DNA from: an uncultured Sphingomonas sp.
GTDB lineage: Bacteria > Pseudomonadota > Alphaproteobacteria > Sphingomonadales > Sphingomonadaceae
Direction: 5' to 3'
Assembly: GCA_913777325.1 (NCBI GenBank)
Contig: CAJYSA010000116.1
Span: 1 to 32,432 of the forward strand
Length of the DNA stretch: 32,432 nt
Shown: positions 1 to 32,432 of the stretch, in pieces
Numbering within the stretch: position 1 is the stretch's first letter
Layout: the number at the start of each line of letters is the position of its first letter
Translations under genes and position numbers: made by a program
The notes under the pieces: model-generated
The model's database searches: none
What the model saw: the letters and a program-made list of their open reading frames with translations, nothing else
What the model was told of the DNA's origin: nothing

Positions 1-104
1 GCTCGGAAGCCATCCGCTCGGCCCGCGCCTGCTGGCGAAGGACGGTGCGGTCCTGACGCTTGCCGATGTCGACCAGGCGCGGGCCGAGCGGATGGCTTCC
101 GAGC
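1..104. repeat. Perfect 31-bp inverted repeat at the window edge (1-31 / 74-104)
   Basis: Bases 1-31 are the exact reverse complement of bases 74-104, separated by a 42-nt spacer. The repeat stops inward at base 32, where C faces C73. The outer limit cannot be seen because the window begins here. The repeat lies inside the coding frame of the dehydrogenase and replaces the expected dinucleotide-binding loop, so it reads as a fold-back or chimeric end of an assembled contig rather than a natural element. Confidence 0.9.
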
Positions 105-499
105 TGGGCGCCACCGTGGCCGCGCCGGATGCGATCCTGTCGGCGGATGTGGACATCGTCAGCCCCAATGCGCTGGGCGCGATCCTGACCGAGCGGTCGA
201 TCCCGACGTTGAAGGCCAAGATCGTCGCGGGCGGCGCGAACAATCAGTTGGAGACGCGCGCCGATGGCCAGCGGCTCCACGATGCCGGGATCGTCTATGC
301 GCCTGATTACGTCATCAACGCCGGCGGGATCATCAACGTCGGGCTGGAATATCTCGGCCATGGCGACGAGGCCGAGGTGATGGCGCGGATCGCGCAAATC
401 CCGGGCCGCCTGGATCAGGTGTGGGATGAGGCGCAGGCATCGGGGGACCCGACCGCCGAGGTTGCCGACCGGATCGCGCGCCGCCTGATCGGTCGCTGA
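2..499 (+). CDS. Leu/Phe/Val/Glu-type amino-acid dehydrogenase, C-terminal part (5' end missing)
   Basis: This is the C-terminal NAD-binding half of an ELFV-family dehydrogenase, most like leucine dehydrogenase, which deaminates branched-chain amino acids oxidatively in the cytoplasm. The frame is open from base 2 to the TGA at 497-499. The family landmarks seen are a beta-strand with acidic end (LTLADVD), the VSPNALGAI stretch, the AKIVAGGANNQL motif and the APDYVINAGGIINV segment that lines the cofactor and substrate site. The glycine-rich GxGxxG loop should precede LAKDGAVLTLADVD, but the residues encoded by bases 2-31 do not fit it. Those bases are an inverted copy of 74-104, so the first ten codons are probably not genuine. 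The gene is followed after 53 nt by the cytochrome c maturation genes on the same strand. Confidence 0.85.
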   Translation, partial: LGSHPLGPRLLAKDGAVLTLADVDQARAERMASELGATVAAPDAILSADVDIVSPNALGAILTERSIPTLKAKIVAGGANNQLETRADGQRLHDAGIVYAPDYVINAGGIINVGLEYLGHGDEAEVMARIAQIPGRLDQVWDEAQASGDPTAEVADRIARRLIGR

Positions 500-552
500 T
501 CGCACGCGATACCGGGGGTGACGAGCGCCCCCGGTTCGCTTATCCCGCCTTC

Positions 553-1278
553 GTGCCTGCGCTCCATGCCCTTGCGAACCCCGCGCGTTTCCTGAAGATC
601 GCGCGTCCGCTCACGCCCGTGCTGTGGTGGGCCGGCGTCGCGTTGATCGCGATCGGTTGCTGGGCGGGGCTGACGCAGACCCCCGCCGATTATCTTCAGG
701 GGGAGACGGTGCGCATCCTCTACATCCATGTTCCCGCCGCATGGCTGGGGATGGGCGGATGGAGCGGGATCGCGATCTCCAGCATCGTCTTCCTCGTCTG
801 GCGTCATCCTCTGGCAATGATCGCGGCTCGCGCCATCGCGGCCCCGGGGGCGATCTTCGCCGCTTTGTGCCTCGTCACCGGATCGATCTGGGGGCGGCCG
901 ACCTGGGGCACCTGGTGGCAGTGGGACGGACGGTTGACGTCGATGCTGCTGCTGTTCTTCGTCTATTTGGGCTTCATCGCGCTGGCGAATGCCGATCGCG
1001 AGCGGGACGGCGACGGTCGCATACCGGCGCTGTACGGCATCGCGGGCACGGTGCTGCTACCGGTGATTCGCTATTCGGTGGTGTGGTGGAACACGCTTCA
1101 TCAGGGGGCGAGCATCGGCCTGACCGGATCGAGCATCGACGGTTCGCTGCTGTGGCCGCTACCGATCATGCTGGTGGGATTCTCCTTCTTCTTCGCGGCG
1201 GTGGTGCTGATGCGGATGCGCACGATGCTGGCGCGCGAAAAGGCTGAGGCGCGCCTGCGGCGAAGGGCCCGCGCGTGA
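553..1278 (+). CDS. ccmC: Heme exporter / heme-handling membrane protein CcmC
   Basis: CcmC is the inner-membrane component of cytochrome c maturation System I that presents heme to CcmE in the periplasm. The 241-residue protein has about six hydrophobic segments. The tryptophan-rich WWD-type motif reads GTWWQWDGRLTS (residues about 119-130). The two conserved periplasmic histidines that ligate heme are His59 in LYIHVPAAW and His183 in WWNTLHQGAS. The length is normal for the family. The start is a GTG at 553; no in-frame ATG lies near it. The stop at 1276-1278 overlaps the GTG of ccmD. It heads a tightly packed operon of ccmC-ccmD-ccmE-TPR. Confidence 0.92.
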   Translation: MPALHALANPARFLKIARPLTPVLWWAGVALIAIGCWAGLTQTPADYLQGETVRILYIHVPAAWLGMGGWSGIAISSIVFLVWRHPLAMIAARAIAAPGAIFAALCLVTGSIWGRPTWGTWWQWDGRLTSMLLLFFVYLGFIALANADRERDGDGRIPALYGIAGTVLLPVIRYSVVWWNTLHQGASIGLTGSSIDGSLLWPLPIMLVGFSFFFAAVVLMRMRTMLAREKAEARLRRRARA

Positions 1279-1379
1279 ACCCCTGGCCGTTCGTAACCGC
1301 CGCTTATGCGCTGACGCTGGCGACTGCCGCGCTGCTCGGCTGGTGGAGCTGGCGTGCGATGCGGGACGCCGAGAAGTGA
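1275..1379 (+). CDS. ccmD: Small heme exporter protein CcmD
   Basis: This is a 34-residue single-span membrane protein. It starts at GTG 1275, overlapping the ccmC stop by 4 nt, and ends at the TGA 1377-1379. CcmD stabilises the CcmABC-CcmE heme-release complex. The sequence shows the family pattern: a short aromatic N-terminus (MNPWPFVTAAYAL), one hydrophobic helix ending in tryptophans (LLGWWSW), and a short charged tail (RAMRDAEK). Position between ccmC and ccmE supports the call as strongly as the sequence does. The ccmE start codon overlaps the ccmD stop, so the three genes are translationally coupled. Confidence 0.88.
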   Translation: MNPWPFVTAAYALTLATAALLGWWSWRAMRDAEK

Positions 1380-1813
1380 CGCGCAAGAGTCAGCGACTGA
1401 TGCTCGTGCTGCTCGGGTTGGGGGCGATCGCGGTGGCGGCGCTGCTTGCGCTGTCGGGGCTGCGCGATCAGGCGGCGTTCTTCTATGCCCCGGCTGATGT
1501 GGCAGGTGCGCTGCCGCCGCCCGACAAGGCGGTACGATTGGGCGGCATGGTCCAGCGTGGTTCGATCCGGCGCGCGGCCGATGGCGTCTCGATCGCTTTC
1601 GTGGTCACCGACGGGAAGGCGACAACCCCGGTGACGTTCAGCGGCATCGCGCCGGACCTGTTCCGGGAAGGGTCGGGAGTCGTCGCGGAAGGACATTTCC
1701 GCCCCGATGCGTCGTTTGTCGCCACCAACCTGCTCGCCAAGCACGACGAGAAGTACATGCCGCCGCAGATGGCGGGCAAGATGCACGAGACGCGCACGCT
1801 GGAGGCGCGCTGA
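1376..1813 (+). CDS. ccmE: Cytochrome c maturation heme chaperone CcmE
   Basis: CcmE is a membrane-anchored periplasmic OB-fold protein that covalently binds heme through a histidine and hands it to the CcmF/CcmH lyase. With the GTG start at 1376 (GTGA overlap with ccmD) the protein has 145 residues. It has a short basic N-terminus (VTRKSQR), one membrane helix at about residues 8-28, then the beta-rich domain with the signature LAKHDEKY near the C-terminus. His123 is the expected heme-attachment residue and Tyr127 the conserved axial tyrosine of the HxxxY motif. An in-frame ATG at 1343 would add 11 residues but would run through ccmD, so it was not chosen. The stop TGA overlaps the next ATG by one base. 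Confidence 0.93.
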   Translation: MTRKSQRLMLVLLGLGAIAVAALLALSGLRDQAAFFYAPADVAGALPPPDKAVRLGGMVQRGSIRRAADGVSIAFVVTDGKATTPVTFSGIAPDLFREGSGVVAEGHFRPDASFVATNLLAKHDEKYMPPQMAGKMHETRTLEAR

Positions 1814-2445
1814 TGGGCTTCGTCGCGCTCCTGCTGCTGGGCGGTGCCGCATTCGCGGCGATGGCGCTGCTGTTGCGAGTCGATCGGGTGTTGTGGTCGA
1901 TGCTGGGGGCGGCATTGTGTCTTGGCGGAGTCGGGTACGCCTGGCAGGGCAGGCCGATGCTGGCCGCCGCCGCGCCCCAGCGCAGCACCAGCACGCCGCC
2001 GATCGACGTCGAGGAAACCCAGCTGCGCGATAGCATGTTCGGGCGCTTCAACGCCGATACCGCGTATCTCGTCGCCGCCGATGCGATGACGCGCAGCGGC
2101 AACGACGATGCGGCTGCGCGCGTGGTGCTGGGCGGTCTTTCGAAACTGCCGCAAAGCTTCATCCTGTGGACTTGGGCGGGGGTGACGTTGGCTGCCGATG
2201 CTGGACACCGCGTATCGCCGCCGGCGTTGCTCGCCTTCCGGCAGGCGGCGCGCCTCGCACCCGAACATCCCGCACCACCCTATTATCTGGGCTTCGCCTA
2301 TCTGGAGAGCGGCGATCTGGCGAAGACCCGCGCCTTGTGGTCGCGCGCGGTCGCGCTGTCGCCGGAAGGCACCTCGTACCGTATCGAGATCGCGCGGCGC
2401 CTCGCGCTTATCGATCGTCTGATCGCCGCGTCGAACGCCCGCTGA
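1813..2445 (+). CDS. TPR-containing cytochrome c biogenesis protein (CcmI/CcmH C-terminal-like)
   Basis: The 210-residue protein has two N-terminal membrane segments (residues about 2-22 and 27-46) followed by a helical region. That region contains tetratricopeptide-like repeats, for example LAFRQAARLAPEHPAPPYYLG and the segment around GDLAKTRALWSRAVALSPEG. In System I, TPR proteins of this type (CcmI) hold apocytochrome c near the CcmF/CcmH lyase. The ATG at 1813 overlaps the ccmE stop (TGATG), so it is co-translated with ccmE. In the sphingomonad clusters I know, ccmF, a thioredoxin-like gene and ccmH lie between ccmE and this gene; here they are absent. The role is inferred from position and the TPR pattern; residue-level homology to CcmI was not checked. 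Confidence 0.75.
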   Translation: MGFVALLLLGGAAFAAMALLLRVDRVLWSMLGAALCLGGVGYAWQGRPMLAAAAPQRSTSTPPIDVEETQLRDSMFGRFNADTAYLVAADAMTRSGNDDAAARVVLGGLSKLPQSFILWTWAGVTLAADAGHRVSPPALLAFRQAARLAPEHPAPPYYLGFAYLESGDLAKTRALWSRAVALSPEGTSYRIEIARRLALIDRLIAASNAR

Positions 2446-2464
2446 GCGCCCGACGCGGCAACCA

Positions 2465-2683
2465 TCACTTGCCGCGCCCGGTCTTTTCCTGAAGCGCGTC
2501 GATCCGCTTCGATGCGTCACCCTTGGTCAGCGAATCGTCGAACGGCTCGCCCGCCTCCTCGCTCAGGGTTTTCAGGTAACTGGCCTGTGCTCCCGTCATC
2601 GGCTCGTCACCGGTGGTCCAGTCGTCGGGATCCTTCTCGGCGTTCGAGAACGGCTCGCTCTTGGGATTGTGGGTTTCGCTCAT
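2465..2683 (-). CDS. DUF3072 domain protein (small, acidic)
   Basis: This 72-residue, strongly charged soluble protein matches the DUF3072 pattern, with the central motif PMTGAQASYLKTLSEEAGE followed by a KxDASKRIDALQ helix. The function of the family is unknown; it is common as a small accessory protein in proteobacteria and actinobacteria. The start is the ATG at 2683, preceded by an AAGGA ribosome-binding site about 9 nt upstream; a longer frame to 2836 lacks such support. It converges with the TPR gene (19 nt gap) and diverges from kup. Upstream sits a GGAAC-N17-GTT element resembling an EcfG general-stress promoter, which would make this a stress-induced gene. Confidence 0.8.
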   Translation of the reverse strand: MSETHNPKSEPFSNAEKDPDDWTTGDEPMTGAQASYLKTLSEEAGEPFDDSLTKGDASKRIDALQEKTGRGK

Positions 2684-2708
2684 GATTGCATGTTCCTTTC
2701 GCTGAACA

Positions 2709-2734
2709 GAACATTCATGTTCGTGCCCTGTTCC
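2709..2734 (-). promoter_or_regulatory. Putative EcfG (general stress sigma factor) promoter for the DUF3072 gene
   Basis: On the minus strand GGAAC (2734-2730) is followed after 17 nt by GTT (2712-2710). This fits the alphaproteobacterial EcfG pattern GGAAC-N16/17-CGTT except for the first base of the -10 (T instead of C). The predicted transcription start lies about 20 nt upstream of the DUF3072 ATG, leaving room for the AAGGA ribosome-binding site. Confidence 0.45.
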
Positions 2735-2737
2735 GCG

Positions 2738-2765
2738 TTGCGGGCGCATCGGGCGCGTGCTAGGC
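2738..2765 (+). promoter_or_regulatory. Putative housekeeping promoter of kup
   Basis: TTGCGG (2738-2743), a 16-nt spacer and CTAGGC (2760-2765) form a promoter of the same shape as those found here before rpsD, rpsA and tRNA-Ala. It lies 54 nt upstream of the kup ATG and partly faces the DUF3072 promoter. Confidence 0.45.
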
Positions 2766-2819
2766 GCGCCACACCATGGCCACCGATGCGAACGACTTCT
2801 CGATTGCGGTTGCCAGCGT

Positions 2820-4739
2820 ATGAGCGCCGCGACCATCGACCCCGCCGTCCGGGCACAGGCCGGGGCCTCACATCATCAGCATAGCGGCAGCCTCGCCAAG
2901 CTCGCGCTGGGCGCGATCGGCGTGGTCTATGGCGATATCGGCACCAGTCCGCTCTATGCGATGAAGGAGGTGTTCGTCGGGCACCATCCACTCGCGGTCG
3001 ATCCGCTGCATATCTTCGGCGTGATCAGCCTGGTGTTCTGGTCGCTGATGCTGATCGTCACGCTCAAATACGTGCTGATCGTGCTGCGCGCCGACAATAA
3101 TGGCGAAGGGGGAAGCCTGGCGCTGCTGGCGTTGATCCAGCGGCGATCGGGGGCGGGGAAGAAATGGGGGCCGAGCCTCGTCATCCTCGGCGTGCTGGCC
3201 ACCGCCTTGTTCTTCGGCGATTGCATGATCACGCCCGCCATCTCGGTGCTGTCTGCGGTCGAGGGGCTGGCGACCGTGGAGCAGGGGTTCGATTCGTTCG
3301 TCCTGCCGATCGCGGTGACGATCCTGATCGCGCTGTTCTACCTGCAATCGATCGGCACCGAAAAGGTCGGGCGGCTGTTCGGCCCGATCATGGTCGTCTA
3401 TTTCGTCGTCTTGGCGGCGATGGGCGTGATGCACATCATCGCGCGACCCGATATCCTGTTCGCGCTCAACCCGATCTATGCCGTTCGCTTCGCGATGAAC
3501 GATGGCGGACTGGCGTTTCTGGCGCTTGGTTCGGTGGTGCTGGCGGTGACTGGCGCCGAGGCGCTGTACGCCGACATGGGGCATTTCGGGCGCCGCCCGA
3601 TCGAGCTGGCATGGCTTGGCTTCGTGCTGCCGGCGCTGATGCTCAACTATCTGGGGCAGGGGGCGCTGCTGCTGCAACAGCCACAGGCGGCGGAAAACCC
3701 CTTCTTCCTCATGGCGCCGGAGGACTGGCGCCTGCCGCTGGTGATCCTGGCGACCATGGCGACGGTGATCGCCAGCCAGGCGGTCATTACCGGCGCCTAT
3801 TCGGTGGTGCAGCAGGCGGTGCAGCTTGGGTTGATGCCGCGCATCCGCATCACGCACACCAGCGCGTCCGAGGCCGGGCAGATCTACATCCCCGCCGCGA
3901 ATTGGGCGCTGATGGTGATGGTGCTGCTGTTGGTGTTCGGATTCGGCGAATCGTCGAACCTCGCGGCCGCCTATGGCATCGCGGTTACCGGCACGATGTT
4001 CATTTCCACCTGCATGGTCGGGGTGTTGATCCGCCGCGTCTGGCATTGGCCCTTGTGGGCGACGGCGCTGTTCGAGATGGTGTTCCTCTCGATCGATGGC
4101 CTCTATTTCGCGTCGAACCTGACGAAGGTGCCCGATGGTGGCTGGTTCCCGCTGCTGGTGGCGGTCATCGTCTTCGTGCTGCTCACCACCTGGTCTGAGG
4201 GGCGCAAGCTAATGATCGAGCGGATGCGCGAGGCGGCGATGCCAATCCGCATCTTCATCGATTCGGCGGCGACTTCCGCGACCCGCGTGTCGGGCACGGC
4301 CGTGTTCATGACCTCGACACCGGAAGGGGTGCCGCATGCGTTGCTTCACAACCTGAAGCACAATCGCGTGCTGCACGACCGCGTGATCCTGCTGACGGTG
4401 CGGGTTACCGACATGCCCTATTTCCCGGAGGAGGATCGCTTTCTGCATGAGGATCTGGGGCAGGGCTTCCACCGCGTCATCCTCCGCTACGGCTTCATGG
4501 AGGAGCCGGACGTGCCCGCGCACTTGAAGACGTTCCATGGCTGCGGCGCGGCGTTCAAGATGATGGACACCAGCTTCTTCCTGAGCCGCCAGACCCTGCT
4601 CGCTTCGGAGCGACCGGGCATGGCGATCTGGCGCGAGAAGCTGTTCAGCTGGATGCTGCGCAACGCCGAAAGCGCGATGGAATTCTTCCGCTTGCCGACC
4701 AATCGCGTCGTCGAGCTGGGCAGCCAGATCGAGATTTGA
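2820..4739 (+). CDS. kup: KUP-family potassium:proton symporter
   Basis: Kup imports K+ across the inner membrane together with protons. The 639-residue protein has the family signature [14 protein letters not shown] at residues about 37-50. About twelve hydrophobic segments follow, including one with [15 protein letters not shown], and then a soluble C-terminal domain of roughly 180 residues. The ATG at 2820 gives the usual KUP length; a longer frame from 2757 would run into the promoter. The stop TGA overlaps the TTG start of the next gene by 3 nt. No potassium-sensor genes or riboswitch are visible nearby. Whether it is high- or low-affinity cannot be told from the sequence. Confidence 0.95.
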
Positions 4740-5257
4740 GCGACGCGCCGCCTCTCGCGCCGATCATCGTCACAGCGGTATTTGGGGCCGCGGATCAGGC
4801 CTTTTTCGATGCCGAGCGGCGCCGGCACTTCCCGCCCGAGCGCAACCAACTGGCCGCGCACCTGACGATGTTCCACCATTTACCACCGAGCCTGGCGCCC
4901 GAGCTGCGCCAGCGGTTGGTCTCCGAGACACGAGGCGTTGCGGCACCGGGCGCGCGGGTTGCCGATGTCATGTCGTTGGGGCGCGGCGTGGCCTATTGCA
5001 TCGACAGCCCGGAGCTTGCGGCGATCCGCGCGCGGCTGGCGGCGGCATTCGAGGGGCTGCTGACTCCGCAAGATGCGGGCGGCTGGCGCGCCCATGTGAC
5101 GGTGCAGAACAAGGTCGATCCTGCCGTGGCGAAGACGCTGCGCGGTGACCTTCTGGCCGGCTTCCGTCCCCGACCGGTGGCGATCGCCGGGCTCGCGGCA
5201 TGGTGGTATCGCGGTGGTCCATGGGAAATGCTGTCGAAGCACCTGTTCGCCGCTTGA
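4736..5257 (+). CDS. 2'-5' RNA ligase family (2H phosphoesterase) protein
   Basis: The 173-residue soluble protein carries the two HxT motifs that define 2H phosphoesterases: HLT (residues 42-44, in [11 protein letters not shown]) and HVT (residues 120-122, in [11 protein letters not shown]). Members of this superfamily act on 2',3'-cyclic or 2'-5' phosphodiester bonds in RNA or nucleotides; the actual substrate here is unknown. The best start is a TTG at 4736 overlapping the kup stop (TTGA), which suggests coupled translation with kup although no functional link is obvious. The length fits the bacterial YjcG/LigT-like branch. Confidence 0.82.
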
Positions 5258-5281
5258 CCGCATCGTTTCGGCTGCTATAGC
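5254..5281 (+). promoter_or_regulatory. Promoter of tRNA-Met
   Basis: TTGACC (5254-5259), a 16-nt spacer and TATAGC (5276-5281) give a near-consensus sigma-70 type promoter. The -35 box overlaps the TGA of the upstream gene, and the predicted start lies about 30 nt before the mature tRNA. Confidence 0.6.
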
Positions 5282-5317
5282 CCGCGCCTCACGAGGGCGT
5301 GGCGCTCCCGAAATCGG

Positions 5318-5394
5318 GGCGGAGTAGCTCAGCTGGTTAGAGCAGCGGAATCATAATCCGCGTGTCGGGGGTTCAAGTCCCTCCTCCGCTACCA
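5318..5394 (+). tRNA. tRNA-Met (anticodon CAU, elongator type)
   Basis: The 77-nt cloverleaf has a 7-bp acceptor stem (GGCGGAG with CTCCGCT, G-U at the first pair), a D arm with AGCTCAGCTGGTTAGAGC, the anticodon stem GCGGA/TCCGC with loop ATCATAA, the T arm with GTTCAAGTC and an encoded CCA. The anticodon is CAU. The first pair is G-U and not the mismatch of initiator tRNA, and the sequence resembles alphaproteobacterial elongator tRNA-Met. A tRNA-Ile2 with lysidine cannot be fully excluded. Confidence 0.93.
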
Positions 5395-5413
5395 TCCCCT
5401 CGTGACAATCCCA

Positions 5414-6439
5414 TCACGCCGCCATTGCCGCCTCAATATCGCTGTCGGAGGCGACGTGATCCTCGATCACGCACCGGAAGCGGATGCCAGCCACGCCGTG
5501 ATCGCTGGGCACCAGCGCCTGGGCCACCACCAGACCGTCCAGCGACTGGATTCGGTTGGTGGCGTCGAGCACGGCGTGCGGGTGCTGTTCGCGATAGCGC
5601 CGCGTGCCGGTGGTCGCCACCACCCGCCCGTGCTGATCGACGATCGAGATCGTCGCGCGGCGCGACGAACGATTGAGCACGTCGATCAATCGCGCGACCT
5701 GTCCCTCGAAGTCATATTCCAGATAGCAGACGCCGATCGTGACCCCCTCGACCACGACCGGGGCCACGAAGATCAGCACCTTGCGATCATTGGACCATGG
5801 GTTGGCCCATACCTCGTCGGTGGCCCATCCGGCGGGCAGCGGACCGTTCATCACCATCTTGAACTGGGTGAAACTGTCGAACCGAACGGTGCGCACCGCC
5901 GCATTGTCATGGGCGCACACGCCCACCGTGCCATCGCTGGCGACAACGAACGCGTTGAGGAAATAGGGAGAGAAGCCGAGCAGCGTCCGCATCCGTTCCA
6001 GCGCGCGCGCTTCCGCGCGGCTGTCTCCGGGCAGCAACAGGCTTTCGCGCACGGCATGATCACTGGCCAGCACGCGTACGTCGATCGTGCGATCGAACAG
6101 CGTCCGCGACAGCGCGTCGGCGATCGACTGCGCCAGTTCACCCAATCGTCCGCCTTCCAGCTCGCGCACGAGGTCCGCGGCGATCTCGCTGCCTTGGTGC
6201 AGGCGGGCGAGCAGGTCTTCGCGAAACGCGCGCGACGAGCTGCTGGCCTGCGCCGCCAGCGTCTTGACCTCTTGCGCGACGATGCCGAACCCGCGGCCGG
6301 CTTCACCCGATCGCGCCGCCTCGATCGCGGCGTTGAGCGCCAGCAGTCGCGTCTGCCCCGCGATGTCCTCGGAACGATCGGCGTGCGCCGCGATGTCGGC
6401 GCTCAACAACGACAGCAGGGAACGAATCCGGCGCGGCAT
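5414..6439 (-). CDS. Soluble methyl-accepting-chemotaxis-like protein with C-terminal cache/PAS-like sensor
   Basis: The 341-residue protein has no obvious membrane segment or signal peptide. The N-terminal ~65 residues contain the highly conserved receptor hairpin tip: [20 protein letters not shown] at residues 31-50, then [12 protein letters not shown]. This is the part of chemoreceptors that contacts CheA and CheW. The C-terminal ~190 residues (from about [16 protein letters not shown] at 155) look like a cache/PAS-type ligand-binding domain. The order is the reverse of a classical receptor, where the sensor comes first. The ATG at 6439 has GGAG 9 nt upstream. No che genes are nearby. It may signal through a non-motility chemosensory array, which is inference. 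Confidence 0.75.
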
Positions 6440-6534
6440 CGCAACTCCATCGGCTTTCCCGGCAACCTAGAAGCGCAGGGTTAACCAACCGTAAGCCGCG
6501 AAAAATTACCGCGTGGAACGAAGGGGTTGTGCTG

Positions 6535-7866
6535 TCACGCCGGTGCCCCGAACAGGTCGTGCTCGTCGGCATCCTCGATCACGACGCGCAGGATATCACC
6601 TGCCACGACATGCCCGGCATCACGCAGATGCACCTCGCCGTCGATCTCGGGAGCGTCCGCCATTGAGCGCCCGGTGGCGCCGCCGCTCTCGATGTCGACC
6701 GAATCGACGATCACCTCCAAGGTGCGACCGACCTTGGCGGCCAGCTTGGCGGCGGAGATGGCGGCGGTCTTTTCCATGATCCGCGCGTAGCGCTCTTCCT
6801 TGACTACCTCGGGCACCGGATCTGGCAGTGCGTTGGCCGACGCGCCCTCGACCGGCTCGAACCGGAACGCGCCGACACGATCGAGCTGCGCCTCGTCCAG
6901 CCAGTCGAGCAGATACTGGAAGTCCGCCTCGGTCTCACCGGGGAAGCCAACCACGAACGTCGAGCGGATCGCAATATCCGGGCAGACCTCACGCCACGCC
7001 TTGATGCGGCCCAGCACCTTGGCATCGTTGGCGGGGCGCTTCATCCGGCGCAGTACCGATGGCGCGGCATGCTGGAACGGAATGTCGAGGTACGGGAGCA
7101 CCAGCCCCTCGGCCATCAGCGGGATGACCTGATCGACGTGCGGATATGGATAGACGTAGTGCAGCCGGACCCATGGCGCGATCCTGCCCAGTTCGCGGGC
7201 GAGATCGGTCATGTGCGGACGCACTTCGGCCCCCTTCCACATCCGCGGCTGATCGCGGATGTCGATACCATAGGCAGAGGTGTCTTGGCTGATGACCAGC
7301 AATTCCTTCGTCCCCGCCGCGACCAGCTTTTCCGCTTCGCGCAGGATCGCATCGGGGCGGCGGCTGACCAGATCGCCGCGCAAGCTGGGGATGATGCAGA
7401 AGGAGCAGCGGTGATTGCAGCCCTCCGAGATCTTCAGATAGCTGTAGTGGCGCGGCGTCAGCTTCAGCCCAGCGTCGGGGATCAGGTCGACGAAGGGACT
7501 GAGTGCGGCCGGCGCGGCGGCGTGGACCGCCTCCACCACCTGTTCGTATTCATGCGCGCCGGTGATCGCCAGCACGTCCGGGAAGCGCGCACGGATCGCA
7601 TCGGCTTCCTTGCCCATGCAGCCGGTGACGATGACGCGCCCGTTCTCCGCGATCGCCTCGCCGATCGCCTCCAGCGATTCTTCCTTGGCCGAATCAAGGA
7701 AGCCGCAGGTATTGACCAGCACCACATCCGCGCCGGCATAGTCGGCGGACATCTGATAGCCGTCGGCGCGGAGCTGGGTCAGAATCCGTTCGCTGTCGAC
7801 CAGGTTCTTGGGACAGCCGAGCGAGACCATGCCCACGCGGGGCGGTGAGGAAATTTGCGTTGCCAT
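6535..7866 (-). CDS. rimO: Ribosomal protein S12 methylthiotransferase RimO
   Basis: RimO is a radical-SAM enzyme that adds a methylthio group to the beta carbon of a conserved aspartate of ribosomal protein S12. The 443-residue protein shows the three domains in order. The UPF0004 domain has the auxiliary cluster cysteines Cys18 (SLGCPKN), Cys54 (NTCGF) and Cys83 (TGCMGK). The radical-SAM core has Cys150, Cys154 and Cys157 (CNHRCSFC), followed by [10 protein letters not shown]. The C-terminal TRAM domain spans roughly residues 375-443. The SLGCPKN and RGDLVSR motifs favour RimO over MiaB. The start is the ATG at 7866; the longer open frame upstream is the antisense of anmK. It is divergent from anmK with about 96 nt between them. 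Confidence 0.95.
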
Positions 7867-7962
7867 GGGATCGTCCGCACATAATGCGGGATGGCGCGAT
7901 TTGCCAGTGGCGGCGGCACGCGCGATAGCGACCGCTTGGTTCACGACGGGAAGGGCGCGCGG

Positions 7963-9060
7963 ATGCTGGCGATCGGATTGATGTCGGGCACGTCGCTGGA
8001 CGGAATCGATGCCGCGCTGATCGACACCGACGGGCGGCAGGCGGTGCGCGCGATCGCCTTTCGGGGCGAGCCGTATTCGGATGCGGCGCGCGCGCAACTG
8101 GCGGAGGCGACCGCGCTGGCGCTCACCTATACGCGCCCGCGCGCCAGCCCGGAGCTGGTGGCGGCAGGGGCACTCATCACGCGCACGCACACGCTGGCGG
8201 TGCAGAAGCTGCTGCGCGATGCGGGCGTGGCGGCGGCGGGGGTCGGGGTGATCGGCTTCCACGGACAGACGGTCGCACACCGCCCGGATCGACGCTGGAC
8301 GTGGCAGATCGGCGATGGGCAGGTGCTGGCCGACGCGACCGGCATCCGCACCGTCGCCGACTTCCGCAGCGCCGATGTCGCGGCGGGCGGGCAGGGGGCG
8401 CCGCTGATCCCGGTCTATCACGCCGCATTGGCTGCCGGGCTGGAAGGGCCGGTGGCGATCCTGAACCTCGGCGGCGTGGCGAACGTCACGTTGATCGACG
8501 GCGGCGCGGCGGTGGCGGCCTTCGATACCGGCCCCGCCAACGGGCTGGTCGATAGCTGGGTGGAGCAGGAAAGCGGTGCGCGCTTCGACAAGGATGGTGC
8601 GCTGGCGGCGGCGGGCCGCGTCGACGAGACGATCCTCACCGCGATGCTTGATCATCCGTTCTTCGACGCGCCGTTTCCCAAGTCGCTCGATCGCAACGAT
8701 TTCACGGTCCAGCCCGCTCGTGGCCTGTCGGCGGCCGATGGCGCGGCGACGCTGACCGCCTTCACCGCCGCCAGCGTGGCCGAGGGGCTGAGGCTGCTGC
8801 CCGCGCACCCGCGCCGGTTGTTGGTCGCCGGCGGCGGGCGGCACAATCCCACGTTGCTGCGGATGATCGCCGAGCGCACCGGGCTGCAACCCGAACCGGT
8901 CGACGCACTCGGCTGGGATGGCGATGCAATGGAGGCGGAAGGCTTCGCCTATATGGCGGTTCGCACACTCGAAGGGCTGCCGATCAGCTTTCCGGGCACA
9001 ACGGGCGCGCCGCGTGCGATGCCGGGCGGGACGGTGTTCGTACCGAGCGCCGCGGGGTAG
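7963..9060 (+). CDS. anmK: Anhydro-N-acetylmuramic acid kinase AnmK
   Basis: AnmK phosphorylates and opens 1,6-anhydro-N-acetylmuramic acid to MurNAc-6-phosphate, recycling cell-wall muropeptides in the cytoplasm. The 365-residue protein begins with the family signature [16 protein letters not shown]. It also has [11 protein letters not shown], a [21 protein letters not shown] stretch, NLGGVANVT and the C-terminal [11 protein letters not shown]. The ATG at 7963 places the signature at the usual distance from the N-terminus and follows GGGAAGGG. An in-frame start at 7891 would add 24 unconserved residues and was not chosen. It converges with the DUF4112 gene. Confidence 0.93.
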
Positions 9061-9069
9061 CAGCCGGGA

Positions 9070-9492
9070 TCACCGGCTGAGCGTCACCGTTGCGGGGTGA
9101 TGACGATCGAGATGCTTCTTGATCCGCTTCAGGTTGCGCGTGTTCGATCGGTAGAAGAAGTCCGCGGCATCCCCGACGAACGGCACCATGCCCAACACGG
9201 TGTCGAAGCCGACGCGCGCGGTCATGCCGAACAAGGCCAGTCGGCTCATGCCTAGGTTGCGCGCTTCCCAGACCAGCCACATGCCCATCGCGCCCGCCAG
9301 CAAATCGCCGACGACCGGGACCAGCCCCACGATCGCGTCCAGCCCGACGCGGCGGTTGATGCCGGGGATCACGTACAGTCCCTCCAGCAGCCGCTCCACC
9401 GCCTCGACGCGACGGCGCACCGCGGCGGGATCGCGCCCGACCGGCAGCGTGTCGAAGAAGGCGGGCGACATGGGGGTGGGGCGAGCAACCAT
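9070..9492 (-). CDS. DUF4112 family membrane protein
   Basis: The 140-residue protein shows the DUF4112 pattern: a helical N-terminus (VEAVERLLEGLYVIPG), then two hydrophobic segments each with a glycine/proline-rich turn (LDAIVGLVPVVGDLLAG and FDTVLGMVPFVGDAADF), and a basic tail (RNLKRIKKHLDRHH). The function of the family is unknown; it is probably an inner-membrane protein. The ATG at 9492 lies 5 nt after the stop of the upstream solute-binding gene, implying co-transcription. A second ATG at 9471 is also possible, because neither has a strong ribosome-binding site. Confidence 0.8.
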   Translation of the reverse strand: MVARPTPMSPAFFDTLPVGRDPAAVRRRVEAVERLLEGLYVIPGINRRVGLDAIVGLVPVVGDLLAGAMGMWLVWEARNLGMSRLALFGMTARVGFDTVLGMVPFVGDAADFFYRSNTRNLKRIKKHLDRHHPATVTLSR

Positions 9493-9497
9493 GAAGG

Positions 9498-10937
9498 TCA
9501 ATTGGGGTCGGCGCGTAGCCGGTTCAACGGGTGCCACGCGCGTGCGTTCGGCTGCCATTGCCGCAACCGCAGCGCGACCAGCGACCACCGGAACGGGCGG
9601 GCCAGGGGAATGAACGCGACATCCTCGGTCAGCAGCCGATCGGCCAGCGCGGTCGCGGTCGCGCGTTGCGGCAGCGTGTCGGCCAGCCGCGCCGCTTCGA
9701 TCGCCGCCTGGGCCTCCGCCGCGCAGGTCACGCACGCCTCCGCCAGATACCAGCGTGCATTGTCATAGGGGGCCACGGCATCCACCAGCCGGAGGTCGGC
9801 GGCAGCATCGTCCAGCGCCGTCCGAATCGGACGCACCCCGATCGCGTACAGATCGCGTGCCAGCCGCGCCCATAGCATCGTCCCTCCGGGACCGCCCGGC
9901 AAAGCGATGCGTACCACCGGCACACCGTGGACCGCGCGCCAGGCCGCCACGCGGGTGCGCGCCGCCGCGGGCCGCTGCTCGGGCGGCAGCGTGGCCCAGG
10001 CCGGGACCATCGGTGGCGCCGCGGAGTCGAGCTGCTCGGGCAGCACCGTTTCGCGAGCGGCCCAGTCGGGCGAGATCGCGGTGGTCAGGTCCGCCCGGTC
10101 GAATGCCTGCGCGATCGCGGCACGGTTGGCGGCCTCCGCGAGAAAACCCTGGCGCGATACCACCGCCAGGCCGAACAGACCGGCGGCGGGATCGATGCGC
10201 ACGTTGGCGGGCGCGGGATTGGCGGTTTGCAGGATCGGCCAATCGGCGATCGTTCCGCCGCTGACCAGATCGGATCGACGCTCGACAAAGCGCAGGATCG
10301 CAAGCGCGGCACGCTCCCCTCGCAATCGCACGTTCTGCTCGGGCGTCGGTCCATCGTCGTCGGGGTCACGATCGGGATCGAGCGCCGGCACCAGCAGCAG
10401 GCTTCCACGCTCCTTGGTGTCGCGACGCCGGAACGGGCCCGCACCCTCTCCGGCGTTCCGATCCGGGCGGACCAGTCCCATGTCAGGCTGGGCGAACAGC
10501 TTGAGCAGGTCGGGCCGGGGCCGTGCCAGCTCGATCTCGATCACCTCCGGCGTCATCTCGACGATCGATTCGACGGCGGTGAGATAGGGCGCGACGGAAT
10601 TGGTGCCGCCCTGCGCCAGCTTGCGGCGGAGTAGCGGGACGATATCGGCGGCGCGCACCGCGCTCCCGTCCGACCATTGCGCGTTGCGCAAGCGAAAGAT
10701 GTAGCTGCGCCCGTCGTCGATCACGATCCAGCGCTCGGCGATGCCAGCTTCGATCTGGCCCACCGCATCGAAACGTACCAGGCCTTCGGCCACGGCATCG
10801 GTCAGGATCCGGTTGCCGGTCAGGGGCGGCACCCGGGCACCCGACATCAGGCGCGGGGTGGGACCGATGACGCTGACATCGACCGGACCCACGTCGGCGC
10901 GCCGCCCGCACCCTGCGGCAAGCAGCGCCAGGATCAT
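9498..10937 (-). CDS. ABC-type solute-binding lipoprotein, peptide-binding (SBP_bac_5-like) family
   Basis: The ~479-residue protein resembles periplasmic dipeptide/oligopeptide-binding proteins: an early EGLVRFDAVGQIEAGIAERW segment, then the FRLRNAQWSDGSAVRAADIV motif typical of family 5 binding proteins. The N-terminus ends in a lipobox (LAAGC), so it should be a lipoprotein. The only ATG in reach (10937) leaves ten residues before the Cys and no positive charge, whereas the codons just upstream encode Arg-Arg-Arg without a usual start codon. No ABC permease or ATPase gene is adjacent, so it may be an orphan binding protein. It lies about 24 nt downstream of tRNA-Leu on the same strand. 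Confidence 0.78.
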   Translation of the reverse strand: MILALLAAGCGRRADVGPVDVSVIGPTPRLMSGARVPPLTGNRILTDAVAEGLVRFDAVGQIEAGIAERWIVIDDGRSYIFRLRNAQWSDGSAVRAADIVPLLRRKLAQGGTNSVAPYLTAVESIVEMTPEVIEIELARPRPDLLKLFAQPDMGLVRPDRNAGEGAGPFRRRDTKERGSLLLVPALDPDRDPDDDGPTPEQNVRLRGERAALAILRFVERRSDLVSGGTIADWPILQTANPAPANVRIDPAAGLFGLAVVSRQGFLAEAANRAAIAQAFDRADLTTAISPDWAARETVLPEQLDSAAPPMVPAWATLPPEQRPAAARTRVAAWRAVHGVPVVRIALPGGPGGTMLWARLARDLYAIGVRPIRTALDDAAADLRLVDAVAPYDNARWYLAEACVTCAAEAQAAIEAARLADTLPQRATATALADRLLTEDVAFIPLARPFRWSLVALRLRQWQPNARAWHPLNRLRADPN

Positions 10938-10960
10938 GATGCCGGACCGACGGCGGATGC

Positions 10961-11044
10961 TGGTGCGGGCGGCGGGACTCGAACCCGCACGCCAATGGCA
11001 GAGGATTTTAAGTCCCCAGCGTCTACCGATTCCGCCACGCCCGC
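10961..11044 (-). tRNA. tRNA-Leu (anticodon UAA)
   Basis: Read on the minus strand, this 84-nt sequence folds with a 7-bp acceptor stem (GCGGGCG/CGCCCGC), an anticodon stem GGGGA/TCCTC enclosing CTTAAAA (anticodon UAA), a long type-II variable arm around CTGCCATTGGCGT, a T arm with GTTCGAGTC and an encoded CCA. The minus strand has TTGACG at 11084-11079, a possible -35 element. Confidence 0.95.
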
Positions 11045-11105
11045 GCATCTCGCGTCACGAAGCGGTTACCGCCGCCCGCGTCAACCCGTTGCGGCTTCGC
11101 GCGGG

Positions 11106-11387
11106 TCAGGCGACGTTGAGACGGAGGCGCATTTCCTTGCCGGGCTTGAAGAACGGCACGCGCTTGGCATCGACCTCCACCGTCTCGCCGGTGCGCGGGT
11201 TGCGGCCGACGCGCGCATCGCGCGCGCGGGTGGAGAAAGCTCCGAAACCGCGCAGTTCGACACGCCCGTCATCGGCCAGGCGGCTGACGATGTCGTCGAA
11301 GAACGTGGTTACGATCGCCTCTACATCGCGCTGGGACAGGCCGGGATTGTCCTTCAAAAGGGCTTGCACCAATTCCGACCGTATCAT
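11106..11387 (-). CDS. ihfB: Integration host factor beta subunit
   Basis: This 93-residue DNA-bending protein forms the IHF heterodimer with IhfA and shapes promoters, origins and recombination sites. It begins [19 protein letters not shown], has the helix [28 protein letters not shown], and carries the DNA-intercalating arm [12 protein letters not shown]. That arm is the family signature and holds the key proline. It ends with [17 protein letters not shown] lies 9 nt before the ATG at 11387. Position directly downstream of rpsA is the usual one in alphaproteobacteria and separates it from the related HU genes, but the rpsA terminator between them suggests its own promoter. Confidence 0.93.
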
Positions 11388-11510
11388 TGTCCAGGGCTCC
11401 TTGACGTTCGCTTTAGCTTCAGGGCGACCTAATACAGGTAAGTTTCGCCGGGCGGTAGCACCGGATTGACAACGATTACGCAAATTGGGTCACTAAGTGC
11501 CTTAGCGGTC

Positions 11511-11544
11511 AGCAAAAAGGGGACCGGCCGGCGGCCGATCCCCT
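11511..11544 (-). terminator. Rho-independent terminator of rpsA
   Basis: On the minus strand a 12-bp stem (AGGGGATCGGCC with GGCCGGTCCCCT) with a GCC loop is followed directly by TTTTT. One pair is U-G on the minus strand but an A-C mismatch on the plus strand, so it works for the rpsA direction. It sits 28 nt after the rpsA stop. Confidence 0.85.
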
Positions 11545-11571
11545 CTTTATCCGACTGTCGGAACAACCGTT

Positions 11572-13278
11572 TTACTTCTTGGTGTCGCGTGCCTTGAGCG
11601 CCTCGCCCAGGATGTCGCCCAGCGACGCACCCGAGTCCGACGAACCGTACTGCGCCACGGCCTGCTTCTCCTCGGCGATCTGCATCGCCTTGACCGAGAA
11701 GGTCGGCTTCTTGGAACGATCGAAGCCGGTCACCATCGCGTCGAACTTCTGACCGACCTGGAAACGCTCCGGGCGCTGCTCGTCGCGGTCGCGGCCGAGG
11801 TCGGTGCGCTTGATGAAGCCGGTCGCGCCATCGTCGCCCGCCTGCACTTCGAGGCCCGCGTCGCGGACTTCGAGGACGGTGACGGTGACGACCTGGTTCT
11901 TGCCCAGGCGATCGCCCGCGCCCGCCGCGACGGGACCGCCGCGCTCGAGCTGCTTCATGCCGAGCGAGATGCGCTCCTTCTCCGGATCGATGTCAAGCAC
12001 GACCGCCTGAACGGTCTCACCCTTGCGGTGCAGGTTCAGCGCGTCCTCACCCGAGACACCCCAGGCGATGTCGGACATGTGGACCATGCCGTCGACGTCG
12101 TTGTCCAGACCGATGAACAGGCCGAACTCGGTGGCGTTCTTGACTTCGCCCTCGACGGTCGAGCCGATCGGATGCGCGGCGGCGAACGCCTCCCACGGGT
12201 TGTTCTGCGCCTGCTTCAGGCCCAGCGAGATGCGACGCTTGTCCTCGTCGACCTCGAGCACGACGACTTCGACTTCCTGCGAGGTCGAGACGATCTTGCC
12301 CGGATGGACGTTCTTCTTGGTCCAGGACATTTCGCTGACGTGGACCAGGCCCTCGATGCCGGCTTCCAGCTCGACGAACGCACCATATTCGGTGATGTTC
12401 GTGACGCGGCCCGACAGCTTCGCACCGACCGGATACTTCGCGGCGGCGCCATCCCACGGATCGCTCTCGAGCTGCTTCATGCCCAGCGAGATGCGCTGCG
12501 TGTCCTTGTTGATGCGGATGATCTGCACCTTCACGGTGTCGCCGATGTTGATCATCTCGCTCGGATGGCCGACGCGCTTGTAGCTGAGGTCGGTGACGTG
12601 CAGCAGGCCATCGATGCCGCCCAGGTCGACGAACGCACCGTAATCGGTGATGTTCTTGACGACGCCGTCGATGATCTGGCCTTCATGCAGCGACTGGATC
12701 AGGCCCGAACGCTGCTCGGCGCGGGTCTCTTCCAGCACCGCGCGGCGGCTGACGACGATGTTGCCGCGCTTGCGGTCCATCTTCAGGATCTGGAACGGCT
12801 GCGGGATGTCCATCAGCGGGGTGACGTCGCGCACCGGGCGGATGTCGACCTGCGAACCCGGCAGGAACGCCACGGCGCCGTTCAGGTCGACAGTGAAGCC
12901 GCCCTTCACGCGGCCGAAGATCACGCCCTCGACGCGCGCGGTCTTGGCGAATTCCAGCTCCAGCTTGTCCCAGGCGGCTTCACGGCGTGCGCGGTCGCGC
13001 GACAGCATCGCTTCGCCGTGCATGTTCTCGACGCGGTCGACGTACACTTCGACTTCGTCACCGACCTTCAGATCGGCCTTCTGGCCCGGCGCGGGCGCGA
13101 ATTCGCGCAGCGGCACGCGGCCTTCGCTCTTCAGGCCGACGTCGATGACGACCAGGTCGTTTTCGATGGCGGTGATGGTGCCCAGCACCACGCGGCCCTC
13201 GAAGCTGTCGGCGCCGCCGAACATGTCATCGAGCATCGCCGCGAATTCGTCACGCGAGGGAGTTGCCACAGAGGCCAT
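11572..13278 (-). CDS. rpsA: 30S ribosomal protein S1
   Basis: S1 binds mRNA and helps place it on the 30S subunit. The 568-residue protein contains six S1 RNA-binding domains at roughly residues 27-95, 110-175, 195-265, 280-350, 367-437 and 455-525. The RNA-binding repeats are recognisable by segments such as VVKNITDYGAFVDLGGIDGL, VTNITEYGAFVELEAGIEGL and KNATEFGLFIGLDNDVDGM, each followed by H(V/M)(T/S)(D/E). The length matches alphaproteobacterial S1. The ATG at 13278 gives MASVATPSRDEF, the usual N-terminus; an in-frame ATG at 13341 adds 21 unconserved residues. It has its own promoter about 200 nt upstream and a terminator downstream. Confidence 0.97.
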   Translation of the reverse strand: MASVATPSRDEFAAMLDDMFGGADSFEGRVVLGTITAIENDLVVIDVGLKSEGRVPLREFAPAPGQKADLKVGDEVEVYVDRVENMHGEAMLSRDRARREAAWDKLELEFAKTARVEGVIFGRVKGGFTVDLNGAVAFLPGSQVDIRPVRDVTPLMDIPQPFQILKMDRKRGNIVVSRRAVLEETRAEQRSGLIQSLHEGQIIDGVVKNITDYGAFVDLGGIDGLLHVTDLSYKRVGHPSEMINIGDTVKVQIIRINKDTQRISLGMKQLESDPWDGAAAKYPVGAKLSGRVTNITEYGAFVELEAGIEGLVHVSEMSWTKKNVHPGKIVSTSQEVEVVVLEVDEDKRRISLGLKQAQNNPWEAFAAAHPIGSTVEGEVKNATEFGLFIGLDNDVDGMVHMSDIAWGVSGEDALNLHRKGETVQAVVLDIDPEKERISLGMKQLERGGPVAAGAGDRLGKNQVVTVTVLEVRDAGLEVQAGDDGATGFIKRTDLGRDRDEQRPERFQVGQKFDAMVTGFDRSKKPTFSVKAMQIAEEKQAVAQYGSSDSGASLGDILGEALKARDTKK

Positions 13279-13414
13279 AAAAGAAACTGTCCTATGTCGT
13301 TTTCCGGCCAGGCGGTTGGATCCGCCGGTCTTGGCCATCACCGCCGCGCCGGCCCCGTGCCGTGCGCGACATCCATCGATATGGGGAGCGACGGGGGCTC
13401 TTCGCGGATGTGCG

Positions 13415-13449
13415 AAAAGGGCGCGACGAAGAAGTCGTCACGCCGCGCC
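13415..13449 (-). promoter_or_regulatory. Hairpin plus U-run in the rpsA leader, possible attenuator
   Basis: On the minus strand GGCGCG and GACGA pair with TCGTC and CGCGCC around a 5-nt loop (CTTCT) with a 4-nt bulge (GCGT). C and then TTTT (13418-13415) follow. It lies about 30-60 nt after the predicted rpsA start of transcription, so it has the shape of a leader terminator. Whether it regulates rpsA is inference. Confidence 0.35.
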
Positions 13450-13480
13450 TCCGCGAACCCCAGCCCGCCGGACCGCCGCG

Positions 13481-13508
13481 CCCTAGCCGAAAAGCGGCGA
13501 AGAAGCAA
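13481..13508 (-). promoter_or_regulatory. Putative housekeeping promoter of rpsA
   Basis: On the minus strand TTGCTT (13508-13503), a 16-nt spacer and CTAGGG (13486-13481) match the shape of the rpsD and kup promoters in this window. The start of transcription would be near 13474. Confidence 0.5.
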
Positions 13509-13706
13509 GGTTGGCGGACGGTGCCAGGAAGAGAGCCGCTGCGGACGCCGCAACGAACAACGTGCCTTCCGGCATCGCGTGTCGGCGTGGGGCAGCCTGC
13601 TTCCCGAACAATGGGGATGCTCAGCGACTGCTTGTTCTCGCCGGGCGGGTCGGCAAGGACTGCTTTTTACCATTCCTCTGCTCGCCGGGCCGGAACTGAT
13701 CGACGA

Positions 13707-14330
13707 CTAGCCTGCGATCCGCGCGTCTACCAGCGCGATCGCGCGCGAGACGGCGGCGTCGATCGACAGGAAGCTGGTGTCCAACTCCATCGCGTCTGTG
13801 GCCGCGATCAATGGCGCGGTGGATCGAGAGCTGTCACGATCGTCACGGGTACGGATGTCGGCAAGTACCTGATCGTAGCTGACGTCGGCTCCACGCTTGT
13901 GCAGTTCGTCGTGACGCCGCCGCGCGCGGATCATCGGGGTGGCGCGCACGAACAGCTTCGCGTTGGCGTCGGGCGCGATCACCGTCCCTATATCCCGCCC
14001 GTCGAGCACCGCGCCACCGGGTTGGTGCGCGAATTTCCGCTGTCGCTGCATCAGCGCCGCGCGGACCAGCGGATGCGCCGACACGATCGAGGCGACCTGC
14101 CCGGTCGCATCGTTGCGCAACACCGGATCGGTAAGCAAGCGATCCTCGAAGTCGCAGGCCGCGACCGCGTCGGCCTCGATCGCCGGGTCGAGGTCGAGTC
14201 GCAGCACTTGCGTCGCGACCGCGCGGTACAATAACCCGGTATCGAGATGCGGTACGCGATAATGCGTCGCGAGCGCGCGGGCGATCGTTCCCTTGCCGGA
14301 GGCCGCGGGGCCATCGACCGCGATGATCAC
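13707..14330 (-). CDS. cmk: Cytidylate kinase
   Basis: Cmk phosphorylates CMP and dCMP using ATP. The 207-residue protein begins [21 protein letters not shown], which contains the P-loop (GPAASGKGT). The protein continues with [12 protein letters not shown], the nucleotide-binding [21 protein letters not shown] segment, and the arginine-rich lid RARRRHDEL. The start is a GTG at 14330 that overlaps the aroA stop (GTGA), so the two genes are translationally coupled. The aroA-cmk-rpsA order is typical of proteobacteria. Confidence 0.94.
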
Positions 14331-15664
14331 GCGGCGTCTCCGGACAACGTCGCCAGTTGCTGGTAGAAGGCGGGATAGCTGGTCGCCACAGGCGCGATAT
14401 CGTCGATCGTCACCGGGTGCCGGGCATGCAGCCCCGCGACGGTCATGCTCATCGCGATCCGGTGGTCCAGCTTGGTCGCGACGGTGCCGCCGCCCGCGAT
14501 CGGCTCGCCGCCCGAGCCGTGGACGGTCAGCCCGTCCTCATGCTCCTCGGTGGTCATGCCATTGGCCTCCAGCGCGGCGCGCATGGCGGCGATGCGGTCG
14601 CTTTCCTTCACGCGCAGTTCTTCGGCGCCACGCGCCACCGTCTTGCCCTCGGCGAAGGCGGCGGCGACGAACAGCGCCGGATATTCATCGATCATCGCCG
14701 GCGCCAGATCATGCGGCACGACGATCCCGGCCAGTGCCGCATGACGAACCCGCAGATCGGCGACCGGCTCGCCGCCGACGACGCGCGGGTCGACCTCGGT
14801 GATGTCGGCCCCCATCATGCGCAGCGCGGTCAGCAGCCCGGCGCGGGTCGGGTTCAGCCCGACATTCTCGATCACCACGTCGCTGCCCGGCACGATCGAG
14901 GCGGCGACCATCCAGAACGCGGCCGACGACGGATCGCCCGGCACGACGATCGATTGCGGCTTCAACTCCGCCTCGCCGGTTAGCGAGATCACACGCCCCC
15001 GCGGCCCTTGCTCGACGGTCAGGTGCGCGCCGAACCCGGCCAGCATCCGCTCGCTGTGATCGCGGGTTGGCACCGGCTCGATCACGCGCGTGATGCCAGG
15101 CGTGTTGAGCGCCGCGAGCAGCACCGCCGACTTCACCTGCGCGGAGGCGACCGGCAGCTCATATTCGATCGGCACCGCCGGGCACGCCCCGCGCACCATC
15201 AGCGGCAATCTGGTTCCAGGCGACGCCTCGATCGACGCCCCCATGCGTTCCAGCGGCACCGTGACGCGCGCCATCGGGCGCGCCGACAGCGATGCGTCGC
15301 CGGTAAAGGTCGCCGCGATCGGATGGCTCGCGACCAGCCCCATCAGCAGCCGCGTCGACGTGCCCGAATTGCCCATGTCGAGCGCGCGGGTGGGCTGGAG
15401 CAGCCCGCCGACGCCGACGCCGTTGATGCGCCAGATGCCATCCTCGCCGCGCTCGATCGTGGCGCCCATCGCGCGCATCGCGGCGGCGGTGGCCAATACA
15501 TCCTCGCCCTCCAGCAATCCTTCCACGCGACTCTCGCCGACCGCCAGCGCGGACAGCATCAGCGAGCGGTGGCTGATCGATTTGTCGCCGGGAACGCGGA
15601 TCCGTCCCGCCAGCCGCGAAGGGTAGGGGACGACGAACGAAGCGGGGGAAGAGGAATGCGCCAT
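14327..15664 (-). CDS. aroA: 3-phosphoshikimate 1-carboxyvinyltransferase (EPSP synthase)
   Basis: AroA makes 5-enolpyruvylshikimate-3-phosphate from shikimate-3-phosphate and phosphoenolpyruvate in the aromatic amino-acid pathway. The 445-residue protein has the N-terminal PEP site [16 protein letters not shown], the motif [12 protein letters not shown], the central [21 protein letters not shown], and the C-terminal [13 protein letters not shown] and KLDHRIAMS. The overall sequence looks like class II enzymes. At the residue where glyphosate-tolerant class II enzymes have alanine (NAAT) this one has glycine (NSGT); alignment is needed to interpret that. The ATG at 15664 gives the normal length. 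Confidence 0.95.
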
Positions 15665-15762
15665 GCGCGCCGCGCCTTGCCAGCCGCCTTGCGCTATGGC
15701 AAGGCACGCGCCACTTCACGGGGTGACCCGTTGATCCACCCATCCGAAAGGCTTTTCACGGC

Positions 15763-16083
15763 ATGATCCAGCCGGAATGGGGCACGAAGCGTACGTGCCC
15801 GAAATGCGCGACGCGTTTCTATGACCTTCAGAAGGACGAGCCCGTCACCTGCATCAACTGCGGTTATGCGTGGGAGCCGGAGCCGATCCTGAAGTCCAAG
15901 CAGCCGCTGCCGTTCGAGGCCGCCAAGCCCGACAAGGAAAAGGTCGACGCCGATCTGGCCGGTGACGACGAGGATCTGGACACCGGCGAGGACGAAGAGC
16001 CCTCGGCGGACGATGAGGTCGATCTGGGTGGCGACGACGATCTCGGCGTCGAAACCAGCAACGAAGACGACGAAAACAACTGA
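15763..16083 (+). CDS. TIGR02300 family zinc-ribbon protein with acidic tail
   Basis: The 106-residue protein starts with a zinc ribbon formed by Cys12-x2-Cys15 (CPKC) and Cys30-x2-Cys33 (CINC), with the family FYDL motif at residues 19-22. A strongly acidic tail rich in Asp and Glu follows, at residues about 50-106. The family is conserved in alphaproteobacteria; its function is unknown. It is divergent from aroA (98 nt apart) and lies just upstream of tRNA-Ala on the same strand. GAAAGG about 15 nt before the ATG is the nearest ribosome-binding-like sequence. The tail suggests a nucleic-acid- or protein-binding partner, which is inference. Confidence 0.88.
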   Translation: MIQPEWGTKRTCPKCATRFYDLQKDEPVTCINCGYAWEPEPILKSKQPLPFEAAKPDKEKVDADLAGDDEDLDTGEDEEPSADDEVDLGGDDDLGVETSNEDDENN

Positions 16084-16093
16084 CCTTCCAAAA

Positions 16094-16129
16094 AGCTTGG
16101 CGAGTGGCGAAATTGCCGCTTGCCAAGCT
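16094..16129 (+). terminator. 15-bp hairpin after the TIGR02300 gene
   Basis: AGCTTGGCGAGTGGC pairs with GCCGCTTGCCAAGCT around a 6-nt loop. Two pairs are G-U on the plus strand, so the hairpin belongs to plus-strand RNA. No U-run follows, so it is either a terminator without a U tract or a 3'-end stabiliser. It begins 11 nt after the stop codon. Its right arm also contains the -35 box of the tRNA-Ala promoter. Confidence 0.5.
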
Positions 16130-16147
16130 GGCGGCCCCCGGCTAGTG
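16120..16147 (+). promoter_or_regulatory. Putative promoter of tRNA-Ala
   Basis: TTGCCA (16120-16125), a 16-nt spacer and CTAGTG (16142-16147) lie about 20 nt before the mature tRNA. This is a weaker match than the tRNA-Met promoter but has the same geometry. Confidence 0.38.
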
Positions 16148-16167
16148 GGCTGCCTCCCGGACGGAAT

Positions 16168-16243
16168 GGGGCCGTAGCTCAGCTGGGAGAGCGTCGCAAT
16201 GGCATTGCGAAGGTCAGGGGTTCGATCCCCCTCGGCTCCACCA
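16168..16243 (+). tRNA. tRNA-Ala (anticodon GGC)
   Basis: This is a 76-nt cloverleaf with acceptor stem GGGGCCG/CGGCTCC, D arm AGCTCAGCTGGGAGAGC, anticodon stem TCGCA/TGCGA around ATGGCAT (anticodon GGC), T arm GTTCGATCC and an encoded CCA. Confidence 0.95.
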
Positions 16244-16654
16244 TTTCCGTCTTAAGTGCCTTAGTGTGGCGCTTCAACTTCGCAAAGCAATGGCTTACGA
16301 TCATCTGTCACAGACGTGACAGGGGCACGGACCTGTCGATTGATGGTGGTGCCGGTCGCCACGCGTGACCATCGCCTCTATCAGCACGCCATAGCCGATC
16401 CGAGCCGAACATGCGGCGCTTGACCGACCGAAGAGGCCGAGGTTGCGCGGCGTGTGGATCGCCTGCAGCCCATCAGCGCCCAGCGCCCCGCCCCGCATAA
16501 TAGTACTGGTCGTCGCGCAGCGCGCGGCATCCCGTCGTATGTCGATCGCCAGTGGCGGCTCCGGCCGTCAGGTCGACACGGACGCGCCACCGCAACAAGG
16601 GTTGTGGGGGGCCCTTGCTGCGGTGGCGATTGCGCCTTCATCCTTTGCCGACGA
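16244..16654. other. 411-nt gap between tRNA-Ala and the copper oxidase gene
   Basis: No supported gene is seen on either strand. The stretch contains a perfect 7-bp hairpin with an AGAC tetraloop at 16305-16322 (CTGTCAC/GTGACAG) and the sequence TAAGTGCCTTAG at 16253-16264, which also occurs between ihfB and rpsA at 11494-11505. It ends with the large hairpin at 16585-16628. Several short open frames on the minus strand have no recognisable content. Confidence 0.6.
16585..16628 (-). terminator. 17-bp hairpin after the copper oxidase gene
   Basis: CGCCACCGCAACAAGGG and CCCTTGCTGCGGTGGCG form a 17-bp stem with a 10-nt loop. The single imperfect pair is A-C on the plus strand but U-G on the minus strand, so the hairpin belongs to minus-strand RNA, 27 nt after the oxidase stop. 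No U-run follows, so termination is likely but not certain. Confidence 0.55.
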
Positions 16655-19252
16655 TTACATTCCTGGCTTCACGATAAAGCTGGTGTCGGCCTTGGCCTGC
16701 TCGGTCGCATCGTCCTTCAGGAGGGCCAGCTCGAAGTTGCGGTGGCGGACGAAATAACCCGGCCAGGATTGCGCCTCCAGCGTCACCACGCCCATGTCCG
16801 GCGAGCCATTCTTCGCGGGACGCGGGCAGAAGGTGGCGTCCCGTGCACCGATCGCGCTGCCGTCGTCCTTCACCAGGTTCAACTGGAAGTTCTGGTGGCG
16901 GAGGAAATAGCCGGGCCAGCTTTTGGCTTCGAGCGACACGCAATTGGTATCGTTCAGGCCGGGTCGAACGAACCACGTCGCGTCGGCGCGTTCGTTGGCC
17001 GGGCTGTTCTGGTTGGTCTGCAACAACAGCGCCTTGAAGTTCTGGTGGCGAACCCGATAGGCTGGCCAGGTCGCCGGCACGAGCGACACCTCGGTCGAGG
17101 GCACCAGTCCCGCCGATCCGGCATGGAACGTCGCGTCGCCTGCCGCCGCCGCGCTGCCGTCATGTTGCAATAGCCACATCTCGAAGTTGCGGTGGCGCAG
17201 GTAGTAGCCCGGCCAGTCCATCGCCTCCAGCGACAGGTCGTCGGCGTCGTTGCTCCCGTTTAGCGGCGCACGCGCGCAGAACGTCGCCGCACGCGCATCG
17301 GCGTCGCTGTTGCCGTTCTTCAGCTTGAGCCGGAAATTCTCGTGTTCGAGATAATAGCCCGGCCAGTCCGGTGACTCGAATGAATAACAGGCCGCGTTTC
17401 CACGCCCCTGGCGGACGATGAACGATGCGCTGCGTTTGTCGGCCGCGCTGTTGTTGACGTCGATCTTCGCGATGAAGCCCTGGAAGTTCTGGTGCCGCAT
17501 GAGATAACCGGGCCAGGTCGACGCCTCGAACTTGATCGAGCTGTTCGCAACCAATTGGCGCGGCTGCTGTGCGATCACGCCGGTTGGCTTCCCGGGCGCG
17601 GCGGCCCCCAGCGAGATCAGCGTCGATACCGACGGCACGCCGGCGGTGTTGACGACGGAGAGTTGGTAATATCCGGGCGGGGCCAGGTTGGCCGACGCCG
17701 GTGTCGTGATCGTGATCCCGTTGTTGTTGCGCGTGAAGGAGAGCTTCATGCGCCGCTGGTTCGAGTCGAAGCTGTGCGTCACCGATGCCGCCGCGATCAG
17801 CGACACCTCGCTGACGGTGTCACCGGTCGCAAGCTGCACGTCGACGAACGTGTTGTAGCCGGAGGCGTTGCTCGACAGGCTGACGATGCGCGGGCGGGGC
17901 GCCAGCGTCGATGCCGACCACCGGGTGGCGCGGCGGAACAGATAGGGTGGGTAGAATACCTGTGCGTTCAGATTGTCGACCGGACCGGGCACACCGCCAC
18001 CGGCGGTCAGCACCGCGCCGTTTTGCAGCAACGTCGCGGTCGAGTGATAGCCACGATAGTTGGTCGCGGGCGCGTAGGTCGTCCAAGCGCCGGTCGCCGG
18101 ATCCCATGCTTCCGGTTCCAGCACTGCGTTGTTGCCAGCCTGATCGGCGTAGCGCGAACCGCCGGTGACCAGCACCTTGCCCGTCGGCAGGACGGTGGCG
18201 TTCGCCCACTGGCGCGCGTTCTTCATCGAGGCGGTGTTGCGCACGTTGATGCGGCCGCTCGCGATCCCGCTGATGTCGAACACGCTTGCCGCGGCGCTGG
18301 ATGGCGAGTCGTAGCCATTGTAATAGCCGTTGCCGCCGACCTGGATGATCTTGCTCGTATCGTACATCACGGCAGTGGAAGTGGGGCCGACGTTGGGACG
18401 CGTCGTTTTGTCGGCAGGGGTCTTGAAGGTGCCGAGCGTGCGGATTGAGCCGTCGCCCTCCGTGTGCATCTCCCACACCTTTTCGGTGGAGATGCCAAAG
18501 AGCGAGCCCGTCGGCGACACCCACTGGCGGGGATACCACCAGCGCGTGTTCTTCGCGCCGAACGCATCGGTGCTATAGGCGCCGACCAGGCTCCGCCACC
18601 CTTCGCCGGGGGTGTAGATCTCCGGTGTCGAGGAGATGTCGTTGCCGGCTTCGTCGCGGTTCGGATCGCCATTCGCGTAAGGCACGCCGCCGCCGGTGAT
18701 GACGGCACGGCCATCGGCCAGCTTCGTCATCGTGGCGTACCAGCGCGGCGCGGTCAGATCGGCATCGCGCACCGCGCTGGACGTGCGCCAGTCCATCAGC
18801 ATGCTCTCATGGCTGGGATAGCCCGAGGCGAAGGTGGCGCCGCCGGACGTCAGCAGGCGACCGTCGGACAACAGTGTCGCGCTGGCGCAGAAGCTGTCGA
18901 CGTTCTGGGCGTTCGGCAGGGTCAGGAACGCGTCCTTGTTCAACCCTTTGCGCGGATCCCAGAATACCAGCGTCCGCCCGTCCTGCACGGCCGCTCCCGG
19001 AGGCGCGCCGAAGGTAAGAATTCGGCCGTCGGGTAGCAGCGTGGAATGGATGGCGACGATCGGCCAGTCGACCACGCCCGACCACATCCCGACGTCGGCG
19101 GCGTTGTTGGGGATGTTCAGATTGGCGAGCAAAGGATCGTCGTTCTGTTCGACGACGACGGGATAGATCGGTTGCTGCGCCGTGGCAGCGACAGGGGCAA
19201 GCGCACTGCTGGCGAGAATCAGGCCGAGGGAGGCCGTGACGGACCGAGACAT
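16655..19252 (-). CDS. Secreted galactose/glyoxal-oxidase-like copper radical oxidase with six AbfB-like repeats
   Basis: Copper radical oxidases oxidise alcohols or aldehydes with O2, giving H2O2, through one copper and a Cys-Tyr cross-linked radical. The 865-residue protein has a signal peptide (cleavage near residue 25) and a kelch-type propeller (residues about 55-445) with strands such as DGRILTFGA, DGRLLTSGG and NGAVLTAGGG. An early-set/DUF1929 domain follows at about 450-548. The expected active site is complete: Cys122 in DSFCAS and Tyr172 in PRWYAT for the cross-link, then Tyr402 and His403 in GYHS and His493 in VTHSFD. Residues about 571-865 carry six repeats of about 50 residues, each with WPGY-x5-HxNF. 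They resemble two AbfB/CBM42 beta-trefoils that bind arabinose-containing glycans. A SCO copper chaperone precedes it. The substrate is unknown. Confidence 0.88.
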   Translation of the reverse strand: MSRSVTASLGLILASSALAPVAATAQQPIYPVVVEQNDDPLLANLNIPNNAADVGMWSGVVDWPIVAIHSTLLPDGRILTFGAPPGAAVQDGRTLVFWDPRKGLNKDAFLTLPNAQNVDSFCASATLLSDGRLLTSGGATFASGYPSHESMLMDWRTSSAVRDADLTAPRWYATMTKLADGRAVITGGGVPYANGDPNRDEAGNDISSTPEIYTPGEGWRSLVGAYSTDAFGAKNTRWWYPRQWVSPTGSLFGISTEKVWEMHTEGDGSIRTLGTFKTPADKTTRPNVGPTSTAVMYDTSKIIQVGGNGYYNGYDSPSSAAASVFDISGIASGRINVRNTASMKNARQWANATVLPTGKVLVTGGSRYADQAGNNAVLEPEAWDPATGAWTTYAPATNYRGYHSTATLLQNGAVLTAGGGVPGPVDNLNAQVFYPPYLFRRATRWSASTLAPRPRIVSLSSNASGYNTFVDVQLATGDTVSEVSLIAAASVTHSFDSNQRRMKLSFTRNNNGITITTPASANLAPPGYYQLSVVNTAGVPSVSTLISLGAAAPGKPTGVIAQQPRQLVANSSIKFEASTWPGYLMRHQNFQGFIAKIDVNNSAADKRSASFIVRQGRGNAACYSFESPDWPGYYLEHENFRLKLKNGNSDADARAATFCARAPLNGSNDADDLSLEAMDWPGYYLRHRNFEMWLLQHDGSAAAAGDATFHAGSAGLVPSTEVSLVPATWPAYRVRHQNFKALLLQTNQNSPANERADATWFVRPGLNDTNCVSLEAKSWPGYFLRHQNFQLNLVKDDGSAIGARDATFCPRPAKNGSPDMGVVTLEAQSWPGYFVRHRNFELALLKDDATEQAKADTSFIVKPGM
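16658..17542 (-). repeat. Six ~50-residue AbfB-like repeats inside the copper oxidase
   Basis: The repeat units share W(P)(G/A)Y-x5-HxNF. The key tryptophans are at residues 580, 630, 680, 729, 779 and 830 of the oxidase, a period of 49-51 residues. AbfB domains are beta-trefoils built of three such units, so six units imply two trefoils in tandem. The fourth unit has Ala instead of Gly (WPAY). Confidence 0.85.
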
Positions 19253-19291
19253 GAGAGAAACTCCGCGATCGATGGGTTGAAAAAGCCGGGC

Positions 19292-19873
19292 TCAGGCCGC
19301 GGCGAAGAGCGCGAGCAGATCCCGCCGCAACTGCTTTTCGGGAAGCGGCGCACCGGCGTAGCGCTGGATCATGCGCCCGCGCCCGTCGAACAGGCGCAAT
19401 TCGCTCGTGTGGAAGGAGGTGTCCGTCGTGCCGGGACGCAACGCGGCAAAATTGCGCGTGACGTTGGCGACGTCAGCGGGCTGGCCGGACAGGAATTTCC
19501 ACCGCGCCTGATCCGCGCCGAAGCGCCGGGCATAGGCCTTGAGGATGCGTGGCGTGTCGTGGCTGGGATCGACGCTGATCGAGACGATCATGAGCCGCTG
19601 CCGGATGTTCTCCGGAAGTGTCTTGTCGAAGTTGGCCAGCGACATCGTTTGTGTCGGGCACGTCGAGCCGCAGCTCGTGAAGATGAAATTCACGAGAACG
19701 AGCTTGCCGGCAAGACGCGCGGCGTCGAAGCGCCGCCCATCCTGATCGACAAGTGTCTTCAGGACGATCGCGTACTTGCCCGATGACTTGGCCACAGGTT
19801 GCGACGGCGTGATCGACGGCGAATACGGCGATGCTGTTGCCGCGAGCGACGCGGCAAGAAGAAATATGCTCAT
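19292..19873 (-). CDS. SCO-family copper chaperone (SCO1/SenC-like)
   Basis: SCO proteins are thioredoxin-fold periplasmic proteins that bind Cu through CxxxC and a distal histidine. They usually load cytochrome c oxidase, and in Streptomyces a Sco protein supplies copper to the radical oxidase GlxA. The 193-residue protein has a hydrophobic N-terminus (residues 1-14), then VNFIFTSCGSTCP with Cys68 and Cys72. SVDPSHDTP and the third ligand His155 in FHTSELRLF follow. The ATG at 19873 has AAGGGGTGA just upstream. It precedes the copper oxidase by 39 nt on the same strand, so it is probably dedicated to that enzyme. No cytochrome oxidase genes are in the window. An in-frame extension to 19966 lacks support. 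Confidence 0.88.
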   Translation of the reverse strand: MSIFLLAASLAATASPYSPSITPSQPVAKSSGKYAIVLKTLVDQDGRRFDAARLAGKLVLVNFIFTSCGSTCPTQTMSLANFDKTLPENIRQRLMIVSISVDPSHDTPRILKAYARRFGADQARWKFLSGQPADVANVTRNFAALRPGTTDTSFHTSELRLFDGRGRMIQRYAGAPLPEKQLRRDLLALFAAA

Positions 19874-20216
19874 GATGGTCACCCCTTGAGTGGGGCACTT
19901 ACAGATACGGGTGGTGTCTCCGCTGTCCTTCTTCTTCCCGTTCCGGGACACGTCCACCGTACGCATGGCCGTGGATATGCCGAAAGGGCAGAATTCCAGT
20001 GTCTTAGACGGTCGAGATCCTGCGACGGGTCAAGCGCCCGGATCGCCATTTTGAGGAACGTGATCTCGTGGTTGAGGCGCGACGGAGTGATGCGCGGTGC
20101 ACGCCATCTCTGGATCGCAGGGCATGTTCCCTAAATGTTCTTGCGAATCAAACGGTCGCGGGCGTACCATGTTGCTAACGCCAATGACGGCGCTTCCAGT
20201 TAGAGGGACATGAGGC
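19874..20216. other. 343-nt divergent gap upstream of the SCO gene
   Basis: No gene is supported; short frames on both strands lack recognisable content. The stretch must contain the promoter of the SCO-oxidase unit and of the small gene at 20217. I could not place a -35/-10 pair with confidence for either. Several AT-rich patches (for example CTAAATG near 20130) stand out from the GC-rich background. Confidence 0.5.
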
Positions 20217-20420
20217 ATGGAGCATGATCGCCTGCTGCGCGCCGCGGCGCGCGCCATCTACGATGCCTGCTATCCCGGTGACGATTGGTCTCCCGTCGGC
20301 TTCGATGAGGCCGAACGATACCGGACGGTGCATTATCGCCAATCGGTGGATGCGGCGCTTCGGGCGCGTGCGGTGCTGGCGGCGCGGGACGAACAATTGA
20401 CGCTGCCGGCGCTCGGCTGA
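20217..20420 (+). CDS. Small conserved-looking protein of unknown function
   Basis: This 67-residue soluble, helix-rich protein begins MEHDRLLRAAARAIYDAC and continues DDWSPVGFDEAERYRTVHYR and then a predicted helix VDAALRARAVLAARDEQL. I do not recognise the family. Support for its being real includes a GAGG ribosome-binding site 6 nt before the ATG, an amphipathic composition unlike random GC-rich frames, and its standing alone between two intergenic regions. Its neighbours, the SCO-oxidase unit and rpsD, are on the opposite strand and say nothing about its role. Confidence 0.6.
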   Translation: MEHDRLLRAAARAIYDACYPGDDWSPVGFDEAERYRTVHYRQSVDAALRARAVLAARDEQLTLPALG

Positions 20421-20528
20421 CCCGCGCGCGCCATGGGCGACCGGCCTTGGTGCCGACATCCCCAGTTCGGCCGCTCGAGGATATTCGGGGACGGTGGTGG
20501 TCCGTCTGTAGAACGCGTCTCGGCCACG

Positions 20529-20560
20529 AAAAAGGGCGGCCCCGTCCGGGACCGCCCTTT
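20529..20560 (-). terminator. Rho-independent terminator of rpsD
   Basis: On the minus strand AAAGGGCGGTCCC pairs with GGGGCCGCCCTTT around a short loop and runs into TTTTT. One internal pair is G-U only on the minus strand, which fits termination of rpsD. It lies 24 nt after the stop. Confidence 0.88.
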
Positions 20561-20583
20561 CGCATTTCCGAATGGAAACTCGA

Positions 20584-21198
20584 TCAGCGCGAGTAGAACT
20601 CGACGACCAGATTCGGCTCCATCTTCACCGGATAGGGCACTTCGTCCAGCGTCGGCACGCGGACCAGCGTCACTTTGGTGTTGCCGTCCTGCGCGACATA
20701 GTCGGGCACTTCGCGCTCGGCCAGGTTCTGCGCTTCCATGACCAGCGCCATTTCCTGCGCCTTCGAACCCAGCGAGATTTCGTCACCGACCGAGCAGCGG
20801 CGCGACGCGACGTTGCACTTCACGCCGTTGACGCGGATGTGGCCATGGCTGACGAGCTGGCGCGCGGCCCAGATCGTCGGGGCGTACTTCGCGCGATAGA
20901 CGATCGCGTCGAGGCGGCGCTCCAGCAGGCCGATCAGGTTCTGCGAGGTGTCGCCCTTCATACGCGACGCTTCGTCATAGGCGTGACGGAACTGCTTCTC
21001 GGTCACGTCGCCGTAATAGCCCTTCAGCTTCTGCTTGGCGCGCAGCTGGATGCCGAAGTCCGACACCTTGCCCTTGCGGCGCTGGCCGTGCTGCCCGGGG
21101 CCGTACTCGCGCTTGTTGACCGGGCTCTTCGGGCGGCCCCAGATGTTCTCGCCGAGACGACGGTCGAGCTTGTACTTGGCGCTATGGCGCTTCGACAT
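20584..21198 (-). CDS. rpsD: 30S ribosomal protein S4
   Basis: S4 is a primary 16S rRNA-binding protein of the small subunit, involved in decoding fidelity. The 204-residue protein has the N-terminal [20 protein letters not shown], the central [20 protein letters not shown] and the S4 RNA-binding domain near residues 92-155 ([36 protein letters not shown]). It ends in the family VVEFYSR. The ATG at 21198 gives the family length. It is monocistronic, with a promoter and a terminator both visible. Confidence 0.97.
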
Positions 21199-21311
21199 GT
21201 GATAACCTTTGGCAAAATGCGAACGACGTTGTTCCCGGTCTCGCGCCACAACTCCGATGAGGTGCAGGCCCGCCGCTTCACCGGGATGCGGGGGCGATTG
21301 CGAAGCGGCGC

Positions 21312-21339
21312 GCCTAGCCGGGCGGCGCGTCCAAGTCAA
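21312..21339 (-). promoter_or_regulatory. Putative housekeeping promoter of rpsD
   Basis: On the minus strand TTGACT (21339-21334), a 16-nt spacer and CTAGGC (21317-21312) are present. The predicted start of transcription lies about 105 nt before the rpsD ATG. Confidence 0.55.
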
Positions 21340-21377
21340 GCTGGACAGATGCCCCGAAGGCCGCCAAGCAGCGCGGC

Positions 21378-21680
21378 ATGAACGAGATCCTGCCCGGCGA
21401 ACGCTGCACCACGATGGCGGAGGTTCGCGCCGGAGTCGACGCGCTGGACCGCGAACTGGTGGCGCTGCTGCGCCGCCGGTTCGACTATATGGATGCGGCA
21501 GCGCGCATCAAGCCGGCGCGTAGTGCCGTCCGCGACGAAGCCCGCAAGGCGCGGGTGATCGCGCAGGCACGCGACGCGGCCGAACGGCTGGGGCTGCCGG
21601 GCGTGACGATCGCGGCGATGTGGGAGACGCTCGTCGAGGCGTCGATCGATTACGAACTGGCGGCATTCGACGCGCGGTAG
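21378..21680 (+). CDS. AroQ-type chorismate mutase
   Basis: Chorismate mutase converts chorismate to prephenate on the way to phenylalanine and tyrosine. The 100-residue all-helical protein has the AroQ layout: the first helix [19 protein letters not shown], a second with [21 protein letters not shown] and a third ending in the segment around [17 protein letters not shown]. It is free-standing and not fused to prephenate dehydratase. The ATG at 21378 is the first good start; a second Met at residue 13 is possible. It is divergent from rpsD. Confidence 0.88.
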
Positions 21681-21762
21681 AGTGCAATCCTCGCAAGCCG
21701 CACGTGCTCGACAAGTTCGGCACGGCAAGGGCAAGGTCGGGCCATCGATGGAGAACTGTCGT

Positions 21763-21841
21763 TCGTCAGTGCGAGCGCAGCGAAGCAATCAAAGGCTGGA
21801 TCAGGGCGCAGTTGACTGCTTCGCTGCAGTAGCAATGACGA
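21763..21841. repeat. Imperfect inverted repeat of 28-nt arms (REP/MITE-like)
   Basis: Arm 21763-21790 is an imperfect reverse complement of arm 21814-21841 with about 23 of 28 bases matching. The cores GCAGCGAAGCA and TGCTTCGCTGC and the ends TCGTCA and TGACGA match exactly. It lies between convergent genes (chorismate mutase and the L,D-transpeptidase). Similar GCGAAGCAATC palindromes are common in intergenic regions of many proteobacteria. Confidence 0.75.
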
Positions 21842-21847
21842 GTAGCC

Positions 21848-22588
21848 TCACACCTTGGCGGCGTAGATCATCCGGCCCGGCCCGAGGCGGTTGAACACCT
21901 CGGTCAGTTCATTTTCGCCGACCGCGAAGCAACCCTGGCTGCGCCCCAGCATCCCGCGCTCGCGGATCATGTCGGGATTGGCGTACCAGGCGGCATGGAC
22001 GACGATCGCGCGGTCCAGCGCGTTGTTGTTGGTGGCATCCAGCCCGATCAGCTTCTGCGACCGGCCATGCTTGCCGACATAATAATCAGCCGTGGCAAAC
22101 GCGCCCTCGCACGATGCGTTGGAGCCATTCTGGTTCGAGAAACGCTGCAGATAGCCGGTGTGCGCCGGGTCCGATCCGCTACCGTGCGCGACCAGCTTCG
22201 ACGTCGTGCGCCCATCCTCCAGATTGATGAGGTGGAAGCGCGGCAGGTTCGATCCGGTCGAAAAGTCCGCCACGGCGATCCGGTCACGCTTGGCGATGCG
22301 GCTGCCATGCCGCTCCAGCGCGGCCAGCGCGCGCTTCAGCAATTGCGGATTGACGCCGGGCGCGACGATCGGCGGCTGCGCGGTCGCGCTGGCCACCGCG
22401 GGTTGTGCCACCGGCAGGTGCGATGGATGGTAGAAATCATCCGGGATCAACGATTCCGGCGCGCCGAGCCGTGCGCGATCGCGCATGCTCGCCGACACCG
22501 CTCCCGGGATCATCAAGGCGCCGGCGAACAATCCACCGGTCTTCAGCAAAGCACGGCGCGACGGCGCCGTATCCTGCGACTTCATCAT
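21848..22588 (-). CDS. Murein L,D-transpeptidase catalytic domain (YkuD_2) protein
   Basis: The protein resembles the YkuD_2 branch of L,D-transpeptidase-like enzymes, which act on peptidoglycan stem peptides with a catalytic cysteine. The 246-residue form begins MMKSQDTAPSRRALLKTGG, a twin-arginine-type signal followed by a hydrophobic stretch to about residue 34. Residues about 80-246 form the catalytic domain, with His198 in IVVHAAWYA and Cys220 in GRSQGCFAV. Two adjacent ATG codons, 22588 and 22585, are possible starts. It is divergent from a second, unrelated-family L,D-transpeptidase. Export by the Tat pathway is inferred from the SRRALLK motif. Confidence 0.87.
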   Translation of the reverse strand: MMKSQDTAPSRRALLKTGGLFAGALMIPGAVSASMRDRARLGAPESLIPDDFYHPSHLPVAQPAVASATAQPPIVAPGVNPQLLKRALAALERHGSRIAKRDRIAVADFSTGSNLPRFHLINLEDGRTTSKLVAHGSGSDPAHTGYLQRFSNQNGSNASCEGAFATADYYVGKHGRSQKLIGLDATNNNALDRAIVVHAAWYANPDMIRERGMLGRSQGCFAVGENELTEVFNRLGPGRMIYAAKV

Positions 22589-22630
22589 GAGTAACGCTAA
22601 TCCCCGCTCCAATGGCCGATGATGTAGCAT

Positions 22631-22656
22631 GGAACGGGTTAATTATCGTCAACGTT
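22631..22656 (+). promoter_or_regulatory. Putative EcfG general-stress promoter upstream of the L,D-transpeptidase gene
   Basis: GGAAC (22631-22635), a 17-nt spacer and CGTT (22653-22656) match the alphaproteobacterial EcfG consensus in full. The predicted transcript would run toward the L,D-transpeptidase gene at 22802 with a leader of about 140 nt. Confidence 0.5.
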
Positions 22657-22801
22657 TACCACTGTTTGCCCCGTCCCCCGGCGCATTTGCCGCAGATGTC
22701 GAACGCTTCGTCGCCCGGCACCGAAACGGTTGCGGCGCGTTGACTGATCGAAGAGACCCGGATGGGCCGGGTACGACGATGAGAGCCGGAAAGCCATCCC
22801 A

Positions 22802-23377
22802 ATGCGCCGAATCACTCCTTTCCTGCTGGCCGCCCTCCTGTCGACCGTGGTCGCGGCGCCGGCGGCGGCGGGCGGGATGGACGCATTGGCCATCACTGAG
22901 GCGGCTGCGACGTTGCCGCCCAACCGCTTCGTCTGGACGTCGGAGGCCGACGCGCCGGGGCGGGTGAGCGTGCTGATCTCGATTCCCGATCAGCGGGCCT
23001 ATGTCTTTCGCGGCCAGCGGCTGGTCGCCGCCTCGTCGGTGTCGACGGGGTCGGACGATCGCCCGACCCCCACGGGCACCTTCACGATCCTTCAGAAGAA
23101 GGCGCAGCATCGCTCCAACCTCTACGACGATGCGCCGATGCCATATATGCAGCGGCTGACATGGGACGGGGTCGCCTTGCATGCGGGGCGGAACCCAGGC
23201 TTTCCGGCGTCGCATGGCTGTATTCGGCTGCCCACCGCCTTCGCCAAGAAGCTGTTCGACGCGACGCAACTGGGCGCCACGGTCGAGGTGACCGACGAAG
23301 CCTATGTCGCGGGCGCGTTCATGCCCGACGGCGATGCGGAGCGGACCGCGCGTGCCAACGATTATGCGGCACGCTGA
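22802..23377 (+). CDS. L,D-transpeptidase (YkuD family)
   Basis: This enzyme forms 3-3 cross-links in peptidoglycan or attaches proteins to it, in the periplasm. The 191-residue protein has a signal peptide (cleavage near AAAGG, residues 21-25) and the YkuD catalytic core: Ser/Thr-rich STGSDDRPTPTGTF, His127 in ALHAG and the signature SHGCIRL with His138 and catalytic Cys140. Typical LDT length without LysM or PG-binding domain. The ATG at 22802 is preceded by GAGCCGG. An EcfG-type promoter lies upstream. Its partner on the opposite strand is a YkuD_2-type protein. Confidence 0.93.
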   Translation: MRRITPFLLAALLSTVVAAPAAAGGMDALAITEAAATLPPNRFVWTSEADAPGRVSVLISIPDQRAYVFRGQRLVAASSVSTGSDDRPTPTGTFTILQKKAQHRSNLYDDAPMPYMQRLTWDGVALHAGRNPGFPASHGCIRLPTAFAKKLFDATQLGATVEVTDEAYVAGAFMPDGDAERTARANDYAAR

Positions 23378-23381
23378 TCCG

Positions 23382-24161
23382 TCACGCCCGCAGCCAGGCC
23401 CATAGCGGATTGGCGGGGTCCGCCAGCAGCTTGACGGTGAGGATCGCCGACATCGCGACGAGGAGCGGGCGAACGCCCTTGCCGCCAAAGCGCAATGCGA
23501 TCCACGCGCCGGCCTGATTGCCCAGCACGTTCGCCGCCGCCATCGCGCCGCCCAGCATCCATAGCACCTTTCCGCCCGCGATCATTGCGATCAGCGCGGC
23601 GACATTGGTGGCCAGATTGAGGAACTTGGTATTCGCGATCGCGCGGACAAGTCCCAGTCCGCCAAGCGCGACCAGAGCGGTGGTCAGGAACGATCCGGTG
23701 CCGGGGCCGAAAAAGCCATCGTAGAAGCCGAGCACGGTGACGACGGCGGTCAACCCGATACGCCCGACCCGCGCGTGGCGATCGATCTCGCTCATCGGTG
23801 GCGCGAGCAGGAAATAGAAGGCCATCGCGATCAGCAGGATCGGGACGAACGCCGCCAGAAAGCGCGGATCGACATGCTGGACCGCCGCCGCGCCGGCAAT
23901 CGCCCCGACGAATGCGCCCGCCGCCGGCAGCGCGAAGCGGCGCAGATCGACATGGCCCGCGCGCCAGAAGGTGAGGAACGCGGAACCGGTGCCGATCGCG
24001 CTTTGGAGCTTGTTGGTGGCCAGCGCGGCGACCGGGGGGATGCCCGCGGCCAGCAACGCGGGGATCGTCAGCAACCCGCCGCCACCCGCCAGCGCGTCGA
24101 TCGCGCCGGCGACGAACGCGACCAGGATGAGCAGGGCGAGGATATCGGGCGCGAGGTGCAT
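23382..24161 (-). CDS. TauE/SafE (TSUP) family permease
   Basis: The 259-residue inner-membrane protein has about eight hydrophobic segments in the two-halves arrangement of the TSUP family. It has the N-terminal signature GAIDALAGGGGLLTIPALLA, followed by LATNKLQSAIGTG. The corresponding second-half motif is GFYDGFFGPGTGSFLTTAL, with ANTKFLNLATN. Members export sulfite, sulfoacetate or related anions, or play less defined roles; the substrate cannot be assigned here because no sulfur-metabolism gene is near. The ATG at 24161 is divergent from the sirtuin gene; the stop abuts the L,D-transpeptidase stop. Confidence 0.9.
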   Translation of the reverse strand: MHLAPDILALLILVAFVAGAIDALAGGGGLLTIPALLAAGIPPVAALATNKLQSAIGTGSAFLTFWRAGHVDLRRFALPAAGAFVGAIAGAAAVQHVDPRFLAAFVPILLIAMAFYFLLAPPMSEIDRHARVGRIGLTAVVTVLGFYDGFFGPGTGSFLTTALVALGGLGLVRAIANTKFLNLATNVAALIAMIAGGKVLWMLGGAMAAANVLGNQAGAWIALRFGGKGVRPLLVAMSAILTVKLLADPANPLWAWLRA

Positions 24162-24214
24162 GGTCGCGACCTATGCCGCTTTCGTTCGCGCTGCCAGCGA
24201 TCTACATCCTGGAT

Positions 24215-24904
24215 ATGCACAACATCGTCATCCTGACCGGCGCCGGCATCTCGGCGGAGAGCGGCATCGCGACGTTCCGGGGGCCGGGCGGATTGTGGGA
24301 AGGCCACCGCGTCGAGGACGTGTGCACGCCCGAGGCGCTGGCGCGCGATCCTGTGCTGGTGCACCGCTTCTACGACCTGCGGCGCGCGGCGCTGGAGACG
24401 GTGGTGCCCAATGCGGCCCATCAGGCGCTGGCGCGGCTCGACCGCGAATGGGCGGGAGAGCTGTTGATCGTCACGCAGAATGTCGACGACCTGCATGAGC
24501 GCGCCGGGGCACGGCGGATGCTGCACATGCATGGTGAGCTGCGCTCGGCCTTGTGCGCAAATTGTGGGGAGCGACGATCATGGGCGGGCACCTTGCCGCC
24601 GGGCAGCGCGTGTCCGGCGTGCGGGGCGGCGGCGTTGCGGCCCGATATCGTGTTCTTCGGTGAGATGCCGTACCAGATGGAGCGGATCGAGGCGGCGCTG
24701 GCGCAGGCCGATCTGTTCGTGTCGATCGGAACCTCGGGCGCGGTGTATCCGGCGGCGGGGTTCGTGCGGCTGGCATCGCATTATGGCGCGGCGACGCTGG
24801 AGTTGAACCTGGAACGCTCCGAGGGGAGCGCGTGGTTCGAGGAGACGCGGCTGGGCCCGGCGGGGGTGCTGGTGCCGGCGTGGGTCGACGCGGTGCTGGG
24901 GTAG
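24215..24904 (+). CDS. cobB: NAD-dependent protein deacylase, CobB-type sirtuin
   Basis: Sirtuins remove acyl groups from lysines using NAD+. The 229-residue protein begins MHNIVILTGAGISAESGIAT with the NAD-binding GAGISAESG, then TQNVDDLHERAG and the catalytic His106 in LHMHGEL. A zinc ribbon with Cys114, Cys117, Cys133 and Cys136 follows, then RPDIVFFGE. Tyr53 and Arg56 in FYDLRR form the YxxR pair that marks class III desuccinylases/demalonylases. The ATG at 24215 puts the NAD motif at the normal distance; an in-frame upstream start at 24173 adds 14 residues. No clear ribosome-binding site is seen. Confidence 0.93.
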   Translation: MHNIVILTGAGISAESGIATFRGPGGLWEGHRVEDVCTPEALARDPVLVHRFYDLRRAALETVVPNAAHQALARLDREWAGELLIVTQNVDDLHERAGARRMLHMHGELRSALCANCGERRSWAGTLPPGSACPACGAAALRPDIVFFGEMPYQMERIEAALAQADLFVSIGTSGAVYPAAGFVRLASHYGAATLELNLERSEGSAWFEETRLGPAGVLVPAWVDAVLG

Positions 24905-24925
24905 GCGCGGCCTTAAGTCCTCCCA

Positions 24926-25021
24926 CCGTTCGTGCTGAGCGTGTCGAAGCGCGGGCAGATCGCGTGCCCATCGCGAGTGTCGCGCGCGGGACGCGTCCTT
25001 CGGCACGCTTGGGACGAACGG
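24926..25021. repeat. Imperfect inverted repeat with 24-nt arms (REP-like)
   Basis: Arm 24926-24949 pairs with arm 24998-25021, with about 19-20 of 24 bases matching. The ends CCGTTCGT and ACGAACGG match exactly, and the inner part AGCGTGTCGAAG pairs as CTTCGGCACGCT. It lies between the sirtuin and rluC stops, a typical place for an extragenic palindrome. Confidence 0.7.
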
Positions 25022-25058
25022 GGAAGGGACGAGCCTGTTGTCCGCTACCCCGTCCGCG

Positions 25059-26147
25059 TCACTTCGCCGAACCGCGTCCCCGTCGTTCGCCGCGCCGTTC
25101 CTTGCGCACCGACTTGGCGTGAGCGCGCGCTTTCGCCTTCTTCTCCTCGCGCGTCGGCGGCAACTTCATGTCGAGCGGCATCATGTCGCCGGCCATCAGC
25201 TCGAAGCCGAGGCTGTTCAGGCTCTCCGCGAAATGCGTCGGAAGCTCGGCGGTGACGTCGATCTCGCCGCCATCGGGATGATCGACGCGGATGCGGCGCG
25301 CATGGAGGTGCATCTTGCGGCTGATATTACCGGTAAGAAACGCCGCGGGGCCACCATATTTGCCGTCGCCGACGATCGGGTGACCGATCGCGGCCATGTG
25401 GACGCGCAACTGGTGCGTGCGTCCGGTGAACGGCTGTAGCTCGACCCAGCACGCCCGATTGCCGGCGCGCTCGATCACCCGGTAACGGGTGCGCGCGGGC
25501 TGGCCGTTCTCTTCGTCGACGTGCATCTTCTCGCCGCCGGTGCCGGGTTGCTTGGCGATCGGCAGCTCGATCATGCCGTCGTCGATCGACGGCACATCGA
25601 CCACCAGCGCCCAATAGACCTTCTTGGCGGTCCGACTGGAGAAGCTTTTCGCGAACGCCGCCGCGGCGCGCGCATTGCGTGCGACCAGCAGCGCGCCCGA
25701 CGTGTCCTTGTCGAGGCGGTGGACCAGCTTCGGCCGCCCCTCCGCCTCATATTGCAGCGCGTCGAGCAGGCCGTCGACATGCTGCACCGTCTTGGTGCCG
25801 CCCTGCGTGGCGAGGCCGGGCGGCTTGTTGAGGACGAGCGCGGCCTTGTCCTTGTGGATCACCATCTCGCGCGCGAACGTCGCCTCGTCCTCGCTGAGCG
25901 GCGGGCGCTCGCGCTTTCCGCGCTCTTCGACCCGCTCCGGCTCGGCGGGGGGAACGCGCAGCACCTGTCCGGCCTGGATACGGTCGCCGGGGCCGACGCG
26001 CGCGCCATCGACGCGCAACTGTCCGGTGCGCGCCCATTTGGCGACGGTGGTGAAGCTGGTGTCGGGCAGGTGCCGCCTGAACCAGCGATCGACACGGATC
26101 CCGTCGTCGTCATAGCCGACGGTGAACTGGCGGACGGCGTCGCTCAT
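25059..26147 (-). CDS. rluC: RluA/RluC-family pseudouridine synthase
   Basis: This family isomerises uridines in 23S rRNA to pseudouridine. The 362-residue protein has an N-terminal S4 RNA-binding domain (residues about 15-60, DRWFRRHLPDTSFTTVAKWA), then the catalytic domain with HRLDKDTSGALLV (catalytic Asp146), QPFTGRTHQLRVHMAAIGHP and GDGKYGG. A lysine/arginine-rich tail of about 30 residues follows (EEKKAKARAHAKSVRKERR), an unusual basic extension. RluC is the closest functional call, but RluA/RluD subfamily cannot be separated by eye. The ATG at 26147 overlaps the crcB stop (ATGA). Confidence 0.87.
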   Translation of the reverse strand: MSDAVRQFTVGYDDDGIRVDRWFRRHLPDTSFTTVAKWARTGQLRVDGARVGPGDRIQAGQVLRVPPAEPERVEERGKRERPPLSEDEATFAREMVIHKDKAALVLNKPPGLATQGGTKTVQHVDGLLDALQYEAEGRPKLVHRLDKDTSGALLVARNARAAAAFAKSFSSRTAKKVYWALVVDVPSIDDGMIELPIAKQPGTGGEKMHVDEENGQPARTRYRVIERAGNRACWVELQPFTGRTHQLRVHMAAIGHPIVGDGKYGGPAAFLTGNISRKMHLHARRIRVDHPDGGEIDVTAELPTHFAESLNSLGFELMAGDMMPLDMKLPPTREEKKAKARAHAKSVRKERRGERRGRGSAK

Positions 26148-26524
26148 GCCGGCACCCGTGCGAGCGCCAGCCCGGCGAACAGCGCGATCACCGATCCGGC
26201 CACCGACACCAGCATATAGCCCAGCGCGGCGCCGAGCGCGCCCCGCTCGATCATCCCCACCGCGTCGAGCGCGAAGGACGAGAAGGTCGTGTAGCCGCCG
26301 AGCACGCCCACGCCCAGCAGCAGACGCCACGTCTCGCCACTCGCGCTGGCATGCCGTGCGAGGATGCCGACCAGCAGGCCCATCAGCAGTCCGCCGACCA
26401 GATTGACCGTCAGCGTACCCCATGGCCAATCGGGGCCGAGCGCGTGCGTCATCGCGCGCCCGGTGAGATGACGTGCGCCGGCGCCGACCGCGCCGCCCGC
26501 CATGACAAGAAACAGGGAGTTCAT
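26144..26524 (-). CDS. crcB: Fluoride exporter CrcB/Fluc
   Basis: CrcB forms dimeric fluoride channels that keep cytoplasmic fluoride low. The 126-residue protein has four membrane helices and the family motifs GGAVGAGARHL near the start, WGTLTVNLVGGLLMGLLVG, and GVLGGYTTFSSFALDA, which contains the phenylalanines and the threonine of the pore. The ATG at 26524 follows the SMR gene stop by 36 nt. Its own stop overlaps the rluC start. No fluoride riboswitch was recognised upstream. Confidence 0.92.
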   Translation of the reverse strand: MNSLFLVMAGGAVGAGARHLTGRAMTHALGPDWPWGTLTVNLVGGLLMGLLVGILARHASASGETWRLLLGVGVLGGYTTFSSFALDAVGMIERGALGAALGYMLVSVAGSVIALFAGLALARVPA

Positions 26525-26560
26525 CGCCGCGCCCTATCGCGTTTCGACGCGCAAGGGAAA

Positions 26561-26890
26561 TCAGCCATGCGTCGGCGCCGAGAACAGATTGATGACCAGC
26601 ACGCCGGCGACGATCAGAGCCATGCCCGCGAGGACGCCGGCGCCCAGCCGCTGGCCATGCCAGATCCAGGCCACCGCCGTCACCAGCACGATCCCGACCC
26701 CGGACCAGATCGCATAGGCTATTCCGGTAGGCAGCGTGCGCAACGCCAACGACAGCAGGTAAAAGGCGACGCCATAGCCGGCCAGCGACAACAGCGTCGG
26801 CCCCGCGCGGTTGAACCCATCCGACTGTTTCAACGCGGAGGTCGCGGCAACCTCGGCAAGGATCGCGACGAGCAGCAGAAGGTAGGCCAT
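26561..26890 (-). CDS. Small multidrug resistance (EmrE/Qac-type) transporter
   Basis: SMR proteins exchange protons for hydrophobic cations as four-helix dimers. The 109-residue protein starts MAYLLLLVAILAEVAATSAL and contains the essential membrane glutamate Glu13 in the first helix. It also has the segment PTGIAYAIWSGVGIVL that distinguishes the Qac/EmrE branch from guanidinium exporters. The ATG at 26890 gives the classical length; a longer frame to 26953 is not supported. First gene of an apparent SMR-crcB-rluC unit. Confidence 0.92.
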   Translation of the reverse strand: MAYLLLLVAILAEVAATSALKQSDGFNRAGPTLLSLAGYGVAFYLLSLALRTLPTGIAYAIWSGVGIVLVTAVAWIWHGQRLGAGVLAGMALIVAGVLVINLFSAPTHG

Positions 26891-26982
26891 GCGCCGCTGT
26901 TCCCGAAACGGCTGGCGAAGGCGAGTGTGTTGCGATGTGTCTTGCGCTTGCAATACACCGCGCGAGGCGCCATGTTGATGCC

Positions 26983-27204
26983 ATGCTGAACCTGATATCG
27001 ATCGTCATCGGCCTGATCGCCCTGATGCTGGGGATCGTGCCGTTCCTGCCGTTCCTCGCATGGGGCTATTGGTTCGTCATCCCGATCGCAGTCGTGGGGG
27101 CGGCGATCGGCGCGCTCTCGTCCAGCAACGGCGGGCGCAACCTCAACCTGATTCTCATCCTGATCTTCGGATTGCGGCTGATGCTCGGTGGCGGATTGAT
27201 CTGA
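26983..27204 (+). CDS. Small hydrophobic membrane protein (unknown)
   Basis: This 73-residue protein is made of two to three hydrophobic stretches: MLNLISIVIGLIALMLGIVP, LPFLAWGYWFVIPIAVVGAA and LILILIFGLRLMLGGGLI, with the polar link SSSNGGRN between the last two. No family is recognised beyond a small inner-membrane protein. The start at 26983 is the ATG that fits the composition; a second ATG at 26972 is out of frame. A strong hairpin follows the stop. Confidence 0.7.
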   Translation: MLNLISIVIGLIALMLGIVPFLPFLAWGYWFVIPIAVVGAAIGALSSSNGGRNLNLILILIFGLRLMLGGGLI

Positions 27205-27209
27205 AAAGG

Positions 27210-27239
27210 GAAACGCCCGGCCTTTCGACCGGGCGTTTC
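27210..27239. terminator. Bidirectional terminator hairpin
   Basis: GAAACGCCCGG and CCGGGCGTTTC form a perfect 11-bp stem with an 8-nt loop, six bases after the stop of the small membrane protein. The minus-strand side is followed by CCCTTTT, so it probably also terminates the convergent glycine-zipper gene. Confidence 0.8.
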
Positions 27240-27245
27240 GTTGGA

Positions 27246-27815
27246 TCAGCGGCAGACGACCTGACCGCGATCGATCCGCTGGCCGAGTAGGGCGCCACCG
27301 CCGGCGCCGATCAGCGTGCCGAGCAGCCGCGAGCCGCCGCCCGCGATGACGTTGCCCAGCGCGCCGCCAGCCAGGCCGCCGACGATCAACCCGGTCGTGC
27401 CGTCGTTGCGGCGGCAGTAGTAGCGCCCGTCGTTACCGCGATAGACCCGGTCGTTACGCGTCAGTGCGCGCTGACGATAATAGCGTCCGTCGCGATAATA
27501 TTGGTCGGCGTAGTAGCGGCGCTGGCCGGGCTCCAGCCGATTATAGTCCCACCGACGCGACTGGCGCCAATCGCGCACGCGATCGTTGCGGTCGCGCCGG
27601 GCATCGCGGATGTTGTCGTTATATTCGCGACGGGCATTCCGGACGTCACGGCGGGAATCGGCGTCGCGAAGATCCTCGCGATATTCGCGGCGCGCATCGC
27701 GCACGTCCTCGCGATATTCCCGATTGGCCTCGCGCGGGCGCTGCGCGGCGGCGGGTGTCGCCGACATCGACGTAAAGGCAGTCGCGGCGATCATGGTCGC
27801 CATCAGGATACGCAT
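27246..27815 (-). CDS. Secreted/outer-membrane glycine-zipper protein with charged 11-residue repeats
   Basis: The 189-residue protein has a signal peptide (MRILMATMIAATAFTS, cleavage near AAAQ at residue 25). A highly charged helical segment with an 11-residue period follows (REYREDVRDAR-like units, residues about 32-83), then a Tyr-rich linker with RYYADQYYRDGRYYRQ. The C-terminal glycine-zipper 2TM domain is at residues about 145-180 (GLIVGGLAGGALGNVIAGGG). Such domains often occur in envelope lipoprotein-like or pore proteins; function unknown. The ATG at 27815 has AAGGAG 9 nt before it; an ATG at 27820 is followed at once by a stop. The C-terminus is clearly related to the gene at 28454-28759. 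Confidence 0.85.
   Translation of the reverse strand: MRILMATMIAATAFTSMSATPAAAQRPREANREYREDVRDARREYREDLRDADSRRDVRNARREYNDNIRDARRDRNDRVRDWRQSRRWDYNRLEPGQRRYYADQYYRDGRYYRQRALTRNDRVYRGNDGRYYCRRNDGTTGLIVGGLAGGALGNVIAGGGSRLLGTLIGAGGGALLGQRIDRGQVVCR
27564..27722 (-). repeat. Charged 11-residue repeat region in the glycine-zipper gene
   Basis: Units like REYREDVRDAR, REYREDLRDAD, REYNDNIRDAR and RDRNDRVRDWR follow each other at an 11-residue (33-nt) period with one shorter unit, giving a long charged helix. Matching DNA words such as TCGCGATATTC recur on the plus strand. Confidence 0.8.
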
Positions 27816-27914
27816 CACATGTCTCCTTCGTTGAAGATTCGATGAAAACTCAACGACGAGGCCACAATCCTGGTTGCGTGAACCGCAAACTACCTGCTGT
27901 TCACTTCCGGGACA

Positions 27915-28343
27915 TCACGCCTCGAGTTCGTGCGTCAGGCTGACCTCTGCCTTCAACAGCTTCGACACCGGGCAATTCGCCTTGGCATCTTCGGCGATCC
28001 GCGCGAACTCTTCCGCCTCGATCCCCGGCACCTTGGCCTTCAGGTCCAGCTTGGAAGAAGTGATCGTAAAGCCGTCGCCATCCTTGTCGACGGTGACGCG
28101 CGCGTTCGTCTCCAGCGTGCCGTCGGTGTAGCCCGCCCCGGCCAGCGCGAAGCTGAGCGCCATCGTGAAGCAACTGGCGTGCGCGGCGGCGATCAATTCC
28201 TCGGGATTGGTGCCGGGGCCGTCCTCGAAACGCGAGCCGAAGCCATAACGCTGGTCCTTCAGCACGCCCGACTGGGTGGAGGTCCAGCCATGGCCATCCT
28301 TGCCGAGGCCTTCGTAGCGCGCCGATCCACTGCGGGTAGGCAT
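27915..28343 (-). CDS. OsmC family protein
   Basis: OsmC/Ohr proteins are thiol peroxidases that reduce organic hydroperoxides. The 142-residue protein has the family pattern. It has NPEELIAAAHASCFTMALSF with the first catalytic Cys58, and AEDAKANCPVSKLLKAEV with the second Cys124. The N-terminus MPTRSGSARYEGLGKDG fits the OsmC rather than the Ohr branch. The ATG at 28343 gives the family length. It lies between two glycine-zipper paralogues on the same strand; a terminator just upstream separates it from the first. Confidence 0.92.
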   Translation of the reverse strand: MPTRSGSARYEGLGKDGHGWTSTQSGVLKDQRYGFGSRFEDGPGTNPEELIAAAHASCFTMALSFALAGAGYTDGTLETNARVTVDKDGDGFTITSSKLDLKAKVPGIEAEEFARIAEDAKANCPVSKLLKAEVSLTHELEA

Positions 28344-28366
28344 GTCCTGCTCTCCTTCTGGTCACG

Positions 28367-28403
28367 AAAAAGCGCGGCCCATGTCGCCACGAACCGCGCC
28401 TTT
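28367..28403 (-). terminator. Terminator hairpin after the second glycine-zipper gene
   Basis: On the minus strand AAAGGCGCGG pairs with CCGCGCTTTT around a 16-nt loop. The pairing includes one U-G pair unique to this strand, and the hairpin ends in TTTTT. It lies about 50 nt after the stop at 28454. Confidence 0.65.
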
Positions 28404-28453
28404 CCCAACGTCGATCAAGCCGAAAGGCTCAACCGCGCATCACATTTGCCGGA

Positions 28454-28759
28454 TCAACGGCACTGACGCTTGCCGCTGCGCTCGATCTCGCGACCGGCCA
28501 GCGCGCCGCCGACACCGCCCAGCACGGTGCCCAGCGTCCGGTCGCCGCGCGTGTCGATCGTGCGGCCCAGCAGGCCGCCGGCCACCGCGCCGACCACCAG
28601 GCCGGTGGTGCCATCAGGCTTGCGGCAGCGCAGGCGGCCGTCATTGCCGCGCCATTCGCGATACTTGTGGCGGCGCTGCGCATCGGCATCGACCGTGGTG
28701 GCGACCAGCGTCGGCGCAACCATCGCCATCGCGCCGAAAGCAAGCATGAGCTTACGCAT
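28454..28759 (-). CDS. Small secreted glycine-zipper protein (paralogue of 27246-27815)
   Basis: The 101-residue protein has a signal peptide (MRKLMLAFGAMAMVAPTLV, cleavage near DADA at residue 27). A short basic stretch and then the segment WRGNDGRLRCRKPDGTTGLV follow. It ends with a glycine-zipper domain (GAVAGGLLGRTI and LGGVGGALAGREI) and a Cys-Arg end. The segment GNDGR-x2-CR and the end RxxVCR/KRQCR are shared with the gene at 27246-27815, but the 11-residue repeats are missing. GGGAG lies just before the ATG. Function unknown; probably an envelope protein. Confidence 0.85.
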   Translation of the reverse strand: MRKLMLAFGAMAMVAPTLVATTVDADAQRRHKYREWRGNDGRLRCRKPDGTTGLVVGAVAGGLLGRTIDTRGDRTLGTVLGGVGGALAGREIERSGKRQCR

Positions 28760-28848
28760 GAAACATTCTCCCGTTCGTACAATCGTGATGCGATCGTAAC
28801 GTCTTCCTTTTAGTGCAGTTGCATGAACCTGTAACAACGTCGCGTTCA

Positions 28849-29436
28849 TCATGGGACAGCATCGCCGCCGTCGTCGATCAGCCGGTAGCCACGTCCTCGA
28901 TCCGTGAGCAAAATGGCCCTGGAATCGCCGTGGTGAAGCGCGCCGCGCAGCCGCGAGACGTGCACGGCCAGCACGTTGGTGCCCGGGAGAAACGGCAGGC
29001 CCAGCAACTCGCGACACAGGTCGACGTGGCGGACCGTGCGCCCCGCGTGGCGGGCCAGCAGTTCGAGCAACGCATATTCGCGCGGCAGCAGGTCGAGCGC
29101 ACGACCGGCGCGCGTCGCGGTGCGCGTGAGCCGATCGATGCGCAGCGATCCCACCGTCAGCATCGCCGGAGGCGCCAGCAACCGCCGCGCGCGCAGCGAC
29201 ACCAGGGCATCGGATCCGCACGCCGCATCGTCCGCGCCCGCGAGCAGCGCGGCATATTCCTCCGCCGCGTCGCGCGCCACCGCCAGCACACGCGCCGCCG
29301 GGCAGCAGCGCGCGTCGGCCAGCGCCAGCGCCGACACGATCACCACCCCCGCGTGCGCATCCTCGCTCAGTGGCAAGCCCAGCGCGCGAAGCGCCGCGCG
29401 CAAACCCGGTCGATCGATGAGGACGCGCACCGCCAT
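28849..29436 (-). CDS. OmpR-like winged-helix regulator with a degenerate receiver domain
   Basis: This 195-residue DNA-binding protein has an N-terminal receiver-like half (residues about 1-88) and a C-terminal winged helix (about 92-190). The winged helix is clear: LDLLPREYALLELLARHAG, then a segment with NVLAVHVSRLRGAL and the wing TDRGRGYRL. In the receiver half the strand that should carry the phospho-accepting Asp reads GVVIVSAL, and the conserved Lys region reads DDAACGSDAL, so both key residues appear to be missing. It probably acts without phosphorylation. It is the last gene of the minus-strand operon, 22 nt after the cupin/HEAT gene, and so is the likely regulator of the peptide system. 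Confidence 0.82.
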   Translation of the reverse strand: MAVRVLIDRPGLRAALRALGLPLSEDAHAGVVIVSALALADARCCPAARVLAVARDAAEEYAALLAGADDAACGSDALVSLRARRLLAPPAMLTVGSLRIDRLTRTATRAGRALDLLPREYALLELLARHAGRTVRHVDLCRELLGLPFLPGTNVLAVHVSRLRGALHHGDSRAILLTDRGRGYRLIDDGGDAVP

Positions 29437-29458
29437 CGCAGCGCGGATGCTGACCGGC

Positions 29459-30382
29459 TCAGCAGCCCGAAACGATCGGCGCGTCCGAAATGGCGCCGCT
29501 TGCGGCTACTGCGGCCAGCGCATGACGCGCGACGTGCCTGACCAGCGGACTGGCGTCGTCCAGCGCCCGCTCGGCAAGCGGGTGCATCGCGTCGAACGGC
29601 AGCGCGCCGCCCGCCAGTGCGGTCAATGCCGTAGCGCGCATCCGGGGGTGCGGATGGCGGATCGCGAGATCGGCGGCGAGCGCACGGCCTGCGTCGCCGC
29701 CCAGCCGCGTCGCCAGCGTCACCAATGCCTCCGATCCGGTGGTGGTCATCGCCTGTGCCACGATGTCGCGCGCGGTGTCGAAGCGATATTGCGTTCGCCA
29801 TGCCTGCGCCGGGGTCGCGCCCAGGATGTTGAGCGACACCGAAAAGCGATCGGGCGGCAATTGCACATGCACGTCGCGGTGCGCGCGGTACAGCATCAAC
29901 CGACCGGGTTCGAGCCGCGCGCGTCGATCGAACACCAGCCGCGCCGGATCGCCGGGCTGCGCATCCTGCGCGCCGTCGAACAGATAATAGTCGCTCCAAT
30001 AGCCCGGCCCGGTATAGCCGACCGTCAGGAACGAGAAGTTATGATCGTGCGGCAGGTCGTAGAAGAAAGGCGCGGTGCCCCCCGCCTTCACGACCGCATC
30101 GTGACGTGCGGGCCAGAACGCCGCCCGTACGGCGTACCGGCGCGACGGGGGGCCGAGCATCATGACCTGCGCGCCATAGCCGCTGTCACGCTGACCGGAG
30201 AAGCGCTGTTCCAGCTCGGCGATGGCGAGATCGGCGAGGAAGCGGCGATTGCGCCCGAGCCGCGCGAGCCAGGGTCCAATGGCCGCGAACGCATCCTCGT
30301 CGCGGGCGTCCCACTTCTCATGCTCCAGCGCCTCGATCAGTTCGTCGAGCGTGATCGCCGCGCCGTGGCCGGGTTCGATCAC
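29459..30382 (-). CDS. Uncharacterised cupin-like/HEAT-like protein B of the peptide operon
   Basis: I do not recognise a named family. The 307-residue soluble protein has an N-terminal helical part (residues about 1-70), then a beta-rich core with cupin-like metal ligands. His112 and His114 are in FYDLPHDHNFSFLTVGYTGPG and His168 and His172 are in LYRAHRDVHVQLPPDRFSVSL. Residues about 205-295 form HEAT-like helices (RHPHPRMRATALTALAGG). Such a core could be an Fe(II)- or metal-dependent oxygenase or a sensor; that is inference. The GTG at 30382 overlaps the previous stop (GTGA); another GTG lies at 30391. No signal peptide. It ends in SGC. The architecture mirrors protein A, suggesting a duplication. 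Confidence 0.72.
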   Translation of the reverse strand: MIEPGHGAAITLDELIEALEHEKWDARDEDAFAAIGPWLARLGRNRRFLADLAIAELEQRFSGQRDSGYGAQVMMLGPPSRRYAVRAAFWPARHDAVVKAGGTAPFFYDLPHDHNFSFLTVGYTGPGYWSDYYLFDGAQDAQPGDPARLVFDRRARLEPGRLMLYRAHRDVHVQLPPDRFSVSLNILGATPAQAWRTQYRFDTARDIVAQAMTTTGSEALVTLATRLGGDAGRALAADLAIRHPHPRMRATALTALAGGALPFDAMHPLAERALDDASPLVRHVARHALAAVAASGAISDAPIVSGC

Positions 30383-31293
30383 GCGCGGCACAGGCGATCC
30401 TCCACCATCGGCAGCGTGGCCTGCGCCAGCGCGCGCACCTCGGCATGTGGATCGTCACGCGCCAACTCCCGCAGGCGGGGCAGCGTGGCGGGTGCGTCGA
30501 GCGCCAGCCACTCGCGCATCGCGGTCCAGCGCAGGTGGTAGGCCGGCGCGCGGGTGGCGGCGGCGAAGCACGCGCCGGCATCGCGACGCCGCTCGGTCCG
30601 CAGCAGCGTGAGCAGCAGGCGCGTGCGCGATTCATCCTGGTCGGCGGTGGCGGTGCGCAACAATGCGCCGGTCGCGCGGTCGTATTCGCGCACCATGGCC
30701 GTGGCGTGGGTGGCGAAGGTGACCGCGACGACCTCGCCGCCGCTCCCCTCCAGCAAGTGAGCGTGACGTCGCCCGTCGAGCCGGACCACATCGCCGTCCT
30801 GCAGCGCCTGTGCGGGTAAGGGGCGGAGCGGCGCGGTGTCGGACGGTCGCGGATCGGCCTGCCAGCGCCGAAGCCGCGCGCCGTGCGCGACATGATAGCG
30901 TGCGACCAGCAACCGGCCCGAGGCGACCAGCGTCGCGTGCGCGGGCGCGGCGGCAAGCGCGGCGCCGTCATAGACGGTCGCGCCCAGCGTCCCGGCGGGA
31001 AGGTCGAGCAACTGCACCGTCGTACGCAGCGCGTCGCGCGTGACGCGGAGCGGCGGATCGAACCACGGATCGTCGGCCAGTGCGCGCATCAGCGGGGCGA
31101 GCAGCGCCGCGATCCACGTCGCGTCACCCAGCAACCCCGCCGCCGCGTCGCCGATCGCATCGACGTCGGCGGGGTTGAGGCCGGCGAAGGTATCGCGGAT
31201 GCGCGCGATCGCCGCGCCCTCCTGCCATGCGCGGGTCGTCACGCGCGCGCGCCGCTCGGCGGCATCCCATTCCGCCGCCGAGGGCAGGGTCAT
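30379..31293 (-). CDS. Uncharacterised cupin-like/HEAT-like protein A of the peptide operon
   Basis: This 304-residue soluble protein has no family I can name. Residues about 1-95 look helical (DAIGDAAAGLLGDATWIAAL). Residues about 105-200 look like a cupin-type barrel, with ARYHVAHGARLRRWQ and the segment DGDVVRLDGRRHAHLLEGSG (His177, His179). Residues 215-300 look like HEAT-type helices (RWTAMREWLALDAPATLPRL, DDPHAEVRALAQATLP). The ATG at 31293 overlaps the stop of the 45-residue peptide gene (ATGA), so the two are translated together. It shares its layout with protein B. Possible roles are peptide modification or sensing, both inferred from context. Confidence 0.7.
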   Translation of the reverse strand: MTLPSAAEWDAAERRARVTTRAWQEGAAIARIRDTFAGLNPADVDAIGDAAAGLLGDATWIAALLAPLMRALADDPWFDPPLRVTRDALRTTVQLLDLPAGTLGATVYDGAALAAAPAHATLVASGRLLVARYHVAHGARLRRWQADPRPSDTAPLRPLPAQALQDGDVVRLDGRRHAHLLEGSGGEVVAVTFATHATAMVREYDRATGALLRTATADQDESRTRLLLTLLRTERRRDAGACFAAATRAPAYHLRWTAMREWLALDAPATLPRLRELARDDPHAEVRALAQATLPMVEDRLCRA

Positions 31294-31427
31294 TTCTGCT
31301 TGGTCATGATGACGATCGCGGTGATGTATTCGCACGTATGGTCCGCCACCTGCTCCAGCGCGCGGATCGCGCCGGTATTGGCGACCGGCGTTTCCAGGTC
31401 GGCGATCTCGTCGATGTCGATCGGCAT
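31290..31427 (-). CDS. 45-residue peptide gene heading the cupin/HEAT operon (candidate precursor peptide)
   Basis: The peptide has an acidic N-terminal half (MPIDIDEIADLETP), a middle VANTGAIRALEQVADH and a C-terminal HTCEYITAIVIMTKQK with a single Cys at residue 32. It has no signal peptide and no domain I know. Support for translation is strong: AAGGGGA stands 6 nt before the ATG at 31427, and the stop overlaps the next ATG by 4 nt. Acidic leader plus hydrophobic core with one Cys and a basic end resemble ribosomally made precursor peptides, but no cleavage or modification motif is proven. It could instead be a small chaperone- or regulator-type subunit of the proteins that follow. Confidence 0.6.
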   Translation of the reverse strand: MPIDIDEIADLETPVANTGAIRALEQVADHTCEYITAIVIMTKQK

Positions 31428-31492
31428 GCGGCGTCCCCTTGCATCACTGCCGCTTGTCTTCGACCGGGGTGGGGGTGCGGCGTTAGTTAAAA

Positions 31493-31506
31493 GCATGCAA
31501 CGTTGC
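31493..31506. promoter_or_regulatory. Overlapping palindromes between the peptide operon and the thioesterase gene
   Basis: GCATGC (31493-31498) overlaps the perfect palindrome GCAACGTTGC (31497-31506) in the divergent gap between the peptide gene and the thioesterase genes. The AT-rich GTTAGTTAAAA beside it could be part of a promoter. It is a candidate operator for the winged-helix regulator. Confidence 0.3.
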
Positions 31507-31536
31507 GCACGGATGGCGGGCGTGTAGAGGGCGGAC

Positions 31537-31989
31537 ATGGAATGGGATCCGCGCGCGACGACGCGCTACATGCTGGAAACCCCTGCGCTTGCCGGCCACG
31601 GCGGACGCCTCGGGCAGCGTTATCACGCGCATGGCGACGACTGGATCGAGGTTGCGCAGCCATGGAACGAGGAACTGATCGGCGACGAGGCGCGAGGCGT
31701 GATCGCGTCCGGGCCGATCATCGCGCTGATGGACGTGGCGACCAGCCTGGCGGTGTGGCACCGGCTGCGTGCTTTCGCGGCACATGCCACGCTCGATCTG
31801 CGGATCGACTATCTGCGCCCGGCACGACCGCGATGCACGGTGGTCGGGCGGGGGGAATGCCTGCGTATCACGCGCTCGATCGCGTTCACGCGCGGGATCG
31901 CGCACGATGGCGATCCCGACGATCCGGTGGCGCATGTCGCGGCGACCTTCATGTCGACCGGCGGCCATTATCCGAAGGGGGCGCGATGA
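31537..31989 (+). CDS. PaaI-type hotdog thioesterase
   Basis: Hotdog-fold thioesterases hydrolyse acyl-CoA thioesters. The 150-residue protein has the family core GVIASGPIIALMDVATSLAV with the catalytic-site acidic residue (Asp in ALMDVA), then DLRIDYLRPARP and the last strand HVAATFMSTGG. The ATG at 31537 has GAGG 10 nt before it. The next thioesterase gene overlaps it by 4 nt (ATGA), so they form a pair and may act as a heteromer. No CoA ligase or ring-cleavage gene is in view to suggest the substrate. Confidence 0.85.
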   Translation: MEWDPRATTRYMLETPALAGHGGRLGQRYHAHGDDWIEVAQPWNEELIGDEARGVIASGPIIALMDVATSLAVWHRLRAFAAHATLDLRIDYLRPARPRCTVVGRGECLRITRSIAFTRGIAHDGDPDDPVAHVAATFMSTGGHYPKGAR

Positions 31990-32369
31990 CGCTGCCGCCC
32001 TATGCGCGCCTGCTGGGCGTCACGCTCGAGCTGGTCGACGGCATGCCCGAGATCGTGATGCCGTTCGGGCAGCATGTCGTCGGGCGCCCCGGGTTCCTGC
32101 AGGGTGGGGCGATCGCCGGGCTGCTGGAGGTCGCGGCGGTCGCGGCGCTGCGCCATGCGCTGGCCGGCGAGGGGGCGGGGATCAAGCAGATCAACGGCAC
32201 CGTCGAGTTCATGCGGGGCGGACGCGACCATGTGACGCGCGCGGGGGGCGAGATCGTGCGGCTGGGCGCGCGCGTCGCGACCGTTGCCACCACCGCCTGG
32301 CAAGACGATGGCGCGCGCCCGATCGCCACCGCGCGGATGAACTATCTGATCGAACGTGCCGGCGGGTGA
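31986..32369 (+). CDS. PaaI-type hotdog thioesterase, second copy
   Basis: This 127-residue protein has the hotdog pattern GFLQGGAIAGLLEVAAVAAL with Glu in place of the Asp seen in the first copy, followed by INGTVEFMRGGRD and a final strand of TARMNYLIE. Start ATG 31986 overlaps the stop of the first copy, stop TGA overlaps the next GTG. The two copies share fold but are diverged. Active-site differences suggest different substrates or one regulatory subunit. Confidence 0.83.
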   Translation: MTLPPYARLLGVTLELVDGMPEIVMPFGQHVVGRPGFLQGGAIAGLLEVAAVAALRHALAGEGAGIKQINGTVEFMRGGRDHVTRAGGEIVRLGARVATVATTAWQDDGARPIATARMNYLIERAGG

Positions 32370-32432
32370 CGCCGTCGATCAGCCCGGTGCCGCTCGATCC
32401 GGTCGTGCTGCTGCCCGCGTTCGCGCCGTGGC
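32366..32432 (+). CDS. Start of another coding region (truncated at the window end)
   Basis: A GTG at 32366 overlaps the thioesterase stop (GTGA), and the frame stays open to the window end with 22 codons beginning MTPSISPVPLDPVV. The overlap pattern is the same as in the preceding gene pair, so it is likely the third gene of that operon. Too little is visible to name it. Confidence 0.45.
   Translation, partial: MTPSISPVPLDPVVLLPAFAPW

What the first reader, a model, noticed from the sequence alone, without database searches (positions are those of the whole stretch)
28849..31427. Compact operon: 45-residue peptide, two cupin-like/HEAT-like proteins and an atypical winged-helix regulator
Seen: four minus-strand genes, the first three linked by 4-nt stop/start overlaps (ATGA at 31293, GTGA at 30382). 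The first gene encodes a 45-residue peptide with a strong AAGGGGA ribosome-binding site. The next two proteins share the layout helical N-terminus, beta core with His pairs, C-terminal HEAT-like helices. The last gene is a DNA-binding protein. Inference: this is the layout of a peptide plus modification or sensing enzymes plus a dedicated regulator, and I do not recognise it as a described RiPP or signalling class. The peptide could be a precursor that the metal-binding proteins oxidise or bind.
Basis: partly seen in the sequence, partly recalled or inferred. Interest (0 to 1): 0.87.

Follow-up and report, generated by a model that had tools for sequence, protein, structure and literature searches.

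The report
Peptide gene with paired dioxygenase-fold proteins
A tiny conserved peptide gene travels with two related proteins, one of which looks like an iron enzyme of the thiol-dioxygenase type, which suggests an undescribed way by which bacteria make a modified peptide.

Summary
The operon is real. Its core is peptide + P2 + P3. A cross-validated profile finds the peptide at the expected place in 80 of the 80 loci fetched by P3; the only two off-target hits are second peptides of duplicated modules. P3 is modelled confidently (pLDDT 93.7) as a thiol-dioxygenase-type cupin with an invariant three-histidine site, but the usual Ser-His-Tyr triad is changed. P2 has the same fold without conserved metal ligands. 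Peptides have a conserved N-half and a hydrophobic, often Val/Ile-rich stretch in the C-half. Three of 80 loci carry two peptide-P2-P3 modules followed by an ABC exporter; an Alteromonas plasmid copy lies beside HlyD/MacB-type genes. Most likely reading: an undescribed RiPP-like system in which P3 modifies the peptide and P2 presents it. Against: among close relatives the peptide is under purifying selection in both halves; a same-strand ABC exporter is seen in only 3 of 80 loci; proteases were not searched systematically. The regulator is a swappable add-on (70 of 80 loci). The chemistry, and whether any modification occurs, are untested.

The parts
31290..31427 (-). 45-aa peptide gene (stop included); N-half with motif IDI..I..L.T.VA..GAIR, hydrophobic stretch EYITAIVIM in the C-half
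   Evidence: ORF and RBS; homologous peptide in 80 of 80 GTDB loci; single match in the own genome; pN/pS 0.23 to 0.55 among relatives depending on divergence
31434..31440 (-). AAGGGGA ribosome-binding site of the peptide gene
   Evidence: read from sequence
30379..31293 (-). P2: 304-aa protein of cysteine-dioxygenase-type cupin fold without conserved metal ligands, with C-terminal HEAT-like helices
   Evidence: model pLDDT 94.4; Foldseek best hits cysteine dioxygenase and mercaptosuccinate dioxygenase, E about 1e-5; no conserved barrel His in the 54-row alignment; C-terminal half homologous to P3
29459..30391 (-). P3: 310-aa three-His cupin of thiol-dioxygenase fold with C-terminal HEAT-like helices; GTG start at 30391
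   Evidence: model pLDDT 93.7; Foldseek best hit P. aeruginosa thiol dioxygenase 4tlf, E 4e-8, TM 0.41 by query and 0.61 by target; invariant H115, H117, H175
30041..30049 (-). codons of H115-D116-H117 of P3; the two His are presumed metal ligands
   Evidence: both His in 60 of 60 rows and 17 of 17 diverse rows; aligned with the HDH of CDO_I proteins
29867..29869 (-). codon of H175 of P3, third presumed metal ligand
   Evidence: 60 of 60 rows, 17 of 17 diverse rows; aligned with GDLH of a CDO_I protein
29828..29830 (-). codon of N188 of P3, in the place of the His of the thiol-dioxygenase Ser-His-Tyr triad
   Evidence: 60 of 60 rows, 16 of 17 diverse rows; placed by the hhalign alignment
28849..29436 (-). 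OmpR-type winged-helix regulator with degenerate receiver-like N-terminal part
   Evidence: Trans_reg_C E 7e-16; relative downstream of P3 in 70 of 80 loci

Best explanation
The operon makes a ribosomal peptide that is bound and chemically modified by a dedicated protein pair. Shown: the peptide gene is a constant partner of P2 and P3 in the loci examined in Sphingomonadaceae; P3 has the fold and three-His site of thiol dioxygenases but not their Ser-His-Tyr triad; P2 is a relative without conserved metal ligands. Inferred: P2 and P3 act as a pair, P2 (with the N-half motif of the peptide) giving recognition and P3, with bound iron or another metal, carrying out an oxidation or similar reaction on the hydrophobic stretch of the C-half. 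In the double-module clusters the product is then exported by the ABC transporter encoded next to it; in the window an exporter and a protease would have to come from elsewhere in the genome. The OmpR-type regulator, which seems to have lost the phosphorylation site, sets expression. The common reaction need not be thiol oxidation, since only 21 of 76 peptides have a Cys.
For: Peptide at the expected place in 80 of 80 loci, cross-validated; further peptides of the same build by eye at distant loci L135-L139 and L157-L161. In 199 related genomes P3 is clear in 34 and the peptide profile hits 28 of these; in the other six a peptide is seen by eye. Of the two peptide hits without P3, one (G075) lies at a contig end with P2 following and one is weak (E 0.005). 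Three-His site invariant; thiol-dioxygenase fold. Three of 80 loci hold two peptide-P2-P3 modules, each peptide next to its own pair, then an ABC transporter; for L154 Pfam confirms it (PF00664+PF00005), it overlaps P3b by 4 nt, and a MacB-type permease lies further on. The Alteromonas plasmid copy has two small ORFs before P2, one of them type iii-like, with HlyD, ABC ATPase and MacB-type permease upstream and an ABC pair (by eye) downstream. Type iii peptides have a conserved Cys in 13 of 13 rows, after a double glycine in 12 of 13.
Against: Purifying selection in both halves among close pairs: pN/pS 0.26 in the N-half and 0.21 in the C-half for 62 pairs at identity 0.8 or more, 0.53 and 0.57 for all 517 pairs at 0.5 or more (pairs not independent), unlike a strongly diversifying precursor. 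No same-strand ABC transporter in 77 of 80 loci (pattern search for ABC ATPases only); proteases not searched systematically; no RRE-type Pfam or NCBIfam hit in P2 or P3. No shared modifiable residue across peptide types. In the Vibrio plasmid copy no peptide of this build was seen before P2. L134 has a candidate without a hydrophobic tail. Foldseek TM-scores are moderate. No modified form is reported in the papers searched.
Confidence: 0.58

Rival explanations
1. The peptide is a permanent small subunit or regulator of a P2-P3 enzyme that acts on a small molecule; it is not modified. Its hydrophobic stretch would add a strand to, or cover, the cupin barrel.
For: Purifying selection in both halves of the peptide among close pairs; same-strand ABC transporter in only 3 of 80 loci; one peptide per P2/P3 pair also in duplicated modules; P3 has a small-molecule dioxygenase fold.
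Against: The tail is rewritten between types and distant loci while staying hydrophobic; transporters adjoin the double-module and Alteromonas copies; double-glycine motif in type iii.
Confidence: 0.25
2. The set is a sensing circuit: the metal protein P3 oxidises or binds the peptide according to oxygen or metal state and the peptide signals to the adjacent regulator.
For: Regulator with degenerate receiver part after P3 in 70 of 80 loci; some thiol dioxygenases act as oxygen sensors on N-terminal Cys of proteins (ADO, plant cysteine oxidases; abstract starts seen in the listing).
Against: The regulator is absent in 10 of 80 loci, with an ECF sigma gene upstream in 7 of them; only 21 of 76 peptides have any Cys and in the aligned rows it is internal.
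Confidence: 0.12
3. The peptide is a membrane-active toxin or bacteriocin-like peptide used unmodified, and P2/P3 are for immunity or handling.
For: Most hydrophobic 12-mer in the C-half in 76 of 76 peptides; transporters in some clusters.
Against: An invariant three-His site has no evident role in immunity; the hydrophobic stretch of type i peptides is short, about a dozen residues by eye; only a weak HEAT match in the defence library.
Confidence: 0.04

Closest known systems
Thiol dioxygenases (cysteine dioxygenase, 3-mercaptopropionate dioxygenase; Pfam CDO_I PF05995)
   Same: Cupin fold; HxH...H three-His site in matching places.
   Different: Ser-His-Tyr triad replaced by Ser-Asn-Leu (Met, Val or Ile at the third place in 10 of 60 rows); extra N-terminal and C-terminal helices; no Pfam CDO_I hit; paired with a twin lacking metal ligands and with a peptide gene; most peptides lack Cys.
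RiPP biosynthetic gene clusters in general
   Same: Short peptide gene first in the operon, dedicated paired proteins, in some loci ABC or MacB-type transporter genes, in type iii a double glycine.
   Different: No recognised RiPP enzyme class and no RRE hit, no clear hypervariable core within a type, modification not shown.
Crocagin pathway (CgnA, CgnB, CgnC, CgnE; PMC10070186, abstract and 12 passages seen)
   Same: Two homologous peptide-handling proteins, one with metal and one without, beside a small precursor and a predicted dioxygenase.
   Different: CgnB and CgnE resemble M29 aminopeptidases, a different fold; here the metal-bearing twin itself has the oxygenase fold.
PqqA / mycofactocin-type pathways with a conserved precursor (recalled, from no call)
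   Same: Precursor conserved rather than diversified.
   Different: Their partner enzymes (radical SAM proteins, recalled) are not among the four operon genes.

Membership tests
Thiol dioxygenase (CDO/3MDO) family | cupin fold | tested here: met
   Foldseek E 4e-8 to 4tlf and many CDO entries, TM by target about 0.6
Thiol dioxygenase (CDO/3MDO) family | three-His metal site | tested here: met
   H115, H117, H175 in 60 of 60 and 17 of 17 rows, aligned with CDO_I His; metal binding itself not tested
Thiol dioxygenase (CDO/3MDO) family | Ser-His-Tyr active-site triad (named for MDO in the abstract start of PMC10966181) | tested here: not met
   S186-N188-L190; S in 59, N in 60, L in 50 of 60 rows
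Thiol dioxygenase (CDO/3MDO) family | sequence membership (PF05995) | tested here: not met
   no CDO_I match in P3 up to E 1 or in the 60 members up to E 0.1; profile comparison with four CDO_I proteins weak (probability 37%, E 3.5e-4)
Thiol dioxygenase (CDO/3MDO) family | thiol substrate | tested here: inconclusive
   Cys in 21 of 76 associated peptides; a small thiol substrate cannot be excluded
RiPP biosynthetic system | ribosomal precursor peptide gene next to dedicated enzymes | tested here: met
   peptide gene next to P2-P3 in 80 of 80 loci; that it is a precursor is inferred
RiPP biosynthetic system | post-translational modification of the peptide | not testable with these tools
   needs mass spectrometry
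RiPP biosynthetic system | leader and core with a cleavage site | tested here: inconclusive
   conserved N-half motif; double glycine only in type iii; no clear step in constraint between halves among close pairs
RiPP biosynthetic system | co-located exporter or protease | tested here: inconclusive
   same-strand ABC transporter in 3 of 80 loci; HlyD/MacB genes in the Alteromonas copy; none recognised among the window genes examined near the operon; proteases not searched except C39, one gene elsewhere in the own genome
RiPP biosynthetic system | RRE domain (not universal) | tested here: not met
   no such Pfam or NCBIfam hit in P2 or P3 up to E 1; structure-level RREs not excluded
OmpR-type response regulator | Trans_reg_C DNA-binding domain | tested here: met
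   E 7e-16
OmpR-type response regulator | phosphorylatable receiver Asp | tested here: not met
   Ser in the window; D in 3 of 54 rows at that column, column placed by eye

The most novel reading that the evidence does not exclude
An undescribed class of ribosomal peptide natural product in which a thiol-dioxygenase-fold three-His metalloenzyme, teamed with a twin without metal ligands, modifies non-thiol residues (C-H oxidation or similar) in a Val/Ile-rich peptide stretch, spread across Sphingomonadaceae and found on a marine gammaproteobacterial plasmid.
Probability: 0.35. Interest if true: 0.88.

Novelty: new variant of a known kind. Interest (0 to 1): 0.72.

Why it matters
If P3 modifies the peptide, this would be a RiPP-like class built on an enzyme fold that the searches made here (open-licence library, listings only) do not link to ribosomal peptides. 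It would extend three-His cupin chemistry from small thiols and N-terminal Cys to internal peptide residues. The system is common (217 GTDB stretches encode a relative of P3), compact (three genes) and directly testable by co-expression. It also gives a search handle, the P2-P3 pair, for short precursor genes that gene finders may miss.

Tried and rejected
Known domain filing: Pfam, NCBIfam, PADLOC and PHROGs gave nothing for the peptide or P2 beyond weak HEAT or chance hits; the GXGXG and glutamate-synthase matches of the peptide (E 0.023 and 0.003, far below cut-off) are taken as chance. PDB by sequence gave HEAT-repeat and chance hits only; the fold search was needed. Crocagin CgnB/CgnE: considered because of the metal/no-metal twin pair, rejected on fold. 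Defence reading: only a weak HEAT-ARM hit. Phage origin: no tblastn match among 50,697 phage records. Chance ORF: rejected and by pN/pS below 1. Prevalence: one search gave 37 of 199 genomes; three hits (G034, G058, G112, E 3.5e-4 to 7e-4) are absent from the profile search, and similar weak P3 matches in four genomes without the operon fall inside a neighbouring hydratase-like gene; two short weak hits (G083, G110) are also dropped. I therefore count 34 of 199. The ORF filter did not show the peptide in nine loci; it was seen there. GC-based gene calls gave shadow genes after the ABC transporter in L154-L156; I could not place a HlyD gene there.

Selection test, told in full: pooled over pairs that are not independent. 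Identity 0.8 or more: N-half 0.26, C-half 0.21. 0.7 or more: 0.34, 0.30. 0.6 or more: 0.43, 0.44. All 517 pairs at 0.5 or more: 0.53, 0.57.

Literature: (listing; PMC10070186 then seen as abstract and 12 of 16 passages); two searches returned no paper; seen as listings with abstract starts (one search returned one paper, on sulfonamide antibiotics). No listed title or abstract start describes this system; the library holds open-licence papers only and no supplement was read.
Full report
WHAT IS THERE. The window belongs to a genome close to Sphingomonas (the nearest named relatives of P3 are Sphingomonas). On the minus strand lie a 45-aa peptide gene (31290-31427) with AAGGGGA six bases before the ATG, P2 (30379-31293), P3 (29459-30391) and an OmpR-type winged-helix gene (28849-29436). 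Peptide stop and P2 start overlap as ATGA.

THE PEPTIDE IS A CONSTANT PART. A scan of GTDB species genomes with the P3 alignment matched 259 stretches, 217 of which encode a relative; the best 80 were fetched, so the set leans to close relatives. A small ORF before P2 was seen by eye in all 80. As a test, profiles built from the peptides of half of the loci (38 or 36 peptides) were run over all six frames of the other half: 40 of 40 and 40 of 40 loci were hit at the expected place (E 0.01 or better), and 2 further segments of 17,248 in all were hit. Both are the second peptide of a duplicated module (L101 E 0.006, L102 E 2e-4). Training and test loci are related, so this measures co-occurrence, not independent origins. 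In 199 related genomes, the own one included, P3 is clear in 34 (36 matches less two short weak ones), in one genus of 31 in that set. The peptide profile hits 28 of those 34; in the other six (G020, G027, G038, G070, G077, G086) a peptide of similar build is seen by eye before P2. Of the two peptide hits without P3, G075 lies within 0.9 kb of a contig end with P2 after it and G043 is weak (E 0.005). The peptide has one match in the own genome.

ANATOMY OF THE PEPTIDE. Type i (most Sphingomonas, including the window): IDI..I..L.T.VA..GA.R..E...D, then a hydrophobic stretch; type ii (Sphingobium): QLAI(D/E)DIADL...(S/A)L.G...D...(D/E)IS(L/V)MDVVIA; type iii (Sphingosinicella, Parasphingopyxis, some Sphingomonas): L.T.V...G.....EVGG.VC(L/I)(G/A)(I/V) (in that listing the script's rule put L107 under iii, but it is type ii, leaving 13 type iii rows, all with the Cys, 12 with the double glycine). 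Loci further off keep only the build, an N-half often with a DL or EDL motif and a hydrophobic tail such as ELGIVITIAVVIL or GVFGVIVVAVVIFL; L134 is an exception without such a tail. In 76 peptides (window, L111 and 74 of the 80 loci) the most hydrophobic 12-mer lies in the C-half in 76 of 76; the mean hydropathy of the halves differs only modestly (0.47 v 0.83); 21 of 76 contain Cys. pN/pS is 0.23 for 62 pairs at identity 0.8 or more and 0.43 for 216 pairs at 0.6 or more, alike in both halves; for all 517 pairs at 0.5 or more it is 0.53 (N) and 0.57 (C). In the window's three more distant pairs the C-half has about twice the nonsynonymous difference per site. So the peptide is translated and constrained, and a hypervariable core is not clear within a type.

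P3 AND P2. P3 is modelled with pLDDT 93.7. Best solved folds are P. aeruginosa thiol dioxygenase (4tlf, E 4e-8, TM 0.41 by query, 0.61 by target), mercaptosuccinate, 3-mercaptopropionate and cysteine dioxygenases. H115, H117 and H175 are invariant in 60 rows and in 17 diverse rows including Alteromonas, Vibrio and three loci from other families. Profile comparison with four CDO_I proteins aligns HDH with HDH, RDVH with GDLH and S-L-N-I-L with S-I-H-V-Y (E 3.5e-4, probability 37%, so supportive rather than proof). The Ser-His-Tyr triad is therefore changed: S in 59, N in 60 and L in 50 of 60 rows, N in 16 of 17 diverse rows. P2 is modelled with pLDDT 94.4, has the same fold by Foldseek (best E about 1e-5), is homologous to P3 in its C-terminal half (hhalign E 1.1e-5, probability 82%) and has no conserved barrel His. 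The Vibrio and G689 copies are shorter (225-243 aa) and end before the C-terminal helices, so the cupin pair is the core.

SURROUNDINGS. A relative of the winged-helix gene lies after P3 in 70 of 80 loci; the ten without it all have type iii peptides, and an ECF sigma gene lies upstream on the same strand in 7 of these 10 and was not found in the 70. Its N-terminal part looks like a receiver that has lost the phospho-acceptor Asp (column placed by eye). Three of 80 loci (S. trueperi L108/L154, S. gei L102/L155, Sphingomonas sp. DG1-23 L101/L156) hold sigma - membrane protein - peptide A - P2 - P3 - HTH - peptide B - P2b - P3b - ABC transporter. For L154, Pfam confirms the sigma factor, the transporter and a MacB-type permease, while the HTH gene is only a weak MarR match below cut-off. 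P3b and the transporter overlap by 4 nt in L154. In L155 and L156 P3b was masked by a shadow gene call but is marked by profile matches (G101, G111). Other ABC ATPase patterns (L087, L088, L094) are on the opposite strand. In Sphingobium-type loci an efflux set (TolC-, HlyD- and MFS-like by eye) lies on the same strand beyond the regulator, behind an opposite-strand TetR-like gene (clusters of up to 10 loci); I do not count it. The Alteromonas stellipolaris plasmid copy has two small ORFs before P2, one type iii-like, HlyD/ABC/MacB genes upstream and an ABC pair downstream by eye. The Vibrio plasmid copy has no such peptide before P2 but a 59-aa ORF overlapping the end of P3. In 12 Sphingomonas genomes without P3 (12 chosen from those lacking it) the thioesterase pair that flanks the window operon is kept in 12 of 12, and in 11 of 12 a hydratase-like gene (named by eye) lies next to it. 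The operon is thus an accessory at that place; whether by gain or loss was not tested.

MECHANISM. The simplest reading of the steady co-occurrence, one peptide per P2/P3 pair in double modules, and adjoining transporters is an enzyme-substrate relation: P2 and the peptide N-half for recognition, P3 (three-His site) for chemistry on the hydrophobic stretch. Shown: genes, co-occurrence, predicted folds, invariant residues, selection. Inferred: complex formation, metal and its identity, reaction, processing, export. Since most peptides lack Cys, plain thiol oxidation of the peptide cannot be the common reaction. The main rival, a permanent small subunit, fits the purifying selection better and is not excluded.

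NOVELTY. No title or abstract start in the listings describes it, and searches returned no paper (open-licence library only). P3 is not a member of the thiol dioxygenases as tested (triad not met, no family hit), and RiPP membership hangs on an unseen modification. I file it as a new variant of a known kind: a candidate RiPP-like class with an unusual enzyme pair.

Noticed in passing
L112 10650-10829 (Vibrio sp. ED002 plasmid): A 59-aa ORF overlaps the end of the shortened P3 copy and has a Gly/Cys-containing stretch; it may be the peptide partner there, downstream instead of upstream.
   Followed up: no
L076 (RPSH01000001.1): Record titled Bacillus sp. 2B10 carries a Sphingomonas-type copy of the operon; the record is probably mislabelled or contaminated.
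   Followed up: no
window 27246-27818 and 28454-28759, minus strand: Two neighbouring genes end in similar glycine-zipper-like segments; the second has a Pfam Glycine zipper 2TM hit, the first was judged by eye only.
   Followed up: partly
window 31537-32369, plus strand: A pair of overlapping hotdog-fold thioesterase genes flanks the operon divergently; a homologue of the second was found in 57 of the 82 loci compared and both are kept in 12 of 12 genomes lacking the operon.
   Followed up: partly
window 28976-30541, plus strand: A 521-aa open frame runs antisense through the regulator, P3 and part of P2; in this GC-rich genome it is most likely a shadow ORF.
   Followed up: no
L137 and L161: Divergent peptide-P2-P3 copies lie near genes that by eye look like an LptF/LptG-type permease and a sensor protein, a different neighbourhood from the main group.
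   Followed up: no
L089 and other Sphingobium-type loci, 2.3-6.5 kb after the P3 start: A TolC-, HlyD- and MFS-like efflux set (by eye) lies on the same strand beyond the regulator, behind an opposite-strand TetR-like gene.
   Followed up: partly
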